A stretch of 64,000 nt of DNA from Bacteroidales bacterium (GTDB lineage Bacteria > Bacteroidota > Bacteroidia > Bacteroidales > P3). The notes beneath the pieces are model-generated. The model did not search any database and was not told the origin of the DNA. It saw only the letters and a program-made list of their open reading frames with translations. The position numbers and the translations under genes are program-made. Positions 1 through 64,000 of this stretch are shown in pieces (the first letter of the stretch is position 1; every line of letters starts with the position of its first letter). The stretch is taken from assembly GCA_017480245.1 (NCBI GenBank), contig JAFVBA010000022.1, forward strand, positions 1 through 64,000, read 5' to 3'.

Positions 1-39
1 AGAATACTATTATATTGATTGATTTGGGAACGCAAAGCC

Positions 40-246
40 TTAATATTTGCAGAATTTATAATTACTCGAAATTTTCTTCACCATACTTTTCAATTCTTTG
101 TTATTTTCTGTTAAAGAATTGATTTCTTTTCTTAATTCTGCAACTTCTTTTACCGATTTTTCTATGTTTTGATTGACAATTTCAATGTCAATCAATACTT
201 TTTCTCTTTTTATATTTTTGCAAAAAATATAAAAGAATAAAAACAC
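40..246 (-). CDS. Small hypothetical coiled-coil protein (doubtful)
   Basis: A 68-codon frame with a short hydrophobic N-terminus (FLFFYIF) followed by a Lys/Glu-rich stretch of about 45 residues with heptad-like spacing (IEIVNQNIEKSVKEVAELRK and onward), as expected of a membrane-anchored coiled coil. It starts one base from the divergent small gene at 248, leaving no room for separate promoters, so at most one of the pair is probably real. No family is recognised. The low-complexity Lys/Glu/Asn composition could arise by chance in AT-rich DNA. Confidence 0.25.
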   Translation of the reverse strand: MFLFFYIFCKNIKREKVLIDIEIVNQNIEKSVKEVAELRKEINSLTENNKELKSMVKKISSNYKFCKY

Positions 247-247
247 A

Positions 248-430
248 ATGACGAATATACAAGTTTCATATCTTTACGAGTTAGGAAAAATACTTTGTTA
301 TATCTTTCTTGCAATTGTTCTTTATGCCAGTATAAAAAATAGTCCAAGTTCCAATGCTACCACATACGAACAAAGAGAGAAGAACAAAAAATTATTAGAA
401 GATATGTTTAAAGCAAGCTCTGCTATGTAA
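248..430 (+). CDS. Small single-pass membrane protein (hypothetical)
   Basis: A 60-codon frame with one clear transmembrane segment at about residues 11-29 (ELGKILCYIFLAIVLYASI) and a charged C-terminal half rich in Glu and Lys. The topology is credible, but no family is recognised and there is no clear Shine-Dalgarno sequence, which is common in Bacteroidota. It abuts the opposing small frame ending at 246. It may be genuine, but support rests only on the hydrophobic segment. Confidence 0.3.
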   Translation: MTNIQVSYLYELGKILCYIFLAIVLYASIKNSPSSNATTYEQREKNKKLLEDMFKASSAM

Positions 431-645
431 TTTTTATCGTCGTTCATTTATAGTTCAAACCTTAATAACCTTATCTGTCTTATATACTACCTACTCCATA
501 TTTTCAAAACCAATTTTCCCATACTTCCGACAATTTCTTTTGAAATTAATAAAAACTTTTTCAAAAGGGGAGGTTATTTAATGGAATGCAATATTTAAAC
601 TTTTTATTCGTTTTATTGTCATATTATTATAATGTTTTTTGATAT
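431..645. other. Intergenic region before the barrel gene
   Basis: About 215 bases without a supported gene. A weak inverted repeat (CTTTTGAA at 537-544 against TTCAAAAG at 560-567) lies in the middle. No TAnnTTTG promoter box was seen at a convincing distance from the ATG at 646. Confidence 0.4.
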
Positions 646-3159
646 ATGAAAAAGTTCGGATTATTTATTTTGATGATGTGTTTGAGCGTTTGTTTATTTG
701 CTCAGCGTGTAAATATAAAAGGTGTTGTTAAGGATTCAAAAAACGGCGAGAATTTGATGTTTGCCAATTGTATTTTGCAATATAAAACGGATACGATAGG
801 TATTTTCAAGGGCGAAACGACTGATACCGAGGGTAAATTCCTGTTTCAAAAGATTAAAAAGCGTGATTTGATACTGAAAATATCTTATGTCGGTTATCAA
901 ACGTATCGTTATGAAATCAAATCCTCCGATTTTATTAACGGGCAGGATATTGATTTAGGTGAAATCAAGATGGAGGTTTTGGACAACTTGGAAGAAGTGC
1001 AGATTGTGGCACAACGCAAGCGTATTGAGATTGATGATGACAAGATGATGGTCAATATTGACGACGCAATGACGGGAATGGTAAGTAATGCCTTTGATTT
1101 GCTTCGTTTGGTGCCGGGTGTGGTGATTGATAACGACGAAAATATTACTCTTAACGGACAATCAGGAGTTCAATTCCAATACAACGGCAGAGAGATGAAG
1201 ATGGATTGGGACGGTATTAAGGATATGTTGAAGAGTATGACTCCTGAAATGATTGACCAGTTTGAAGTCCTGAAGAATCCAGGGGTTCGTTATGATGCCG
1301 AGGGAACTGCAGGAATTATAAACATAAGAATGAAGAAAGCGCAGCATTACGGAATCAACGGAAGCATTAATTTGCGGAGCAGCGTGAGAGATAAATATAA
1401 TTATTCGTTCGGAGAGGGCGGCAGATTGAATTTTGTCAATGACAGATGGATAATTTCAGGCGGTTATAATAACAATGATTCTTGGTATGGGCAGCAAGAT
1501 AAAGCTGATTCCACTCACCGCTATACTTGGAGAGGAATTGATACAACGTTTTTCAGAGGTTATTCTGGCGAAAGGAAAAACAAATCTCACAGAAATTCAT
1601 TTGACTTTTCCGCCTCTTATTCTTTAGATACTACTTCCACATTGTCTTTTGATGCAAGGTATTCTTGGGACAATAGTCCGTATAGTAACAACACTTCTTC
1701 CACATTTATTTCTCATAATCCTAACTATTACGACGTTGATTCAATGTATTATTCTTCATCGGGCAGTAAAAACGACGGTAACAGATTGAATTTAGGTCTT
1801 GGTTACGTAAAAAAACTTTCTGCAGACGACACTAAACTTTCTATGGACCTGGATTATTCCACCAATAACAATAACTCATATTCCGAAAGCGAGATTTCCT
1901 ATTACGACGGTGCAATATATAACGACAGTTTCCTCAACCGCCGCCAAGGCTACCAAAGAACGACGGATAATAAATCACATAATGTTTCTTTCCGCGCAGA
2001 CTATTACAAACCGTTGGGAAAAGGCAACCGTTTTGAAGCAGGAATAAAATCCAATTTGAATTATTCGGACAGGGACTACCTATCTGAATTGTATAACGGA
2101 ACATCTTACGTCAATAATCCGTTTGAAACCAACCGTTTTAAATACACTGAAAACATCAACTCTTTGTATGCCTCTCTTACCAACAAGTTTTTTGACCGCA
2201 GATTGTCCGTCCGTTTGGGTATCCGTATGGAACAAACCAATACCAAGGGCAAACAAGTCGTTATGGACTTGGTAAATACTTTGCATTACTTCAATATCTT
2301 TCCTAACGTGCGTCTTGGTTACAAATTTTCCGATGATAAAGAATTTAGCGTCAATTATAACTACCGTTTGATGAGACCTTGGTCTAATCAATTGAATCCT
2401 TTTCTAAGTAAAAGGGACGATTACAACTATTCTACGGGTAATCCTGCTTTGGAACCGTCTTACTCTCATAATATCTCTGTGTCTTATTCTTCTAATTTCA
2501 TTTTTTTCCCGTCTGTATCTTACAATCATTCATATAATAACAGAGAAACATTGCGTGTTCCGATGGATGATTCCTACGGGGTGGAATATAACGACCTTGC
2601 ACAGATAACTTACCCAATCAACTTGGGAACTTCCGACCGTATAAGCGGACACCTTTCTTATAATAAGTCAATCGGAATGAAATGGTTCATTGGTTTAAAC
2701 TGCGGATTAGATTACAAATATATCAACTCTACTGCAAGCGGGGTTAATGTGTCGAATGACGGATTCAATTGGAATATTTCAGCCAATGTCTTCGGAACTC
2801 TGTCGTATGATATAAGACTTTCCGTATTGTTTATGTATAACTCTTCCCTTATTACAGTATTTGGTAAAAGTACGGGGTGGCAAAGTCTGCACGCTTCTTT
2901 GAGTAAAGAATTTTTTGATAAAAAACTTAATGTTTCCGTATCATCTTCTTGGAACGGATTCCAACAATCACATTCCGAAACCGAATATCTTAACTATAAA
3001 TACGAGAGTTGGGGTGTAAAATGGACGCCTACCGTTAATTTCTCTGTAAGATATAAATTCGGAAAGTTCTATCAAAACAAACAGATTAAGAAACAACAAC
3101 TGCAAAGCCACGATGACGACAGCAGTGACCAATCCGAAAACGGCAATATGGGAGAGTAA
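646..3159 (+). CDS. Outer-membrane beta-barrel protein with carboxypeptidase-like regulatory domain and plug
   Basis: An 837-residue TonB-receptor-like outer-membrane protein of the OMP_b-brl_3 type. Residues 1-19 form a signal peptide ending LFA before Gln20. Residues about 22-105 form a carboxypeptidase-regulatory-like beta sandwich (VNIKGVVKDSKNGENLMFAN, KISYVGYQTYRYEI). Residues about 115-230 resemble a TonB plug (LLRLVPGVVIDNDENITLNG, FEVLKNPGVRYDAEGTAGII). The remainder is rich in alternating Tyr, Asn and Ser strands typical of a large barrel. After the last strand (VNFSVRYKFGKFY) there is a hydrophilic, acidic 22-residue tail. The substrate cannot be read from sequence. No SusD partner is adjacent, so it is not an obvious SusCD glycan system. 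The start is fixed by the signal peptide. Confidence 0.85.
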   Translation: MKKFGLFILMMCLSVCLFAQRVNIKGVVKDSKNGENLMFANCILQYKTDTIGIFKGETTDTEGKFLFQKIKKRDLILKISYVGYQTYRYEIKSSDFINGQDIDLGEIKMEVLDNLEEVQIVAQRKRIEIDDDKMMVNIDDAMTGMVSNAFDLLRLVPGVVIDNDENITLNGQSGVQFQYNGREMKMDWDGIKDMLKSMTPEMIDQFEVLKNPGVRYDAEGTAGIINIRMKKAQHYGINGSINLRSSVRDKYNYSFGEGGRLNFVNDRWIISGGYNNNDSWYGQQDKADSTHRYTWRGIDTTFFRGYSGERKNKSHRNSFDFSASYSLDTTSTLSFDARYSWDNSPYSNNTSSTFISHNPNYYDVDSMYYSSSGSKNDGNRLNLGLGYVKKLSADDTKLSMDLDYSTNNNNSYSESEISYYDGAIYNDSFLNRRQGYQRTTDNKSHNVSFRADYYKPLGKGNRFEAGIKSNLNYSDRDYLSELYNGTSYVNNPFETNRFKYTENINSLYASLTNKFFDRRLSVRLGIRMEQTNTKGKQVVMDLVNTLHYFNIFPNVRLGYKFSDDKEFSVNYNYRLMRPWSNQLNPFLSKRDDYNYSTGNPALEPSYSHNISVSYSSNFIFFPSVSYNHSYNNRETLRVPMDDSYGVEYNDLAQITYPINLGTSDRISGHLSYNKSIGMKWFIGLNCGLDYKYINSTASGVNVSNDGFNWNISANVFGTLSYDIRLSVLFMYNSSLITVFGKSTGWQSLHASLSKEFFDKKLNVSVSSSWNGFQQSHSETEYLNYKYESWGVKWTPTVNFSVRYKFGKFYQNKQIKKQQLQSHDDDSSDQSENGNMGE

Positions 3160-3345
3160 GGTCTTTTTTATAGATAGAGAAAAAATTTATTAACAATTAA
3201 AATATGGAGGATAATGATATGACAGGAACATAAGCAAAATAAATTAGGTAGAAAATCCCAATTACAAAGAAACTTTAAAAGGAGTAGTGCGAAAATCCTA
3301 AGAAAAGAGTAGCGTGAAGTTAAAATAAATAAAACAAAACAAGAA

Positions 3346-4458
3346 ATGAACAAGAGAATACGAAGGATGTCATTATACTGTGCAGTAGCACTAACAAGTG
3401 CATTTGGTTTCGTTGCATGCAACGATGAAGACGAAATGTCAAAAGGAAATAACCGATTTGCAGGTTTTCATAAATCAAGTTTTAACGGAATACCTGTCAA
3501 TGTTTTATCTACAGATGTAGGCTCAAGACATTTTGAGATGTTAGAATTTGATAGTTTGACGGATGTAGAACGTATCTACAATATCCTAACATCTGTTCAA
3601 GATGAATATGAGAACAATCTTATAGATGAAGCATTAGCAAGTGTAGATACAAATAGAGTGAAGTTTTTATATAATGACTCTATTGGATTAGATGAATACC
3701 GAACCATGAGAAGTTTTGAGACATCTATAGGTTTTTCTAATTCTATGCGGAAAGTTTATGAAAAAGCCGAAGGGGAATGGCTCGCTCATGAGTATGATTC
3801 AGAAAATGATATTTCCTTTGAACGTCACCCTTCTCATCTATTTCCTTTTGATGATGCTTATTTAGCACTATTCAATAAAGATGGAGAAATTAAAATTAAT
3901 GATACCATTTATAAAGTTGAAGAAAATGGATGGTTTGCTATAACAGACGGAGACCTTAGAACACTTGAACAATACTATAATGGAGAGGATATTTCTCAAG
4001 ATACGAATGTTATATATTATATCAACGAGAATACAAGCGATTGTAGAAGTAAATCAACTCAATATAGAGACTATACTGATTATTTCTTAGGAATAATGCC
4101 CATGAGAAGCCATCTTACTATAAAGTTTGGAACAAACTGGATACATTATGCTATTACAGAAGTAACATTGGAGTCCTTTATGACAGTAAAGAACAGCAAT
4201 ACAGGAAAGTGGAAGGAACATAAAATTAGTGGATTTAGTAAATGTGTTCATGCCGAGACTAATTACTATGACTCAATGTGTAATAGAACTAGTATTTATA
4301 AGCACAACCAACACACTTCTAAAAAACATAAAGTTTCAACGAAAAATAAGCAATGGGAGGTCTGGGGAGTTGTTACACCACTTCATTTCAAAAGTAACGA
4401 AAGCATTAAAGGTTATTATGATATTTTGGGAAGTTATACAAATGGGTTTTATCTTTAA
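3346..4458 (+). CDS. Hypothetical lipoprotein, probably surface exposed
   Basis: A 370-residue protein with a type II signal peptide: basic start (MNKRIRRMS), hydrophobic core and lipobox ending at Cys25 (GFVAC). The Cys is followed by NDEDE, an acidic stretch like the Bacteroidota lipoprotein export signal, which suggests surface display. The body is rich in Asp, Asn, Tyr and Ser with no domain I can name. The C-terminal third contains a His/Lys-rich stretch (YKHNQHTSKKHKVSTKNK). It begins a group of short envelope genes with the lipoprotein at 4476 and the membrane protein at 5176, all on the plus strand with small gaps, probably one transcript. Confidence 0.75.
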   Translation: MNKRIRRMSLYCAVALTSAFGFVACNDEDEMSKGNNRFAGFHKSSFNGIPVNVLSTDVGSRHFEMLEFDSLTDVERIYNILTSVQDEYENNLIDEALASVDTNRVKFLYNDSIGLDEYRTMRSFETSIGFSNSMRKVYEKAEGEWLAHEYDSENDISFERHPSHLFPFDDAYLALFNKDGEIKINDTIYKVEENGWFAITDGDLRTLEQYYNGEDISQDTNVIYYINENTSDCRSKSTQYRDYTDYFLGIMPMRSHLTIKFGTNWIHYAITEVTLESFMTVKNSNTGKWKEHKISGFSKCVHAETNYYDSMCNRTSIYKHNQHTSKKHKVSTKNKQWEVWGVVTPLHFKSNESIKGYYDILGSYTNGFYL

Positions 4459-4475
4459 AAAGAACAGATAAGGTC

Positions 4476-5162
4476 ATGAAAACACTGAGTAGATTCTTAT
4501 GTATTGTTGCAATCTGTTGTACATTTATTGCGTGCAATAATGGAGATGACGATGATACTGCTCAAACGGCGAAAAAACATTACTATGTCCCGATAGAGAC
4601 AATAAAAGAATTGTTTGACGGGAATGATATTGAAAATATCTATGATTACGCAGAGAAAAACGGATTTGAAGAATGGACGGCAGGATCTCCAACAAATAAT
4701 GTATATAGGGTTGGATTTCTTAAGACATTTGATAATTCAACAGATTCTTTGTGGATAGATGTAAGATATTCTGCTGATACGATACAAGAACTTTCTTTTC
4801 ATGTTTCGGATATTAATGTAGATAATTTAAGGGATATGTTTATAACCTATTCTAATGAATGTTATCTATTGTATCCATCTTGGGAAGCCAGAAGGAGAAT
4901 GTTCCTTGAAGAGAATGACTGGGACGTGCTGTTCTTTGATAATCATTCATCATTTATAGAGCGACTAAAAAAACTTGATTTATCAAAAGACGAAGTTATT
5001 TGGGAAGAATGCCGTAATATAGATAAGATAGGATATGTAGTGTCGCTAATGCAGATAGAGTATATTCGCTATGAAGATTTGAAAAAGTCTGAAAAAGAGT
5101 GGCAATATTCGAGTTATAAATTCGCTGTTGGGTTTGTAAAAAATGCAGAGTTTGATGAATAA
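4476..5162 (+). CDS. Hypothetical lipoprotein with acidic surface-export signal
   Basis: A 228-residue protein starting 17 bases after the preceding lipoprotein. The signal peptide ends with a lipobox at Cys20 (CTFIAC), followed by NNGDDDDT; the acidic run fits the surface lipoprotein export signal of Bacteroidota. The remainder is a mixed alpha/beta, Trp- and Glu-rich sequence with no recognised family. It shares the general style of its upstream neighbour (signal peptide, acidic linker, about 200-350 residues) but I see no clear sequence similarity between them. Function unknown; the operon-like spacing suggests a shared role. Confidence 0.72.
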   Translation: MKTLSRFLCIVAICCTFIACNNGDDDDTAQTAKKHYYVPIETIKELFDGNDIENIYDYAEKNGFEEWTAGSPTNNVYRVGFLKTFDNSTDSLWIDVRYSADTIQELSFHVSDINVDNLRDMFITYSNECYLLYPSWEARRRMFLEENDWDVLFFDNHSSFIERLKKLDLSKDEVIWEECRNIDKIGYVVSLMQIEYIRYEDLKKSEKEWQYSSYKFAVGFVKNAEFDE

Positions 5163-5175
5163 TTTTGTATCAATC

Positions 5176-5403
5176 ATGAAAGAGAGTAAAGGATTAAAGA
5201 GATTGGCAAGTAACAGATATGCGTTTTATATTATCGCTGGTATAATCTTCGGATTAATAATATTTTTGAAAAGTTACTTAGTCAATGTATCGGAAGGAGT
5301 TATTACGGACAATAAAACATCACTCTTTATTTCGTTGTGGATTGGTTACCCGATAGCATTCCTTCTATACGAAAGAATAACAAAAGATAAAACAAAGAAA
5401 TAA
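5176..5403 (+). CDS. Small two-pass membrane protein
   Basis: Two predicted transmembrane segments (YAFYIIAGIIFGLIIFLKSY and SLFISLWIGYPIAFLLYERI) separated by a short polar loop, with a basic C-terminus (TKDKTKK). The frame is open from an ATG at 5143, inside the upstream gene, but the ATG at 5176 (MKESKG) lies just after the upstream stop and gives a normal basic N-terminus, so I chose it. No family recognised. Its position suggests co-transcription with the two preceding lipoproteins. Confidence 0.55.
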   Translation: MKESKGLKRLASNRYAFYIIAGIIFGLIIFLKSYLVNVSEGVITDNKTSLFISLWIGYPIAFLLYERITKDKTKK

Positions 5404-5469
5404 ACTAAGATTTCGGCAGATAGATAATCAAGTATTTGTCTGCCGAGAGTTTCTAATACATTAACAAAA

Positions 5470-6253
5470 ATGAAGAAGATAATAGTAACATTAATTGCGG
5501 CGATGATGTCATTTAATGCCGCAGCGTATGACGGACCTTTTGGTTTTGAGAAAAACAACAATCATCATGTAGGTTTCGGAATATCAACAAACCTTTTCGG
5601 TAGTAGCCAATTGTTAGGTGGTTTAGCATACAATGCAACCAATGGATTTGACACAAAGATTAATACAAACAATATTGTATATCTCAAATCCCAGAACTCT
5701 TTCAGTGTTTTTGCAGAGTACCATTACAATTTCAGTCAATGGAACGCTGTTGCAACACATATTAAATGGAATTACAAAGATCTGAATTACGGAATGACGG
5801 GCGGCAATACGGGTGATAATTACGCAAATTTGGTGAGAGAAATCATATTTTCATAATATAGAAGTGCCGATTATGTTGCGACATACGTTTCATAAGGAAG
5901 ATATTGCCCTATTTACAGGAATTATTGGGGTAGGTGCTGATATTTCTGTGTCATCTCAATTGATGAGTTTTGCTACTTATTCGCAAAATACCCTTCCGAA
6001 AAACGACGGCGGTAGGATTGAACTGACGGAGAAACGAAAAGTAAATCCTTTTATCAATCTTGGGTTGGCGTTCAGTTATTCTTTGAGTAACAATCATAAG
6101 TTGGAGGCGTCATTGATGTTTAATTTCTATCCGTTGATGAACAATTACAAATACGAATACAAAAATCCGAACGGATATAACGGTGTATATAATGATAATT
6201 CCAAATCTTTTGACAACCATTCCCTATCTGTTTCCATCGCATACTATCTATAA
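5470..6253 (+). pseudogene. Outer-membrane beta-barrel protein split by a one-base frameshift
   Basis: Two frames together make one barrel protein. The first (5470-5856) has a signal peptide (MKKIIVTLIAAMMSFNAAA) and barrel strands, and stops at 5854-5856. The second frame is open from 5837 and reads SYFHNIEVPIMLRHTF, a strand typical of small Bacteroidota OMP_b-brl proteins, and continues to an aromatic strand ending SLSVSIAYYL. Removing one A from the AAA run at 5840-5842 (GAGAAATCA) fuses them as NLVRESYFHNIEVPIML. The intact product would be about 260 residues. The break may be a real mutation, phase variation, or a sequencing error; a GTG at 5864 is the only start for the second half alone. 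Function unknown; possibly a porin-like or structural barrel. Confidence 0.75.
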
Positions 6254-6297
6254 GAAATTTATTGGTGAATAATTCAAAATATTATCAAAAAATTTTA

Positions 6298-6450
6298 CTG
6301 CCAGTAGGGAATAAAAAACTGCTACTTGCGAATTAAGTTTTGCCACTTGCGGAAAGAGTAACAAAAAAAGGGGGTATTTGGGGTGAAAAAACCGGGTATT
6401 TTTACTCAAAAAAGGGGGTATTTTCGCAACTATTTCCGCAAGTGGCAAAA
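6298..6450. repeat. Intergenic composite repeat A (three 22-23 nt A/T-tract units with inverted arms)
   Basis: Three units start at 6363, 6386 and 6408, each an A-run, a G/C core (GGGGGTA, CCGGGTA, GGGGGTA) and a T-run. They are enclosed by a perfect 18-bp inverted repeat, TTTTGCCACTTGCGGAAA at 6338-6355 and its complement at 6433-6450. Further degenerate arm copies lie at 6298-6337 (GCCAGTAGGGAA, GCTACTTGCG). It sits between the convergent ends of the barrel pseudogene and the LRR gene. It shares its design with the repeats at 20577, 36848 and 60715. Confidence 0.8.
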
Positions 6451-6513
6451 ATAAATCAGATTTTAGCATTTAAAATTTAAGGTTTGGCATTATTATTAGC
6501 CGCAAATAAAATA

Positions 6514-6545
6514 AGGCATATAGGATTTATAAATCTTATATGCCT
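6514..6545 (-). terminator. Stem-loop after the LRR T9SS gene
   Basis: AGGCATATA at 6514-6522 pairs with TATATGCCT at 6537-6545 around a palindromic AT-rich loop. It lies about 55 bases downstream of the minus-strand gene ending at 6600 and is a likely terminator, though the T-run is weak. Confidence 0.5.
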
Positions 6546-6599
6546 CATAAGCCAAATAAAAAAACTCTGTACCTTAGGCTCTAAATCAAATAAAAAACT

Positions 6600-7421
6600 T
6601 TATTTAACAATCAATTTTCTTCTAAGGTTTCCGATTTGAATGAAATAAACACCGCTTTCAAAGTCTTTCAAACTTATATTGGATATTTGACTTTGAAGAT
6701 TTGTTTGATAAACAATTTGTCCGAGATTGTTTATTATAGACACTTCGTTATTGGCATCCAAAGTCAAATCACCTAAATCCAAAGTGATTTTATCGGTTGC
6801 AGGGTTAGGATAAATACTAAAAGTTTTGGTATCTATACCCTTTATCCCCACGCCGTCGCAATCTACGATAATAACATTCTCAAATCCTTCTGCCTGTGCG
6901 TATGCCTCTCTGCTGCCGCAAGGAACACAGATAACAAAATGTTCATTTAAACCTGCGAAAGTCTCTGATTCTACGATAGGAGGTTCTTTCCTGTCAATAT
7001 AGATAGTATCTATATAGGTGCAGCCTTCAAATGATTTGTCTCCAATATAATTTACACTTGAAGGAATAGTTATAGATTTCAAAGCGGTGCAATTGGCGAA
7101 AGCTTGGTAGTGTATCATCTTGATAGTATTAGGCAAACTTACGCTGGTAAGGTCTTTGCAGTCCATAAATGCTCTGATATCGATAGCATCAACTTCATAA
7201 TTTACGTCTTTGTATGAAGTTATATCGGGGATTACAACATCACCCGAATAGGTATTGTAATCAAAGTCCCTGTATGTTACACTTAGCGTTGCATTGCAAA
7301 TTCTTCCTGAATGCGGTTGTTTATTGTAATAGATACCATCTATTATTAATTGATAAGCAAAGGTTGAAGAACTCAACATTATTGCAATGATTAATGCAAT
7401 AAATTTACTTGTGTTTTTCAT
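6600..7421 (-). CDS. BspA-like leucine-rich repeat protein with T9SS C-terminal sorting domain
   Basis: A 273-residue secreted protein. Residues 1-22 are a signal peptide ending STFA. Residues about 75-145 hold BspA-type (LRR_5) repeats with the pattern AFxxCxxLxxIxIPxSVxxIGxxxFxxC (FMDCKDLTSVSLPN, FANCTALKSITIPSSVNYIG, FEGCTYIDTIYI). Residues about 195-273 form a type A T9SS sorting domain: IYPNPATDKI, NNLGQIVYQT, SGVYFIQIG and a basic end RRKLIVK. BspA-like proteins of this type are cell-surface or secreted and often bind host or matrix proteins; that role here is inference. It follows the T9SS protein at 7443 on the same strand with a 21-base gap, so the two are probably co-transcribed. 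Confidence 0.85.
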   Translation of the reverse strand: MKNTSKFIALIIAIMLSSSTFAYQLIIDGIYYNKQPHSGRICNATLSVTYRDFDYNTYSGDVVIPDITSYKDVNYEVDAIDIRAFMDCKDLTSVSLPNTIKMIHYQAFANCTALKSITIPSSVNYIGDKSFEGCTYIDTIYIDRKEPPIVESETFAGLNEHFVICVPCGSREAYAQAEGFENVIIVDCDGVGIKGIDTKTFSIYPNPATDKITLDLGDLTLDANNEVSIINNLGQIVYQTNLQSQISNISLKDFESGVYFIQIGNLRRKLIVK

Positions 7422-7442
7422 TTTCGTTATGGTTTAAGTTTG

Positions 7443-8543
7443 TTATTTAATTACTATTTTTTCTGAACGAACGCCCTTATCGGTATTCACTTTAAGAATA
7501 TAAACACCGCCTTTAAGTGATGCAGTATTCAGTATGTATGAGGTAGCATTTGGTTTTGTTTCTGATACAACCAACTTACCTTGTACGTCATAGACATCGG
7601 TTGTTATATTCTCGGTGCTTTCTATATAAACAACGTCTTTTGCAGGGTTAGGATAGACATTGATTTGTAGGGTATTCACACCGTTAAGACTTACATCGCT
7701 TTCTGCAATAAAAGTTTTGAAATCTCCTAATCCTGCTTCTTCGTTTGCATTAAACGCTACGGCAACTATGCTATATGATTCCCCTTTTACCAATTCGGCT
7801 AAGTCGCTGCTCGTTGTAGAAGAGAACTTTTGGATATATTGATTAACTTCAGGAACGGATAAGTTGTCAATAAAATCTTCAACACTCATCACTCCTTCGC
7901 TTTCCAAATCATCTGTCGTTCCGAAAAGAAGATAGAAGTATGCCGTTTGGTCGTTTATCTCAAAGGTTGCCTTAGCGGAACTATCCGTTATATTGTCAAT
8001 AGTTATTGTAACGGAGGCTTCACCTTCTCCGCCGCCTGTAACCTCTATTGTTGCAACGGCAGAAGTGTATTCAAACGCCCCTTGCTCGTCAAAAGCAAGT
8101 ACATGAACGGTATATTCGTTGCCGATAGTCAAATGACCGAAGCCTTTATATACGGGAACATTAGGAGTAACGTCTTCGTAAAGGCTCATACCTGCTTGAT
8201 TGTACTGTTGCTCGGCCTGAGCAAATATCTGCTCGATAGGATAACCCATATCAATGTATTGTTCAAAGTGTCCTGTCGGTTGAATCAATGAAGCAATCTT
8301 AACGGTTTCGTCATTCGGCGTTATAACACAGGTAACGTATGTTCCGTTTTGTGGGTCTGTTCCCGACTGAACGTCAGTTATCGTAACGCCCGGTGCTTTT
8401 ATTGCAACAGGGTGTTTAGGTTGGTTTAACGTTGTTTGGGTTTTCTGTTTGCTTACATCAAAGGAAGGGTAAATCTCAACGGATTGTGCCATACTTCCGA
8501 CGCCCCAAAGAATTGTAAGCAAAGATAAGAGAATTTTTTTCAT
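7443..8543 (-). CDS. T9SS-sorted secreted protein with FN3-like domains
   Basis: A 366-residue protein with a signal peptide (MKKILLSLLTILWGVGSMAQ). Two beta-sandwich modules of fibronectin type III style follow: about 50-165 (VTITDVQSGTDPQNGTYVTC to SAVATIEV) and 175-280 (VTITIDNITDSSAKATFEIN to FKTFIAES). The last about 75 residues are a type A T9SS sorting domain (VYPNPAKDVVYIES, VYDVQGKLVVSE, LKGGVYILKVNTDKG, SEKIVIK). No catalytic domain is visible. It is first of a two-gene unit with the LRR protein. The -7 box at 8796 would give it a leader of about 245 bases. Confidence 0.83.
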   Translation of the reverse strand: MKKILLSLLTILWGVGSMAQSVEIYPSFDVSKQKTQTTLNQPKHPVAIKAPGVTITDVQSGTDPQNGTYVTCVITPNDETVKIASLIQPTGHFEQYIDMGYPIEQIFAQAEQQYNQAGMSLYEDVTPNVPVYKGFGHLTIGNEYTVHVLAFDEQGAFEYTSAVATIEVTGGGEGEASVTITIDNITDSSAKATFEINDQTAYFYLLFGTTDDLESEGVMSVEDFIDNLSVPEVNQYIQKFSSTTSSDLAELVKGESYSIVAVAFNANEEAGLGDFKTFIAESDVSLNGVNTLQINVYPNPAKDVVYIESTENITTDVYDVQGKLVVSETKPNATSYILNTASLKGGVYILKVNTDKGVRSEKIVIK

Positions 8544-8803
8544 TTGATAATGACAATTTTTACAGCGGTGCCTCCGCCTTTAAAGGTTTTGTATTCTTGT
8601 TATAACAAAAAAACATAAGGACAACGTTGATTGTTCTTATGAATCTATTAAAAATGAATTTTTGATTACAAACTGATGAGAAAAGTTTAGGAAATACCCC
8701 CCCTATGCAGTATTTAACTGATAATAAGGGTGTTGTATTGTTGCTTTGTTGTGTGTAGTATTTAGATTGCATTGTATTGTTTAATTTTCTACTGCAAAAT
8801 TAC
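8544..8803 (-). promoter_or_regulatory. Promoter box and long leader of the two-gene T9SS unit
   Basis: On the minus strand TAATTTTG at 8803-8796 matches the Bacteroidota -7 consensus TAnnTTTG. The likely transcript start near 8788 leaves about 245 bases before the ATG at 8543. The leader contains a palindrome (CCTTTAAAGG, 8578-8587) and a GC hairpin (GCGGTGCCTCCGC on the plus strand, about 8564-8576). A 70-codon frame at 8560-8772 lies inside but looks unlike a protein. The rest of the gap up to 8930 shows no gene. Confidence 0.4.
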
Positions 8804-8930
8804 AAATATTTTGTGTAACACAATAGAATAACGGCGATTTTTTTTTGATAAAACGACAATTCTTTTCAATGAATCAATAAAGTTTTTTGACGAAAAAAGA
8901 CTTTGTGCTACTAATTCTTTTAGTTGATTT

Positions 8931-9578
8931 TTAGAAAACAAAATTTTTCAATATATCATCTATAGTTATTTTGGTGAAATCCTCAATAATCATCTTTGCT
9001 TTGCCTTGCAAATCACTGACAGGATAGGTTGTTGAAAGGGCAATAACATTCATTTTTGCGGTAGTCGCAGATTCTATTCCTGCAAGAGAATCTTCAAAGA
9101 CGATACAATGAACAGGGGCAATGTTGCATAGTTCTGCGCCTTTGAGATAGCAATCGGGTGAAGGTTTTGAGTGTTTTATATCGTCGGCAGTAACTCTCAA
9201 AGGGAAATATTCCAAAATCTCGGGACGCTGACGGAAAACCCTTGCCATTTTATCGTCTTTTGAGGAAGTAACCAAACAAATCTTTATTTTTTCTCTGTGA
9301 ATGGATTTGATAAATTCTTCAACTCCTGCGATATAAGGGAATGTCATTCTTTTTTCCATTAGTTTTATATCTTCACGGATAAGTTGTTGAACTTCTTTTT
9401 CAGGGAAAAACTCGGCGAATATATCATTTAGTCCGTGTCCTTTGATTTTCATTTCCAAATGTTCCACATCTGGACGGTATTTTCTGCCTTCTTCACTCCA
9501 AAATTCAGAATAAAAATGTTCGGTATCAAATACCACTCCGTCTAAATCAAATAATATTGCAATATCTTGTTTATTCAT
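8931..9578 (-). CDS. HAD-superfamily phosphatase, beta-phosphoglucomutase-like
   Basis: A 215-residue HAD hydrolase. Motif I is FDLDGVVFDTEHFY with the nucleophile Asp and the acid/base Asp two residues on. Motif II is VTSSKD, motif III the Lys of SKPSPDCYLKGAE, and motif IV VFEDSLAGIESA. The helical cap between motifs I and II fits the subfamily I beta-phosphoglucomutase/phosphatase group; the exact substrate cannot be told. The frame is open to 9827, but that part overlaps lptD. The ATG at 9578 (MNKQDIAILFDLDG) gives the usual family start. It follows lptD on the same strand with a 31-base gap. Confidence 0.82.
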   Translation of the reverse strand: MNKQDIAILFDLDGVVFDTEHFYSEFWSEEGRKYRPDVEHLEMKIKGHGLNDIFAEFFPEKEVQQLIREDIKLMEKRMTFPYIAGVEEFIKSIHREKIKICLVTSSKDDKMARVFRQRPEILEYFPLRVTADDIKHSKPSPDCYLKGAELCNIAPVHCIVFEDSLAGIESATTAKMNVIALSTTYPVSDLQGKAKMIIEDFTKITIDDILKNFVF

Positions 9579-9609
9579 CGCCGTAATTTGTTGAAATGTT
9601 AAATTAGGT

Positions 9610-12222
9610 TTAGTAATAATTTTGACGGTTGCGGAAATCGTTGCGTTTTTCGTACTTAAGGTCTTGAAGCATTGAGGCTTTGACGTTGATAGTAAAGTTC
9701 CAACCCGTGCGGTATCCGAATGGTACCCAGTTGAAGCGCAACTCCCAACAGTGCAAGTCCCTAAAGAAGTCAATGGATGTATAAGTCCAGTCTTTATTAA
9801 CGAAATCGTAACCGGTGCGAAAGCCAATCTTCCAATTGTCTGTTACCGTTACGTTACCCGTTGCCGATAAGGTAAAAGATTTATTGGTATTGTAACCTGC
9901 TATTGCTACTATATAATTACTTAAACGGGAATAATTGCCGCTTAAGGTCAAATCCCACGGCACAGAAAAATCAACAACATCGGGTAATATCTCCAAATTA
10001 TTGACGAACGGCGAATATTGCATTTCGGCAGGGGAGATATTATCGGCGGAATTGTTGTTTTGTTTGCTTTTTGAGTTCAGCCGCCATGACAAAGACAGAT
10101 TCCACTGCGAAGATTGTCGGGTAAATAATTTGTTTTCCTCTTTATACAAAAACTTGTTGATTATACTGTTGTTAGAATCCATAACATAAGGTGTAAAAGA
10201 AGCGGAATAATTGACTATTAACTTCTTTAATAATGTTGTTCTTGCAGAAATACGCAGCGGTTGCCAATTGCAAGTGTCTCTTGCTAAATCATAACCCGTT
10301 GAAATGGCAAAATTCTCCAATAATACCACTTTTTGCGTTCCTGTTACGGTATCGGAAGGTGATTTTACTTTCATTTCAAGGGAGTTATTCAACGTAAAAT
10401 TGATTACTCCGCTCCGTGAGGACGGCGGAGAGCCAAATGCTCCGTCTTCGGTCTTGCTGTAATAGACTTTATTGCCGTTGGCGTCTATGTAATAGTCATA
10501 AAATCCCAATGAAGGAGAGGAAAAATCGGGTGTAAAGGTGAAGGACAAAGAGGGATTCATAACGTGGCGCAATGCTTTTACATAACCTTTTTTGAAAACG
10601 AACATTCCGTAAATTCTTGTGTTGAGTGAGGACGAGAAATTAACATCTCGGTTTGCCGTAAAGCCGAAAGTTGTATCTTTATCAATAAGATTTGTTGCGG
10701 AATTGTAGGCTTTGTGTGTTGAATGCAGATACCATCTCTCGGTATAATTAACAGAGTTAGTCCAAGTCATGTATTTGAATAATTTGGCGCTTGTTTGGAT
10801 AGGTATATAGTGTTGAATGCCGTTGTTCATGCGTTTGAAAATATCCGATTTGAAAAGTAAGGAATCGTAAGTGTCAATATTATTTACCAAATTCATTCGG
10901 TAAGCGATAGTTATGTCTTCATACCATTTGGTTTTGCCCTGTGCTTTTTTTCTTTTGAAAGGATGAAATTGCGAAGAAGACAAAGTGGCGGACGGAAGAC
11001 TCAACGAAATGAATTTATTATTGACATTATAACTCTCTCCTAAGTTAATACTGAAATTCCATGAAGAACCGAACCGCGTAGAAAAGGCAATGGAGGAGGT
11101 AGTTGTGTTGTTGAAATAATCACTTACCGAATACGTGTTTTGATTGTATTTGGCACTTACCAAATTTACGTTGGCTGAGAAAGTTTTGTACGGATGGGCT
11201 TTGGAATCCTGAGTATGCGACCACTGAATTTTGAAATCCTGTTGCGAAGTCCAAGTATCAGTATTTTTAAGTCCCGAATGATTCTCTTCAAAACGTACTA
11301 AGAAATTTCCCTTGTACTTATAGCGTTTGACATAGTTGCTCCTTGCATTTACGGCGTATGATAAATTGGTGTAGATGTCCCCTTGCAATGCCAAATCTAT
11401 ATAATCGCTTATAGCAAAGTACCATCCTAAATTCCTTAGATAATAACCTCTGTTGCTGGCGTAGCCGTATGTCGGCATTAAAAGACCGCTCTTTTGTTTG
11501 TCTGTAAAAGGAAAATATGCAAACGGCAATCCTATCGGCAGAGGTATTCCCATTAGTTGAATGCCTATCGGTCCCGTTATTATTTTGTCGTCAGTTACTA
11601 TCTCGGCTTTGTTAAATGTAAAACCATAGTGCGGATTTTCTTCATCGGAACAAGTAGTGAATGTTCCGCCTTTTACATATAATGTACTGTCATTTATTTT
11701 CTTTATCTTTTCTCCGTGCAAATATCCTTCCTGTTGGTTGGTGAACATTCCGTTTATTATACCCTTGCCGTTATCTGTGTTATACGTCAGTTCCTTACTC
11801 TTATATGAAGTGCCGTGGTCGGAAAAAACTGGATATTGACGCAAAGAGTCGGGCAGGGTGTCGCATATCGGTTTAGCATTAAGGATATTTGAGTCAAAAT
11901 TTATTGTAATCAATCCGCTTGAAAGTTCAATTTGGTCTTGTTTTACGTTACTTTGATTGTACAAATAGATGTTTTTTGCATCCAAATCAAAGAAAACTGA
12001 GTCTTTTGCCGTGTAATTTATCCGTTTTTTTATCTTTTTTGTGTTCGTTATCACCTTTACGGAATCGGAAGTGAGAACAGAGTCGGGCGTATTGGCAACA
12101 GAAGCACTGTCATTGAGATAACAATTTGTTATCTTTGCATTTACAGAGGAAAAACAAAGGAAAAAAAGCAGCGGAATCACACTTCTTTTAAAAAAAATAT
12201 TTACTTTATTGCCCTTAATCAA
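9610..12222 (-). CDS. lptD: LPS-assembly outer-membrane protein LptD, Bacteroidota type
   Basis: An 870-residue outer-membrane protein that, with LptE, inserts lipopolysaccharide into the outer leaflet. Residues 1-29 are a signal peptide (ending SVNA). Residues about 65-235 form the periplasmic OstA/LptA-like beta-jellyroll (SVFFDLDAKNIYLYNQSNVK, ELTYNTDNGKGIINGMFTNQ, GEKIKKINDSTLYVKGGTFT, CSDEENPHYGFTFNKAEIVT). The remainder is a large barrel with the family landmark PIGLPFAYFPFTDKQKSGLL. It ends DFRNRQNYY. Its lipoprotein partner gene lptE lies in this window at 42048, not next to it. The gene starts divergently from the amidase at 12301 with a shared 78-base promoter region. Confidence 0.88.
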   Translation of the reverse strand: MIKGNKVNIFFKRSVIPLLFFLCFSSVNAKITNCYLNDSASVANTPDSVLTSDSVKVITNTKKIKKRINYTAKDSVFFDLDAKNIYLYNQSNVKQDQIELSSGLITINFDSNILNAKPICDTLPDSLRQYPVFSDHGTSYKSKELTYNTDNGKGIINGMFTNQQEGYLHGEKIKKINDSTLYVKGGTFTTCSDEENPHYGFTFNKAEIVTDDKIITGPIGIQLMGIPLPIGLPFAYFPFTDKQKSGLLMPTYGYASNRGYYLRNLGWYFAISDYIDLALQGDIYTNLSYAVNARSNYVKRYKYKGNFLVRFEENHSGLKNTDTWTSQQDFKIQWSHTQDSKAHPYKTFSANVNLVSAKYNQNTYSVSDYFNNTTTSSIAFSTRFGSSWNFSINLGESYNVNNKFISLSLPSATLSSSQFHPFKRKKAQGKTKWYEDITIAYRMNLVNNIDTYDSLLFKSDIFKRMNNGIQHYIPIQTSAKLFKYMTWTNSVNYTERWYLHSTHKAYNSATNLIDKDTTFGFTANRDVNFSSSLNTRIYGMFVFKKGYVKALRHVMNPSLSFTFTPDFSSPSLGFYDYYIDANGNKVYYSKTEDGAFGSPPSSRSGVINFTLNNSLEMKVKSPSDTVTGTQKVVLLENFAISTGYDLARDTCNWQPLRISARTTLLKKLIVNYSASFTPYVMDSNNSIINKFLYKEENKLFTRQSSQWNLSLSWRLNSKSKQNNNSADNISPAEMQYSPFVNNLEILPDVVDFSVPWDLTLSGNYSRLSNYIVAIAGYNTNKSFTLSATGNVTVTDNWKIGFRTGYDFVNKDWTYTSIDFFRDLHCWELRFNWVPFGYRTGWNFTINVKASMLQDLKYEKRNDFRNRQNYY

Positions 12223-12244
12223 CTGTTATAAAAATTAAAATCCG

Positions 12245-12271
12245 TAACTTTGTAACGAATTTGCAAATTTA
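12245..12271. promoter_or_regulatory. Divergent -7 boxes between lptD and the amidase
   Basis: TAACTTTG at 12245-12252 on the plus strand points to the amidase gene. TAAATTTG at 12271-12264 on the minus strand points to lptD. Both match TAnnTTTG; the -33 TTTG elements are not clear. Confidence 0.45.
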
Positions 12272-12300
12272 AGTTTTTTTTTACTAATAACAATAAATTA

Positions 12301-13551
12301 ATGTATAAACAAAGGCAGATTTTCTTTATTTTTTCAATTATAATTTGTAATCTTATCGGTTGCAAGTCTCTTGTTGCGCAGGAAAATTCAAATGTTTTTG
12401 ATAAGATTGTAATAGATGCGGGACACGGAGGCAACAAACCTGGGGCTATCGGCAGCAAATACAAAGAGAAAGACGTAACTCTTGCCGTTGCAATCAAACT
12501 CGGAAAACTTATTAACGAGAATCTGAAAAGTGTTAAGGTTTATTACACCCGTGTTATTGACCAAGACATTGATTTATACAAACGTTCTTCTATTGCAAAC
12601 AAACTAAACGCTGACCTTTTCTTATCCATTCACTGCAACTCCGCAACTACCAAAGCCGCAAGCGGAACTGAGACTTATGCAATGGGTCTTGGCAAAACTG
12701 ACCGCAATTTAGAGGTTGCCAAGAAAGAAAATGCCGAAATTCTTACCGAAAACAACGCTATTCAGAACTATGAAGGATTTGATATGAACTCACCCGAGAC
12801 GGATATTTTGATGTCTTTGTATCAGAATGCTTATCTTAACAATTCCCTTGACTTTGCTGCCAAAGTTCAATCGCAATATCAAAAGAATGTTCCCTTTAAA
12901 AACCGAGGTGTCCATCAAGCAAATTTCGTTGTTTTGTGGAAAGCAGCCATGCCTGCCGTACTTACCGAGATTGGTTTTATAAGCAATCCTACCGAAGAGG
13001 AATATATCGGCAGCGAATACGGACAATGGGTTATTGCTTCTTGTATTTTCCGTGCTATATGCGAATACCGCAACAAAGTTGATAACCTTAATGACCCTAT
13101 CCCCGAAATAAACCAACTTATTCCTAAAGATGTGCAAAATAAAGAGCAGATGAAAAAAGAATTGTTGGCACAACAAATAGAAGAAACTTCAACTCAGAGT
13201 GCGGAAAACAAAACCGAAGAAGATGAAAACAAGATAAAAGAGCAACAAATCAAAGAAGATTCTATACAAAACATACAAAAATCCGGTGCCGAGATAATTT
13301 ACCGTATTCAATTTATGTCTTCGCCTACAAAACTGCCGCAAAATGATGGTAGGTTCTCAGGTTTGGAAGATATATTTGCTTATCAGGATAAAGAAGTGTG
13401 GAAATATACCGCAGGAATGTTTGCTACACAAAAAGAGGCGTTGGATTATCAAAAGAAAGTGAAAGAAAAATATGCAGATGCTTTTGTTGTGGCTTTTCAT
13501 AACGGAAAACGTATTACCATAGCGGAAGCAGGACGGTTACAAAAGAAATAA
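12301..13551 (+). CDS. N-acetylmuramoyl-L-alanine amidase with SPOR-like C-terminus
   Basis: A 416-residue Amidase_3 enzyme that cleaves the amide bond between N-acetylmuramic acid and L-alanine in peptidoglycan, a step in daughter-cell separation. Zinc ligands are His42 (DAGHGG), Glu56 (YKEKD) and His111 (SIHCNS); the catalytic Glu is Glu223 (LTEIGFISNP). The N-terminus is an export signal; Cys21 (LIGC) could be a lipobox, or cleavage may occur after VAQ. Residues about 270-330 are a Glu/Lys/Gln-rich linker. Residues about 330-410 (IIYRIQFMSSPTKL, KYTAGMFATQKEALDYQKKV) look like a SPOR domain, which binds denuded glycan at the septum. The MCE gene follows after 26 bases. Confidence 0.88.
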   Translation: MYKQRQIFFIFSIIICNLIGCKSLVAQENSNVFDKIVIDAGHGGNKPGAIGSKYKEKDVTLAVAIKLGKLINENLKSVKVYYTRVIDQDIDLYKRSSIANKLNADLFLSIHCNSATTKAASGTETYAMGLGKTDRNLEVAKKENAEILTENNAIQNYEGFDMNSPETDILMSLYQNAYLNNSLDFAAKVQSQYQKNVPFKNRGVHQANFVVLWKAAMPAVLTEIGFISNPTEEEYIGSEYGQWVIASCIFRAICEYRNKVDNLNDPIPEINQLIPKDVQNKEQMKKELLAQQIEETSTQSAENKTEEDENKIKEQQIKEDSIQNIQKSGAEIIYRIQFMSSPTKLPQNDGRFSGLEDIFAYQDKEVWKYTAGMFATQKEALDYQKKVKEKYADAFVVAFHNGKRITIAEAGRLQKK

Positions 13552-13577
13552 CAAGAAAAGAAGAATAGAAAATAAAG

Positions 13578-14483
13578 ATGAAAATACGCAATGAATTTCA
13601 AATAGGTCTTGTCGGACTGGTTACACTTGTGATTTTATTCTTGGGAATAAAGTTTTTGAAAGGTACGGATATCTTTTCGTCCAACCGAAACTACTATGCT
13701 ATTTACGATAACGTCAGCGGAATGCACGAAAGTTCCTATATATACATCAACGGTTTGAAGGCAGGTTATGTAAAGAAGATAACGCCGATGGATAAACTCA
13801 ACAAGAAGTTTTTAGTTGAGATTGCCGTTGATAAAAAACTTGAAATACCGAAAGACAGTCGTTTAACATTGTTTTCTGATGGCTTGTTAGGCGGAAAAGC
13901 TTTAAGAATAGACGCAGGAGTCAGCAATATAATGTTGTCAGGTAAAGATACAATTATCGGATATATTGAAAACGGAATGATGGACGGACTTTCTTCCAAA
14001 ATAGACCCGATGATGACGGATTTGTCTTCGGTGATTAAACGGATAGATACTCTTACTGCGGCGATGAATAATACTTTCAATTCGCAAAGCCAGGAGAATA
14101 TCCGTCAGACGCTTAACAACATTAATTCGGTAAGTAAGAAACTTGACCACATTGCCCTTAATGTTGACAATTTAATAGACAATGACAAACAAAAGTTAGA
14201 CAATATTGTAACGAATATTGAAACCATAACCGAGAACATCCTTTCTATAACGGATAGTATAGACGGAAGTAAGATTGCTGCTACTCTTAATGACGTGAAT
14301 TCTTCACTTACCAATCTTAATTCAATGTTAAAGAAAATAGAAAAGGGTAACGGTAATTTGGGGCAATTTCTTAATGACGAGCAGTTGTACAATAATTTGA
14401 CACAAAGTACAAAAAGTCTTAACGAATTGATAGAAGACATTAAGAAAAATCCTAAAAAATACATCAATGTAAGAGTATTTTAG
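13578..14483 (+). CDS. MlaD/MCE-family lipid-transport protein
   Basis: A 301-residue periplasmic substrate-binding protein of an Mla-type phospholipid ABC transporter. It has one N-terminal transmembrane anchor (about residues 8-26, FQIGLVGLVTLVILFLGIKF), then an MCE domain (about 36-115: YYAIYDNVSGMHESSYIYIN, LKAGYVKKI, KDSRLTLFSDGLLGGKALRI). From about 140 to the end a long helical, Asn/Ser/Leu-rich region with heptad-like spacing is typical of MCE tails that form a needle or oligomer. The MlaE/MlaF permease and ATPase genes are not in the window. It is probably in one operon with the amidase, as is common in Bacteroidota, and is followed by a strong terminator. Confidence 0.85.
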   Translation: MKIRNEFQIGLVGLVTLVILFLGIKFLKGTDIFSSNRNYYAIYDNVSGMHESSYIYINGLKAGYVKKITPMDKLNKKFLVEIAVDKKLEIPKDSRLTLFSDGLLGGKALRIDAGVSNIMLSGKDTIIGYIENGMMDGLSSKIDPMMTDLSSVIKRIDTLTAAMNNTFNSQSQENIRQTLNNINSVSKKLDHIALNVDNLIDNDKQKLDNIVTNIETITENILSITDSIDGSKIAATLNDVNSSLTNLNSMLKKIEKGNGNLGQFLNDEQLYNNLTQSTKSLNELIEDIKKNPKKYINVRVF

Positions 14484-14506
14484 TTTTTTTAATAAAAAGA
14501 TAGAAA

Positions 14507-14550
14507 AATTACGGTGCTTTGCTTAAATAAAACTGCAAGGCACCGTAATT
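14507..14550. terminator. Bidirectional terminator between convergent genes
   Basis: AATTACGGTGCTTTGC at 14507-14522 pairs with GCAAGGCACCGTAATT at 14535-14550 with one mismatch. It lies between the convergent MCE and aldo/keto reductase genes and has A/T-rich flanks on both sides. Confidence 0.75.
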
Positions 14551-14571
14551 AATAGTTATAATACCGTCTTT

Positions 14572-15984
14572 TTATAAAAGATTCTGTTTTATTTTCTCTA
14601 CGTAGGCGTCTATTTTCTGCATTTCAACGGGTATTGCAATCCTTTGCGGGCAATGAGGCGAACATTCGTTGCAACCTGTACACATATTGGCTTGACGAAG
14701 CTTAGGAACTTTGCGGTCATATCCGATAAGGAACGCTTTTCTTGCCTTCCAATAGTTTTTATCCTGCATACTCTCGCTTATATTTCCCTCATTGATACAT
14801 TTATTATAATGAGTAAAGATTGCAGGAATGTCTAGACCGTAAGGACACGGCATACAGTACTGACATTCATTGCAGGGAATGTTGTTTTTCTCAACCATCT
14901 GCTTTGCAATTGAGAAAAGAAAGTCTTTTTCCTCTTCGGTAAGAGGTTTTAACGGGCAATGGGTACGCAGATTGTCTTGCAAATGTTGCATTTCCGTCAT
15001 TCCGCTCAGTGAAGTTAAAACCTTATCATACGAACCCAAGAATCTGAATGCCCAAGAAGCCACACTCTTTTCGGGTTCTCTTTCTTTCATTTGCTTGACA
15101 ATTGCGTCAGGCATTTTAACCAATCTGCCGCCGAGCAAAGGTTCCATAATAACTATGGGAATATCCAGCTTAGCCAACTCATTATACAAATATTCCGCGT
15201 TGGTATTTCTCGCATTGATTTGTTTAGCGTACGCCCAATCCATATAATTCATCTGAATCTGCACAAAATCCCAATGATACTTGTCGTGTTGCGAAAGCAG
15301 ATAGTCAAAAACATTTACATCGCCGTGATACGAAAAACCTAAGTTGCGGATAATTCCTTTTTCCCTTTGTTTCAAAAGAAAATCCAATACACCGTTATCC
15401 AAATATCTGCCGTGCAACACCTGCATACCGTCTTCACCCATTCCAACGCCGTGCAGAAGTAAATAATCAATGTAATCAACCTGCAACTCTTTTAAAGAAT
15501 TGTTGAACATTTCCACACTTGCATTGTAACTCCACGTTTGAGGAGCGAAATTGGAGAGTTTGGTTGCAATAAAAAATTCGTTTCTTTTGTGGCGCGAAAG
15601 AGCAATGCCCGTCGCATGTTCGCTTTTACCTTTGCAATACGCAGGCGATGTGTCAAAGTAATTAACACCGTGTGCGATTGCATAATCCACCAAACGATTT
15701 ACTGCCTCTTGGTCAATCGGTGCATCGGTATCACGCGCGCTTCCTGCGTTTTTGGTGTTTTCGCTTTGGATAATCGGCAAACGCATCATTCCGTAACCAA
15801 GTAAAGATACCTTTTCATTTGTCTTCGGGTTCATTCGGTAAGTCATTTTACCCTTTGGAATATCTCCTTCAACAGCGTTTTCTTTTTGTTTATCCGAACA
15901 GGCAGCCGCTACAACCGAAGTTGCCGCAACGCCCAGCCCCAATTTCTTTAAAAATTCCCTTCTTGATATATTTTTACTTTCCAT
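14572..15984 (-). CDS. Tat-exported aldo/keto reductase with 4Fe-4S ferredoxin domain
   Basis: A 470-residue oxidoreductase. The N-terminus is a twin-arginine signal (SRREFLKKLGLGVAATSVVA, Arg8-Arg9), possibly with a lipobox at AAACS. Residues about 55-350 form an aldo/keto reductase TIM barrel with catalytic-type residues in YFDTSPAYCKGKSE and IATKLS, and VDYIDYLLLHGV. Residues about 370-460 carry two cysteine clusters, CNECQYCMPCP and CTGCNECSPHCP, which would bind iron-sulfur clusters. The substrate is unknown. It is the last gene of an operon with tatA, tatC and a membrane polyferredoxin, so the exporter of this protein is probably encoded in the same transcript. Electrons may pass from the polyferredoxin to its Fe-S domain; that is inference. 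Confidence 0.87.
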   Translation of the reverse strand: MESKNISRREFLKKLGLGVAATSVVAAACSDKQKENAVEGDIPKGKMTYRMNPKTNEKVSLLGYGMMRLPIIQSENTKNAGSARDTDAPIDQEAVNRLVDYAIAHGVNYFDTSPAYCKGKSEHATGIALSRHKRNEFFIATKLSNFAPQTWSYNASVEMFNNSLKELQVDYIDYLLLHGVGMGEDGMQVLHGRYLDNGVLDFLLKQREKGIIRNLGFSYHGDVNVFDYLLSQHDKYHWDFVQIQMNYMDWAYAKQINARNTNAEYLYNELAKLDIPIVIMEPLLGGRLVKMPDAIVKQMKEREPEKSVASWAFRFLGSYDKVLTSLSGMTEMQHLQDNLRTHCPLKPLTEEEKDFLFSIAKQMVEKNNIPCNECQYCMPCPYGLDIPAIFTHYNKCINEGNISESMQDKNYWKARKAFLIGYDRKVPKLRQANMCTGCNECSPHCPQRIAIPVEMQKIDAYVEKIKQNLL

Positions 15985-16011
15985 TATTATCTGTATTGTT
16001 GATATTGTTAT

Positions 16012-16185
16012 TTAATTTACCGTATTGTCCATTGTGTCGGATTGATTGTAATTTGTATCGTATTTGTTGTGATTTGTGTCAGGATTGTTGTTTGTGTCGT
16101 AATACACGTGTGTTCTGACAAAAAAACACAACTCTCGCCACGCAAGCATCAACAAACCGCACACTATAATCAACAATCCGTACAT
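16012..16185 (-). CDS. 57-residue membrane protein with Asn/Asp/Thr heptad repeats
   Basis: A short frame fitted between its neighbours: its ATG at 16185 is 8 bases after the polyferredoxin stop and its stop is 27 bases before the reductase start, all on one strand. It has one transmembrane segment (YGLLIIVCGLLMLAWRELCF), then a polar tail built of degenerate seven-residue repeats beginning DTN: DTNNNP, DTNHNKY, DTNYNQS, DTMDNTV. The DNA shows the matching degenerate 21-base tandem repeat at about 16021-16100. No family is recognised. The close spacing and clean topology support translation; the repeats could also be a slippage-prone filler. Confidence 0.5.
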   Translation of the reverse strand: MYGLLIIVCGLLMLAWRELCFFVRTHVYYDTNNNPDTNHNKYDTNYNQSDTMDNTVN

Positions 16186-16193
16186 AAACACGA

Positions 16194-17765
16194 TTATATA
16201 TTTTTATGAACAGCCATTCCCTCAACGTAAATGGCACTGAACGGACGCGAAGGACACACGTATTCACACATTCCGCACCCTATGCAACGGCTTTCATTAA
16301 CCGTAGGAATCATCAACTGCCTTACTTCTTGTTTATTCAATGCTTCGGTGGAGTTTTTAATTTCCGTTTCCCCGTTATTGTTCCGTACATCAGGCTTAAT
16401 GTAAGGTACCATAATTATAGCCCCCGACGGACAATGCCTTGCACAGTTGCCGCAATTGTGATCATTGCTTACAACAACACAATTCTGTTTCACCCATTTG
16501 GCAACACCCGTCTGAATACTTGTTTTCTCCTCCGCAGTAACGGGAGTAATAGCCCCCGCAGGACAAACGGACGAACAAGCCGTACATTCAGGCCTACACG
16601 CACCTTTTTCAAAACTCATAACGGGTTGCATCAAATGCAACAAATCACTTGATGGCCTTAAAACATCATTAGGGCATTTGCTTACGCACAATTGGCAACC
16701 TGTGCATTTATTCTGCAAGTTCTTCAAACTTTTTGCTCCCGCAGGTACGATTTCCGTTGAGCGTTTGTACGTTTTTTTGTCTTCGATCACCGCCAATCCA
16801 CCGTCAGTTTTTTTCTTTTCTTGAGCTATTGCGAGCGTTGTTCCAATTATTGCCGATGAAAACAAGAAAGCACGCTTTGATTCATTGACATTATTTGCTT
16901 TTTCTGACACGTTATCTCTGTTTTTCTTTACCTTATTATTAATATGTGAGTATGTAATTGCGTTTTTAGGACATACTGACTGACAATTGCCGCACACAAC
17001 ACAGCGCGAATAATCAACGTGATGTTCTTTTCCGTTTATGCAGTTTGCTTTGCAGTTCTTGGTACATTTATCACACTTGATACATTTGTTTTCATCAATA
17101 TGTATTCTGAAAAATGCAAAACGCGAAAAGAAACTTAAGGTTGTACCGACAGGACAAACGGCATTGCAATAAGTTCTTCCGCTTTTCCAAGCCAAAAATC
17201 CGATTACAAGGAAAGAAACTGCGGAGATAACGAACGTACTAAGGCTTCTTATCCACACTTCTTTTGAATAAAATGCGTAAGAATCGGCACGCTCGGCTAA
17301 GAATGCGAAGAAATTATTTATCCAAATATAAAGCGGTTGAAATAAATTCTGAACTATGCGTCCCCATGACGAATAAGGCGCCAATAAAGCCACGAAAGAA
17401 TTTATTCCGATAATCATCGCAACGATAAACAGCACCCAAACGCCGTAACGCAACCATTTAATTTCTTTTTTAAACGTAAAACGGTTTTTCTTTTTCAGCG
17501 AATGAATATGAGAAATAACGTCCTGAAAAACTCCTAACGGACAAATAACCGAGCAGTAAATACGTCCGAAAATCAAAGTAAGTAAGATTAGGACGATGAT
17601 AACTGCAAAATTCAAAGCCATCAGCGCCGGCAGGAATTGTATCTTTGCCATAAAACCGATATAGCGCTGAAGCGTTCCCGTAAAATCTAATAACAACAAA
17701 GTAATAAGCACAAAGAAAATACTTGCAAGTATTACTCTTGTTGTTCTCAATAGTTTTTTGTTCAT
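16194..17765 (-). CDS. NapH/NapG-like membrane polyferredoxin (4Fe-4S electron carrier)
   Basis: A 523-residue protein. The first about 220 residues are a NapH-like core with transmembrane segments and two cysteine motifs (YCSVICPLGVFQD and YCNAVCPVGTT). Next is a two-cluster ferredoxin (CIKCDKCTKNCKANC, CVVCGNCQSVCPKNA). Around residue 295 a further hydrophobic segment starts with SKRAFLFSSAIIGTTLAIAQ, which resembles a Tat signal with Lys-Arg in place of Arg-Arg. After it come NapG-like ferredoxin motifs (CTGCQLCVSKCPND, CTACSSVCPAGA, CGNCARHCPSGA, CIGCGMCEYVCPS). I read this as a NapH-like quinol oxidase module fused to an exported NapG-like module. It lies 27 bases after tatC, in line with need for Tat export. 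Confidence 0.85.
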   Translation of the reverse strand: MNKKLLRTTRVILASIFFVLITLLLLDFTGTLQRYIGFMAKIQFLPALMALNFAVIIVLILLTLIFGRIYCSVICPLGVFQDVISHIHSLKKKNRFTFKKEIKWLRYGVWVLFIVAMIIGINSFVALLAPYSSWGRIVQNLFQPLYIWINNFFAFLAERADSYAFYSKEVWIRSLSTFVISAVSFLVIGFLAWKSGRTYCNAVCPVGTTLSFFSRFAFFRIHIDENKCIKCDKCTKNCKANCINGKEHHVDYSRCVVCGNCQSVCPKNAITYSHINNKVKKNRDNVSEKANNVNESKRAFLFSSAIIGTTLAIAQEKKKTDGGLAVIEDKKTYKRSTEIVPAGAKSLKNLQNKCTGCQLCVSKCPNDVLRPSSDLLHLMQPVMSFEKGACRPECTACSSVCPAGAITPVTAEEKTSIQTGVAKWVKQNCVVVSNDHNCGNCARHCPSGAIIMVPYIKPDVRNNNGETEIKNSTEALNKQEVRQLMIPTVNESRCIGCGMCEYVCPSRPFSAIYVEGMAVHKNI

Positions 17766-17792
17766 AAAATAAATATTTTAAAAATTTGTTCC

Positions 17793-18530
17793 TTATTTCT
17801 CGATTCTTTTCACTACTATGACGGAGATTTCGTACAGCAACCAAATGGGCAAGAATACAATAGTTAAGGTAAATATATCGCTGGTAGGAGTAATAATTGC
17901 CGCCATAATCAAGATAACTACTATTGCGTGGCGGCGGTATTTGCGCATCCATTTGCTTTTTAATAATCCGAATCTACCGAGCAGCCACGACAAAACGGGT
18001 ATTTCAAACACGATACCGAACACTAATGTCATCATAAGCAAAGTATCCATATACGAATCCAATGTAAGCATATTTCTTACTTCTGCGCTCACCTCGTAAG
18101 TACCGAGAAATCTCAGCGTCAAAGGAAATATTAAGAAATAGTTAATCACTGCTCCCAAGATAAACATCAAATAAGCCGCAAGGACAATGTGCGAAGAATA
18201 TTTCTTTTCGTTTTCATACAGCGCCGGCGAAACGAATTTGAACAGTTCATATATTATATAAGGAGAAGCGGCTATTATTCCCGCCACAACGGATACTTTC
18301 AAATGCATCATAAATTGTCCCGTTAGTTCGGTATTAATTAAAGAGATGTTGAAATCTTCTCCGCCTAAGATTTTATAACTTATAAAGGACGAACTTTTCG
18401 GTGCAAAAATAATATCAAACAGCCAATCTTTCAAAAAGAATGCTGCCAATGAAAATACCAATGCTATAATAATTATACGGATTATTACAGAGCGTAAATC
18501 ATCCAGATGTTCCCAAAAAGTTTCCTCCAT
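17793..18530 (-). CDS. tatC: Sec-independent protein translocase TatC
   Basis: A 245-residue polytopic membrane protein, the receptor for twin-arginine signal peptides in the Tat translocase. Family landmarks are the N-terminal FWEHLDDLRSVIIRI (the conserved E-H-L-x-E/D-L-R motif), the SPYIIYELFKFVSPALYENE segment, FGIVFEIPVLSWLLGRFG, and the final AAIITPTSDIFTL. About six transmembrane segments fit. The frame is open to 18587, but that extension is encoded by an intergenic 32-bp repeat; the ATG at 18530 (MEETFWEH) gives the family start. No tatB is present, so the system is a TatA-TatC type. Confidence 0.93.
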   Translation of the reverse strand: MEETFWEHLDDLRSVIIRIIIIALVFSLAAFFLKDWLFDIIFAPKSSSFISYKILGGEDFNISLINTELTGQFMMHLKVSVVAGIIAASPYIIYELFKFVSPALYENEKKYSSHIVLAAYLMFILGAVINYFLIFPLTLRFLGTYEVSAEVRNMLTLDSYMDTLLMMTLVFGIVFEIPVLSWLLGRFGLLKSKWMRKYRRHAIVVILIMAAIITPTSDIFTLTIVFLPIWLLYEISVIVVKRIEK

Positions 18531-18542
18531 AATAATTATATT

Positions 18543-18624
18543 ATATGTAGTATTTAGTATGTAGAATGTAGTATATGGCTGACGCACCCGTATATATGCT
18601 ACATCTACGTGCTAAATACTATAT
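18543..18624. repeat. Inverted pair of a 32-bp repeat between tatA and tatC
   Basis: The left arm at 18543-18576 (ATATGTAGTATTTAGTATGT and onward) and the right arm at 18594-18624 (ATATGCTACATCTACGTGCT and onward) are inverted copies of the repeat that flanks the four-helix-bundle gene at 42577-43013. A 17-base centre (about 18577-18593) separates them, with no gene inside. As RNA it would form a long hairpin between the two tat genes. Confidence 0.75.
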
Positions 18625-18631
18625 GAAAAAC

Positions 18632-18796
18632 TTATTTTTCTTCTTTTTTGTCTTCTTCTATCTCACCGTTCATACCGTCCTTGAAACTTTTAACGCCTTT
18701 TCCCAAGCCTTTCATCAATTCCGGTATCTTCTTTCCTCCGAATAACAGCAAAACTACCAATGCTATTACAAGTATTTCGGGCATTCCTAATCTCAT
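18632..18796 (-). CDS. tatA: Twin-arginine translocase subunit TatA
   Basis: A 54-residue protein, [20 protein letters not shown] at the N-terminus, followed by the TatA hinge and amphipathic helix [20 protein letters not shown] and a charged tail ending IEEDKKEEK. This is the full TatA/E pattern: short transmembrane helix, FG(G)KKIPEL motif, amphipathic helix. TatA oligomers form the protein-conducting assembly with TatC for folded, cofactor-bearing proteins. It lies upstream of tatC in the same orientation, separated by the inverted repeat. A -7 box at 18842-18835 precedes it, so it is the first gene of the Tat / Fe-S operon. Confidence 0.93.
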
Positions 18797-18834
18797 TTTG
18801 CAATAAATTTAAAGGTTAATAATTAAAACGGTTG

Positions 18835-18842
18835 CAAAGTTA
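18835..18842 (-). promoter_or_regulatory. -7 box of the tat operon
   Basis: Minus-strand TAACTTTG matches TAnnTTTG, 39 bases upstream of the tatA ATG. No good -33 TTTG at the standard spacing. Confidence 0.5.
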
Positions 18843-18887
18843 CATAAAATTATTTAATTATCACTTACCATTATCGCAAAATCGGGA

Positions 18888-19793
18888 TTATTCTTCGTCG
18901 TTGTTGTTTTTACTGGATTGTTGGCGGAATTGTTTCGGAGATATTCCCATTTGTGTTTTAAAGAATTTGCCGAAGAAGGAAACACTCGGGAAATTCAAAT
19001 CATTACTTATTTCTTGTATGCTCTTATCTGTATATTTCAATCTATGGGTTATTTCTTTCAGAATATAGGCATGGATAATCTCCAAGGCATTTTTCCCACT
19101 TGTGTTCTTAATTACCGAAGAAAGATATTTACTTGATACATTCAGTCTGTCGGCTGCTTCTTTTACCGAGCGAATCATTCCTTTTTCTGAAGCCAACAGC
19201 TCAACAAAGCGTTTAAACAAAATATCTCCTTGCCGTATATCCATATTTTCAAAGGATTTTTCTTTTGAAGAAAATCTGTCCGTTATGATTAAAAATTCGT
19301 AAATCAAGCATGACAAAAGCGAATGCATGATTTCTTGATGATATAAGTTGTTATGATTTTTTAGTTTCGTTTCTGCAATATAATAATAGTAATACAGAAT
19401 CTGCATATCCTTTTCTTTTAAATGTATTACAGGATTTTTCAAAACATAATACAGATTCTGCCAAACGTTTTTGCTGATATACAAAGCAGAATCTACGGAA
19501 GAAGTAGAAAAACCGACTATTTTGCAATCGAAATCTTTGCTTAAAGTATAATCATCTATGATGGTGTCGGGCGGACATATCAAAACGTCGTTTTTATTCA
19601 CGTTCCATTTGTTGTCATTCATCAATATATCGGCATGTCCGTTGATACAGAATATCATAGTTGTTATATCAATGTAGGATTTTCTTAAACTTCCGTCAGC
19701 AATCTTACTTACATCATCTACTATTACCAAATTGCCGTCATTATATTCAATCCAATCGGCATGTCTTAAGGTTTCTAAATTTAATTCTTGCAT
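18888..19793 (-). CDS. AraC-family transcriptional regulator
   Basis: A 301-residue regulator. The N-terminal about 180 residues form a cupin-like sensing domain (FCINGHADILMNDNKWNVNK, DVLICPPDTIID). The C-terminal about 100 residues are an AraC DNA-binding domain with two helix-turn-helix units: VKEAADRLNVSSKYLSSVIK and IQEISNDLNFPSVSFFGKFF, then KTQMGISPKQFRQQ. The ligand is unknown. The frame opens with TTG at 19802; the ATG at 19793 (MQELNLETL) is a better start, about 10 bases downstream of the start site predicted from the -7 box at 19811. It is divergent from the exosortase gene, so it may regulate it; that is only positional inference. Confidence 0.88.
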   Translation of the reverse strand: MQELNLETLRHADWIEYNDGNLVIVDDVSKIADGSLRKSYIDITTMIFCINGHADILMNDNKWNVNKNDVLICPPDTIIDDYTLSKDFDCKIVGFSTSSVDSALYISKNVWQNLYYVLKNPVIHLKEKDMQILYYYYYIAETKLKNHNNLYHQEIMHSLLSCLIYEFLIITDRFSSKEKSFENMDIRQGDILFKRFVELLASEKGMIRSVKEAADRLNVSSKYLSSVIKNTSGKNALEIIHAYILKEITHRLKYTDKSIQEISNDLNFPSVSFFGKFFKTQMGISPKQFRQQSSKNNNDEE

Positions 19794-19810
19794 ATCAAAC
19801 AAATTTTTTG

Positions 19811-19818
19811 CAAATATA
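19811..19818 (-). promoter_or_regulatory. -7 box of the AraC-type regulator
   Basis: Minus-strand TATATTTG matches TAnnTTTG and predicts a transcript start near 19803, giving a leader of about 10 bases. Confidence 0.5.
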
Positions 19819-19890
19819 AAAGTATTTTTCCGAATCTTAGGTTTTAGTTTTCTGTTTTAATTGTTCTATTTTCACAAAAAAGTATTTTTA

Positions 19891-19922
19891 TTCGTTAGTT
19901 AAGCGGATTTTTACTACTTTTG
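19891..19922 (+). promoter_or_regulatory. Promoter of the exosortase gene, predicting a leaderless mRNA
   Basis: TTCG at 19891-19894 stands 20 bases before TACTTTTG at 19915-19922. The second matches the -7 consensus and the first is one base from TTTG. The likely transcription start coincides with the ATG at 19929. Confidence 0.55.
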
Positions 19923-19928
19923 CAAATT

Positions 19929-20573
19929 ATGAATTTAAAAGATAGAGTAAAAAAAGAACTTGTTGCTGTTTGGGAATTAGAAAGTAACAGACAAATAATA
20001 AAAGACGTTGCATTACTTGCGGTAGCTACCATAGTGTTTCATTTTCTTTATTGGTACAGTGGGATGAATGATTGGATATTCGGTCCTTTTACCCAAAACG
20101 TTTATGATTTCTTCAGACATCTTGCCTTCAATCTGTCTTTGATTCCTTGCAAAGCGTTTATAGACAAGCCTTTTGATATTTCAGATACTACTTATTATTT
20201 TTATGAAATCTTGCCTAACGGATTTAAATACTACAATAGAACAATGGAAATCAATATTGACTGTTCCGGAGTTAAACAATTGTTGCAGTTTCTTTTGATT
20301 ATGCTTTTATGCAGAGGCAATTTTTGGAAAAAAGGTGTTTATTTCGTGGTGGGATGTTTGGTTATATTGTTTTTTAATGTTGTAAGAATTTTTCTTCTTA
20401 CCTCAATTTTTGCCGATAATCCTCATTTGTTTAAACCTATTCACGATTGGATTGCAAGACCTATGATGTATATAATTATTTTTTCGTTATGGTTAATTTG
20501 GATTTCTTATTTTGCAAAACGAAAACAGAAATCTTCCAAGCCCTTAGCTGAAAATCCGACGCCGTTGGCTTAA
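19929..20573 (+). CDS. Exosortase/archaeosortase-family membrane cysteine transpeptidase
   Basis: A 214-residue polytopic protein with the exosortase signature: Cys112 in INIDCSGVKQLLQF, Arg153 in NVVRIFLLT and His172 in PIHDWIARP, each next to or within membrane helices. Exosortases recognise C-terminal sorting tails and process them after export. Bacteroidota carry several types, for example XrtF and XrtN; I cannot fix the type by eye. No partner assembly protein or tail-bearing substrate is adjacent, so it is an orphan here. The frame begins with a TTG at 19920, but the ATG at 19929 fits the promoter. The composite repeat at 20577 starts 3 bases after its stop codon. Confidence 0.82.
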   Translation: MNLKDRVKKELVAVWELESNRQIIKDVALLAVATIVFHFLYWYSGMNDWIFGPFTQNVYDFFRHLAFNLSLIPCKAFIDKPFDISDTTYYFYEILPNGFKYYNRTMEINIDCSGVKQLLQFLLIMLLCRGNFWKKGVYFVVGCLVILFFNVVRIFLLTSIFADNPHLFKPIHDWIARPMMYIIIFSLWLIWISYFAKRKQKSSKPLAENPTPLA

Positions 20574-20576
20574 TAT

Positions 20577-20728
20577 CTGCCGCCCTTTGCAAAATAAATT
20601 TGAAAAAAACTCTTTTTTTAGGTCAAAAAAACTGTTTTTTTACTCCGAAAAAAGAGTTTTTTTTAAATTTTTTCCGCAAAGGGCGGCAAGAACTTCCCCA
20701 AGGGCGTCAAAATAGTAGCAAAGGGCAA
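20577..20728. repeat. Intergenic composite repeat B (three 22-23 nt A/T-tract units with inverted arms)
   Basis: Units at 20603-20619, 20625-20641 and 20648-20664 have the form A6-7, a three-base core (CTC, CTG, GAG), T7-8. The outer cores are complementary, so the array is palindromic about the middle unit. Arms TGCCGCCCTTTGC (20578-20590) and its exact complement (20676-20688) enclose it. Degenerate copies of the right arm (AAGGGCGTCAAA, GCAAAGGGCAAT) continue to 20728. It lies between convergent genes and may terminate both. Confidence 0.85.
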
Positions 20729-20793
20729 TGATTAATTAAGAAATAATTATTATAATCTGCCAATCAAAATAGAAAAAGAGACTGTTTGTTAAT

Positions 20794-21831
20794 TTAAGGG
20801 GTGCAGAAAATGCCGCAAAACATAATAAGGTTAGAGTTTTTGCCTCTTACAATGAAAAGAAAAGGGGAGGAGTATTTGATAATTTCGCTGTTATTACTTT
20901 GAAAAATACTGTTGTTTGCGGTACTTGTTGTATTGGCGTTCAAATCTGCTTGAGTGGCTTTAGTTAATTTGAAACAAGACAGAATGTTTAGTCTTTTTGG
21001 AAAAATAACAGTGGAATCTTCGTAAGTGTATTGCGGCATCGGCAGGTTGGAAACGGTATCGTTTATCTCAAAAAGTGGGAGTGATACATTGATTTTCCTT
21101 TCCTGCATATTGTTGATAAGAGTAGAATATTTTTCTTCGCTGAAATGTGCCGTATAATCTTTAATGGATTCATTCAACGGACGAATCAATATAAGCATAT
21201 AGTTACCGTTGCCGATAGGAAGTTCAGTTGCTATTTCATTATCATTTCTATATGTACGTATATCACCGTTTATTGTGATAAATTCCAAACGGGGTTTTTT
21301 ATTATCAAAAGTCGTAAATATATTATCAATATTATTAGGCGCAGCATCCGGATACATTAGTTTTATTTCAAAATTTTGAAAGATGTTAAGTATTGTATCA
21401 CTTTGCGCTTCAATAGATGTCGTTATATTTATTGATGAATCAATTTCTTTTACGGTTTGCAAAAATGATTTTTCGCTATTGAGTCTTTGCCTATGCGATA
21501 GTTCCGAAAGGTTGTAATGTTTTAAAAATCCTTTTTGCCAAACTTCGTAAGTAGTATCATTGAGCAGAGTATTGATAAGGTAAAGCGGTGCAACGGCAAA
21601 GTTATTTATTGAACTGTCTTTGGCAATGTCTGTCAAAAGCAGCGAAATAAAATTATTACTTGCCTGAAACATTTTGATTTGTTGCAAAGAAAAATTCTCT
21701 GCAGGAGTACCTACCATCGTGTTCGGCGAAATAGATATACTGTAAAGATTATTCTTTTCTTTGGTGCAAGAAAAAAATATTGTAAATACTATTAAAAGTA
21801 TTGTATAAATTGATTTGAAGTTGGTTTTCAT
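20794..21831 (-). CDS. Divergent serpin-like lipoprotein
   Basis: A 345-residue protein with a lipobox at Cys22 (TIFFSC). Several stretches match serpin landmarks: YMLILIRPLNESIKDYTAHF (the strand before helix F in serpins), INVSLPLFEIND (the V-x-L-P-K-F strand), and SPFLFIVRGKNSNLIMFCGI, which fits the serpin C-terminus (H-P-F-L-F-x-I-x-x-x-x-T-x-x-I-L-F-x-G). The region that should hold the hinge and reactive loop (about residues 285-318, KATQADLNANTTSTANN) is short and lacks the usual E-E-G-T-x-A-A-A hinge, so inhibitory activity is doubtful. Residues after the Cys (TKEKNN) are not acidic, so a periplasm-facing location is likelier. The ATG at 21831 was preferred to TTG at 21840. Confidence 0.62.
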   Translation of the reverse strand: MKTNFKSIYTILLIVFTIFFSCTKEKNNLYSISISPNTMVGTPAENFSLQQIKMFQASNNFISLLLTDIAKDSSINNFAVAPLYLINTLLNDTTYEVWQKGFLKHYNLSELSHRQRLNSEKSFLQTVKEIDSSINITTSIEAQSDTILNIFQNFEIKLMYPDAAPNNIDNIFTTFDNKKPRLEFITINGDIRTYRNDNEIATELPIGNGNYMLILIRPLNESIKDYTAHFSEEKYSTLINNMQERKINVSLPLFEINDTVSNLPMPQYTYEDSTVIFPKRLNILSCFKLTKATQADLNANTTSTANNSIFQSNNSEIIKYSSPFLFIVRGKNSNLIMFCGIFCTP

Positions 21832-21837
21832 AGTTTG

Positions 21838-21895
21838 CAAAATTATTAAATATTTGTTTGATAGAGCGTTTTTTAGAAAAAATAATTTAATTTTG
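21838..21895. promoter_or_regulatory. Divergent promoters of the serpin-like gene and recX
   Basis: Minus-strand TAATTTTG at 21845-21838 ends 6 bases before the serpin-like ATG, suggesting a leaderless transcript. Plus-strand TAATTTTG at 21888-21895 lies 17 bases before the recX ATG. Confidence 0.5.
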
Positions 21896-21912
21896 CAAAA
21901 ATTTAATTTCTT

Positions 21913-22386
21913 ATGGGACAGAAAAAACTTGAAACATTGGGGAAAGCTGTTGAATATGCAAAGCGTTATTGCAGTTTGCAGGAAAGCAGTGCTAAAGACG
22001 TAAAAAACAAACTTTTGAAGTATGGTTTGGACAGTAATTCGGCAGATAAGGTGATAGAAACGTTGATTGCCGAAGATTATATCAACAATGAACGTTATGC
22101 ATTGTTATATACCCGCAGTAAAATAAGACAAAGCCATTGGGGAAAGATAAAAATCAAACGTATGTTACTTAGTAAAGGCATCAGCGGGGAATGTATAAAA
22201 AATGCTTTCTCTCAAATAGACGAGCAAGAATACAAACAAGTTTTGCAATACCTGTTTGAAAAGAAACTCTCTTCACTTAATGTTGATGATGAATACCAAA
22301 AGAAATACCGACTGCAATATTTCCTGTCTTCTCATGGCTTTGAAACCGATTTAATTGAGGAAATATTCGCTCAGTATTCGCTTTGA
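21913..22386 (+). CDS. recX: Regulatory protein RecX
   Basis: A 157-residue RecX-family protein, which binds RecA filaments and limits recombinase activity. Three-helix repeats typical of RecX are visible: AVEYAKRYCSLQESSAKDVK with NKLLKYGL, VIETLIAEDYINNERYALLY, and WGKIKIKRMLLSKGISGECI. Its length is normal for the family. It is a single gene read divergently from the serpin-like gene and ends 13 bases before the convergent lipoprotein gene. recA is not in the window. Confidence 0.87.
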   Translation: MGQKKLETLGKAVEYAKRYCSLQESSAKDVKNKLLKYGLDSNSADKVIETLIAEDYINNERYALLYTRSKIRQSHWGKIKIKRMLLSKGISGECIKNAFSQIDEQEYKQVLQYLFEKKLSSLNVDDEYQKKYRLQYFLSSHGFETDLIEEIFAQYSL

Positions 22387-22399
22387 TTGTTCTGAATCC

Positions 22400-22774
22400 T
22401 TAGTATAAAGGAACTACTTTAGTAACTACTTGGCCTTCTTTTAATCTTACTGTTGCCGTTCCGGTTTTTATATCCGGAGATACTCCATACGAAACCGTTA
22501 CATCAAAAATGGCTTCATTGTAAAAGAAGAAGTATGCCTCTCCGTGATTATCCGTTACGTCATCTCTTGTTATCGTTCCGTTGTTTTTGCCGACATGAAC
22601 TTTGGCTCCGACTAATCTGGTGTTGTTTTGCCCGTCCGGAGTAGTACTGTAGCCATCTACTGCAACAACTGTCAATCCGCAACCGTCCAAATCATCACCG
22701 CATCCGCTGAAAACAGGTATTACGACAGAAAAAAATAATATCGCCGCAAAAGTTTTCCAAATATTCTTCTTCAT
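22400..22774 (-). CDS. Small lipoprotein with carboxypeptidase-regulatory-like fold
   Basis: A 124-residue protein with a lipobox at Cys25 (PVFSGC) followed by GDDLDGCG, an acidic run that suggests surface display. The rest fits one Ig-like/carboxypeptidase-regulatory beta sandwich: LTVVAVDGYSTTPDGQNNTR, LVGAKVHVGKNNG, then TDNHGEAYFFFYNEAIFDVT and a final strand TGTATVRLKEGQVVTKVVPL. The pattern of a variable, then a G-x-A-x-F strand is that of the peptidase-associated fold. Function unknown; such domains often act as adhesins or scaffolds. Confidence 0.75.
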   Translation of the reverse strand: MKKNIWKTFAAILFFSVVIPVFSGCGDDLDGCGLTVVAVDGYSTTPDGQNNTRLVGAKVHVGKNNGTITRDDVTDNHGEAYFFFYNEAIFDVTVSYGVSPDIKTGTATVRLKEGQVVTKVVPLY

Positions 22775-22856
22775 ATCAAATTTTTTTTGTAATATTGCAC
22801 TTTAAAATTTAGTTAAATCAAAACTGGTTGATTCAGTTTGCAAATGTAAGAAAAAA

Positions 22857-23558
22857 ATGAGACGTACAAAAAAAATTTTAACTTTATTTGCCGTTTTAAG
22901 TGTCGTTTTTGCGGGATGTAAATCAAACAAAACTTCACAAACGGCTGAAAATACGGAAAATACAATGATACAAGAAAAACAAACTACGGTACTTATTTCT
23001 ACTCCTTACGGAGATATGAAGGCTGTTTTGTACAATGAAACGCCTCAACACAGAGATAATTTCATTAAAATCGTAAAAGACGGCGTTTTGGACTCAACTC
23101 TTTTCCATCGAGTGATACAAGGATTTATGATTCAGGGAGGAGACCCAAACAGTAAGACAGCTCGCAAAGGTCAGATGCTTGGTAACGGCGACCTTGGGTA
23201 CAGAGTGCCGGCTGAATTCAACAGTAACATTATTCATAAGAAAGGTGCGTTGGCTGCGGCAAGAGATATGAATCCTCAAAAGGCATCTTCGGCTTGTCAG
23301 TTCTATATTTGTCAAGGTAAAGTCTATACTCCTGCCGAACTTGACCAGTTTGAATCCCGTATGGGCAAGAGTTTCTCTTCTCTTCAGCGCAACACCTACA
23401 CTACTGTGGGAGGTGTTCCTTTCCTTGACGGAGATTACACTGTTTTTGGGCAGGTTACCAACGGTTTGGAGGTAATTGACAAGATTGCCGCCGTAAAAAC
23501 GGATGCCAATGACAGACCTTTGGAGGATATTCGTATGACTGTCAAAATTATTGAGTAG
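22857..23558 (+). CDS. Lipoprotein peptidyl-prolyl cis-trans isomerase, cyclophilin type
   Basis: A 233-residue cyclophilin that isomerises Xaa-Pro bonds during folding of exported proteins. The lipobox ends at Cys21 (VVFAGC) followed by KSNKTS, not acidic, so a periplasmic face is likely. The cyclophilin domain covers about residues 48-232 with the active-site stretch FHRVIQGFMIQGGDPNSKTA (catalytic Arg in FHRV), ACQFYICQGK and YTVFGQVTNGLEVIDKI. A roughly 35-residue insertion after FYICQ (KVYTPAELDQFESRMGKSFS) is common in Bacteroidota homologues. pheS follows after 24 bases and folB after that, probably in one transcript. Confidence 0.88.
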   Translation: MRRTKKILTLFAVLSVVFAGCKSNKTSQTAENTENTMIQEKQTTVLISTPYGDMKAVLYNETPQHRDNFIKIVKDGVLDSTLFHRVIQGFMIQGGDPNSKTARKGQMLGNGDLGYRVPAEFNSNIIHKKGALAAARDMNPQKASSACQFYICQGKVYTPAELDQFESRMGKSFSSLQRNTYTTVGGVPFLDGDYTVFGQVTNGLEVIDKIAAVKTDANDRPLEDIRMTVKIIE

Positions 23559-23582
23559 ATTAACGCCGATAATATCAGAAAT

Positions 23583-24617
23583 ATGTTACAGGAAATCATA
23601 AAACAAAAGTTAGAAGAGGTAAAAAATCTTTCTGCCTCCACACTTGAAGAGATTGAAAAGGCGAGAATAGAATATCTTGGCAAGAAAGGTTTGATGAATG
23701 ACTTATTTGCCAAATTTAAAGAGGTACCTAACGAACAGAAAAAGGAAGCCGGAGTTCTTTTAAATGAGTTAAAAACTTCCGTTCAGCAGAAGATAGAACA
23801 ACTAAAGGAGACAATAGCACAGAGGCAAGAAGAATTAAAACCTAAAGAAGACCTTACAAAACCGGCAGATTTGCTTTCCTTGGGAAGCATTCACCCATTG
23901 ACTACCGTAAGAAAGGAAATCATTGACATATTTTCGCATATTGGTTTCACGGTTGCAGAAGGTCCGGAAGTGGAAGATGATTGGCATGTTTTTTCTGCCC
24001 TTAATTTTCCGCCGGAACATCCAGCCAGGGATATGCAAGACACATTCTTTGTAGAAAACCGCGAAGACGGTAACAATGTATTGCTCCGTACCCATACATC
24101 TTCGGTACAAGTCAGAACGATGGAGCATAACCAACCGCCGATTCGTATTATTGCCCCGGGAAGAGTGTTCCGTAACGAAGCAATATCCGCACGCGCACAC
24201 TGTATATTCCATCAAGTTGAAGGATTGTATATAGACAAGGGAGTAAGTTTCGCAGACCTTAAACAGACTTTGCTTTATTTTGTAAAGGAAATGTTCGGCA
24301 GTGAAACGCAAATACGTTTGCGTCCGTCATATTTCCCATTCACCGAACCGAGTGCTGAGATGGATATATCCTGTACTATTTGCGGCGGCGAGGGCTGCAA
24401 TATTTGCAAACACACAGGTTGGTTGGAGATATTGGGTTGCGGAATGGTTGATCCGAATGTACTGAAAGCAAGCGGTATTGACCCTGACATTTATTCGGGA
24501 TTTGCTTTCGGAATGGGCGTTGAAAGAATTGCGATGTTGAAATATGATGTCAAGGATTTGCGTCAGTATTTTGAGAATGACATCCGCTTCCTTAACCAAT
24601 TTGCAGCAACAATATAA
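23583..24617 (+). CDS. pheS: Phenylalanine--tRNA ligase alpha subunit
   Basis: A 344-residue class II aminoacyl-tRNA synthetase subunit that forms phenylalanyl-tRNA with PheT. Residues 1-90 are the N-terminal coiled coil; the catalytic core follows. Class II motif 2 is visible in VFRNEAISARAHCIFHQVEG, and motif 3 in FGMGVERIAMLKYDVKDLRQ. The segment PSYFPFTEPSAEMDI is characteristic of PheS. A Cys-rich insertion (CTICGGEGCNICKHTGW) is present, as in many Bacteroidota PheS proteins, and may bind metal. pheT is not in the window. It is flanked by the cyclophilin gene (24 bases) and folB (8 bases). Confidence 0.95.
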   Translation: MLQEIIKQKLEEVKNLSASTLEEIEKARIEYLGKKGLMNDLFAKFKEVPNEQKKEAGVLLNELKTSVQQKIEQLKETIAQRQEELKPKEDLTKPADLLSLGSIHPLTTVRKEIIDIFSHIGFTVAEGPEVEDDWHVFSALNFPPEHPARDMQDTFFVENREDGNNVLLRTHTSSVQVRTMEHNQPPIRIIAPGRVFRNEAISARAHCIFHQVEGLYIDKGVSFADLKQTLLYFVKEMFGSETQIRLRPSYFPFTEPSAEMDISCTICGGEGCNICKHTGWLEILGCGMVDPNVLKASGIDPDIYSGFAFGMGVERIAMLKYDVKDLRQYFENDIRFLNQFAATI

Positions 24618-24625
24618 AGATTGTT

Positions 24626-24976
24626 ATGGCCACAATATCAATTGAAAATATGAAATTTTATGCCTATCACGGATGTTTCAATGAAGAACGGGTGATAGGC
24701 ACAAATTTTTGTGTAAGTATTTGGTTTGAAACCGATACACAAAAGGCTGAAATCACCGATGAGGTCAGCGATACGGTTGATTATTCTCAAGTCTATGCCG
24801 TTATCAAAGAGCAGATGTCTGTTTCGTCTCATTTGTTGGAACATGTCGGGCGCAGGATTATCAATGCCGTCAAAGAAAACTTCAAAGGAATTACCAAAAT
24901 CAAACTAAAAATCTCTAAAATGAATCCTCCTGTCGGCGGACAAATGGATTGCGTCAGCATTATATTGGAAGGATAA
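24626..24976 (+). CDS. folB: Dihydroneopterin aldolase
   Basis: A 116-residue FolB enzyme, which converts 7,8-dihydroneopterin to 6-hydroxymethyl-7,8-dihydropterin and glycolaldehyde in folate synthesis. Family landmarks are MKFYAYHGCFNEERVIGTNF (the F-x-G/A-Y-H-G-x-x-x-x-E motif), VDYSQVYAVIKEQM and LLEHVGRRIINAV. Length is typical. It starts 8 bases after pheS, so it is translated from the same transcript. A stretch of 100 bases without a gene follows before the convergent gene at 25079. Confidence 0.92.
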   Translation: MATISIENMKFYAYHGCFNEERVIGTNFCVSIWFETDTQKAEITDEVSDTVDYSQVYAVIKEQMSVSSHLLEHVGRRIINAVKENFKGITKIKLKISKMNPPVGGQMDCVSIILEG

Positions 24977-25078
24977 TCTCAAGATATATAAGAATAAAAT
25001 AGAATGTTACGAACTGTACAGACAATATAAATTTATTTTAGTTTTGTGCAGAAGTATGATATTCAGGGGAGAATATAA

Positions 25079-26881
25079 TTAATAATTCTCTAATCTGTAT
25101 TTATGGAGGATAAATTCTGCAAGTTCTTTTATAAGTTTTACTTTGTGTTGTTGCTCTTTTATTGACATCGGATAATACTTTGTCAAAATTTTTGTTATGT
25201 TAATATCGTAGGAAATATAAAACCGTTCTCCGTTAAGCGAAATAAAAAACGGCAAATCAAAAGAATACGGCCATATTCCTGCATTTGAAATAAACAAAGT
25301 GTCGTCAGTATTGTTTATAATCATTATTTCATTTTGTAAGGCATAATAAGAGTATTTGTAATTGTCTCTTAATAAAAACGTTTTGAATGTCTCGCTGCCT
25401 ATTGTGTCCAATTGCGTCCCGAAATCTCTGTAATAAGCAGAATCTTTTATCATTTTTGTAGCTTCAAATCCTCCTTTACCGGGACTAAACATTGAATCTA
25501 TTTCTTTTTTATAGGTATCGATGTCTTCAGATTTAATATTAAAATCCATTAAATCAGGAATCCATTGCGGATTTTCATTAATATGTTTTATCAAATCCTT
25601 AATTTCATTTCTGCTAATCACAATAGGGTAAGATGTTGTGTCAAATTCCTTACTTGCATAGTAACCTTTTGCTTTTGAACACACCAAAGAATCCCCCGAA
25701 GATTTGAAATTGTAAATTGTTTCGTAGGGGTCATCGTGCATATTGTATTGTGTATGTTTGAAAATCAATTGTTTTATATCCGAAGTGGCAAAATCTTTCA
25801 ACAGATTGTAAGGCGGAGGAGTTATTATGTTGTATTCGGAATCTAAATCCTCATACGAGTTACTGTCTTTGGGGATATTAAGATACAGAGGTTTGATAAC
25901 TGTATCATTATTTGTTATTATACTTACTTTATATCCGTCAGAAGTCATTAGATATTTAGGTCTGTACGGTTCTTTGCTGTTGATATTCTCAGTAAATAAG
26001 TATTTATTGTCATTAGTTATAATGATAAGACTGTCGTTTTGTATTTCAAAATCCAATGCCGTAACATCAAATTTTTGCCATTTGATATTGTCTTTCTCAG
26101 AATAGAAAACCTTTTCAGGATATTCGTTAGAACGGACAAGATACCAATCTTTCCAAATACCGCACTTGTGATAACCGATATTAGATAAGTTTTTATCATG
26201 CAGAAATCCTTCTTGAAAAGGAGTTGATACGGAATCGTACGTTTGCCAATTGTTATCAGTCAAATAAATCTTATCATATCTGTAAGAAGTTGCTATTCCT
26301 GCCTCGGAAGACTGCATATAAATGGAACCTCCACACTCTTTAGGTGAAAAAGGCTTTGAAAGAATTTTAAAAGACTTACCGTAATTGTTACTATAAAAGA
26401 TTGTACCGTTAGTATTTACCGCCCAACATTCTCCTTTTTGATTTATACAGGCTTTATCTATGTCGTAATGATTATTTTTCGGGAATTTTCTTCTCTTCCA
26501 TGTCTTGCCGCCGTCGTATGTTGTTAAGTAATACTTACGGGAATTAAATCTATCAAGCCAATAATCCATATTACCTGTTATAATTGCAGTATCGGAGTTA
26601 AAAAACATAATTTGGTCAAAATAAATTAAGAATTCTTTGTTCTTTTTGTTGTAAGTTGTGATGTTAAATACCAATTCCAACGGACTGTTTTCATTATTTG
26701 CTCTGAATATTTCGCCTCCGCGTGTAAGGACAAATATATTTCCTTTTGGTGAAATGACTGTCTGATATATGGCATATCGGTAATTGGCTTTTTGAAGTTT
26801 GCCAAAATCCCATTCTTGAGCACAGATAATCTGACAAAAGCATAAAATAAAAACTGCAATAAATGATATAATTCTTTTCAT
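25079..26881 (-). CDS. Exported protein with BNR/YCF48-like beta-propeller repeats
   Basis: A 600-residue protein with a signal peptide (MKRIISFIAVFILCFCQIICAQ). The N-terminal half has repeats of the sortilin/BNR kind, where an Asp-box-like turn follows a Thr/Ser-rich strand: YLTTYDGGKTWKRRKF, IFYSNNYGKSFKILSK, IYLTDNNWQTYDSVS. This suggests a propeller of about five to seven blades over residues 30-330. The C-terminal half, with KSSGDSLVCSKAKGYYASKE and a D-rich segment, is not recognised. No lipobox or T9SS tail is seen, so it may stay periplasmic. It is a single gene with a good promoter at 26907. Function unknown. Confidence 0.75.
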   Translation of the reverse strand: MKRIISFIAVFILCFCQIICAQEWDFGKLQKANYRYAIYQTVISPKGNIFVLTRGGEIFRANNENSPLELVFNITTYNKKNKEFLIYFDQIMFFNSDTAIITGNMDYWLDRFNSRKYYLTTYDGGKTWKRRKFPKNNHYDIDKACINQKGECWAVNTNGTIFYSNNYGKSFKILSKPFSPKECGGSIYMQSSEAGIATSYRYDKIYLTDNNWQTYDSVSTPFQEGFLHDKNLSNIGYHKCGIWKDWYLVRSNEYPEKVFYSEKDNIKWQKFDVTALDFEIQNDSLIIITNDNKYLFTENINSKEPYRPKYLMTSDGYKVSIITNNDTVIKPLYLNIPKDSNSYEDLDSEYNIITPPPYNLLKDFATSDIKQLIFKHTQYNMHDDPYETIYNFKSSGDSLVCSKAKGYYASKEFDTTSYPIVISRNEIKDLIKHINENPQWIPDLMDFNIKSEDIDTYKKEIDSMFSPGKGGFEATKMIKDSAYYRDFGTQLDTIGSETFKTFLLRDNYKYSYYALQNEIMIINNTDDTLFISNAGIWPYSFDLPFFISLNGERFYISYDINITKILTKYYPMSIKEQQHKVKLIKELAEFILHKYRLENY

Positions 26882-26906
26882 AGCCTTGCAAATTTATTTA
26901 CAACTG

Positions 26907-26937
26907 CAAAGGTAATAAATAATTTTTATCTGCCAAA
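26907..26937 (-). promoter_or_regulatory. Promoter of the propeller-like gene
   Basis: Minus-strand TTTG (26937-26934), 19 bases, then TACCTTTG (26914-26907): a full match to the Bacteroidota -33/-7 consensus, 26 bases before the ATG. A second -7-like TAAATTTG lies at 26896-26889. Confidence 0.7.
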
Positions 26938-27019
26938 ACTAAAATGGTGTAAAACGACCAAATGAAAAAGATTCATCAAAATAAAATGGTGTGAGCAGCA
27001 TAGGCAATTTTATATCCTT

Positions 27020-27105
27020 AAAATAAGGTGCCGAATCAGTAAATTCTTTTTTGAAAAGAGTAAAATGTTTTCTGAAAACAATTTCGTGATTCGGCACTTT
27101 ATTTT
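27020..27105 (+). repeat. 86-bp inverted-repeat element, copy 1
   Basis: Ends AAAATAAGGTGCCGAAT and ATTCGGCACTTTATTTT are imperfect inverted repeats (about 25 bp with the adjoining AATT blocks). The middle is CAGTAAATTCTTTTTTGAAA and onward. The copy at 42003-42088 has the same length and differs at about seven positions. It resembles a miniature inverted-repeat element. It lies in the 310-base gap between the propeller-like gene and tonB; no gene is visible in that gap. Confidence 0.85.
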
Positions 27106-27110
27106 GATAA

Positions 27111-27153
27111 TAAAAAGAGGCGTTTTTTTTTGATATTAAAACACCTCTTTTTA
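27111..27153 (-). terminator. Terminator of the exbB-exbD-tonB operon
   Basis: TAAAAAGAGGCGTTTT at 27111-27126 pairs with AAAACACCTCTTTTTA at 27138-27153 with one mismatch; T-rich on the minus strand after the stem. It lies 40 bases past the tonB stop. Confidence 0.7.
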
Positions 27154-27191
27154 TTAGAGAATTTGTTGTTATAAATTGCCAATACGATAAG

Positions 27192-27932
27192 CTATCTTAC
27201 GAATTTGTAAGTTATAGTTCCCCTTTGAATTTCGGGAGCGTCCTCTTTGGCGGTGAATTTGGAGCGTTTGGCAGCCTGTTCGCAAGTACGCCAAATATTA
27301 GTATTCATCAATGTCGTTCCTCTTGCGCCTGCATGGGCTTCAATTACGTTACCTTGTTGATCAACCTTTATCTCCACAACCACATTTCCCGTATTGGTAG
27401 TGTTTGTCTTAGGAGTGGATAGACTTTTTGACCCTCTGCCGCTCAAAGAAAAAGAAACACCGTTACTTCCTGCGCCGCTTCCGGATTCTCCTGCGCCACT
27501 GCCCGAACCGTTTGAATAACCGTCGCCTCCGCCTGAGCCTTTACCGCTTCCGCCTTTATTAACCTTTCCTTTTTGAAACAATGCGTTTTCATCAACTTGC
27601 GGAGTTGTTTCTTTAGGTTGTGTTTTAGGTTTTTTCTTTGTAGGTTTTGCTGTAATAGGTGAAGGTTCTGTATTCTGCGTTATTGATGGTTCGTCATCAT
27701 TATTAGAAGAAAAAGAAGGGTCTTGCGTAGTCTCGCCTCCGCCTAATGTTCCTGCAAATCCGTCTTCGGCTTCTGTCAAATCATCTGCACTCATCACCAC
27801 TCCGATTTCGGGAGGCGGTGGGTCTTGATACGGCAATCCGATTACCAGAAGCAATATCAATATAAGCATATGGACTAAGACGGTAACGCCTGCACTTACT
27901 AACTTCCTGTTTTTTTCGTTGTTTATTTCCAT
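27192..27932 (-). CDS. tonB: TonB energy-transducer protein
   Basis: A 246-residue TonB-family protein that carries proton-motive energy from ExbB-ExbD to outer-membrane receptors. It has one N-terminal transmembrane helix (about residues 11-30, LVSAGVTVLVHMLILILLLV), a Pro-rich start (PPPPE), a long linker rich in Thr/Pro/Lys and then Gly/Ser (KGGSGKGSGGGDGYSNGSGS), and a C-terminal TonB domain (VVVEIKVDQQGNVIEAHAGA to ITYKFVR). The start and Lys-rich first residues are normal. It lies 3 bases after exbD. A TonB receptor is encoded at 56599 and a barrel of similar class at 646. Confidence 0.87.
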   Translation of the reverse strand: MEINNEKNRKLVSAGVTVLVHMLILILLLVIGLPYQDPPPPEIGVVMSADDLTEAEDGFAGTLGGGETTQDPSFSSNNDDEPSITQNTEPSPITAKPTKKKPKTQPKETTPQVDENALFQKGKVNKGGSGKGSGGGDGYSNGSGSGAGESGSGAGSNGVSFSLSGRGSKSLSTPKTNTTNTGNVVVEIKVDQQGNVIEAHAGARGTTLMNTNIWRTCEQAAKRSKFTAKEDAPEIQRGTITYKFVR

Positions 27933-27935
27933 TGC

Positions 27936-28370
27936 TTATTTTGAAACACTGTTTGCAGTACTCGGCGCCTCAGTTGCAAGAATAACTTTGTGTTTTGTAT
28001 TATTACGTTGATTGACGTGATTAACTGCATCAATAATATTAACAATATATTGAACGGGAACGGATTTGTCGGCATGCAATTTTACAGTCCCTTCCTGAGT
28101 ATCGGTAAGCAATGCCTCCAAATAAGGTTCTACTTCGTCCAATTGTTTTTGTTGATTCTCCACATAATAATTCAGTTTATCGTCAATAGATACCGTTACA
28201 TTCTGTTTAGCCATTGTCTGTCCGGATGTTGATTGCGGAAGCAGCATTTTAATTGCGTTAGGACTGATTAGCGTACTTGTCAGCATGAAAAATATCAATA
28301 GCAAGAACACAAGGTCAGACATTGACGAAGAATTAAACTGCGGAGAAATTTTATTTCTACTCTGAATCAT
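27936..28370 (-). CDS. exbD: ExbD/TolR-family biopolymer transport protein
   Basis: A 144-residue single-pass membrane protein of the TonB motor. The transmembrane segment SMSDLVFLLLIFFMLTSTLI keeps the conserved Asp that takes part in proton conduction. A periplasmic domain of about 90 residues follows (VTVSIDDKLNYYVENQQKQL, VKLHADKSVPVQYIVNIIDA). It is the middle gene of exbB-exbD-tonB, with 12-base and 3-base gaps. TolR is an alternative name for this fold, but the adjacent TonB gene favours ExbD. Confidence 0.88.
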   Translation of the reverse strand: MIQSRNKISPQFNSSSMSDLVFLLLIFFMLTSTLISPNAIKMLLPQSTSGQTMAKQNVTVSIDDKLNYYVENQQKQLDEVEPYLEALLTDTQEGTVKLHADKSVPVQYIVNIIDAVNHVNQRNNTKHKVILATEAPSTANSVSK

Positions 28371-28382
28371 AATGCGGAAAAA

Positions 28383-29069
28383 TTATGCAGCCGGTTCGTG
28401 TAACAAATCCATAAATTCGTTAGTGCGGCTTTCCAATATGAACACTACCTTATTGATTCTTCCGACCAATATACTGTAAAGGAAAGATGCGATAAGGCCT
28501 ACTATCAAACCGCCGACAGTTGTTACCATTGCTTCATAGATACCGCTTGACAATAGTTGGATGTCTATATTGTTGCCGGCATTTGCCATATCGAAGAAAG
28601 CCTTTATCATACCCGTTACCGTACCAAGAAAACCTATTGACGGGGCGAGGTTACTTATTGTTGCAATCATACTAACGCCGCTTTCCAATTTCGCAACCTC
28701 CATCTTACCTACGTTCTCTACTGCCTGGTTTATGTCATTTAGCGGTCTGCCAAGACGGGACAATCCCTTACCTATCATTCTTCCGATAGGGGAATCATTA
28801 GCCATGCAAAGATTTTTAGCACCCTGCAAATCGGAATTATGAATGCAGTTCTTAACGTTGTTCATAAAAGAAGTGTCTTCTTTTAATGCTTTGTTTAATG
28901 CTAAATATCTTTCAACGAAAAGGTAAATCACTATTACGGAAAGAATAGCAAGGACAATCATTATCCATCCGCCTGCTTTGGCAAGAGAGAATATGTCCAG
29001 CGATTTTGTAGTGGTTTGTGCCGTTTGTTCAACTGCTGCACCTACTTGTAATAACACTGAATTGAACAT
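28383..29069 (-). CDS. exbB: ExbB/TolQ/MotA-family proton channel protein
   Basis: A 228-residue protein with three transmembrane segments: an early helix (GGWIMIVLAILSVIVIYLFV), then two near the C-terminal half (ISNLAPSIGFLGTVTGMIKA and TTVGGLIVGLIASFLYSILV). The segment LAPSIGFLGTVTGMIKAF and the AMVTTVGGLIVGL stretch are family hallmarks. ExbB pentamers surround ExbD and drive TonB. It begins 33 bases after the T9SS gene ending at 29103, on the same strand, with no clear promoter between, so the operon may start at 30722. Confidence 0.9.
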   Translation of the reverse strand: MFNSVLLQVGAAVEQTAQTTTKSLDIFSLAKAGGWIMIVLAILSVIVIYLFVERYLALNKALKEDTSFMNNVKNCIHNSDLQGAKNLCMANDSPIGRMIGKGLSRLGRPLNDINQAVENVGKMEVAKLESGVSMIATISNLAPSIGFLGTVTGMIKAFFDMANAGNNIDIQLLSSGIYEAMVTTVGGLIVGLIASFLYSILVGRINKVVFILESRTNEFMDLLHEPAA

Positions 29070-29102
29070 TTACTTTAATTTTTTTAAGTGATTAGTTATT
29101 GA

Positions 29103-30722
29103 TTATTTTACTATTATCTTTTCTGTTTGTACGCCTTTTTGTGTATAGATGTGAATGATGAAAGTTCCGCTGCCGATAGCCTTTGTGCTCAATTGCTCCG
29201 GCAATACGGAGGATTGATAAACCAAAGTTCCCATTGCAGAATATATTTCTATTTTATCAATATTCTGCGGTTTGCCTTTGAAATATATTACATCTTCTGC
29301 AGGATTCGGAAATACTGATACGCAATAGTCTATTTCAAATCCTTCTTCTAATGAAGAGGGTGCGGTAGTAAATACCAAATCATTACTCCACAATCCGTAT
29401 GTAAGTGAATCTGCTGTCGTTTCAATCGTGTCAAAGGTTCCGTCATCCAACATAATAATCTCCGTAGTGTCGTAAGTAATCGTGCAAACGGTGCGAACCT
29501 TGAGTTTATATTCGGTGTTAAGAGTAAGACCTACCGGAAAATAAATCGGTTTGTCATAAACGGTAAAAGGTTGTGAAGGATAGCTGTCATCATTTCTTGC
29601 AAAAAGAACTTCCCATCTATTATCACCTGTTTTTCCTGCCGTCCAGGAAACTTTTGCCGTGATAGTGGTAGCATTATCTAAGTGAAGTCCCATTACTTTT
29701 TCGCAAAGAGCGGCTTGAGTATGGAACGGTCGCATATCACTCCACTCACTGTTTTTGTCAGGACATATAGCACGGACGTAACTTGTGTAAGAACGGTTAC
29801 TTTCCAAACTGTCAAGAACGACATGAGTTCCTTCAACAATCACAGTGTCGCCTTCGCCGATTGTATGTCCCGAAAAACCGTATTCAACTTCGAATTTAGT
29901 TTGACCTTCCTGTGCTTCCCATTTCAATTCCACTTCATCGGTATGAACATATACGGTATCAAGTTTTTTAGGTATAGCACCGCAAGCATGTTGTGTCGTA
30001 AATGATTTTTGAGCTGAATAAGCAGTATCATAATATGTATTTGTATATTTGTTTATAGTCCAAATACGGTAATAATATGTCGTTGAAGCCTCCAATTCTA
30101 TTATATCCGATGAAATGGATTTAGGATATATGTTGTTGTCATTAAAAGTACTTCTTGTATATTCGCTGTTTTCTGAATTAATGGTGGGATTAGGTTGGGT
30201 GGAATAAACAAAACCGCAGTCAAATAGTATATCTGCATTACCTGCAGAGTCTATTGTGCCTTTTAAAGTGGCGGTTGTCAAAGATGCATTATCAACATAA
30301 TTTACTGTTGAGTAGTCATTGATTGGAGAAGCGGTAGTAAATTCGTACTTTTCCGAATAAACCCATTCGGTATCGCTACCTGTCTTTTTGAAATTCATAT
30401 ATGCTTGCACCCAATAGTCAGTTCCAGGCCGTAAGTATTGAGACATATTAGTTATTTCATAAGTATACATCTCATTTTTCTTATTGGCAGTCTCTTCATA
30501 TTTGATAGTATCACCCGCAGAATAGTTATTGACAGGGGCAATTATGAATCCTCTTTTTCTAATTTCCGCCATTTTGCTGCCAAGATTCTGAATATTACCT
30601 CTGAATTTAGCTTTTGTGGCAGAGATGTTCTCAACACTGAAAACTTCTATTGACGGTTGCGCCCAAGATACTGACATCAACCCCATAAGTCCCAATACAA
30701 ATAAAATGCTCATCCTTTTCAT
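29103..30722 (-). CDS. T9SS-sorted protein with fibronectin type III domains
   Basis: A 539-residue secreted protein. Signal peptide: MKRMSILFVLGLMGLMSVSWAQ. Two related beta-sandwich modules of about 110 residues follow (KAKFRGNIQNLGSKMAEIRK..., then TATLKGTIDSAGNADILFDC...). Two FN3 domains come next: about 248-335 (GAIPKKLDTVYVHTDEVELK to WSDMRPFHTQ) and 338-450 (CEKVMGLHLDNATTITAKVS). The end is a type A T9SS sorting domain (VFPNPAEDVIYFKG, IYSAMGTLVYQS, GSGTFIIHIYTQKG, TEKIIVK). No enzyme domain is seen. Its place at the head of the TonB motor operon is unusual. Confidence 0.85.
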   Translation of the reverse strand: MKRMSILFVLGLMGLMSVSWAQPSIEVFSVENISATKAKFRGNIQNLGSKMAEIRKRGFIIAPVNNYSAGDTIKYEETANKKNEMYTYEITNMSQYLRPGTDYWVQAYMNFKKTGSDTEWVYSEKYEFTTASPINDYSTVNYVDNASLTTATLKGTIDSAGNADILFDCGFVYSTQPNPTINSENSEYTRSTFNDNNIYPKSISSDIIELEASTTYYYRIWTINKYTNTYYDTAYSAQKSFTTQHACGAIPKKLDTVYVHTDEVELKWEAQEGQTKFEVEYGFSGHTIGEGDTVIVEGTHVVLDSLESNRSYTSYVRAICPDKNSEWSDMRPFHTQAALCEKVMGLHLDNATTITAKVSWTAGKTGDNRWEVLFARNDDSYPSQPFTVYDKPIYFPVGLTLNTEYKLKVRTVCTITYDTTEIIMLDDGTFDTIETTADSLTYGLWSNDLVFTTAPSSLEEGFEIDYCVSVFPNPAEDVIYFKGKPQNIDKIEIYSAMGTLVYQSSVLPEQLSTKAIGSGTFIIHIYTQKGVQTEKIIVK

Positions 30723-30751
30723 CTCATTTATTTCTTTTTAGAATTTCGTGG

Positions 30752-30786
30752 CAAATGTACAAAAATTTTTATTATCTCAATACAAA
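30752..30786 (-). promoter_or_regulatory. Promoter of the T9SS-exbB-exbD-tonB unit
   Basis: Minus-strand TACATTTG (30759-30752) matches the -7 consensus 29 bases before the ATG at 30722. TTTG at 30786-30783 is a possible -33 element, spaced 23 bases away, slightly long. Confidence 0.5.
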
Positions 30787-30795
30787 ATCGCCGAT

Positions 30796-32499
30796 TTATT
30801 TTATTTTTCCCTTAATTTTTGTCTTATTTCTCACAATTGAGTACGCCAATAGCAGAATGGCGAAGAAACAAAGCGGACGCATTATTATATCGCCGTGAGT
30901 GGTGAAAAAAGTCTGCCTATTCAATTGCGGAACGGCGTATTTGAATACTTCCTGTTGCCAATATCTTCCTTTATCAACCACTTGTCCCTTAGCATTGACA
31001 AGACCCGAGAATCCTGTATTTGCACATATACACACATAGCGGCGGTTCTCTATTGCACGCAAACGGCTTATGGCAAAATATTGTTTATATCCGGGAGTAT
31101 CGCCCCACCAGCCGACATTGGTAATAACTTGTAAGAAGTCTGCGCCGCTATTGACGAACTCTCGGCAATAATTACCGTCAATACTTTCCCAGCAGATAGG
31201 AACGCCGACTTTTATTTTTTTGTCCGCAGAAAAGAAATTAACTGCTGTCTTGTCAGTTCCCAAACTTCCGACAGTGCCTCCCATATTCAAGGCAAGTTTT
31301 TCTATAAATGGCAGATATTTTTTAAACGGCAGTTTCTCAACTCCCACCACCAAGACGCTCTTATGCCGCGATTGGATATCCTTTTGTGAAGAATACTTAT
31401 TAAACATAAGAGCCGTGTTACACGATTCATAGTATAGCCCTTCGTGATTAGCAATCGGCCGCGCCGCCTGTGTCTTTTGTCCCTGCGGCAGTAGTTTTTG
31501 GGTGGATATTCCCGCAATTACTTGGCAGTTTGCCGCCTTTGAGGTAAATAATTTTAATTCTTCAATACTTGGAACATACATAAGGCGGTCTTCCCATGCG
31601 TATTCCTGAATGCAACTTTCGGGAAGAACCAAAAAATCCGTCTTCTCATCCAACTGAGGTGCCGCCAAATTCTCCACACGTGCAATCACCTCCTGCGGAC
31701 TAAGCACATACTGCTCGTTGTATGGATCTAAATTAGGCTGAACTACCAATACGTCCGCCGTTTGTGAGTATTCGTCCTCGTAATCTACCCAAAGGATAAG
31801 CGACCATGTAATCGGAGCGGCAAGAATCAGCACTGCGAAAATCCAATACTTGTACTTACCGAAAAAAGAGGATTTCTTAGAAAATTCTTTTGAAGAAAGA
31901 GAAAATTCTTTCGTGAGATTAATTCCGTAAAGCGCCGCTTTATTTCGGTGAGTTGTAATGATAAGGAAATAAATCAATATATTACTCAAAAGAATCCACA
32001 ACGTACCGCCTTCCATGCCCGTAACAGAGTACCATTGGATTAACTGTGGATAAGCAGCGAAGGAATTACCCAGATTAAGCCATGGAAAATTGATGTCCCA
32101 CTTGAATTGCAGAAACTCAAAGGCGACCCAATAGAAAACAATGAAGAAGTAGGCTCCTTGTTTGTTGTCTGCAATACGTTTGGAGAAGGAATAAAGTTGG
32201 AAAATGACGCTCATAAAGGCAGCTTCGGCGACGGGAACGACATAACCGACGGCAGAAGCGTTGCTAATCCACCAAGTATTCGTAAAAGTGAAGATAAAAA
32301 ACGCAGGAAATGAGTACGTAAAAGCTGCGGAAGAGGAAAATCGCCGCTCAGAGTTATTGTTAGCGATATAATCCTCCACAAACAACAACGGAATAAAAGC
32401 AATGAGCATAAGAAATCCTAAACTCATAACATTTATCCATGACAATGTCATCAAAAGTCCCGACAAGAATGAAATAAATACAAGACTGCGTTTTTTCAT
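30796..32499 (-). CDS. lnt: Apolipoprotein N-acyltransferase
   Basis: A 567-residue inner-membrane enzyme that adds the third acyl chain to lipoproteins. The N-terminal half has about six to seven membrane helices (LVFISFLSGLLMTLSWINVM onward). The C-terminal half is a nitrilase-like domain with the catalytic triad in DFLVLPESCIQEYAW (Glu), GVEKLPFKKYLPF (Lys) and KVGVPICWESIDG (Cys). A last helix follows (IIMRPLCFFAILLLAYSIVR). It is the third gene of a minus-strand operon after the radical SAM and cyclo-ligase genes, spaced by 26 and 42 bases. The many lipoproteins in this window would be its substrates. Confidence 0.92.
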   Translation of the reverse strand: MKKRSLVFISFLSGLLMTLSWINVMSLGFLMLIAFIPLLFVEDYIANNNSERRFSSSAAFTYSFPAFFIFTFTNTWWISNASAVGYVVPVAEAAFMSVIFQLYSFSKRIADNKQGAYFFIVFYWVAFEFLQFKWDINFPWLNLGNSFAAYPQLIQWYSVTGMEGGTLWILLSNILIYFLIITTHRNKAALYGINLTKEFSLSSKEFSKKSSFFGKYKYWIFAVLILAAPITWSLILWVDYEDEYSQTADVLVVQPNLDPYNEQYVLSPQEVIARVENLAAPQLDEKTDFLVLPESCIQEYAWEDRLMYVPSIEELKLFTSKAANCQVIAGISTQKLLPQGQKTQAARPIANHEGLYYESCNTALMFNKYSSQKDIQSRHKSVLVVGVEKLPFKKYLPFIEKLALNMGGTVGSLGTDKTAVNFFSADKKIKVGVPICWESIDGNYCREFVNSGADFLQVITNVGWWGDTPGYKQYFAISRLRAIENRRYVCICANTGFSGLVNAKGQVVDKGRYWQQEVFKYAVPQLNRQTFFTTHGDIIMRPLCFFAILLLAYSIVRNKTKIKGKIK

Positions 32500-32525
32500 A
32501 CCTTATAATATACATGTAAATGTCG

Positions 32526-33080
32526 TTAATAAATCCGTGAAGACGTAACAACGCAATCCATCTTCACGTCAAACTCCTCTGAGGGCACAGTCGGCACCAA
32601 TTGGAAATCGAAGCAGACGCCCATTTTCTTACATTTGCAGGTTTTAAGCAAACGGTCGTAAAATCCTCTTCCCCTTCCCATACGGTTTTTGGCGGCATCA
32701 AAGGCAATACCGGGGATAATCATCAAATCAACAGAGGCATAATCGTCGTAAATGCTGCCCGTAGGCTCCGCAATGCCGAACTGTTCGCCTGCAACCATAG
32801 ACTGCCTGCCTTCATACTTTCTTAAAACCAAATCATCGCCGGCAACACACGGCAGAAGAATGACTTTTTTGCCGTACCACTTATCAATAAAACCGTGAGT
32901 GAAGACTTCGTCGTCCATAGACCAGTACAAAAGCACACATTCAGCGTTTATAAACTCTTCAGTGCTTTCAACTCTGGAGAAAATGCCCTCAGACAATTCT
33001 TTTTTCTTATCTAAAGAATATTCATTCTTAACGGCACGGATTTTTTTCCTTAACTCTTTCTTTTGTTCTTTAATTTCCAT
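32526..33080 (-). CDS. 5-formyltetrahydrofolate cyclo-ligase
   Basis: A 184-residue enzyme that converts 5-formyltetrahydrofolate to 5,10-methenyltetrahydrofolate with ATP. Family landmarks: an N-terminal basic helix (KKELRKKIRAVKNEYSLDKK), VLLYWSMDDEVFT, and the nucleotide-binding C-terminal motif GIAFDAAKNRMGRGRGFYDR with the G-R-G-x-G-F/Y-Y-D core. Length is usual. It lies between a radical SAM protein and lnt; the grouping has no evident metabolic logic and may be only a shared transcript. Together with folB at 24626 it is a second folate gene in this window. Confidence 0.9.
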   Translation of the reverse strand: MEIKEQKKELRKKIRAVKNEYSLDKKKELSEGIFSRVESTEEFINAECVLLYWSMDDEVFTHGFIDKWYGKKVILLPCVAGDDLVLRKYEGRQSMVAGEQFGIAEPTGSIYDDYASVDLMIIPGIAFDAAKNRMGRGRGFYDRLLKTCKCKKMGVCFDFQLVPTVPSEEFDVKMDCVVTSSRIY

Positions 33081-33122
33081 AAAATATCTGCATACAATAC
33101 GCCGCCAAGTGCTTACATTATA

Positions 33123-33890
33123 TTAATAAGCGGTGGCTTTAATTCCCAAAGCCCTTATTATGTCGGCGTATTTCTCCAATTCTTCTTTTTCAACCTTAAC
33201 AAGATTCTTGGCAGGAGGTACTCTGTCCAAAGAATATAACATCACCTCGCGCGGATTAGTTTGCTTTACAACTTCCAAGTACGGCAAAAACTCCTCATCT
33301 GTAGTATTGTCAATAATTTCTCCGTCATTCTCTCCGCGCAGAAGCATCGTTTGGATAACACAATCTCTTCCGAAGCGGATAATGTCTGCCTTTATTTGCT
33401 CAAAGTCCGCACTTACGGGTTTTGAAATAAGGTTATACATCCGTTGGGTTCCCGCATCGATTTTCAGAAGCGGATTGTCAATAAGATGAAGTGCCTGCCA
33501 AACATCAGGACGTGATAACGTGGTGCTGTTAGTCAGAATCGTAACTTTCGCCTGCGGCATAAACTTATTTCGGAGCATGATAACGTCCTGCGTAATGCCG
33601 AGTATTTCGGGGTGAAGTGTTGGCTCTCCGTTACCGGAGAATGTAATTGAGGTTACTTTTGCTCTGTTTTCTTCGCTGTTTTCATTGCACCAAGCCTCAA
33701 GTTCCGACTTTATGGCGTTGCGGTCATTGAACGGAACTTTTATCCGTGTATCCACTTCGTTCCAACCACACTCGCAGTAAATACAGTTAAAGCTGCAGTA
33801 TTTTTTCTCCGTCGGCAGAACATTAACTCCTAACGATGTTCCTAACCGTCTTGAATGTATCGGGCCGACGACAATATTATTGAAAAGCAT
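33123..33890 (-). CDS. Radical SAM protein, function unassigned
   Basis: A 255-residue radical SAM enzyme. The cluster-binding motif is C-x3-C-x2-C in KYCSFNCIYCECGW. SAM-binding features follow (ITFSGNGEPTLHPEI with the G-G-E-P-like motif; TILTNSTTLSRPDVW). The N-terminus FNNIVVGPIHSRRLGTSLGV is typical of a conserved group of wyosine/Fe-S-like radical SAM proteins found across bacteria and archaea, whose substrate is not known to me. No extra C-terminal Cys cluster is present. It is first of the operon with the cyclo-ligase and lnt. Confidence 0.85.
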   Translation of the reverse strand: MLFNNIVVGPIHSRRLGTSLGVNVLPTEKKYCSFNCIYCECGWNEVDTRIKVPFNDRNAIKSELEAWCNENSEENRAKVTSITFSGNGEPTLHPEILGITQDVIMLRNKFMPQAKVTILTNSTTLSRPDVWQALHLIDNPLLKIDAGTQRMYNLISKPVSADFEQIKADIIRFGRDCVIQTMLLRGENDGEIIDNTTDEEFLPYLEVVKQTNPREVMLYSLDRVPPAKNLVKVEKEELEKYADIIRALGIKATAY

Positions 33891-33935
33891 AGCTTACATT
33901 TGATTATTATAGTGTAACAATATATTATTTAAGTC

Positions 33936-33965
33936 AAAAAAGCCTTCGCCCGTGCAAAGACTTTT
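33936..33965 (-). terminator. Terminator of the Gly-rich lipoprotein gene
   Basis: Plus-strand AAAGCCTTCGC (33939-33949) and GCAAAGACTTT (33954-33964) form an 11-bp stem with G-U pairs on the minus-strand RNA, followed by a T-run. It lies about 30 bases past the stop codon at 33996. Confidence 0.65.
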
Positions 33966-33995
33966 AAACATTTATTCCATACTTAAGCAAAAGGA

Positions 33996-34646
33996 TTACA
34001 AACCGCCGCCGGGATTAAGTCCTCCGCCTCCTGGGTTAAGACCACCGCCACCAGGGTTCAGTCCGCCTCCTCCGGGATTAGTACCACCGCCACCAGTGCC
34101 GCCTCCTGTATCTCCGCCAGGATTGTTGCCGCTTCCGGAACCACCGCCTGTATCTCCGCTACCGCCTCCGGTATTTCCTCCGGCAGAGCCACCGGTATTG
34201 CTTCCGCCCGTGCCGCCAGAAGAAGCAGCATTCTTAGTTCCCATCTCCAATATTACTATTTCGTAATAGGAGAACTTACCGTTGTAATTATTTTGCAACA
34301 ACACGTCGGTAGTATTATATACGTTTGCCGTAAAGGAGTAAGAACTGTCGGCTTTATACTCGCCGAACATCTCGGGATTTGTAACAAAATAAACAGCAGT
34401 GTCGGTCTTTCCATCAACAGTGAAGAAATAACTGCCGTCATAGTAAGAGCGGAAATCCTGTTGGTTCGGATTTACGGAAAGAATTGCAAACTTTACTTTC
34501 TCAAATCCTGCTCTTTCTTGAACAAGTTTCGCACATTCCAAACATTTTTCTCCATCTTCCTCGCTACATGACGTCAATCCGACGCCCATACCAAAGAAAA
34601 CGGAAGCCAATGCTGCAAGTTTTAATGATTTTCTTAACGTTTTCAT
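33996..34646 (-). CDS. Lipoprotein with Gly-rich repeat C-terminus
   Basis: A 216-residue protein. The lipobox ends at Cys27 (GVGLTSC) followed by SEEDGE, an acidic surface-export-like signal. Residues about 30-140 form an unrecognised domain (YDGSYFFTVDGKTDTAVYFV, YSFTANVYNTTDVLLQNNYN). Residues about 142-216 are almost wholly Gly, Asn, Ser, Thr and Pro, first irregular (GGTGGSNTGGSAGGNTGGGS), then a tandem GGGGLNP repeat of about three and a half copies up to the stop. The repeat codons vary at third positions while the residues stay the same. The tail may be a flexible spacer or ligand-binding repeat on the surface. Function unknown. Confidence 0.75.
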   Translation of the reverse strand: MKTLRKSLKLAALASVFFGMGVGLTSCSEEDGEKCLECAKLVQERAGFEKVKFAILSVNPNQQDFRSYYDGSYFFTVDGKTDTAVYFVTNPEMFGEYKADSSYSFTANVYNTTDVLLQNNYNGKFSYYEIVILEMGTKNAASSGGTGGSNTGGSAGGNTGGGSGDTGGGSGSGNNPGGDTGGGTGGGGTNPGGGGLNPGGGGLNPGGGGLNPGGGL

Positions 34647-34690
34647 TATCTTTTCTTGTATTTATTACATTCAACCGTAGAATTTGCGTG

Positions 34691-34698
34691 CAAAAATA
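34691..34698 (-). promoter_or_regulatory. -7 box of the Gly-rich lipoprotein gene
   Basis: Minus-strand TATTTTTG matches TAnnTTTG, 45 bases upstream of the ATG at 34646. A -33 element is not clear. Confidence 0.4.
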
Positions 34699-34733
34699 CG
34701 ATAATCTTTCATTCTGACCAAGTTTTTGAACAA

Positions 34734-35384
34734 TTATTTCTGTATTAACAGCGGATATATCTCCTTGTAGAATATGTTTTTCTCTACAATTCTATAGTGG
34801 GGGTGATAATAGTCCCTGTAACTGTACGAATGTACCCAGGCGTACTCACCTTTAGCCAATAAATCCTCTATAAATTGTTTGTCCTGTTGATAGTTCGGTA
34901 AGGAGAGGTTATTGTTTTCAATCCAGTTGATTATTTGATGCCACATATCTTTGAATTGTTCCAAGGAGTACTTATGGGGTAGTTGTGAGGAGCGGATAAA
35001 ACAATCTGCGAGCTTCTCTTTAGATATGTAACCGTGAATAACGGCGGACAGATTCACCCGAATGAAATCTCCGTTCAAACCGACAGGCTCGTAAATGGGG
35101 TATATGTAATTAAATTCCTGAGTTATTTCCCAATCAATGTAAGCAATAACCTTAGAAGTGTCGGAGACAAGGTGTTCAGGGCCGAATATAGATTGAAAAA
35201 AACTTTTGTATAGATCCTGAAGAGTTGAGTAGGGGAAATCTTGCAGATTCTTTCTTACAAAATGTTCCGTCTGCCAGACATCCAACTGTATATTTTTGTC
35301 CGTCGGTTGTGCTTTTAGGGGAAGAAATGCCGCCGACAGTGCAATAAATGCCGTAATGGTGAAAATTTTTCTTGTCTTGTTCAT
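34734..35384 (-). CDS. Hypothetical exported protein with a GPEHL motif
   Basis: A 216-residue protein with a signal peptide (MNKTRKIFTITAFIALSAAFLP, cleaved near LKA). The mature part is mostly helical. Striking stretches are LYKSFFQSIFGPEHLVSDTS, with the F-G-P-E-H-L motif, and VGLNGDFIRVNLSAVIHGYI, then WVHSYSYRDYYHPHYRIVEK, rich in His and Tyr. Similar G-P-E-H-L proteins occur in gut Firmicutes and Bacteroidota, to my recollection, without a known role; I cannot name a domain. His/Glu/Tyr conservation suggests a possible metal or ligand site. It is a single gene between the transporter and the lipoprotein, all on the minus strand. Confidence 0.65.
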   Translation of the reverse strand: MNKTRKIFTITAFIALSAAFLPLKAQPTDKNIQLDVWQTEHFVRKNLQDFPYSTLQDLYKSFFQSIFGPEHLVSDTSKVIAYIDWEITQEFNYIYPIYEPVGLNGDFIRVNLSAVIHGYISKEKLADCFIRSSQLPHKYSLEQFKDMWHQIINWIENNNLSLPNYQQDKQFIEDLLAKGEYAWVHSYSYRDYYHPHYRIVEKNIFYKEIYPLLIQK

Positions 35385-35428
35385 TTTTGTTCTTATATAT
35401 TACAGGTATAAATCTTATATTTTCATAT

Positions 35429-36772
35429 TCAGAATGCGGGCAGGTTGAGGTATAATGTCGGAATCAGCAAAAGCCAACCTAACACTATCATCGCCAATAT
35501 AAACTTCCACGCAAATTTTACCCAACGTGCGTACTCTATCTTCGCCACACTCAGCACCGCAATCAGTACTCCGCTGGTCGGGGTCAGCAAATTCGTAAAG
35601 CCGTCCCCTATATGAAACGCCGTAACCGTACTTTGCAGCGACAAACCCACACTGTTGGAAATCTCGGTGAAGATAGGCATCAACATAGCGGCCTTTGCCG
35701 TGCCGGAAGTGATGACAGCGTTCAACAAAGTCTGGAACACGTACATAACAGACAAGGTCCCCAACTGCGAAGTGCCGCCCAGGGAAGACGTAATGCCTGA
35801 CAAAATCATATCAATAACATTCCCGTCCTCCAAAATCACTATTATTCCGCCCGCAAGTGCCACCACCAACGCCGCCGACAGTATATCCTTGCAACCGTCA
35901 ATAAACATCTTGGCAATAACACTCGGCGACTTGCCGTCAATCAGTCCAGTTACGACCGCCATCGCAAAAAACAGCGCCGCAATCTGTTCAAACTCCCAAT
36001 CAAATGCCGTAACCCCGACAATCAATGCCGCAATCACAACCCCCAAAACTCCCAACACAACTTTTTGCTTCGTATTTTTATTCTCCGTCTTTACTTCTGA
36101 AAAGTCCGAACCTTCCTTTCGAACGGAATCTTCACCATATGCTACATCCTCCGTACTACATACTACATGAGAGTGTGCGTATCTGAGAACGAAAGCAATA
36201 CCGCACGCCGTAAAAATCACCCAGATAACGAAGCGGTACTCTATTCCCGAGAACATTTGCACTCCTGCGATATTTTGGGCTATGCCGAGCGTAAAAGGGT
36301 TTAACATACAGCCTGCGAAACCCAGACCCGCCGCCAAGAAGCACATGCAAATGCCGACGATTTCGTCATAACCCATCTGTTTGCTTAACGGAACCATAAC
36401 CAAGACGAATGCAATCGTTTCTTCACTCATTCCGAATACGGCGCCGAACAGTGAGAAGAGCGTAATCACGATAGCAATTATAAGATTATTTACTCCCAAT
36501 TTGCGCATAAGAGCATACTTCTCCAGATTTTTACATGACTTCAGCAGAAGATGAACTCCCGTTTCTATGGCTTTTGTTTCGTTAAGAATCCAAAAAGCGC
36601 CGCCGATAATAAGGATAAAGGCGATAATGGACGAAGAACGCTTAAAACCTTTGAAAAAAGCGCTGAATATTTGCCAAGTTTGCGGCTCTGCACCGGGCAG
36701 AAACCAGGTTGCAACGGCAGCTAACAAGATAAGAGAGAAAATAATGACGTACGTATGCGGAATTTTCTTCAT
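35429..36772 (-). CDS. YfcC-family (C4-dicarboxylate-like) membrane transporter
   Basis: A 447-residue transporter with about 11-12 membrane helices. Family features are MKKIPHTYVIIFSLILLAAV at the start, FILIIGGAFWILNETKAIET, GAVFGMSEETIAFVLVMVPL, CMLNPFTLGIAQNIAG and GDGFTNLLTPTSGVLIAVLS. The family is linked with peptide, arginine or C4-dicarboxylate uptake; the substrate here is unknown. The central hydrophilic loop (about residues 200-228) contains HVVCSTEDVAYGED, whose DNA at 36137-36168 is a copy of the 32-bp repeat seen elsewhere, so part of this loop is repeat-derived. The promoter box lies at 36834. Confidence 0.85.
   Translation of the reverse strand: MKKIPHTYVIIFSLILLAAVATWFLPGAEPQTWQIFSAFFKGFKRSSSIIAFILIIGGAFWILNETKAIETGVHLLLKSCKNLEKYALMRKLGVNNLIIAIVITLFSLFGAVFGMSEETIAFVLVMVPLSKQMGYDEIVGICMCFLAAGLGFAGCMLNPFTLGIAQNIAGVQMFSGIEYRFVIWVIFTACGIAFVLRYAHSHVVCSTEDVAYGEDSVRKEGSDFSEVKTENKNTKQKVVLGVLGVVIAALIVGVTAFDWEFEQIAALFFAMAVVTGLIDGKSPSVIAKMFIDGCKDILSAALVVALAGGIIVILEDGNVIDMILSGITSSLGGTSQLGTLSVMYVFQTLLNAVITSGTAKAAMLMPIFTEISNSVGLSLQSTVTAFHIGDGFTNLLTPTSGVLIAVLSVAKIEYARWVKFAWKFILAMIVLGWLLLIPTLYLNLPAF
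36137..36168. repeat. 32-bp repeat copy inside the transporter gene
   Basis: ATATGCTACATCCTCCGTAC and onward matches the right-hand repeat at 42982-43013 at about 25 of 32 positions, with both ends conserved. It encodes part of the polar central loop of the transporter and keeps the frame open. Confidence 0.65.
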
Positions 36773-36833
36773 AGTTTTCAGTTTATTTGTAGAATTTCTA
36801 ATTTTTCCTGTAACAGTTTTGATTTATTTGCTG

Positions 36834-36841
36834 CAAAATTA
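36834..36841 (-). promoter_or_regulatory. -7 box of the transporter gene
   Basis: Minus-strand TAATTTTG matches TAnnTTTG, 62 bases upstream of the ATG at 36772. No clear -33 element; the upstream sequence is the composite repeat D. Confidence 0.4.
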
Positions 36842-36847
36842 CAAAAA

Positions 36848-37039
36848 TTTCCCGACGCCGCAACGGGTTTAGGTGATATTTGGGCGTGGAATGGTGTTTT
36901 CCATAAATTTTTTGCCGACGGTTTTCAATTATTTGCCGTCAATTCGTAATTATTTGCCGACAAAGTTAAAACTAAAACCAGTTTTAAGTATTATTAAAAC
37001 CAGGTTTTAATAAAACTCAAACCTGGTTTTAATAATAAA
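36848..37039. repeat. Intergenic composite repeat D (three 22-23 nt palindromic units)
   Basis: Three units AAAACCAGTTTT (36974-36985), AAAACCAGGTTTT (36996-37008) and AAACCTGGTTTT (37019-37030) lie at exactly 22-23 nt spacing. They are preceded by degenerate copies of TTTGCCGAC (three at 36910-36963, weaker ones from 36848). No right-hand arm is seen. It fills most of the 413-base gap between the divergent transporter and HU-like genes; the rest of the gap up to 37185 shows no gene. Confidence 0.75.
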
Positions 37040-37185
37040 ATTATCACTTTTGCGTTATAAAAGAGTACAGGATTTTTCAATATCGGTACGTATTTTTCCG
37101 TCAAGTGCAGCACTTTTCTACTAAAAAGTTAAGTTAAACGGCGGAAAGTAAGATTTGAATTAAGAAAACGTAAAATAAAAGTATT

Positions 37186-37599
37186 ATGCCTATACCTTAT
37201 TATAGAGTAAAACAGCTCGTAAGTATAAACGGGCGGAAGATTGAGCGGTTTTTCTACAGGATTTTGCCTCAAGAGAAAGTTTCTACACGTGAATTGGCAA
37301 AACGTATTAACAAAGGTTCAACTCTGGCGGTCGGAGAGACGGAGTTGGCGCTTCAACAGATAGGTTGGAATCTTATGCAGTTACTGCGCAACGGCCAAAC
37401 AGTTAAACTCAATGACATCGGGACATTTTACCTTACTATGACCACTGCTTCCAAAGAAAATCCGGAAGATTTGACCCACAAAGACATTAAACATATCAAC
37501 ATAAACTTTAAACCCGACAAAGAATTGTTACAAGCCATCAACGAAGAGCCACTGCATTTTGTCGATTTGAATAAAGTTAATTTTGTAAAAGAAGGTTAG
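37186..37599 (+). CDS. HU-related DNA-binding protein, Bacteroidota type
   Basis: A 137-residue protein of the HU-like group found mainly in Bacteroidota. The start MPIPYYRVKQLVSINGRKIE is typical of these proteins, then an HU fold: STRELAKRINKGSTLAVGET, QQIGWNLMQLLRNGQTVKLN, DIGTFYLTMTTASKENPEDL. The C-terminal strand (INFKPDKELLQAI) completes the domain. Such proteins bind DNA with little sequence preference and organise the chromosome; a specific role here is unknown. Its stop overlaps the kdsD stop tail to tail by 4 bases. It is read away from composite repeat D. Confidence 0.85.
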   Translation: MPIPYYRVKQLVSINGRKIERFFYRILPQEKVSTRELAKRINKGSTLAVGETELALQQIGWNLMQLLRNGQTVKLNDIGTFYLTMTTASKENPEDLTHKDIKHININFKPDKELLQAINEEPLHFVDLNKVNFVKEG

Positions 37600-38570
37600 A
37601 TTATTCCCTCTCTTAATAAGTCGTGAAGATGGATTACTCCTAAATAATTATTGTCATTATCCGTTACCAAAAGTTGTGTGATTGAGTTCTCGCGCATAAT
37701 GTTCAACGCCTTGACTGCATAGTCTTCTTCGTGAATTGTCTTCGGATCGGCGGTCATTATAAGGTGCGCAGGACTTTGCATGTTGATATTCTCCTTGTGG
37801 GCGGAGAGAAATCTGCGCAAATCGCCGTCGGTTATTATTCCCGTAACTCTGCTGCCTTCCACAACGGCAGTACATCCCAACCGTTTGGAAGATATTTCCA
37901 ACAAAGCATCACTTAACGGCGTTGAGAAGTCAATCCACGGTTTCTCGTTGGCTTTGTATAAGTCGCTCACTCTTAAATACAATCTCTTGCCTAATGACCC
38001 TCCCGGGTGGTATTTGGCAAAATCGGACGAATTGAAACCTCTTAACCGCAAAAGTGCTATACTCAAAGCGTCGCCGATTACAAGTTGCGCCGTAGTGGAA
38101 CAAGTGGGCGCCAAGTTGTTAGGGTCGGCTTCCTTATCGACATAACTGTTGAGAAAACAGTCGGCATTCTGACCCAAAAAGGAAGATTTTTCGCCGCAGA
38201 TGGCTATGATTTTATTACCGAAGGCTTTGATGAGCGGCAGAAGGACTTTGATTTCGGGCGTGTTGCCGCTTTTGGATATGCAGATGACAACGTCCGAAGG
38301 CTGTATCATTCCCAAATCGCCGTGAATTGCCTCCGCTGCGTGCATAAACAGTGAGGGTGTTCCCGTAGAGTTAAGCGTTGCAACTATTTTGTCCGCCACT
38401 TTTGCCGATTTTCCTATCCCTGTTATGATAACCCTGCCCTTTGAAGCGAAAATTGTCTGCACTGCACGCTCAAAGTCTTCATCTATATACTCCGTAAGAT
38501 GCTCTATTGCCCGTGCTTCCTGCAAAATCGTATCTTTTATGAAAGTTTTTATGTCAAAATTGCTGCTCAT
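37596..38570 (-). CDS. kdsD: Arabinose-5-phosphate isomerase, KpsF/GutQ family
   Basis: A 324-residue enzyme converting ribulose 5-phosphate to arabinose 5-phosphate, the first step of Kdo synthesis for lipopolysaccharide. The N-terminal SIS sugar-isomerase domain shows GRVIITGIGKSAKVADKIVA, NSTGTPSLFMHAAEAIHGDL, DVVICISKSGNTPEIKVLLP and APTCSTTAQLVIGDALSIAL. Two CBS domains follow (about residues 210-265 and 270-322). Length and order are as in E. coli KdsD. It is consistent with other LPS genes here (lptD, lptE, O-antigen ligase). Confidence 0.9.
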   Translation of the reverse strand: MSSNFDIKTFIKDTILQEARAIEHLTEYIDEDFERAVQTIFASKGRVIITGIGKSAKVADKIVATLNSTGTPSLFMHAAEAIHGDLGMIQPSDVVICISKSGNTPEIKVLLPLIKAFGNKIIAICGEKSSFLGQNADCFLNSYVDKEADPNNLAPTCSTTAQLVIGDALSIALLRLRGFNSSDFAKYHPGGSLGKRLYLRVSDLYKANEKPWIDFSTPLSDALLEISSKRLGCTAVVEGSRVTGIITDGDLRRFLSAHKENINMQSPAHLIMTADPKTIHEEDYAVKALNIMRENSITQLLVTDNDNNYLGVIHLHDLLREGII

Positions 38571-38619
38571 ATTGTTTTTTTTATTAATTTTGTTATCGCA
38601 AACGTAAGATTTACGGCTG

Positions 38620-38627
38620 CAAAGTTA
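38620..38627 (-). promoter_or_regulatory. -7 box of kdsD
   Basis: Minus-strand TAACTTTG matches TAnnTTTG, 50 bases before the ATG at 38570. The region is shared with the divergent recQ start at 38652. Confidence 0.45.
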
Positions 38628-38651
38628 CAAACTTTTTAAAAAACAACAGCT

Positions 38652-40880
38652 ATGGACGGACAAATACAAACTTTCACCGATGAATATATAAGGACTGAAT
38701 TACACCGTATATTCGGTTTCTCTACGTTTAAGGGGTATCAACAGGAGGTTATACGGGACTTGTTAGCCCGCCGTAACGTCATGGTTATAATGCCTACGGG
38801 CGGAGGGAAGAGTTTGTGTTACCAATTGCCCGCAATGTTAATGGACGGTATGGCTATAGTGATTTCGCCGCTCATTGCACTGATGAAAAACCAGGTAGAT
38901 GCGATTAGACGCATGCACGGTGAGGATTCGGTGGCGCATTTCTTAAACTCCTCGCTCGGTAAGCACGAGACGATGAGAGTTAAGCAGGATGTGATTGACA
39001 AAAAGACTAAGATGCTTTACATAGCGCCGGAATCCCTTATGAAAGCGGAAAACGTGGAGTTTTTAAAGGATGTTAAACTTTCTTTCGTTGCAATAGACGA
39101 AGCCCATTGTATAAGCGAATGGGGACATGACTTCAGACCTGAATACCGAAGGATAAGGGAAATGATTACCAATATCGGACAACAAATCCCTGTCATTGCC
39201 TTAACTGCCACGGCAACCGAGAAAGTAAGGACGGATATCATCAAAAATTTGGAAATTGAGGACGCTTCTTTGTATATCTCCTCTTTCAACCGTCCTAATC
39301 TCTACTACGAAGTCCGCCCTAAGCCTGAAGATGAGAAGAATTTGATTAAGGAAGTTATCCGTTTTATTAAGAATAACGAGCATAAGAGCGGCATTATTTA
39401 TTGTCTTGCCCGCAAAAAAGTGGAGGAAGTAGCCCAAATTCTGAACATTAACGGGATTAAAGCTCTGCCGTATCATGCCGGCTTGGACGCAAAGCAGCGC
39501 GCAGCCACGCAGGATAAGTTCCTTATGGAAGATATAGATGTAATCGTTGCCACGATAGCATTCGGTATGGGTATAGACAAACCTGACGTACGCTATGTGA
39601 TACATTATGATATGCCAAAGAGCGTCGAAGGATATTATCAAGAAACGGGACGTGCGGGAAGAGACGGCGGTGAAGGCAAATGTATCGCCTTTTATGCCGA
39701 AAAGGACATGAATAAATTTGAGCGGTTCTTGGTCGATAAGACATTAACGGAGCGCGAAGTTGCCGTTCAGCTGATGGAAGCGACGATTTCTTACGCCGAA
39801 AGTTCGGTTTGCCGCCGTACTACGCTGTTGAGTTACTTCGGAGAGCATTATGCACAGGATTCCTGCGGCAATTGCGACAATTGTTTGCATCCTAAGAAGA
39901 AGGTAGAGTCAAAAGAGGACGTCTTGGCTGTGATTGAGTTAGTCGAACAGACCAAACAGATGTTCAAAGCAGACCATTTGATTAATATTCTTATCGGAAA
40001 CGCAAACACTGACGTCAAAACGTGCAGACATCACAAACTGGAACTCTTCGGATTCGGCAAAGATAAAAGCAAATTGCATTGGAAGGCCGTCGTACGTCAG
40101 TGCATCATCGAAGGATTTTTGAAAAAAGACATTGAATCTTTCGGATTATTAAAGTTATTGGACAAGGCGTACGAGTATAAAGAGCATCCGTACGAGATTT
40201 TGGTTCCCGAAGACCACGATTTTTCCAATCCTGATACGTATGACGAGATAGAAAGCATTGCTCCCGGCTCATCTGATACGGGCGGAGACAGTGTTTTGTT
40301 CGCAGTCTTGAAAGATTTGCGCAAGTCCATCGCCAACAAGGAGAAGTTAGCGCCGAATATAATCTTTGAAGAGCGCTCGTTAGTGGATATGACCATACAG
40401 TATCCGACCTCGTTGGAGAAAATGTCGAAGATAATCGGCGTCGGTGAGGCCAAGGCGCGCAGATACGGGCAGCAGTTTTGCGATGTGATAAAGAAATATG
40501 TTGAAGATAACGACATCGTTCCGCCGGAGCAGCTTATCGTCAAAAGTAATGTGGGTACGATAACGGGAATAAAGACCTATATTATCAAAAGCATTGACAA
40601 GAAGATTGATTTTGCAGACATTGCCCGCGGAAAGAATATGACGATGGACGAGTTGTTAGACAGCGTTGAGAGGATTATATCTTTCGGCAACAAATTGGAT
40701 ATTACGTATTATATAAATGAAGTTGTAGAGGAGGAACATCAAGAGGAAATTATGGAATGCTTTAAGGAAATGGAGACAGACGATGTTCAACAAGTGCTGG
40801 AAGAACTCGGCGAAGACGAATATACGGAAGAAGAAGTCCGATTGATGAGGATTTACTTTATTAATAAGTATGGACAATAG
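38652..40880 (+). CDS. recQ: ATP-dependent DNA helicase RecQ
   Basis: A 742-residue superfamily 2 helicase that unwinds 3'-to-5' in recombination repair. Walker A is MPTGGGKSLCYQLP, the DExH box AIDEAHCISEWGHDFRPEY, motif III ALTATAT, motif V ATIAFGMGIDKPDVRYVIHY, and motif VI YYQETGRAGRDGGEGKCIAF. The zinc-binding region has CRRTTLLSYFGEH and CGNCDNCLHP. A winged-helix RQC domain and an HRDC-like segment (MSKIIGVGEAKARRYGQQFC) follow, then a further helical C-terminal domain of about 110 residues as in other Bacteroidota RecQ proteins. Confidence 0.94.
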   Translation: MDGQIQTFTDEYIRTELHRIFGFSTFKGYQQEVIRDLLARRNVMVIMPTGGGKSLCYQLPAMLMDGMAIVISPLIALMKNQVDAIRRMHGEDSVAHFLNSSLGKHETMRVKQDVIDKKTKMLYIAPESLMKAENVEFLKDVKLSFVAIDEAHCISEWGHDFRPEYRRIREMITNIGQQIPVIALTATATEKVRTDIIKNLEIEDASLYISSFNRPNLYYEVRPKPEDEKNLIKEVIRFIKNNEHKSGIIYCLARKKVEEVAQILNINGIKALPYHAGLDAKQRAATQDKFLMEDIDVIVATIAFGMGIDKPDVRYVIHYDMPKSVEGYYQETGRAGRDGGEGKCIAFYAEKDMNKFERFLVDKTLTEREVAVQLMEATISYAESSVCRRTTLLSYFGEHYAQDSCGNCDNCLHPKKKVESKEDVLAVIELVEQTKQMFKADHLINILIGNANTDVKTCRHHKLELFGFGKDKSKLHWKAVVRQCIIEGFLKKDIESFGLLKLLDKAYEYKEHPYEILVPEDHDFSNPDTYDEIESIAPGSSDTGGDSVLFAVLKDLRKSIANKEKLAPNIIFEERSLVDMTIQYPTSLEKMSKIIGVGEAKARRYGQQFCDVIKKYVEDNDIVPPEQLIVKSNVGTITGIKTYIIKSIDKKIDFADIARGKNMTMDELLDSVERIISFGNKLDITYYINEVVEEEHQEEIMECFKEMETDDVQQVLEELGEDEYTEEEVRLMRIYFINKYGQ

Positions 40881-40941
40881 AAAAGATGGTTACAACTGCA
40901 AAAGAAATATAGTTGAATATAATCATAAAAAAATTGCGGAT

Positions 40942-41961
40942 ATGAAAAAGTTGATATTTATTTGGACGTTACTTACTATTATTATATATGGTAATGTCAG
41001 AAGTCAAGAACAATTTGATAACAATAGTTTTGAGACCTGGAACATCTCAAGTGGCTTACCTAAAGGGTGGAATACTCTTTCAATAAGCGTACCTTTCTTA
41101 GAAGATTACCCTCTTTGCAATATTGAAAAGGATAATTCTTCAATTGACGGCAATTATAGCGTCAAACTTACGCCTGCTCCTTTACCTGAGATGCTTACTC
41201 AGTTAGCTGAGCAGTTCGGAATGGGCGAAGGATTAACAGATATGGTTATTCCGTCAGTACTTACCAATGCCAAGGTTAATCTTTCTATGGAGAGTTTGGC
41301 TTCTTTGGGAGATATGTTTCAAGGCGGAGGCGATATGACGGAAACAGATGCTACGCAGTTGTTTTCTTCTTTTGTCAATGCGTTATCTGACGGATTGGTG
41401 TTACCTAAAGGTGATGTTTGGGTAAAGAATATCAACGGTTACTATAAGTTTAGTCCTGAGAGTATGGCAGATAATTTTATGCTTGCGGCATTGATTGTAA
41501 GCGAGGAAGGTAATCAACGGACTGTTGTCGGAGGTGGTGTTTATCAAGAGTCTGCTGCAAGTGAAGAATTTACGCAATTTTCTATTCCTGTTACATATTT
41601 TTCCGACGGCGACGAACTTATTTTCATTGCCTTTGTATCTTCTTTTTCTATGGACAACTCTTCTGCCACTCCTTTATACCTTGACAAGATTACGATAGAG
41701 TATGACGGAGAAGATGTCGCTAATCCTGTTGTTTTGTTCGCAGAAAATGCGGATAATTGGGAAGTTTATCCAAATCCTGCCGTTAATAAAACTTTCAGAT
41801 TAAGCACTCAAAAACCTCAGAGCGTCAAAATATATAATTCTGTCGGAGTTTTTGTAAAGGAAATAACTTCTTATAATCCTCAGAGCGAAATTAAATTGGA
41901 TAAGTCGGGAGTTTATTTTGTTCTGTCGGGCGGAAAAACGGCTAAAATCACTGTTGAATAA
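40942..41961 (+). CDS. T9SS-sorted secreted protein with a carbohydrate-binding-like fold
   Basis: A 339-residue protein. The frame is open from 40870 but the ATG at 40942 (MKKLIFIWTLLTIIIYGNVR) gives a proper signal peptide. The mature N-terminus reads FDNNSFETWNISSGLPKGWN, and the domain to about residue 260 has the jelly-roll pattern of secreted cargo of this type (PEMLTQLAEQFG..., GGGVYQESAASEEFTQFSIP, FSDGDELIFIAFVSSFSMDN). A type A T9SS sorting domain ends it: EVYPNPAVNKTFRLS, IYNSVGVFVKEITS, SGVYFVLSGGKTAKITVE. No catalytic residues recognised. It follows recQ with a 61-base gap. Confidence 0.82.
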   Translation: MKKLIFIWTLLTIIIYGNVRSQEQFDNNSFETWNISSGLPKGWNTLSISVPFLEDYPLCNIEKDNSSIDGNYSVKLTPAPLPEMLTQLAEQFGMGEGLTDMVIPSVLTNAKVNLSMESLASLGDMFQGGGDMTETDATQLFSSFVNALSDGLVLPKGDVWVKNINGYYKFSPESMADNFMLAALIVSEEGNQRTVVGGGVYQESAASEEFTQFSIPVTYFSDGDELIFIAFVSSFSMDNSSATPLYLDKITIEYDGEDVANPVVLFAENADNWEVYPNPAVNKTFRLSTQKPQSVKIYNSVGVFVKEITSYNPQSEIKLDKSGVYFVLSGGKTAKITVE

Positions 41962-42002
41962 TCTATAAATAAGTGTTAAATTTAATGAAGATTCAATTCC
42001 TG

Positions 42003-42088
42003 AAAATAAAGTGGCACTTCAGTAAATTCTTTTTTGAAAAGAGTAAAATGTTTTCTGAAAAGAATTTCGTGAATCGGCACTTTATTTT
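42003..42088 (+). repeat. 86-bp inverted-repeat element, copy 2, overlapping the lptE start
   Basis: Same length and orientation as the copy at 27020-27105, differing at about seven of 86 positions. The right end (AATCGGCACTTTATTTT) is nearly unchanged; the left end is more degraded (GGCACTTC). It contains the ATG at 42048 used for lptE. Confidence 0.85.
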
Positions 42089-42572
42089 ACTGCTTGCAAC
42101 ATTCTTGTTTTTAAACTCTTGTGTTGGGGGATATTCTTTCACGGGGGCATCCATCAATGCTGAAACAAAAACTTTCCATGTAGAGAATTTTATCAACAGA
42201 GCAAGTATTGTTCAACCTATATTGTCTTCTGAATTGACATACGCCTTGATTAATAAAATCCGTTCAGGCACTTCGCTTAACGAAACCGAAGATGAAGCCG
42301 ATGCAGTCTTCACCGGTACGATTACTTCCTACCGAGTGTCGCCTACTGCCATATCTTCCAATGACCAAGCTGCCAAAAACCGCCTTACCATCACCGTTAA
42401 AGTCAAATATACCAACAGAACGGACAGCAAAAGCAATTTTGAAGAGAGTTTTACGCGTTATAAGGATTATGACGCCTCACTCTCGCTTTCCGCAGTGGAA
42501 GAAGCATTAATCAAAGAGATAAATGAAGAACTTGTTGATGATATCTTTAATAAAGCATTCGTAAATTGGTGA
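42048..42572 (+). CDS. lptE: LPS-assembly lipoprotein LptE
   Basis: A 174-residue lipoprotein partner of LptD. The frame is open from 41973; I chose the ATG at 42048, which gives a normal lipoprotein signal peptide: basic n-region (MFSEKNFVNR), hydrophobic core (HFILLLATFLFLN) and lipobox at Cys25 followed by VGGYSFTGAS. The C-G/V-x-Y-S-F-x-G-x-S start is characteristic of Bacteroidota LptE. The body (TKTFHVENFINRASIVQPIL, DEADAVFTGTITSYRVSPTA, NRLTITVKVKYTNR) fits the family. The first about 13 codons are encoded by the 86-bp repeat, so the element supplies the start and n-region. Confidence 0.83.
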   Translation: MFSEKNFVNRHFILLLATFLFLNSCVGGYSFTGASINAETKTFHVENFINRASIVQPILSSELTYALINKIRSGTSLNETEDEADAVFTGTITSYRVSPTAISSNDQAAKNRLTITVKVKYTNRTDSKSNFEESFTRYKDYDASLSLSAVEEALIKEINEELVDDIFNKAFVNW

Positions 42573-42576
42573 TTTC

Positions 42577-43013
42577 ATATAGTATTTAGCATGTAGAATG
42601 TAGCATATAACTGAGATATGGAGACAAGAGAATTTTTAGAAGAGAAATTTCTTAATTTTGCGGTCAGAATTGTGAAATTATATAAATATCTTGCAGAAGA
42701 TAAGAAGGAATATGTAATTTCCAAACAGTTATTACGCTGCGGTACAAGTATAGGAGCCAATTTTGCAGAGGCTCAATACGCTATCAGTAACAATGATTTT
42801 CTTGCTAAAACATATATAGCACTTAAAGAAACAAACGAAACAATTTATTGGTTGAAATTATTATACCGTTCAGAAGTGTTATCACAACAAGAATATGAGT
42901 CAATATACAAAGATTGTCAGCAATTATTAAAATTATTAATCTCTATAACTAAAAAAATTAAGGAAAAGTAATCCGCAACTTATATGCTACATACTAAACG
43001 CTACATACTATAT
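42577..43013 (+). mobile_element. Intervening-sequence-like unit: four-helix-bundle gene between 32-bp inverted repeats
   Basis: Left repeat 42577-42608 (ATATAGTATTTAGCATGTAG and onward) and right repeat 42982-43013 (ATATGCTACATACTAAACGC and onward) are inverted copies matching at 28 of 32 positions. Between them lies one complete gene. The design matches 23S rRNA intervening sequences, which carry this same protein family between complementary ends, but here it lies between protein genes. Related solo repeats are at 18543-18624 and 36137-36168. Confidence 0.7.
42618..42971 (+). CDS. Four-helix-bundle protein (23S rRNA intervening-sequence / S23 family)
   Basis: A 117-residue helical protein. 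The family signature is LLRCGTSIGANFAEAQYAIS followed by NDFLAKTYIALKETNETIYW and LKLLYRSEVLS. Members are encoded inside 23S rRNA intervening sequences or at scattered sites in many bacteria; the related Avd protein works in diversity-generating retroelements, binding the reverse transcriptase. No reverse transcriptase or variable repeat is present here. It is wholly enclosed by the inverted 32-bp repeats, supporting a mobile unit. The start ATG at 42618 lies 10 bases after the left repeat. Confidence 0.88.
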   Translation: METREFLEEKFLNFAVRIVKLYKYLAEDKKEYVISKQLLRCGTSIGANFAEAQYAISNNDFLAKTYIALKETNETIYWLKLLYRSEVLSQQEYESIYKDCQQLLKLLISITKKIKEK

Positions 43014-45950
43014 AAAAATATTATTGGTTGGATAGTTTTTCTTCTATCTACGCTTTTGTATATCTTTACAATGTATCCGACAGTTACGTTTTGGGACAGT
43101 GGAGAATTTATTATGTCTTCGCATAATCTGTCAGTAGGTCATCAACCCGGTGCTCCGTTATACCAACTTATAGCATCATTATTATCTTCTCTGTCGTTCG
43201 GTAACGAAAAACTTATTGCTCCGATTGTAAATTCCCTTTCGGCAGTAGCATCGGGCTTAAGTATAATGCTATTGTACCATCTATTTTTATACTTATTCAA
43301 TAAATATTCTCCGAAACCGATAGGAAACACGGCAGCGGCGGTAATGTCTTCCTTAACTTTCGCTTTTACGGATTCTTTTTGGACGCAGGCAGCGGAAGCA
43401 GAGGTTTATTCTCTTTCTTTTCTATTCACAACTCTTTGTCTGCACATAATAATCCAATGGGAAGAAAAGCCTAAAGAAAAATATTTGGTGTTGTTGTCCT
43501 TAGTTTTGGGAATGTCCTACGGAGTTCATCCTCTAACACTTTTAATCATACCCGCAATAGTTTTTATTGTGTGGTTTCATTACCGAAAGATAACAATCAA
43601 AGGAATTATTTACTCAATCCTTATTTCGATTTGTGCGTTGTTTATATTTATGAACGCATTTGATTGGATTGTACAACTGTTAGGTATCTCCGTTTGTGGA
43701 ACACTTGGTGTTATATTAATATTGTGCGGCGGATTATTGTACTTATCTTACCGCAAACGACTTGCCCTGTTAAACAGTATAATATTCTGTTTTTTATTTT
43801 TCTTTATCGGTTGTTCTTCTTACGCAGTTATTGCAATAAGAAGCCATCAACCTTTGCCGATGAACGAATACGCCGCCGATACTTCCGCAAGTATGCACGA
43901 CTATATCACACGCCAATCTTATATTCATGCACCTTTGATTTACGGAGCGTATTATACGGCTCTGCCTGCGGAGGATTTCAAAATTAATAAGGACAAAATA
44001 GAACCTGTTTTCAACAAAGAATTTTATACGTTCTTTCCGCGTATGTGGAATTACACCTCTGCATCCTACGAAGACGGATATACTTCTTGGGTAGGCAAAC
44101 CTAAAAATACAGTATTGATAAACGGTGAAGAAAGAGAGAAACCTTCCTTTTGGCAAAACTTACAATTTTTCATCAATTACCAATTCGGTTATATGTATTG
44201 GCGTTATTTAATGTGGAACTTCTCAGGAAGAACTAACGATATTCAAGGCTACGGAGATATAACGGGAGGACAATGGCAGACAGGGTGGTTTCATACCGAT
44301 AAACTGCTCGGTGTGTATGAAGGAAAGACTTTTCAAAGCACGGAAAACAAAGCCAACAACCGTTATTTTGCAATTCCGTTAATTCTTTGCTTAATCGGAG
44401 TTTTCTATCATATAATTAAGGACAGCAAACGCTTTCTTTTTGTCGGTACAATCTTTATTATGTACAGCGTTGCGATAGTTGTCTATACCAATGTGGCAGC
44501 TTATGAACCAAGAGAGAGAGATTATGTTTTTTTACCTTCATTTATGGCGGTCAGTATATGGATTGGAATAGGGATGTTAGGTATTTCGCAAATAATTGCA
44601 AATATCATCAGAGTAAAACACCCGCGCTATATCCTGCCTGTATTTCTTATTGTGCCGATATGGATGTTTATTCAAAACATTAATGACCACAGCCATCGCC
44701 ATAACTACACTGCGAGAAATTTTGCAGTATCTATGCTGAATTCTTGCGATAAAGATGCAATACTTTTCGTTGATGGCGACAATGATACTTATTCACTTTG
44801 GTACGCACAGCACGTTGAGAAAATAAGAACGGATGTTCGAGTAATAAACCGCCAAATGCTTAACAACGATTATTATATCAATCTGTTGAAATCCCCGATG
44901 TATGACAACAAACCGCTTAATATGGCATTTACTTACCAAGATTACAAAACTGGAGTGATGGATGAGGTTCAGTTGTTGCCTAATTTTGATACAATATCCC
45001 TTGCTAAAGCGGTGCAATTGGTAAAAGATGACAAAACTCCCGATATGAAATTGGGTAATCACGTAAAAAATCTTCATTATAATAAATTCCTTGCAGCCAT
45101 TGACGGAAAAGATATTGTATTTACAATAAATGACGGAGTGATAAGCAAAAGCGATATGATTATTATGGATATTATCGCTTCCAACAGCGAAAGACCCGTT
45201 TATTTTTCCTCATATTCCAATACCGATTTCTTATCTTTGGACGATTATCTGTCATTGGAAGGTTTTGCATACAGACTTACAAACAAGATTACTTCGCAAA
45301 ATCCGTTTGACAACATCAATGCGGATAAGATGTACTCAAATATGATGCACGATTTTGAATTTTATAATTTCAAAAACAATATTTATTTCAACGAAACCGA
45401 AAGAAACATTATCTCTTTGTATATAGAAAATGCAGGAATGTTGGCTTACAAACTTATTCAGTCGGAAGAATATGATAAAGCCCTTGCTTTGATTAACAAA
45501 ATCACAAATGACATTCCTTACAGCATACATTCCTATCCTCTGACACTCGCAGATTTTGCCGCTATGCAATACTTGCTCGGCAATAAACAGCAATCGCAGG
45601 ATATGATGAAGAGAAGTCTTAAGAATTTTAGAACTTATATTGACAGATACAATATCGGAACTATCCGTTTCCAAGCTCAGAACCGTTTGGAGGCTGCAAA
45701 ACAAATTGCTTACTATCTTAATTTGTGTATTATGTGCGAAAATTGGGGTATTGAGGATTTGCGTATTGATATTTCCGAAACATTTTTCTCTCTTATCCGT
45801 CCTTATCTTGAAATTTCCTACCGTCAAAAGAAGATTATGTTACTTGACGAGGATTGGTACGCAGAAGAAATTGACAAAATGGATGATTTGATTAACCAAA
45901 TAAAAGATTTCGCTTCCCATTACGAAGAAGAAATCCCCGAATACGAATAA
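42984..45950 (+). CDS. DUF2723 membrane protein (TMEM260-like glycosyltransferase family)
   Basis: A 988-residue protein with about ten N-terminal membrane helices and a large C-terminal extracytoplasmic domain. The landmark is MYPTVTFWDSGEFIMSSHNL, the W-D-x-G-E-F-I motif that in DUF2723 proteins contains the catalytic-type Asp-Glu pair of GT-C enzymes, then GHQPGAPLYQLIASL. The human relative TMEM260 is a protein O-mannosyltransferase; a role in protein O-glycosylation here is inference. C-terminal repeats around residues 790-960 look TPR-like (YDKALALINKITNDI). The first ten codons lie within the right 32-bp repeat (42982-43013), so the native start seems replaced. Confidence 0.83.
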   Translation: MLHTKRYILYKNIIGWIVFLLSTLLYIFTMYPTVTFWDSGEFIMSSHNLSVGHQPGAPLYQLIASLLSSLSFGNEKLIAPIVNSLSAVASGLSIMLLYHLFLYLFNKYSPKPIGNTAAAVMSSLTFAFTDSFWTQAAEAEVYSLSFLFTTLCLHIIIQWEEKPKEKYLVLLSLVLGMSYGVHPLTLLIIPAIVFIVWFHYRKITIKGIIYSILISICALFIFMNAFDWIVQLLGISVCGTLGVILILCGGLLYLSYRKRLALLNSIIFCFLFFFIGCSSYAVIAIRSHQPLPMNEYAADTSASMHDYITRQSYIHAPLIYGAYYTALPAEDFKINKDKIEPVFNKEFYTFFPRMWNYTSASYEDGYTSWVGKPKNTVLINGEEREKPSFWQNLQFFINYQFGYMYWRYLMWNFSGRTNDIQGYGDITGGQWQTGWFHTDKLLGVYEGKTFQSTENKANNRYFAIPLILCLIGVFYHIIKDSKRFLFVGTIFIMYSVAIVVYTNVAAYEPRERDYVFLPSFMAVSIWIGIGMLGISQIIANIIRVKHPRYILPVFLIVPIWMFIQNINDHSHRHNYTARNFAVSMLNSCDKDAILFVDGDNDTYSLWYAQHVEKIRTDVRVINRQMLNNDYYINLLKSPMYDNKPLNMAFTYQDYKTGVMDEVQLLPNFDTISLAKAVQLVKDDKTPDMKLGNHVKNLHYNKFLAAIDGKDIVFTINDGVISKSDMIIMDIIASNSERPVYFSSYSNTDFLSLDDYLSLEGFAYRLTNKITSQNPFDNINADKMYSNMMHDFEFYNFKNNIYFNETERNIISLYIENAGMLAYKLIQSEEYDKALALINKITNDIPYSIHSYPLTLADFAAMQYLLGNKQQSQDMMKRSLKNFRTYIDRYNIGTIRFQAQNRLEAAKQIAYYLNLCIMCENWGIEDLRIDISETFFSLIRPYLEISYRQKKIMLLDEDWYAEEIDKMDDLINQIKDFASHYEEEIPEYE

Positions 45951-45967
45951 TAAAACAACAAAATAAT

Positions 45968-47191
45968 ATGACACAGCAAAAATATAACTTAAGAGGAGTT
46001 TCTGCAAAGAAAGAAGATGTACATAATGCGATAAAAAACATTGACAAAGGGTTATTTCCTAATGCGTTTTGCAAAGTTATCCCCGACATATTAGGCGGCG
46101 ATAAAGATTTTTGCAACATAATGCACGCAGACGGGGCAGGCACGAAAAGTTCTTTGGCTTATATGTATTGGAAACTTACAGGCGATTTGTCAGTATGGAA
46201 AGGCATTGCGCAGGATGCAGTTGTTATGAATACCGATGACCTTTTGTGTGCAGGCGTTACTGACAATATTCTTCTGTCTTCCACTATCGGAAGAAACAAA
46301 GGACTAATCCCCGGCGAAGTTATCAAAGCCGTTATAGAGGGAACTGAAGAATTTTTGCAGAAAATGCGCGATATGGGAGTGGGTATTCACTCTACGGGCG
46401 GAGAAACCGCAGACGTGGGCGATTTGGTACGAACTATTATCGTGGATAGCACCGTTACGGCAAGAGCAGAAAGAAACGAGATTGTCAGTGCGGATATTCA
46501 AGACGGCGATGTGATTGTTGCTTTGGCATCTTTCGGTCAGGCTACATACGAAACGGAATATAACGGCGGAATGGGCAGTAACGGACTGACGAGTGCAAGA
46601 CATGACGTTTTTGAACACGCACTGAAAGAAATGTTCCCTGAAAGTTTTGACACCAATTTGCCTGACGAAGTCGTATATTGCGGTAAAATGAAACTTTTGG
46701 ACGAAATCGAAGTAAAAAATGAACAATTCGGTAACGTGTATTCAACACTAAATCCTGAACTTTCAACATTTACCACCACCGCAGGCAAACTTTTCTTATC
46801 GCCTACCAGAACTTATGCTCCTGTTATTGCAAAACTGCTTAAAGAGTACAGAAAAGAAGTTCATGCGTTGATACATTGCACGGGCGGAAGTATGGGTAAA
46901 GTGCTTAACTTCTGTGATAATGTTCATATTATCAAAGATAACTTGTTCCCTTTGCCTCCTTTGTTTGATATGATAGAAAAACAATCCGCAACAGAGCGTC
47001 AGGAAATGTACCAAGTATTCAATATGGGACAGCGTATGGAGATTTACTGCACTAAGGAGGTTGCAAACGATATTATAGCGTTAAGCGAAAGTTTCAATAT
47101 CGCTGCACGTATTAGCGGAAGGGTAGAAAAATCCGATAAAACCTTTGTTACCATCAAAGATGACAAAGGAGAATACGAATATTTGAAATAA
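45968..47191 (+). CDS. purM: Phosphoribosylformylglycinamidine cyclo-ligase (AIR synthetase)
   Basis: A 407-residue PurM-fold enzyme of purine synthesis that closes the imidazole ring of AIR using ATP. Features: MHADGAGTKSSLAYMYWKLT (the D-G-x-G-T-K motif), DAVVMNTDDLLCAG, STIGRNKGLIPGEVIKAVIE, GIHSTGGETADVGDLVRTII, and GMGSNGLTSARH. It is longer than the E. coli enzyme and of the type seen in Bacteroidota. It starts 17 bases after the DUF2723 gene. A strong terminator follows. Confidence 0.88.
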   Translation: MTQQKYNLRGVSAKKEDVHNAIKNIDKGLFPNAFCKVIPDILGGDKDFCNIMHADGAGTKSSLAYMYWKLTGDLSVWKGIAQDAVVMNTDDLLCAGVTDNILLSSTIGRNKGLIPGEVIKAVIEGTEEFLQKMRDMGVGIHSTGGETADVGDLVRTIIVDSTVTARAERNEIVSADIQDGDVIVALASFGQATYETEYNGGMGSNGLTSARHDVFEHALKEMFPESFDTNLPDEVVYCGKMKLLDEIEVKNEQFGNVYSTLNPELSTFTTTAGKLFLSPTRTYAPVIAKLLKEYRKEVHALIHCTGGSMGKVLNFCDNVHIIKDNLFPLPPLFDMIEKQSATERQEMYQVFNMGQRMEIYCTKEVANDIIALSESFNIAARISGRVEKSDKTFVTIKDDKGEYEYLK

Positions 47192-47220
47192 GAAATTAGA
47201 GGTATCACATCCTATAAAAA

Positions 47221-47277
47221 TAATCACGCAAAAGAATTGAGTAATCTCACATTTTATTCAATTCTTTTGCGTGATTA
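47221..47277. terminator. Terminator after purM
   Basis: A perfect 20-bp inverted repeat, TAATCACGCAAAAGAATTGA at 47221-47240 and its complement at 47258-47277, around a 17-base loop. It lies 30 bases after the purM stop. The remaining bases up to 47479 hold only a promoter. Confidence 0.75.
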
Positions 47278-47393
47278 GTAAAATGTTATATGATAGTGTG
47301 TTACTAAGGTGAAATACAGTTGTGATAATTTAATAAAGTATATTTGATTTTCAATTGTTTAAGAAATTTAATAGTTAAATTGGTTTTAATTTA

Positions 47394-47425
47394 TTTGGTT
47401 GTGTTAAAAATAATTAATACCTTTG
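47394..47425 (+). promoter_or_regulatory. Promoter of the giant T9SS protein
   Basis: TTTG at 47394-47397, 20 bases, then TACCTTTG at 47418-47425: a complete match to the Bacteroidota -33/-7 consensus. The leader to the ATG at 47480 would be about 48 bases. Confidence 0.75.
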
Positions 47426-47479
47426 CCGCAAGTTTTGATAAAAAATTAAAATAAATGTATAATTAATACCAGTTTCACA

Positions 47480-50400
47480 ATGAAAAAACATTTTTTAAGC
47501 GTCTTATTGGCAGTCTTTTTAGCCATAAGTTTGAGCGCACAAGAGGAGGTAACCATAGGAAATGGTTCTACAACGTCTTATCAAGTACCGATAAATTTGG
47601 AATGGGAATATTCCGCATCCCAAATGTTGTATTTAGCTGATGAAATCGGCACTACGGGAAAGATAGGTAAGATTTCTTATTGGTCTAATAAAACAGGAGG
47701 AAACAGAATTGTAAAAGTCTACATGGCTATGTCTGATATTACCTCCTTAAGTTCATCAACTGTTATGGATGTTAGCAACATGACGTTGGTTTATTCAGGT
47801 ACGATAAGTGTTATCGCTAATGATTGGACAGATATTGAACTAACAACTCCGTTTAATTATTCAGGTAATAACCTTGTTATAGACATCCAGGACATAACAG
47901 GAGATTGGGTTTCTAATACTCCTTACTGGAAAGTTGATGATAAGTCAGGTCGTGTTTTTAAAAACTATGATGAGGATGGGGAAGTGTCAGCAAAGAATGG
48001 CTCTTCTTATGATTATCTTCCGCAAATCAAAATTACTTTTGCAGCAGAAGGAGATTGTCTTGCTGTAATGGGAAATGTATCTGTAACCAACTTATCTTCC
48101 AGTGGTGCAAAACTGTCTTGGACAGATGTAGAGGAAGGGGCTGCTTATCAATTGCAGTATAAAAAATCTAATCAGAATTGGGAAGATATTACTCAAACTA
48201 TAGATGTAACTTCTAATTCTTATGAGTTTGAAGGAACATTGGATGATAATACGGAATACAATGTACGTATCCGTCATAATTGTATTACAGAGCAGTCTTC
48301 TTGGAAAAATGTTTCTTTCAAAACTAATTGTGTGTCCATTGTTGTAAGTGATAATGACCCTTACTCTGAAAGTTTTGATGATGCAAGTTCTCTTAATTGT
48401 TGGTCGCAAAATTCTTTAGGTAGTTGGACAATCAGCAGTGGCGCATTGCATCATGATGGCGGAACTAATACGGAAGAGATTCTTTCTCCTGTATTTAACT
48501 TGACAGGTTTAACAACTCCTTATATTCAATTTGAACATAAACAACAACCTTACTGGGGATATAATAGTGGAATTACTGTCTATTATCGTACTTCTTCAGA
48601 TTCTCCTTGGATTCAGTTTGCTTCTTTCCAGGATACTCAAGCTGATTTCAAGAAAGATTCTTTAGGCTTACCTTATGCTTCATCTTCATATCAATTGAAG
48701 TTTGAATTTAACGCCAGTTACGGAAGTGTAAGTATTGATAACCTAATAATCTATAACCAGACAAATGTTGCCGAGTGTTCCGCCCCAATAGCTGTAACTG
48801 TGTCAAATGTTACTACCACAACGGCGGATGTTTCTTGGTACCAAATGGGAAACGGGTCTGAATGGAAGATATATTACAAGAAAAGTTCCTCATCTTCTTG
48901 GGAAGATCTTATTCAATCTTTCGAAATGCCTACAACTATAGATGATTTAACTCCGTCCAGTTCTTATGATTTGTATGTTGCTCTTGTTTGTGACGGAGAA
49001 GAAGCAGCAAGTGATATAATTACTTTCAATACAGTTTGTTCTGCTTTAACTGCAAACGAACTTCCGATATCAAATGATTTTGAAACAGAAGAGGTAGTCC
49101 CTCATTGTTGGACATTAGTGAATGGAGAGGCTGATATCTTTAGTTATGATCCAAATACAGGAAAGCAACATTTGTTTGTATTAACTTCTTCGGGTAATGA
49201 TTTCATATTGTCTTTACCTGGTTATTCTGAAGATATATCTCAATTGCAACTTTCTTTCTTTGGAAAGGCATTCCTTGCCTACTCAGAGACCGTTAATGTT
49301 ACAATACAGATAGGAGTTTCAACTGACTTGACAGATACAACCAATTTTGCGGAAATTGTTTCTTGGCAGGGTTCTCAAATTTCAGCTGAAGAATATACAG
49401 AATTTACAGCTTCTTTTGCAAATGTATTTACTTTGAATCCTACATTGGAACAATACGCTGCAGTATATTATCCTGTTATACGTATTGTTAATGGTACGGG
49501 AGATTATTTTTGTATTGATGATATTACTTTGGAAGAAATTCCGACGTGTCCTAAAGCAACGGATTTAGCCGTAATGGAAGTTGAAGGAGATAAGATTACT
49601 GTTACTTGGAGTCAAAGTGATGAGGAAGATGTAGCTTCTTATAATGTTTATTACCGTTTGCAAGGTACTGCTGCATGGAGCGCTCCTCAGACTGTAACGC
49701 AGAAGACTGCAACTATTGAAAATCTTACACCTTCTACAACATATGAAATATATGTACAAACCGTTTGTGATGAAGAAAGTAATGATTCATCCAATATTCT
49801 AACGGCTAAAACTGCTTGTTCAGCTTTTGATGTTCCATGGAGTACTTCTTTTGAAACAGATGATGCTTATGAACTTCCTAATTGTTGGACTTTATTGAAT
49901 GGCTATACTAATTCTTACGGGGATGTTTATCCGTACATATTCCAATCTTCTTACAGTTCGTATGCAGGAGAAAAATGTTTGTATTTATACGCTTTTTATT
50001 CTCCTAATATATTGGCTTTACCGTTATTTACTACGGATGTAAAGAGTCTTCAATTGACATTCCAATCAAGACCTACTAATATTAAATCTGCAGGAAGTAT
50101 ATCTGTATGTGTTACAAACAATATTTCCGATACAAACAATTTAGAATATGTTTGGACAAAGAATTGTTCTGAGTATGCAAGTGCGGTATATACGAAAGAG
50201 GTTATTAATTTTAATAATATAACCACTACCGGCGACAATATTTATATTGTTATTGTTCATCAAAACGGTTCTTATTGGTATATAGATGACGTTAAAGTTG
50301 ATGTTCTTCCGGATTGTGATGCTGCAACTAATATTACTATGAGTGATATTAGTCCTACTTCTGCCGTAATCACTTGGAAACAGGAGGATGAAGGCATTAC

Positions 50401-53400
50401 TGCTTGGAAAGTTTGCTACAAGAGTTCTACTCAGACGTCTTGGACAAATGTAGATGTAACTTGTTCTACTGTAAATACGGAGTGTGATGATTCTTTACAT
50501 ACCACTTCTTATATTCTTGAGAATTTAACTCCTGATGTTACCTATGATATATATGTAGCAAGTATGTGCGGAGAGAATAATCCTTCTTCGGATATTATTT
50601 CTTTTAAGACTTTATGCAACACGGTAGTTGTAACGGACGAAAGCGAATACACGGAACCGTTTGCTTCAGAGTCAGCATTAAGTTGTTGGCAATTATCTTC
50701 GACAAGTTCTTACAGCAAACTTGAATATTATAACGGAACATTGGATATACCGGATTATTCTTCGGCAAAGGCTTCTGCAATTACTCCTTTGTTTGACATA
50801 TCTGCCGTAACTACTCCTTATTTGAAGTACAAATATAAACTACCTGTAAGGAACAACGGAAGTAATCAATATGTAGATAAATTTACAGTTTATTACCGCA
50901 CTTCAGTAAGCGAATCCTGGAAAGAACTTAAGGATTATACAGAACAACAAAATGTGTTAGTTCAAGATTCTGTGGCATTACCTGAAGCATCTCAGACTTA
51001 TCAACTTCGTTTCTATTTTGAAGGAAAGAACGGTGGAGGATTAACTATTGATGATGTTTCTGTTTATAATGAATTGAATCCTCCTTCTTGTGTTGCGGCA
51101 ATGCAAATAGCAGTTACGGAGATAGAAAAGAATAGTGCTACTATTACTTGGATGCAACCAGACAACAGTTCTTCTTGGAATGTATATTATAAGAAAGTTA
51201 CCGATACAGATTATGAATATACTTCAGTTACTGAGACAAGTTTTACAATTACAGAATTGGAATCCAATACCTATTATAATGTTTATATAGAAACAGATTG
51301 CGGTGTAGAAGATAATCCTGTTTCGGATGTGATTAGCTTCAAAACAGACTGCGATGCTATTACAGTTACTGAAGAAAATCCATACATAGAGGGCTTTGAA
51401 TCCTATACAGCAGATTCTTTGTCTTCTCCTGATTGCTGGGCAAAAGTTCGGGAAGGCAAATCGTCAATGAGAATACAAGTAAATACGACTACAAACAAAA
51501 TATCGGGTTCAAAAGTATTGACTTTAAGAGCAGGAAAAGCCAATAAAGTTGCTATTATTGCATTACCTGAATTTACAAATGACCTTAATACTTTGGCTGT
51601 ATCATTCTATTTACGTTCTTCAAGTGCAAACAATGCAGGAACTTTAAGTTTCGGTTATATAACAGACCTATCTGACACTTCAACATTTGTTGCTTTGAAA
51701 TCATTTCCGAAAACTCAAAATACTTGGTTGTTGGAAAATCTTTATATGGACGATTTTGCTGCAGTTTTGGACGGAGTAAATGATGCTTATTTTGCATTCC
51801 GTCATGACAATTCAGAATATGCAGGTTCTTCATACGAACAATTCTTTATTGATTCCGTTGCTGTTAGTTTAATTCCTGCATGTAAAGAAATAACTGGCGT
51901 AACTGTAAGTGATATTGACGCAAACTCTGCAAAGATTACTTGGAACGGAAGCGCTCAATCTTATAAGGTAAAAGTTTCTAACGGAAACACTGTAGCTTAT
52001 GAGAATGATACTTGTTCTGTTACTGAAATAGAAGTAAATACTTTAATCCCGGCTACATCTTATACGGTAAGTGTTCAAGGTGTTTGCTCAGATACGACAA
52101 CATCTGTGGTATCAAAGACATTCGTTACTTCTTGCGTTGCATTGACTGAAGCAGATTTACCTAAGACTTGGGATTTCGAAACAGACAATACTGCAGGAAC
52201 TGCATCTTATCCTCTTCCTACTTGTTGGAAACGAACCAACGGTACTTATCCTTATATATATAATTATAGTACTTATGCCAACAACGGCACACGTTCATTG
52301 TATTTCTACTATGGTAGTTCTTCTTATACCGGAGTTATGACTGCTTTAGATGATGAAATAGATATGACTAAGGTTAAATTGTCGTTGTATGCAAGGGCAA
52401 GCAATGTTGCAGATTACTATACTACAACATTGGAAGTCGGAGTTATGACAGACCCTACCGATACTAATTCATTCGAACAGATTGCTTCAACAGGTAATCT
52501 TTCCAACAGCTATGAGTTGTATGAATTTTCTTTTGAAGATTATCAAGGCTCAGGTCATTATATTGCATTCAGAACTCAAGATAATGATTGGTATGTTTGT
52601 GTTGATGACGTAACATTAAGTTTGGATAATCCTATAATCTGTGATGCGCCTACGGATTTGGCGGTTACAGATTCTACCGAGACTTCTATAACTGTTACTT
52701 GGAACGGTACAGCTGCTAAATATAATGTTCAGCGTGATGAAGAAGCTGCAGTAGAGGTAACAACCAATACATATACATTCACTGGTTTGACAGCAGGTAC
52801 TTCTTACAGTATAAAAGTTCAGGCAGTTTGCGATAATAATGTAACATCCGAATGGACAGAATCATTATCTGCCCAGACGATTAAACTTTGCAACAAACCA
52901 ACATCAATAAGTACGAATGCCGTAACATCAACAACGATAACAATATCTTGGAACGGTGAGGCTGCTACTTATGATGTTCAGTTGAACAGCGAAGAAATTC
53001 AAAACATAACAGCAACTACATATACGTTTGATAACTTAACACCTAATACTGTATATTCTATCAAATTGCGTTCAAATTGCGGCAATAATATCTCAGATTG
53101 GGTTCCTTTGTCTATAAAAACTGCAGAACAACAGGCTGAACCTGACGAACCTATAGTAACAACAGGCAATGCAACCACAACAACCACAACAGCTGTATTG
53201 AATGCAACAGTAGTGAAAGGTAAATCTGCGATAGTTGCTTCAGGATTCAAATACAGAAAAGCAAATGAAGATTCTTGGACAAATGAAGTTGAAGCAGAAG
53301 TACAGGCTTCTGGATTGATGTCTGAGGAGATTACAGGATTGGAAGAAGAAACGGAATATGAATTTATGGCTTTTGTTAAGACAGAAGACGGAAAAGATTA

Positions 53401-53701
53401 TACCGGATTAGTTTCCAAATTCAAAACTCAACCATCTTCATTAAGCGATGCAGAAAATATCTTTACCATAGTTACATATCCTAACCCTACAACAACAAAC
53501 GCAACGTTGAGAGTTAAAGGTTTGACAACGGATGTTAATGTTATAGTAACAGATATTAACGGTAGAGTGATTTCTGAGGAAGTTTTGAAAGCAGGTGTTG
53601 AGACTATGGAAATCAAGGCAGAGAACTTAGCAAGCGGAGTTTATTATATTAGAATAATAAATGGCGAGATAAACAGAACTCAGCAATTGATTAAGAAATA
53701 A
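47480..53701 (+). CDS. Giant modular T9SS-secreted protein with FN3 and jelly-roll repeats
   Basis: A 2073-residue protein. Residues 1-20 are a signal peptide; about 21-190 form an N-terminal beta domain. FN3 domains begin near residues 193, 431, 689, 945, 1203, 1464, 1720 and 1803, each opening with Cys or a C-x-A-x pattern (CSAPIAVTVSNV, CPKATDLAVMEV, CDAATNITMSDI) and holding an ITWxQ/VSWxQ strand. Between the first seven FN3 units lie six jelly-roll modules of MAM-like type with an (N/D/H)CW motif (NCWSQNS, HCWTLVN, NCWTLLN, SCWQLSS, DCWAKVR, TCWKRTN). The FN3-jelly pair repeats about every 258 residues. Another beta domain begins near 1887; residues from about 1990 are a type A sorting domain (YPNPTTTNATLRV, SGVYYIRIINGE). 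Probably a surface adhesin; no enzyme motif seen. Confidence 0.88.
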   Translation: MKKHFLSVLLAVFLAISLSAQEEVTIGNGSTTSYQVPINLEWEYSASQMLYLADEIGTTGKIGKISYWSNKTGGNRIVKVYMAMSDITSLSSSTVMDVSNMTLVYSGTISVIANDWTDIELTTPFNYSGNNLVIDIQDITGDWVSNTPYWKVDDKSGRVFKNYDEDGEVSAKNGSSYDYLPQIKITFAAEGDCLAVMGNVSVTNLSSSGAKLSWTDVEEGAAYQLQYKKSNQNWEDITQTIDVTSNSYEFEGTLDDNTEYNVRIRHNCITEQSSWKNVSFKTNCVSIVVSDNDPYSESFDDASSLNCWSQNSLGSWTISSGALHHDGGTNTEEILSPVFNLTGLTTPYIQFEHKQQPYWGYNSGITVYYRTSSDSPWIQFASFQDTQADFKKDSLGLPYASSSYQLKFEFNASYGSVSIDNLIIYNQTNVAECSAPIAVTVSNVTTTTADVSWYQMGNGSEWKIYYKKSSSSSWEDLIQSFEMPTTIDDLTPSSSYDLYVALVCDGEEAASDIITFNTVCSALTANELPISNDFETEEVVPHCWTLVNGEADIFSYDPNTGKQHLFVLTSSGNDFILSLPGYSEDISQLQLSFFGKAFLAYSETVNVTIQIGVSTDLTDTTNFAEIVSWQGSQISAEEYTEFTASFANVFTLNPTLEQYAAVYYPVIRIVNGTGDYFCIDDITLEEIPTCPKATDLAVMEVEGDKITVTWSQSDEEDVASYNVYYRLQGTAAWSAPQTVTQKTATIENLTPSTTYEIYVQTVCDEESNDSSNILTAKTACSAFDVPWSTSFETDDAYELPNCWTLLNGYTNSYGDVYPYIFQSSYSSYAGEKCLYLYAFYSPNILALPLFTTDVKSLQLTFQSRPTNIKSAGSISVCVTNNISDTNNLEYVWTKNCSEYASAVYTKEVINFNNITTTGDNIYIVIVHQNGSYWYIDDVKVDVLPDCDAATNITMSDISPTSAVITWKQEDEGITAWKVCYKSSTQTSWTNVDVTCSTVNTECDDSLHTTSYILENLTPDVTYDIYVASMCGENNPSSDIISFKTLCNTVVVTDESEYTEPFASESALSCWQLSSTSSYSKLEYYNGTLDIPDYSSAKASAITPLFDISAVTTPYLKYKYKLPVRNNGSNQYVDKFTVYYRTSVSESWKELKDYTEQQNVLVQDSVALPEASQTYQLRFYFEGKNGGGLTIDDVSVYNELNPPSCVAAMQIAVTEIEKNSATITWMQPDNSSSWNVYYKKVTDTDYEYTSVTETSFTITELESNTYYNVYIETDCGVEDNPVSDVISFKTDCDAITVTEENPYIEGFESYTADSLSSPDCWAKVREGKSSMRIQVNTTTNKISGSKVLTLRAGKANKVAIIALPEFTNDLNTLAVSFYLRSSSANNAGTLSFGYITDLSDTSTFVALKSFPKTQNTWLLENLYMDDFAAVLDGVNDAYFAFRHDNSEYAGSSYEQFFIDSVAVSLIPACKEITGVTVSDIDANSAKITWNGSAQSYKVKVSNGNTVAYENDTCSVTEIEVNTLIPATSYTVSVQGVCSDTTTSVVSKTFVTSCVALTEADLPKTWDFETDNTAGTASYPLPTCWKRTNGTYPYIYNYSTYANNGTRSLYFYYGSSSYTGVMTALDDEIDMTKVKLSLYARASNVADYYTTTLEVGVMTDPTDTNSFEQIASTGNLSNSYELYEFSFEDYQGSGHYIAFRTQDNDWYVCVDDVTLSLDNPIICDAPTDLAVTDSTETSITVTWNGTAAKYNVQRDEEAAVEVTTNTYTFTGLTAGTSYSIKVQAVCDNNVTSEWTESLSAQTIKLCNKPTSISTNAVTSTTITISWNGEAATYDVQLNSEEIQNITATTYTFDNLTPNTVYSIKLRSNCGNNISDWVPLSIKTAEQQAEPDEPIVTTGNATTTTTTAVLNATVVKGKSAIVASGFKYRKANEDSWTNEVEAEVQASGLMSEEITGLEEETEYEFMAFVKTEDGKDYTGLVSKFKTQPSSLSDAENIFTIVTYPNPTTTNATLRVKGLTTDVNVIVTDINGRVISEEVLKAGVETMEIKAENLASGVYYIRIINGEINRTQQLIKK

Positions 53702-53724
53702 TAAGTATTAATTTAATTGCACTG

Positions 53725-53757
53725 AAGAGCGGTCTTTTCAAAAAGGCTGCTCTTTTT
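53725..53757 (+). terminator. Terminator of the giant T9SS gene
   Basis: AAGAGC (53725-53730) pairs with GCTCTT (53749-53754) with further pairing inside, followed by a T-run. It lies 24 bases after the stop codon. No gene is supported between it and 53897. Confidence 0.7.
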
Positions 53758-53896
53758 CTTTACTTCACTTATCATTATCAAAATCTTTTATTTCCTTTTG
53801 AAAAACAGCAGGCTTTTTCTAACAAGTCAGCAAAATCTCAACATAAAGTCTGCTATTTTTTTAGAAGATTGCCTGTGTGGCTCTCACCACTTTAAT

Positions 53897-54826
53897 TTAT
53901 CTCATTCTTATTCTTTTGTTGAAATAAGGGATAAGTATTTGGTCCAATCCTTTGTTAATGTCGCATTCTACGTAATCAATTTGCATATCGTCGCATGCAG
54001 AATGGATTTTTGAGAAATTATCTTTGATTAATTGCTGATATTTCCCGCGGATTTCGGACGGATTGACTTTTAATTCCTGTTTGGTTTCTACATCAATGAA
54101 TTTATAAGGACGGTCTTTGTATTGTAAGTTTTCTTCCAATGATTTGTCAAAAATATGAAACAATATAACTTCGTGTTTTGCAAATTTAAGATGTTGCAAA
54201 GACTTGATAAATTCTTCCGTTTGGTTTTCTGCGGAAAGTAAATCTGTGAAAATTACGACAAGTGAGCGTTTGTGAATCTGTGTCGCCAATCTGTGAAGCA
54301 AAGGTGCTAAGTCGGTGGATTGGGAGAAGTCTTTGTAATCCTTTTGCATCAATTGCTCCAAAAGAGTAAAGATATGTTTTTTATGAACTTCGGAAGATTT
54401 TACTTCACTTATATAATCTATTTTGTCGGATATAAGACTTAACCCGAAAGCGTCGCGTTGTTTGTAGAGCATTTGCAATATTGCTGCCGCAGCATAGACA
54501 GAGAAAGTTATTTTATTAGGATTAGTGAAACTTATTTGCTTTTTGTCAAACGGGAAGCACATAGACAGACTGTTATCCAGTGCAATCATACATCTTAGGT
54601 TCGTTTCTTGTTGGTAGTTCTTTATAAACAACTTATCCGTTCTTGCAAATAATTTCCAATCTATAAAACGCGTACTCTCGCCTGTATTATATGCTCTGTA
54701 ATCTGCGAACTCTACCGAATAACCGTGAAAAGGACTTTTATGCAATCCTGATAAAAAACCTTCAACGACTTGTTTTGCTCTGAGTTCTATTGAAGAGTAA
54801 CTTATTTTTTCTAAATTCTGTATCAT
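53897..54826 (-). CDS. DUF58 protein with von Willebrand A-like domain
   Basis: A 309-residue protein of the DUF58 family. The DUF58 core is SPFHGYSVEFADYRAYNTGE followed by STRFIDWKLFARTDKLFIKN, then a vWA-like region with a MIDAS-type motif ALDNSLSMCFPF, and VVIFTDLL. DUF58 proteins usually work with a MoxR-type ATPase, often in envelope stress or protein maturation; none is adjacent here. The frame opens at 54850, but the ATG at 54826 (MIQNLEKISYS) is preferred because the upstream part is the thioredoxin terminator. It follows trxA on the minus strand. Confidence 0.83.
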   Translation of the reverse strand: MIQNLEKISYSSIELRAKQVVEGFLSGLHKSPFHGYSVEFADYRAYNTGESTRFIDWKLFARTDKLFIKNYQQETNLRCMIALDNSLSMCFPFDKKQISFTNPNKITFSVYAAAAILQMLYKQRDAFGLSLISDKIDYISEVKSSEVHKKHIFTLLEQLMQKDYKDFSQSTDLAPLLHRLATQIHKRSLVVIFTDLLSAENQTEEFIKSLQHLKFAKHEVILFHIFDKSLEENLQYKDRPYKFIDVETKQELKVNPSEIRGKYQQLIKDNFSKIHSACDDMQIDYVECDINKGLDQILIPYFNKRIRMR

Positions 54827-54834
54827 AAAAATAA

Positions 54835-54865
54835 GTCCTATAAGCATCAAATCAACTTATAGGAC
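54835..54865 (-). terminator. Terminator of the thioredoxin gene
   Basis: GTCCTATAAG (54835-54844) and CTTATAGGAC (54856-54865) form a perfect 10-bp stem with a T-rich run on the minus strand. It lies between the trxA stop and the DUF58 start. Confidence 0.75.
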
Positions 54866-54873
54866 ATTTGTTT

Positions 54874-55191
54874 TTAAAGATATTGTTCTATCTTTTCTTT
54901 GTAAGCATTCTTGCTGTTGGCTCCGACCATTTTATCAAGCAATTCTCCGTTTTTGATAAACAAAACAGTAGGAACATTGCGGATACCGTATTTGGAAGGA
55001 ATGTCCGGAGCTTCATCAACGTCGCATTTAGCTACAACAGCTTTGCCTTCGTATTCCTTAGCCAACTCTTCAATAATAGGAGCAATGTGTTGGCAAGGTC
55101 CGCACCATGTTGCACCGCAATCTAAAACAACAAGTTTCTTTTCATTCATTACTAACTCTTCAAAGTTAGTGTCATTAATTTCTAAAGCCAT
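54874..55191 (-). CDS. trxA: Thioredoxin
   Basis: A 105-residue thioredoxin with the active site ATWCGPCQHIAP (Cys30 and Cys33) and the cis-proline segment YGIRNVPTVLFIKNGELLDK. It reduces disulfides of cytoplasmic proteins using thioredoxin reductase. No signal peptide is present, and the length is that of classical thioredoxins. It is a single gene, with its own -7 box at 55234 and its own terminator. The neighbouring DUF58 and butyrate kinase genes have no evident functional link. Confidence 0.95.
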   Translation of the reverse strand: MALEINDTNFEELVMNEKKLVVLDCGATWCGPCQHIAPIIEELAKEYEGKAVVAKCDVDEAPDIPSKYGIRNVPTVLFIKNGELLDKMVGANSKNAYKEKIEQYL

Positions 55192-55233
55192 GATTGTATT
55201 GTTTTAATGTTTGTTTTTACTTAAACTACTGTG

Positions 55234-55241
55234 CAAAATTA
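55234..55241 (-). promoter_or_regulatory. -7 box of trxA
   Basis: Minus-strand TAATTTTG matches TAnnTTTG, 43 bases upstream of the ATG at 55191. Confidence 0.45.
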
Positions 55242-55294
55242 TAAAAAAAATCAATATTACAAGATAAAAATGCAAATTATTAAAAAATTCTTCT

Positions 55295-55302
55295 TATCTT
55301 TG
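55295..55302 (+). promoter_or_regulatory. -7 box of buk
   Basis: TATCTTTG matches TAnnTTTG, 37 bases upstream of the butyrate kinase ATG at 55339. No clear -33 TTTG at standard spacing. Confidence 0.5.
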
Positions 55303-55338
55303 CAACTGATTTGATTTGCAAACAAAATAAAAAGAAAT

Positions 55339-56427
55339 ATGTATAATCAATTAATTTTAGCAATTAATCCGGGCAGCACATCAACAAAAATAGCTGTATT
55401 TAACGGAGAAGAGAAACTATTTGATAAGAATATCAAACATCAAGCAGAGGATTTAAAACCTTTTGAACACATTGCCGACCAATATGCATTCAGAAAGGAA
55501 CTTTGTTTAAAAGAAGTTGCCGATGCCGGTTTCAATATCAAAGATTTTAAAATCATTATCGGTAGGGGAGGACTTACCAAATCAACTCAAGGAGGTATTT
55601 GGGAAGTAACACCTGCTATGATTCACGATTTGCAGATAGGTTACGCAGGACAACATGCCTGCAATTTGGGAGGACTTATTGCCAACGAGATAGCGAAAGA
55701 AATCGGGGTTAAAGCCGTTATTGCCGATGCAGGAGTTACAGATGAAAGAGAGGAAATAGCAAAACTTTCCGGTCATCCTTTGATGCCGAGAAATTCTATC
55801 TTCCATTGTTTGAACCAAAAGGCTATTGCCCGCCGTTATGCAAGAGAACATGCAAACGGAAAGAAATATGAAGACCTTAATTTGATAGTCGTACATTTGG
55901 GAGGCGGCATTTCAGTAGGCGCACATCACTTGGGAAAAGTTATAGATGCCAATCAGGCTTTGGACGGCGACGGTCCGTTCTCACCTGAGCGCTCAGGTAG
56001 TGTGCCGATGACCAAATTGATTTCTTTATGTTTCAGCGGCAAATATACGGAAGCGCAAATCCGTAAGATGATTGTCGGAGAAGGCGGTTTTGTTGCTTAC
56101 TTGGGAACAAACGATGCCCTTACCGTTGAGATAAAAGCCAAAGAGGGTGATGAGAAATTTGCTTTCATTCAGTCTGCAATGGCATACCAAGTAGCGAAAG
56201 AAGTAGGCGCACAGGCAGCAGTGCTTCACGGTAAAGTAAAAACGATAGACGCTATTTTGATTACGGGAGGTATTGCATACGGAAAACCGTTTGTAAAAGA
56301 ATTATCCGACCGTATTGATTGGATTGCTCCTATCTATGTTTATCCTGGTGAAGACGAAATGGGCGCTTTGGCAATGAATGCAACGATGTACCTAAACGGT
56401 GAGTTGCAATTGCAACAATACGAATAA
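55339..56427 (+). CDS. buk: Butyrate kinase
   Basis: A 362-residue acetokinase-family enzyme that interconverts butyryl phosphate plus ADP and butyrate plus ATP. Signatures are LAINPGSTSTKIAVFNGEEK at the N-terminus (phosphate-binding loop), RGGLTKSTQGGIWEV, VHLGGGISVGAHHLGKVIDA, ALDGDGPFSPERSGSVPMTK and ITGGIAYGKPFVKELSDRI. The length and the N-x-x-S-x-x-T-K loop agree with butyrate rather than acetate kinase. The usual partner, phosphotransbutyrylase (ptb), is not adjacent or elsewhere in the window; the kinase has its own promoter box and terminator. Branched-chain acyl kinases look the same, so isobutyrate or isovalerate are possible substrates. Confidence 0.88.
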   Translation: MYNQLILAINPGSTSTKIAVFNGEEKLFDKNIKHQAEDLKPFEHIADQYAFRKELCLKEVADAGFNIKDFKIIIGRGGLTKSTQGGIWEVTPAMIHDLQIGYAGQHACNLGGLIANEIAKEIGVKAVIADAGVTDEREEIAKLSGHPLMPRNSIFHCLNQKAIARRYAREHANGKKYEDLNLIVVHLGGGISVGAHHLGKVIDANQALDGDGPFSPERSGSVPMTKLISLCFSGKYTEAQIRKMIVGEGGFVAYLGTNDALTVEIKAKEGDEKFAFIQSAMAYQVAKEVGAQAAVLHGKVKTIDAILITGGIAYGKPFVKELSDRIDWIAPIYVYPGEDEMGALAMNATMYLNGELQLQQYE

Positions 56428-56448
56428 AAGCGTTGTTTTGTTGATATT

Positions 56449-56487
56449 AAAAGAGTGTTGTATATCTTACAACGCTCTTTTCTTTTT
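56449..56487 (+). terminator. Terminator of buk
   Basis: AAAAGAGTGTTGTA (56449-56462) pairs with TACAACGCTCTTTT (56468-56481), one mismatch, followed by a T-run. It lies 21 bases past the stop. Confidence 0.75.
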
Positions 56488-56504
56488 TATATTATTAAAA
56501 AAAT

Positions 56505-56534
56505 TTTGCAATATATTAAAATGTTGTAATTTTG
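56505..56534 (+). promoter_or_regulatory. Promoter of the TonB-dependent receptor gene
   Basis: TTTG at 56505-56508, 18 bases, then TAATTTTG at 56527-56534. Both elements match the Bacteroidota consensus; spacing is one or two bases short. The leader would be about 57 bases. Confidence 0.6.
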
Positions 56535-56598
56535 CAACGTGTTATACAAGTGTATAGCAAAAGAAAATTAATTTATTAACCATTTAAAAACACAAGTT

Positions 56599-58617
56599 AT
56601 GTTTAAAAAACAGTTTTTAAAGAAAAAGACCTTCCGATTCAAGCGTTTTGAAAAGAAAGGTTACAGTGCATACAACTCAATGCACAAAGCAGTAACAATA
56701 GGTGTGGTTTCCGTTATGACACTTGCCACATCTGCGGGTAAAACAATCAATGCACAAACGGTGAATACCGATTCCATTGCGATGTATTCCACTTTGGAGA
56801 CGGTAACAATTGAAGACGAACTCGCCACTCCGATTAATCAAGCAGGCAAAGTCGTTACCGTTATCACAAGACAGGAAATTGAAAACCTCAAACCGCAATC
56901 CGTCGCCGAATTATTGGATTACGCCGTCGGCATTGACGTACAAACAAGAGGCGGACACGGAGTTCAATCGGACATTTCCCTACGCGGCGGCAATTTTGAC
57001 CAAACAGCAGTTCTTCTTAACGGAATCAACATCACCAATCCCCACACAGGTCATTATTCTTTGGACATTCCCGTCAATATTTCCGACATTGAAAGAATAG
57101 AAATCATCAAAGGACCTACGGCAATCATCTACGGAGCCAGCGCTTTCTCGGGAGGAATCAACATCATCACAAAAAAATCCGTCAATCAAGCATTGGACGT
57201 TACCCTTGAGGCAGGCGAGCATGGTTTTTTCAATACTGAGATAAGCGGAGCGAAGACATACAAAAACATTGAGAACTATCTTTCGCTCGGATTCAAAAAT
57301 TCCGAAGGTTATATCGCCAATTCCGATTACAATATATATAATGTATTGTATCAAAACAGAGTTAATTTGAAAGACAACAACAAATTGGACTTTCAGATAG
57401 GATATAACCGCAAGGATTACGGAGCAAACACTTTTTATTCCGCAAAATTCCCTAACCAATACGAGAAAACCTCTTCCTTTCTTACGTCTTTGAAAGGTAT
57501 TTTCAATCTTGCGGACAATTTCTCTGTCATTCCGTCTGCGTATTACAATTTACACACTGACGAATTTGAGTTAATCAAAGATGTTTCCACACCCAATTAT
57601 CATAAATCCAACACTCTTGGAAACAACATGGCGTTTGTCTATACTTATAACAACTTTAAATTGAATTTCGGCAGTGATGTACGCTACGAAGAGATACTTT
57701 CATCGGTTTTAGGTGAGCCTTGCGGGTTGCACGGTGAGCATTACAACCATCAAAAAGACAGAATAAACTTCTCTTATTTCGCACAGGGCAATTATACTTA
57801 CAAAAACCTGCTTGTAACTGTGGGGTTGATGAGTTTTCAAAATACTTCGTTTAACCAAGATATATTTACGGTGTATCCGAGTGTGAATTTGAATTACTCT
57901 CTTGGCAGAAATTGGGAAGTATATGCGGCATTCAACACTTCTTCACGCCTTCCGTCTTTTACTGAGTTGTATTATTCTGACGCAGTTCATACACCTAACC
58001 CGTCATTGAAGCAAGAAAAATCAACAAGTTGGGAATTGGGGGCAAAGAACCGTAACCGCATTGCCGTAACATCTCTGAATATCTATTATATGCAAGGAAA
58101 AGATATGATAGATTGGATGAAAGAAAACGCTACTGATGACAAATGGCAAAGCAGAAATATAAATAATCTGAACAAATACGGATTTGACTTTGACAGCAAG
58201 ATATTTCTTTCCGAGGTCTTCACGTTTCTTAACAGCGGAACCACACTAAACCTTACTTATTCCTTTATGCACCAAGAGCAAGGGGACATTGATTATATTT
58301 CTTCCTACGCTCTGAACTATCTTAAGCATAAAGCAACCGCTAAACTGACAGTTCCGATTGTTAAAAACTTAACATTCAACACCGCCATGCGTTATCAAGT
58401 CCGTGAAGGGTCATATATCAAATATGAGAACACCGTTGCAGGCGAAGAAACCACTTATGACCAGTTCTTTACTATGGATTGCAATGTCAATTATAAGTAT
58501 AAGAAATTTGATTTCTATATTAATTGCACCAATATCTTTAATAAGGAGTACTTTGATATAGGAAACATACCTCAAGCGGGCAGATGGTTTATCGGCGGCG
58601 TGAAGTTACACCTATAA
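56599..58617 (+). CDS. TonB-dependent outer-membrane receptor, BtuB-like
   Basis: A 672-residue receptor. The signal peptide is unusually long: residues 1-30 are very basic and aromatic (FKKQFLKKKTFRFKRFEKKG and YSAYNSMHKAV), then a hydrophobic core (TIGVVSVMTLATS) with cleavage near INA-Q53. Residues about 75-185 are the plug: GKVVTVITRQEIENLKPQSV, LLDYAVGIDVQTRGGHGVQS, ISLRGGNFDQTAVLLNGINI, IERIEIIKGPTAIIYGASAF, SGGINIITKKS. The barrel follows to the C-terminus (GRWFIGGVKLHL). No CarboxypepD-like domain and no SusD neighbour. The plug is of the type seen in BtuB and small-siderophore receptors; the ligand is unknown. No cobalamin riboswitch is visible upstream. Confidence 0.87.
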   Translation: MFKKQFLKKKTFRFKRFEKKGYSAYNSMHKAVTIGVVSVMTLATSAGKTINAQTVNTDSIAMYSTLETVTIEDELATPINQAGKVVTVITRQEIENLKPQSVAELLDYAVGIDVQTRGGHGVQSDISLRGGNFDQTAVLLNGINITNPHTGHYSLDIPVNISDIERIEIIKGPTAIIYGASAFSGGINIITKKSVNQALDVTLEAGEHGFFNTEISGAKTYKNIENYLSLGFKNSEGYIANSDYNIYNVLYQNRVNLKDNNKLDFQIGYNRKDYGANTFYSAKFPNQYEKTSSFLTSLKGIFNLADNFSVIPSAYYNLHTDEFELIKDVSTPNYHKSNTLGNNMAFVYTYNNFKLNFGSDVRYEEILSSVLGEPCGLHGEHYNHQKDRINFSYFAQGNYTYKNLLVTVGLMSFQNTSFNQDIFTVYPSVNLNYSLGRNWEVYAAFNTSSRLPSFTELYYSDAVHTPNPSLKQEKSTSWELGAKNRNRIAVTSLNIYYMQGKDMIDWMKENATDDKWQSRNINNLNKYGFDFDSKIFLSEVFTFLNSGTTLNLTYSFMHQEQGDIDYISSYALNYLKHKATAKLTVPIVKNLTFNTAMRYQVREGSYIKYENTVAGEETTYDQFFTMDCNVNYKYKKFDFYINCTNIFNKEYFDIGNIPQAGRWFIGGVKLHL

Positions 58618-58646
58618 GATTGTAATTTCGGCGACCGAACCCGCCA

Positions 58647-58694
58647 AAAGATATGTAATTGCGGAGAATGAACTCTCCAAAATTACATATCTTT
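58647..58694. terminator. Bidirectional terminator between receptor and response-regulator genes
   Basis: AAAGATATGTAATT (58647-58660) and its exact complement (58681-58694) form a long stem whose loop holds a further GGAG/CTCC pair. It lies between convergent genes. Confidence 0.75.
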
Positions 58695-58769
58695 ATTTAT
58701 ATATTTGATTTTAAGATAGTAAGAAGCGATAAAAATCGGATGAAATCAAAACCTTAAACACTAAACTTA

Positions 58770-59534
58770 TTAGTTTTCTTCGACCCATTTGAGAAAACCG
58801 GCCGTCATATCGCGGCTGATGGTTATAATATCGTCTTTGTATTCGGGAAGCAGCTTCACTTTAAATCTGCCTGCGGGATATTTGGAAATTTCTTTGATAC
58901 TGTCAATACTGACTATGCAATTCCTGGAAATGCGGTAGAATCTCTTGGCATTCAATTCTCTTATCAATGAATCCAAAGTGTAGTTGATAACATATATTCT
59001 GTTATCTTTGGTGTAAAGGTAGCATGTATGTTCTTTGGATATGAAATAAGCAATATTACTTTCCTCAACGACAATGATTTTTGAGTTGATACGGATAACA
59101 AATCTTTGTTTGTAAGACGGAGTAGAGGAAAGGTTGAGAGTTTTCAATAAATCGGATATTTTTTCACTCTCTTTGGCGGAATCTGTCATCGTTTTGTATT
59201 TCTCTATTGCCGATTCTATCTTTTGTTTATTCAAAGGTTTCAACACGTATGCCACTGCGTTTTGGTCAAAAGCCTTAAGCGCAAACTCGTCGTAGGCAGT
59301 GGTGAAAATGATGGAGGAAGAAATTTTAACGGTTTCAAATATCTTGAAGCAATATCCGTCTTTGAGTTGAATGTCCATAAAAATCAAATCAACCTTATTG
59401 CAAGAGAAGAAATCAATGCAACTCTTTACTGAATCCAGACAGGCAACAATTGCAATGTCTTTGAAATTGTCTTCAATTAATGCACGTAAAAACTGTTGTG
59501 CATGCAATTCGTCTTCAACTATTACTGCTTTCAT
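58770..59534 (-). CDS. LytTR-family response regulator
   Basis: A 254-residue response regulator. The receiver domain spans about residues 1-120: acidic pair VEDELHAQQFLRAL, phospho-acceptor Asp in KVDLIFMDIQLKDGYCFKIF, Thr in SSIIFTTAYDEFALKAF and Lys in VAYVLKPLNKQKIESAI. The LytTR DNA-binding domain covers about 145-250 (RFVIRINSKIIVVEESNIAY, YFISKEHTCYLYTKDNRIYV, RISRNCIVSIDSIKEISKYP). Its ATG overlaps the stop of the kinase gene by 4 bases, a normal translational coupling. The regulated genes are unknown; no target gene is adjacent. Confidence 0.92.
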   Translation of the reverse strand: MKAVIVEDELHAQQFLRALIEDNFKDIAIVACLDSVKSCIDFFSCNKVDLIFMDIQLKDGYCFKIFETVKISSSIIFTTAYDEFALKAFDQNAVAYVLKPLNKQKIESAIEKYKTMTDSAKESEKISDLLKTLNLSSTPSYKQRFVIRINSKIIVVEESNIAYFISKEHTCYLYTKDNRIYVINYTLDSLIRELNAKRFYRISRNCIVSIDSIKEISKYPAGRFKVKLLPEYKDDIITISRDMTAGFLKWVEEN

Positions 59535-60544
59535 ATCATTGGAATTTTAACGGTGAAGAAATTCTTGTTGTTTTCAACGTAAATATTTTTGTTTGCATAA
59601 ATTCCGTAACGCTCATTAAGGTTGTTAAGCCCGATTTTAGTTTTTTTTGCAGGAACAACATCTTTTGCATTTATGTTATTGCTAACTGTAATACAGTCTT
59701 TTTGAACATCAATATTAATCATAAGCTGATTTTGAGCGTCAATAATATTATGTTTTATGGCATTTTCAAGCAGAAGTTGCAATGAAAGAAACATAATATT
59801 GTTATTGAGATATTGTTCGGGGACATTGATGTTTATAATCAAGTTTTCGGAAAAACGGTATTTCAATATACGGACGTATTTACCCACAAAATCCAATTCT
59901 TCCCTGACAGTGATAATATCTTTCTGCTCGTTTTGAATGAAATACCGGTAAATATCCGCCAAAGAAGATACATAATCGGCAATTTCGTCTTGATTATGTT
60001 CGTAATTCATTGCCGCAAGATTGTTCAGTGAGTTAAAAAGAAAATGAGGGTTCAATTGCTTTTTCAATCTTGCGTATTTATATTTTTCTTTTTCCAATTC
60101 AATCTGCCGTTTGCGTTCATAAAGATAAATCATATTAGAAATGAACAGAATAAAAAGCCCTTCCATCAAATCAATATAGAAATACGATTGATTGATACGG
60201 AATATCAATTCTTCTTTGAATGAAAAGTACTGACCGTTAATTGCATATTCCACATGGGCTCCCACTGAAATTACCGCAATGACGGCAAAAAATGTAACTA
60301 ATACTTGAATCAAGATTTTCAGAAGTATATGCATACTCAATAATTTGGTATTTGTCAGATGTATGATCCATAAAACTATTACAATTATAGGAGTTTGCAC
60401 CGAGATATTAGTTAATAAATATTCGGTATTTATATTTGTAAAAGATTTATAGACAATTGCGTCCATAGGAATGAATATTAATATAGAGACAAAAAGAATC
60501 ACTATAAAAAATATACAAAACGTTTTGCAATTCAGAGTTTTCAT
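59531..60544 (-). CDS. Sensor histidine kinase, LytS/YehU type
   Basis: A 337-residue membrane kinase paired with the LytTR regulator. Four membrane segments lie in residues 1-145 (FCIFFIVILFVSILIFIPMD, TNISVQTPIIVIVLWIIHLT, ILIQVLVTFFAVIAVISVGA, LMEGLFILFISNMIYLYER). The kinase core has the His-kinase motif LKKQLNPHFLFNSLNNLAAM (phospho-acceptor His in N-P-H-F-L-F-N) and an HATPase part (LLLENAIKHNIIDAQNQLMI, KKTKIGLNNLNERYGIYANK). No periplasmic sensing domain of size is seen, so the input is probably sensed in the membrane. Confidence 0.9.
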   Translation of the reverse strand: MKTLNCKTFCIFFIVILFVSILIFIPMDAIVYKSFTNINTEYLLTNISVQTPIIVIVLWIIHLTNTKLLSMHILLKILIQVLVTFFAVIAVISVGAHVEYAINGQYFSFKEELIFRINQSYFYIDLMEGLFILFISNMIYLYERKRQIELEKEKYKYARLKKQLNPHFLFNSLNNLAAMNYEHNQDEIADYVSSLADIYRYFIQNEQKDIITVREELDFVGKYVRILKYRFSENLIININVPEQYLNNNIMFLSLQLLLENAIKHNIIDAQNQLMINIDVQKDCITVSNNINAKDVVPAKKTKIGLNNLNERYGIYANKNIYVENNKNFFTVKIPMI

Positions 60545-60569
60545 AAGTCTTCAATCAAATATTACTTTG

Positions 60570-60602
60570 CAAAGATATATTAATATTTTGTTATTATGCA
60601 AA
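60570..60602 (-). promoter_or_regulatory. Promoter of the kinase / regulator operon
   Basis: Minus-strand TTTG (60602-60599), 21 bases, then TATCTTTG (60577-60570), 25 bases before the ATG at 60544: a complete match to the -33/-7 consensus. Confidence 0.7.
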
Positions 60603-60714
60603 TAAAAAATGTTGTTACTGGCTAAAAAATTACCGTTTTTGCAAATAAAGGCATTCAGTCGTGTAATTTTCTTACTGAAATGAATTTTCTTTATCTTTAG
60701 TGTGTTTTTTCATA

Positions 60715-60907
60715 CTGCCCGTTGCTTATTTTTTGCTGCCCTTTTGAGTATTCCCACCGCTTTTTGCGGGAAGATTTTGAAAAAAACTCTTTTTTATAGA
60801 TAAAAAAACAGTTTTTTTAGCGTGAAAAAAGAGTTTTTTTCAAATTATTTCCGCAAAGGGCGGCAGAAGGTTAGGGGAGGGCGGAGAGATTAAACGAAAG
60901 GGCGGTA
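60715..60907. repeat. Intergenic composite repeat C (three 22-23 nt A/T-tract units with inverted arms)
   Basis: Units at 60780-60795, 60802-60818 and 60825-60840 have cores CTC, CAG and GAG between A-runs and T-runs. The right arm CCGCAAAGGGCGGCA (60851-60865) is that of repeat B; the left arm (CCACCGCTTTTTGCGGGAAG, about 60755-60774) is degenerate. Arm-like copies (GGGGAGGGCGG, AAAGGGCGGT) continue to 60907. It fills much of the 546-base gap between the divergent kinase and rnfA genes; no gene is visible in the remainder. Confidence 0.85.
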
Positions 60908-61032
60908 AAAATTTTAATAATAAAAACAGTATGCGCAGATAATATAACAGTAAATAGAGTAACGGTGAATGTGAAAAGTGCAGAAAAAATAAAAAAGTTA
61001 AGTGAAAATTTCCTCAATCCGTATAATTTCAT

Positions 61033-61040
61033 TATTTTTG
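61033..61040 (+). promoter_or_regulatory. -7 box of rnfA
   Basis: TATTTTTG matches TAnnTTTG, 51 bases upstream of the ATG at 61091. No clear -33 element. Confidence 0.45.
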
Positions 61041-61090
61041 CACTTTGAAATTAAACAAAAGACAGAAACAAATAAAACAAATAAAGAGAT

Positions 61091-61669
61091 ATGGAATATT
61101 TAAAGCTATTTGTATTCGCAGTATTCGTAAGCAACGTAGTGTTGTCTCAGTTCTTGGGAATATGTCCTTTCCTTGGAGTATCAACTAAAGTAAGTACTGC
61201 TTCAGGTATGGGTATGGCGGTAGTATTTGTTATGGTTATCGCAACCTTAGTTACATTCCTTATTCAACATTGTATATTAGACCCGTTGGGATTGGGATTC
61301 TTGCAGACGATTATGTTCATTCTTGTTATAGCAGCCCTTGTCCAAATGGTAGAAATTATATTAAAGAAAATAAGTCCGTCATTGTATCAGGCATTGGGAG
61401 TATTTCTTCCTTTGATTACTACAAACTGTGCAGTGTTGGGAGTTGCTATCTTGGTTATTCAAAAAGATTTCAATTTGTTGCAAGGACTTGTTTATTCCGT
61501 TTCAATTGCCATTGGTTTTACTTTGGCTCTTGTTCTTTTCGCAGGAATACGCGAACATTTGGATTTAGTAGGTGTTCCTAAGGGAGTTAAAGGTACGCCG
61601 ATAGCATTAATATCCGCAGGAATCTTGGCAATGGCTTTCATGGGTTTTGCAGGACTTGTAAAAATCTAA
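61091..61669 (+). CDS. rnfA: Electron transport complex subunit RnfA
   Basis: A 192-residue protein with six membrane helices, a subunit of the Rnf complex, which couples ferredoxin oxidation and NAD reduction to ion export. Family marks are FVFAVFVSNVVLSQFLGICP, FLGVSTKVSTASGMGMAVVF, LGVFLPLITTNCAVLGVAIL and the end LAMAFMGFAGLVKI. The Cys in LGICPF and TTNCAVLG fits the iron-sulfur site shared by RnfA and RnfE. In other Bacteroidota rnfA closes an rnfBCDGEA operon; none of the other subunits is near here. An NqrE identity is less likely from the residues around the motifs. Confidence 0.85.
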   Translation: MEYLKLFVFAVFVSNVVLSQFLGICPFLGVSTKVSTASGMGMAVVFVMVIATLVTFLIQHCILDPLGLGFLQTIMFILVIAALVQMVEIILKKISPSLYQALGVFLPLITTNCAVLGVAILVIQKDFNLLQGLVYSVSIAIGFTLALVLFAGIREHLDLVGVPKGVKGTPIALISAGILAMAFMGFAGLVKI

Positions 61670-61720
61670 ACGGGAAACAATAATTTCTTAACAATAACCC
61701 TTAAAACCTAAACTAATCTT

Positions 61721-62083
61721 ATGACAAATAAAGACGCAAACAAGCAGTTGGTTAAAGGCTTGAAGGAGAAGAAAAGAAAACCGTCTTGGTTTGCACGTTA
61801 CAGCCGTAGAAAATTAGTTGATAAACTTGTTGCGGCATTAAAAGAAGAAAAGGTAATTAAAGCATACGCTCACCAGGAATTCGTTTCCGCAGTAGAGAAA
61901 AAGCCTCAAACTATCGTTATTTACGCAGAATTTCCTAAAAACAGCGAAGACGGTATAGCCAATAGTGTAGATGGCAGAATGGATGCAAGATTTGCTAAAC
62001 AGAAAGTAAATATAATTGACGTAAAAACATTATTGCCTGCCATAAAAGAATCTATCTTTAAAGAATTAACGCAAATCCTTTAA
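61721..62083 (+). CDS. Hypothetical basic protein
   Basis: A 120-residue protein, 51 bases after rnfA. The N-terminal part is strongly basic (KGLKEKKRKPSWFARYSRRK), then a compact alpha/beta stretch: LVDKLVAALKEEKVIKAYAH, KPQTIVIYAEFPKNSEDGIA, SVDGRMDARFAKQKVNIIDV, and a final helix (LLPAIKESIFKELTQIL). No signal peptide or membrane segment. The strand-turn arrangement might fit a small nucleotidyltransferase-like or nuclease-like fold, but no catalytic motif is clear and I assign none. A terminator follows at 62099. Confidence 0.6.
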   Translation: MTNKDANKQLVKGLKEKKRKPSWFARYSRRKLVDKLVAALKEEKVIKAYAHQEFVSAVEKKPQTIVIYAEFPKNSEDGIANSVDGRMDARFAKQKVNIIDVKTLLPAIKESIFKELTQIL

Positions 62084-62098
62084 ATTATATAAAGTAAA

Positions 62099-62139
62099 GC
62101 ATGCAGTATGTGGATTTTCTGCATACGCATGCCTTGTTT
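62099..62139 (+). terminator. Terminator after the hypothetical basic protein
   Basis: GCATGCAGTATG (62099-62110) pairs with CATACGCATGC (62122-62132) with one bulged base, followed by a T-rich run. Confidence 0.65.
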
Positions 62140-62179
62140 TTTACAGCAGAGATTAGTTTATAATACCATTAAATCAAAA

Positions 62180-62932
62180 ATGAAAATAACGGTTGTTATC
62201 AATACTTACAACGCTTCGCAATATTTGGAAGAAGTATTGCAAAGCGTGAGCGGTTTTGATGAAATCGTTGTTTGCGATATGGAGTCTACGGATTCAACTC
62301 TTGACATTGCAAGGAAATACGGTTGCAAGATTGTAACTTTTGAAAGAAAGAATTTCCGTATTGTAGAACCTGCGAGAAACTTTGCCGTGCAGAGTGCATC
62401 AAATCCTTATGTGCTTGTAGTGGATGCAGACGAGATTGTAACCAAAGAGTTGAAAGAATATTTGTATAAATGTGTGCAGGAAAGTAATTGCCCTCAGGGT
62501 TTGATGATTCCGCGAAGAAATCAATTTATGGGTCATTATATGGGCGGTTCTTTAGGAGATTGGCAGCTGAGGTTCTTTACCAAAGAAGGGACTTATTGGC
62601 CTGAAACAATACATTCAGTTCCGAAGATTCAGGGAAGAGTAGAGAAGATTCCTTCTTCGGTTCATAATGCATTGCTGATTCATTTGGATAAAGAGAATTT
62701 GCATAACAGATTGGAGAAGCTTAACCGCTATACTGATTTTGAAGTAGAAAAGAAATCCAAACGTAACTACACGGCATTCGCTCTGTTTTACCGTCCGATG
62801 TGGAGTTTCATTAAATCATATTTTCTTCAAGGCGGAATAAGATATGGCGTAAGAGGATTTATAAAAGCAAAATATGATGCCTCGTATCAATTCTTTACGG
62901 TAGCCAAATCCATAGAAAAACGCTTGAAATAA
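62180..62932 (+). CDS. Glycosyltransferase family 2, WaaE/KdtX-like
   Basis: A 250-residue GT-A enzyme. The nucleotide-sugar-binding part reads ITVVINTYNASQYLEEVLQS, then DEIVVCDMESTDSTLDIARK and the D-x-D-like VLVVDADEIVTKELK; the acceptor half has GGSLGDWQLRFFTKEGTYWP. The pattern is that of the WaaE/KdtX group that adds a hexose to the LPS core in other bacteria. The frame opens at 62108, but the ATG at 62180 (MKITVVINTYN) gives the usual start. It overlaps the O-antigen ligase tail to tail by 46 bases; both may act on the same glycan. Confidence 0.85.
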   Translation: MKITVVINTYNASQYLEEVLQSVSGFDEIVVCDMESTDSTLDIARKYGCKIVTFERKNFRIVEPARNFAVQSASNPYVLVVDADEIVTKELKEYLYKCVQESNCPQGLMIPRRNQFMGHYMGGSLGDWQLRFFTKEGTYWPETIHSVPKIQGRVEKIPSSVHNALLIHLDKENLHNRLEKLNRYTDFEVEKKSKRNYTAFALFYRPMWSFIKSYFLQGGIRYGVRGFIKAKYDASYQFFTVAKSIEKRLK

Positions 62933-64000
62933 GCAAACATACTCATCAATGCCGAAATAAAGGTCATACCTTCAAAACTTTCAAAACTGCTTTCGGCAAA
63001 CATCCAACAGAGTGCAATAATAAAGAAAGCAACAAAGTATTTGTTTTTGAACAATTGTAACCTTATCGGAAGATAAAGTATATAGAATAGCATAACTGCA
63101 AGTCCCAACAAACCGAATGCCGCCATTATGTAAATAAATTGATTGTGCGGATTGCAGCCTGTGGTACATAATTCGGGATGTTCGTCAATTACGGGAGCGA
63201 CAAGACAATCCCTTGTATCGCCAGTGCCGCATCCGATGATAAGGTGTTGTTTTATTATGTTGATTGCATTCTTTGACCAAAAATAGCGTTGAATTATCGA
63301 CATATCTTCCACTTCCGAAGTCCGCATATAGCGCTCAAATTCGTAGAAAGTTTGATATAAGCGCGGTTTTAAGGAGAATCGCTCGGTATAAACGACATTT
63401 GAATATCCTTTTTTAATGTTTTGAATGTCTTTTTCTGTGAGTTCGGCAATTCCCGAGGCGTCTTTACGCAATCCTTTAGAGGTAAGATAACGGTAAATGA
63501 CGCTTTTGTAACGGTAATTGTCTATGCCGTATTTTCCTTCGCAATAATCGGTAGTTTTTGTTCCCGTCCTTTGTAACCAAGATGAGTCAATCTCCTTCGG
63601 ACAGCAGTATTTATTTACGTAATATCCGTTTTCAATTGCTTTATTGTTGAAATGGATGTAATCATTGCCCAACGCCGTCTTTTCTTTCTCGGAAAAAGCA
63701 AATTCTTCTTTAGGTGTGAAATAATTATCCCATTGTTTGTAAATCCAATATGCCCCCGAAATAACGACAAGTACCGACAAAATTATTACGATAAGCGAAT
63801 AGGTTTTGTTCTTTCGTCTTAAGATAATAATAACTGCCGATAAAAATAAAATAAGCAGCGATATTATTCCGCTAATCAGCGATGCCACGAAAAGATAACC
63901 TACAAACAATACACACAAGGGTACAAGATATTTGCGTAAATGTTTATTTCTGTATGCCGTTATCACCATTACGGAAAGTGAAAAACAGATATGAAACGCA
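62887..64000 (-). CDS. O-antigen ligase family protein, partial (5' end outside the window)
   Basis: The C-terminal 370 or so residues of a Wzy/WaaL-type polymerase or ligase. Visible are about five membrane helices (YLVPLCVLFVGYLFVASLIS, IISLLILFLSAVIIILRRKN, LIVIILSVLVVISGAYWIYK and two near the C-terminus), a large periplasmic loop, and the Wzy_C landmark LIIGCGTGDTRDCLVAP followed by GCNPHNQFIYIMAAFGLLG. The frame stays open from the ATG at 63969 up to the window edge, so the true start is likely outside. Such proteins join O-antigen or other glycans to lipid A core. A close relative could be a protein O-oligosaccharyltransferase. Confidence 0.83.
   Translation of the reverse strand, partial: AFHICFSLSVMVITAYRNKHLRKYLVPLCVLFVGYLFVASLISGIISLLILFLSAVIIILRRKNKTYSLIVIILSVLVVISGAYWIYKQWDNYFTPKEEFAFSEKEKTALGNDYIHFNNKAIENGYYVNKYCCPKEIDSSWLQRTGTKTTDYCEGKYGIDNYRYKSVIYRYLTSKGLRKDASGIAELTEKDIQNIKKGYSNVVYTERFSLKPRLYQTFYEFERYMRTSEVEDMSIIQRYFWSKNAINIIKQHLIIGCGTGDTRDCLVAPVIDEHPELCTTGCNPHNQFIYIMAAFGLLGLAVMLFYILYLPIRLQLFKNKYFVAFFIIALCWMFAESSFESFEGMTFISALMSMFAYFKRFSMDLATVKN

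Follow-up and report, generated by a model that had tools for sequence, protein, structure and literature searches.

What are the four segments at 6298-6450, 20577-20728, 36848-37039 and 60715-60907 of the window (the whole 64,000-nucleotide stretch of Bacteroidales DNA analysed here), each of which contains three units composed of a run of A, a short core and a run of T, at nearly constant distance from one another? A sequence-only reading had placed them at these coordinates, and all four are confirmed from the sequence.

In the second locus, which we refer to as type A, the units lie at 20603-20619 (core CTC), 20625-20641 (CTG) and 20648-20664 (GAG), 22 nt from centre to centre. They are flanked by arms, a feature absent from the earlier description. 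In the left arm (20540..20602) GCC recurs with a step of 21 nt at 20540, 20561 and 20582, as given by alignment and by the offsets over 31 copies, the innermost motif lying inside GCCGCCCTTTGC at 20579-20590; the right arm (20665..20727) is mirrored and contains GCAAAGGGCGGC, which ends at 20687, AAGGGCG at about 20699-20705, and GCAAAGGGC at 20718-20726. The two outer motifs of the left arm (20540-20573) are within the C-terminal codons of an exosortase-like open reading frame (19920-20573; its Pfam PF09721 score is just under the cut-off), so the element apparently overlaps the gene end. The fourth locus is also of type A, with a left arm at 60730..60779 (aligned as L012 among the type-A copies), units with cores CTC, CAG and GAG at 60780..60840 whose centres are spaced by 22 nt, and a right arm at 60841..60907 in which GGGCGG motifs follow a 21-nt step, the copies at 60855 and 60897 being 42 apart.

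The other two loci have the same frame with different words. The third (type D) has a left arm at 36906..36961 with three TTTGCCGAC-type motifs at a 21-nt step, a nearly identical arm being present in inverted orientation in a second type-D copy (L104), and units with cores CCAG, CCAGG and CCTGG at 36974..37034, with 22-nt spacing. In the first (type C) the left arm at 6321..6352 contains CTACTTGCG and GCCACTTGCGG with 21 nt between them, the units at 6363..6424 have cores GGGGGTA, CCGGGTA and GGGGGTA with centres 22 nt apart, and the right arm motif CCGCAAGTGGC at 6436..6446 is the inverse of 6342-6352, both arms having been located by an inverted-repeat search. The units of this locus are not palindromic, the outer two being direct repeats (GGGGGTA) between inverted arms.

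Such triplets do not occur at random frequency. A detector in which no core sequence is specified recovers the first, second and fourth loci from the window, and reports no array when the window is resampled 60 times under a first-order Markov model; the third locus has shorter runs that are under its threshold, and a repeat search shows the three units at 22 nt. Ten unit pairs within 60 nt are seen by the detector in the window, six at 22 nt, three at 44 and one at 25. In 618 kb from 80 named loci, most of them of Bacteroidales, neither the strict detector nor that used for the site test described below reports an array, and a relaxed detector reports two weak chains. These detectors require long runs, and miss the short-run arrays that can be made out by eye in L110 and L113.

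The arrays are real, and more widespread than had been reported. The draft genome to which the window belongs (G000; 1.75 Mb, 69.6% complete) comes from a lineage for which the Rnf subunit encoded in the window has its nearest named relatives among uncultured rumen and gut Bacteroidales, the best at 98% amino-acid identity, and a BLAST search of it with the second locus returns tens of additional copies. We count at least 31 copies of type A and four of type D and, among the matches listed, 21 copies of a type B plus one single-unit remnant. Type B has four units, once five, with cores such as CCTATG/CATAGG, CCATGG, CCCTGG/CCAGGG and similar words. Two relatives, G001 and G013, are also rich in arrays, with paired-unit counts of 504 and 1287, respectively, compared with 283 in G000 and 55 in the next highest of 101 genomes of the family; the reversed-pattern control of this survey is poor because it also matches within arrays (199 in G000, 304 in G001 and 899 in G013), and we use only the contrast between genomes. 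G013 has extra types on the same frame, one with CATATG in fours and one with GTGG/CCAC/GCAGG and GCCGATTC arms. Its reported contamination is 9%, and its contigs C4 and C7 contain identical matches at a constant 7,440-base offset, which suggests a stretch duplicated or assembled twice; these twins are counted once in the site test and are still present in the spacing, junction and promoter-box counts. Four further loci that we retrieved and examined (L042, L043, L096 and L097) are not members.

The spacing of the units is kept very closely. In G000, 60 of the 62 intervals between the centres of type-A cores measure exactly 22.0 nt (the remaining two 21), and 62 of the 64 between type-B cores, measured on six-letter cores, are of 22 nt (the remaining two of 23), a figure that becomes 38 of 66 at 22.0 if the TA interruption described below is parsed as core. 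The value is exactly 22.0 in 62 of 70 intervals in G001, and in 26 of 70 in G013, where cores are of 3-5 nt and 63 of 70 intervals are within 21.5-22.5, a few elements being entered twice in both genomes. Type D is the least strict, with 4 of 11 parsed intervals at 22.0 and others at 20-22.5, some of them via spurious neighbouring units. The fixed spacing proposed from the window is thus kept in other copies; the range of 22-23 nt given for it arises from measuring between run starts, and core to core the distance is 22.

Type A as a whole is a 3+3+3 dyad array of three arm motifs (21 nt), three A-core-T units (22 nt) and three mirrored motifs. A GC[CT] motif is present at -21, -42 and -63 from the first unit in 25, 24 and 23 of the 31 copies, others being shifted by at least one, and, outward from the third unit, its mirror image occupies +21, +42 and +63 in 21, 19 and 19 copies. 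The motifs differ by rank, the innermost being GCCGCCCTTTGCG, the middle CGCC and the outermost TGCC, with the result that the ends read TGCC...GGCA. Types A and B have a common inner border, AATTTTGAAAAA...TTTTTCAAAATT, and types C and D likewise carry 21-nt-spaced arm motifs. Alignment of the 31 type-A copies shows conserved motif islands amid variable spacers; among the 5-nt spacers between units 48 of 62 are distinct, the regularities being a purine at the start (53 of 62) and a pyrimidine at the end (52 of 62). In 18 of the 21 type-B copies of G000 (L074-L095) a TA (GTATTT or AAATAC) interrupts an end unit, in most of them at just one of the two ends, which gives these copies a direction. 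The single-unit element (L093, at about position 40790 of contig C26) has intact inner borders and looks as if its other units were lost through recombination between units.

The cores had been described as unconserved, which proves incorrect, as each genome draws them from a small set of words. All 93 of 93 type-A cores in G000 are CTC, CAG, CTA, CCC or their complements (four words, eight with orientation), 97 of 99 in G001 are CAG, CCC, CTA or CAC, and the words of G013 are CCTA, TCAGA, TCACA, CCACA and TCTA, with their shorter forms and complements. The words combine in many ways, with 26 distinct triples among 33 elements in G001, and their orientation flips within units; near-palindromes may invert easily at replication, which could produce such flips. 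The symmetry about the middle unit seen in the second and fourth loci, with CTC and GAG as outer cores, is the commonest state and not a rule, since CTC-CTG-CTC, GAG-GAG-GAG, CTA-CTG-GGG and other combinations occur. Selection on geometry, as had been suggested, is supported by the 22-nt spacing, the arms at 21, 42 and 63 nt, the variable spacers, and the use of other words elsewhere at about the same spacing.

Where the arrays lie is also informative. Their units are between called genes in 48 of the 56 elements of G000, so that the expectation of an intergenic position holds for most and not for all; an open reading frame overlaps the units in the other eight. Seven of these frames, of 79-100 codons, look spurious; the one at L010 is 534 codons long and could start 18 nt ahead of the units. 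For 120 of the 121 elements from the three genomes there are genes on both sides, with 62 tandem, 50 divergent and eight convergent junctions, as against 33 tandem, nine convergent and eight divergent among all junctions of the window, and divergent junctions are therefore over-represented relative to this baseline, which is not length-matched. The sequence TAnnTTTG, which we take to be the Bacteroidetes promoter motif, is found between array and gene in the sense orientation on 106 of 158 gene-5′ sides and in the antisense orientation on 32 of 158, and most arrays are located beyond the promoter-like box. The distance from the edge of the unit array to the box has a median of 137.5 nt (quartiles 109 and 194), and since type-A arms account for some 70 nt of this distance, the element terminates a short way upstream of the box. 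The flanking genes are of many kinds, presumably including those for tryptophanyl-tRNA synthetase, SufB, elongation factor G, acetate kinase, transketolase and ClpP, judged by translation, together with an HU-like protein and an Rnf subunit identified by Pfam.

Some of the sites are common to relatives. Both flanks are shared between G000 and G013 at L008/L207 and L035/L190, between G000 and G001 at L028/L242, and between G013 and G001 at L199/L227. In a two-way site test restricted to gaps of at least 100 nt, and in which an array of at least three units upstream of the orthologue is scored as positive, the orthologues of G000 genes with type-A arrays have an upstream array in 10 of 17 cases in G013 and 7 of 19 in G001, compared with 1 of 8 and 0 of 9 orthologues of control genes (17/36 versus 1/17; Fisher P = 0.0042). 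Against a wider baseline of 3/29, which is approximate as it was obtained by subtraction between scripts with different gene thresholds, P is 0.0024 overall, 0.011 for G001 alone, and 0.067, not significant, for G013 alone. Genes with type-B arrays have kept an upstream array in only 4 of 12 orthologues. The distances from array to gene start correlate between orthologues (rho = 0.70, n = 17; 0.65 once the most extreme pair is left out). Four of the ten shared G013 sites are A-like, three are of the CATATG type and three are GTGG/CCAC, showing that a place can retain an array while its type changes.

The evidence for shared sites comes from 53 gene-genome pairs, all of them from two draft genomes. 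As queries we used 24 of the 37 gene ends with a type-A array, 10 of the 23 with a type-B array and 15 of the 22 controls, the omitted control entries being duplicates, genes facing the element behind a short open reading frame, and odd gaps. The gap threshold reduced the examined pairs from 19 to 17 (G013) and 20 to 19 (G001) for type A, from 7 to 5 and 9 to 7 for type B, and from 12 to 8 and 10 to 9 for controls. Matches below about 50% identity or with partial coverage were dropped; we kept W18888 (44-45%; in both genomes it adjoins the match to W17793) and, in G013, W19920 (48%) despite low identity, and dropped L035L in G013 (34%), although both flanks are common and the array is present. 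A doubtful G001 array at L009L (GATA, GAACG, GCG) is scored as absent, and scoring it as present would give 18/36.

The geometry, the symmetry, the restricted words, the variable spacers, the promoter-box position and the site sharing are all computed, as is the lack of overall covariation between the arms considered below. Fixed helical spacing, restricted orientation-insensitive words in near-palindromic units, and variable spacers argue for a protein-DNA platform, and the insensitivity of word use to orientation is as expected for a dimer. We therefore propose, with a probability that we put at about one half, that the arrays are bent nucleoprotein platforms at the borders of transcription units, and that their sequence drifts with a putative binding protein. 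The element would then be neither a gene nor an RNA, and instead a platform for a DNA-bound protein complex, in which one protein (or a few paralogues) would bind as a dimer to each near-palindromic A-core-T unit, occupying the same helical face at three or four sites 22 bp apart, with the 21-bp arm motifs holding flanking copies of the protein or a partner. The result would be a dyad-symmetric and strongly bent assembly; the predicted bend of the 80-bp centre is 118 degrees, compared with 38 for resampled sequence and 33 for the window background, as computed with wedge parameters. Situated at unit borders, mostly just beyond a promoter, such an assembly could plausibly insulate the adjacent promoter or promoters or set the local supercoiling, and the core and arm words would shift genome-wide with the binding protein, each site either persisting or being taken over by a different type. 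From the computed features we infer the protein and its oligomeric state, the role in topology or insulation, and the co-evolution. Among the explanations that the sequence-only reading had offered, the binding of an oligomeric protein fits best; our search found no binding protein for the arrays, which counts against the platform.

The gene beside the third locus (37186-37599) encodes an HU-HIG protein (Pfam PF18291), and three further HU-HIG genes adjoin arrays; at the third locus, L104, L090 and L071 the arrays (types D and B in G000, type A in G001) are directly upstream of these genes. The three G000 proteins match the one from G001 at 25-33%, and there are 13 HU-HIG copies in G000, 14 in G013 and four in G001. 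We considered HU-HIG as the array partner and rejected it, as its copy number varies from 2 to 28 over 14 genomes of the genus and does not track array content.

A broader proposal, which we regard as doubtful, is that these elements represent a class of site set by geometry and not by sequence, a helically phased dyad platform (3+3+3, or four to five units) at transcription-unit borders whose small genome-specific vocabulary is rewritten as protein specificity drifts, conserved sites being refilled by another word family in sister species. Such a platform would be a bacterial counterpart of the eukaryotic sites that evolve rapidly while stable in position. Repeat families are usually recognised by their sequence, and here it is the spacing and symmetry that persist, while the spacers are variable and the words change from one species to the next, at some shared sites as well. 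Should the sites prove to be conserved and their type replaceable, the cells would have to contain something that recognises geometry at many of their promoters, and the arrays would offer a testable system both for architectural proteins, supercoiling or insulation in Bacteroidales and for DNA-binding specificity that changes over dozens of sites together.

The strongest alternative, which we consider possible but not probable, is an old MITE-like mobile family in which the arms are transposase-binding ends and the central units are extra binding sites or stuffer repeats, the copies having spread, drifted and survived in harmless intergenic places. The elements are indeed dispersed, multicopy and mostly intergenic with inverted arms, the outer ends of the type-A consensus are TG...CA, and there is a single-unit type-B copy; the D arms are nearly identical in the third locus and L104, and three CATATG copies of G013 have almost identical spacers, from which it follows that copying does occur. 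Random insertion followed by purifying selection would leave the same pattern of arrays upstream of promoters. However, no target duplication is seen, as no k-mer of 2, 3, 4, 5, 6, 8 or 9 nt exceeds shuffled pairings across the 31 type-A copies, and of 59 matches to the type-A arm pattern in G000, 56 are, by comparison of coordinates, within the 31 known copies and three are stray, with no matches to the reversed pattern. Without orphan arms, there is no autonomous partner with type-A arms to be seen in that 70%-complete genome, and the alignment of the 31 type-A copies includes no near-identical recent copies; the absent target duplication and the lack of orphan arms in G000 weaken the case for recent transposition of type A. 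Passive decay of copies would also not be expected to leave sharp motifs beside variable spacers, and the orthologous sites are common above controls, some of them with another type. Searches for a plasmid-borne copy gave no match, and a serpin-like query found no relative. A mobile origin of the arrays at some level is likely, and the two readings can be compatible, with spread through copying and retention through use.

Known mobile elements and repeats resemble the arrays in part. The ends of Mu and Tn7 contain several transposase sites of about 22 bp, about two turns apart and inverted, with TG...CA-like termini; unlike these, the arrays are without cargo, have ends about 190 bp apart, and show no type-A target duplication and no orphan ends in G000. 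ERIC and Correia-type MITEs are imperfect palindromes of 100-200 bp present in tens of intergenic copies, as the arrays are, but are conserved as continuous sequence, whereas the arrays are conserved only as spaced motifs. No named family of this form was met among the open-licence papers listed, in agreement with the earlier note, although this is weak evidence of novelty; the nearest named family is BrickBuilt of Porphyromonas gingivalis. This MITE, which provides a precedent for the mobile reading, is described as having 19 intergenic copies with variable repeat number, some at sites common with a related species (PMC4596501). It is likewise from the order Bacteroidales, with repeats of near-equal length (23 nt) and flanks with inverted ends, and according to the same report it consists of 1 to 22.8 direct contiguous 23-mers between a non-repetitive leader and tail, with one 12-nt terminal inverted repeat (TIR) per end, of IS5 type (GAGACCTTTGCA; PMC4596501). 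By eye, the TIR variant GAGCCCTTTGCA quoted there and the type-A inner arm GCCGCCCTTTGCG have GCCCTTTGC in common. The arrays agree with BrickBuilt in their inverted flanks, intergenic position and copy number of about 20 (31 of type A and 21 of type B with inverted arms), and differ in having three (A) or four, once five (B), near-palindromic units of 15-20 nt at 22-nt spacing with variable spacers in place of spacerless 23-nt direct tandem repeats, in the three-motif type-A arms (21 nt), in the small word set, and in the presence of several types per genome.

It is improbable that the whole element acts as one long hairpin, whether as an RNA processing signal, a terminator, an extruded DNA cruciform or a structured RNA. 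The second locus (20577-20690) has a folding energy of -53.5 kcal/mol (z = -9.2 versus shuffles), which any palindrome can give. If pairing were selected, left and right halves should match better within elements than between them, but the values for whole type-A elements are 0.552 for the same element and 0.547 for crossed pairs (z = 0.5), those for the units are 0.894 and 0.899 (z = -0.6) and for the inner arm 0.654 and 0.671 (z = -1.1), and z for the outer arm is -0.7. Alternative arm and core versions are thus combined without compensation. The mid arm is the only one of eight regions above chance, pairing better within than between type-A elements (0.537 versus 0.489, z = 3.0); its columns mostly lean to same-element pairing, z reaching 2.3 in one column and, on the strength of a single element, 5.5 in another, and there may be some local pairing or shared ancestry there. 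The arrays occur between genes in tandem, in divergent and, less often, in convergent orientation and so have no fixed sense strand, and Rfam covariance models give no match in the window at gathering scores, which speaks against a known Rfam family. The cruciform or folded RNA put forward earlier is therefore disfavoured as the main reading by the lack of overall covariation between the arms, though the mid arm departs from it. REPINs, for which a long co-evolution with RAYT transposases is proposed, resemble the arrays in being extragenic palindromes of high copy number in ordered groups, with several distinct groups per genome (PMC3116915). The REPIN itself is there a hairpin of two inverted REPs (PMC3116915), whereas each array combines at least three A/T palindromes, repeated with a helical period, with arms made of serial motifs, and shows no overall arm covariation.

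Very improbable, finally, is the view that these are intrinsically curved A-tract clusters that pack the nucleoid without a dedicated protein: they share helical phasing and a strong predicted bend (over 80 bp) with the phased A-tract clusters reported for nucleoids (PMC4761138, PMC4132750), and an approximately 10-11-bp periodicity of A-tracts or of nucleotide frequency is reported for bacterial genomes (PMC3940949, PMC4132750), but unlike those clusters they are discrete and dyad-symmetric with sequence-specific cores and arms and a fixed unit number, curvature alone needs neither four core words, arm sequence identity nor exact dyad symmetry, and high paired-unit counts are confined to G000, G001 and G013 among 101 genomes of the family.

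Related arrangements are seen at a few other places. In G014, from another genus of the family, the arrays at L052, L060 and L065 consist of four to six units resembling AAAAAAACGGTTTATTT, spaced by 22 nt, and lack the type-A arms. Weaker arrays are also present in G005 (L103), where a short-run repeat of the form AAAACGCCGTTTC...AAAAGCAAGG...AAAACGCCGTTTTA is nearly identical to that at L113 (JABUUQ010000008.1), and one of these two repeats lies upstream of the Rnf gene that follows the fourth locus in the window.
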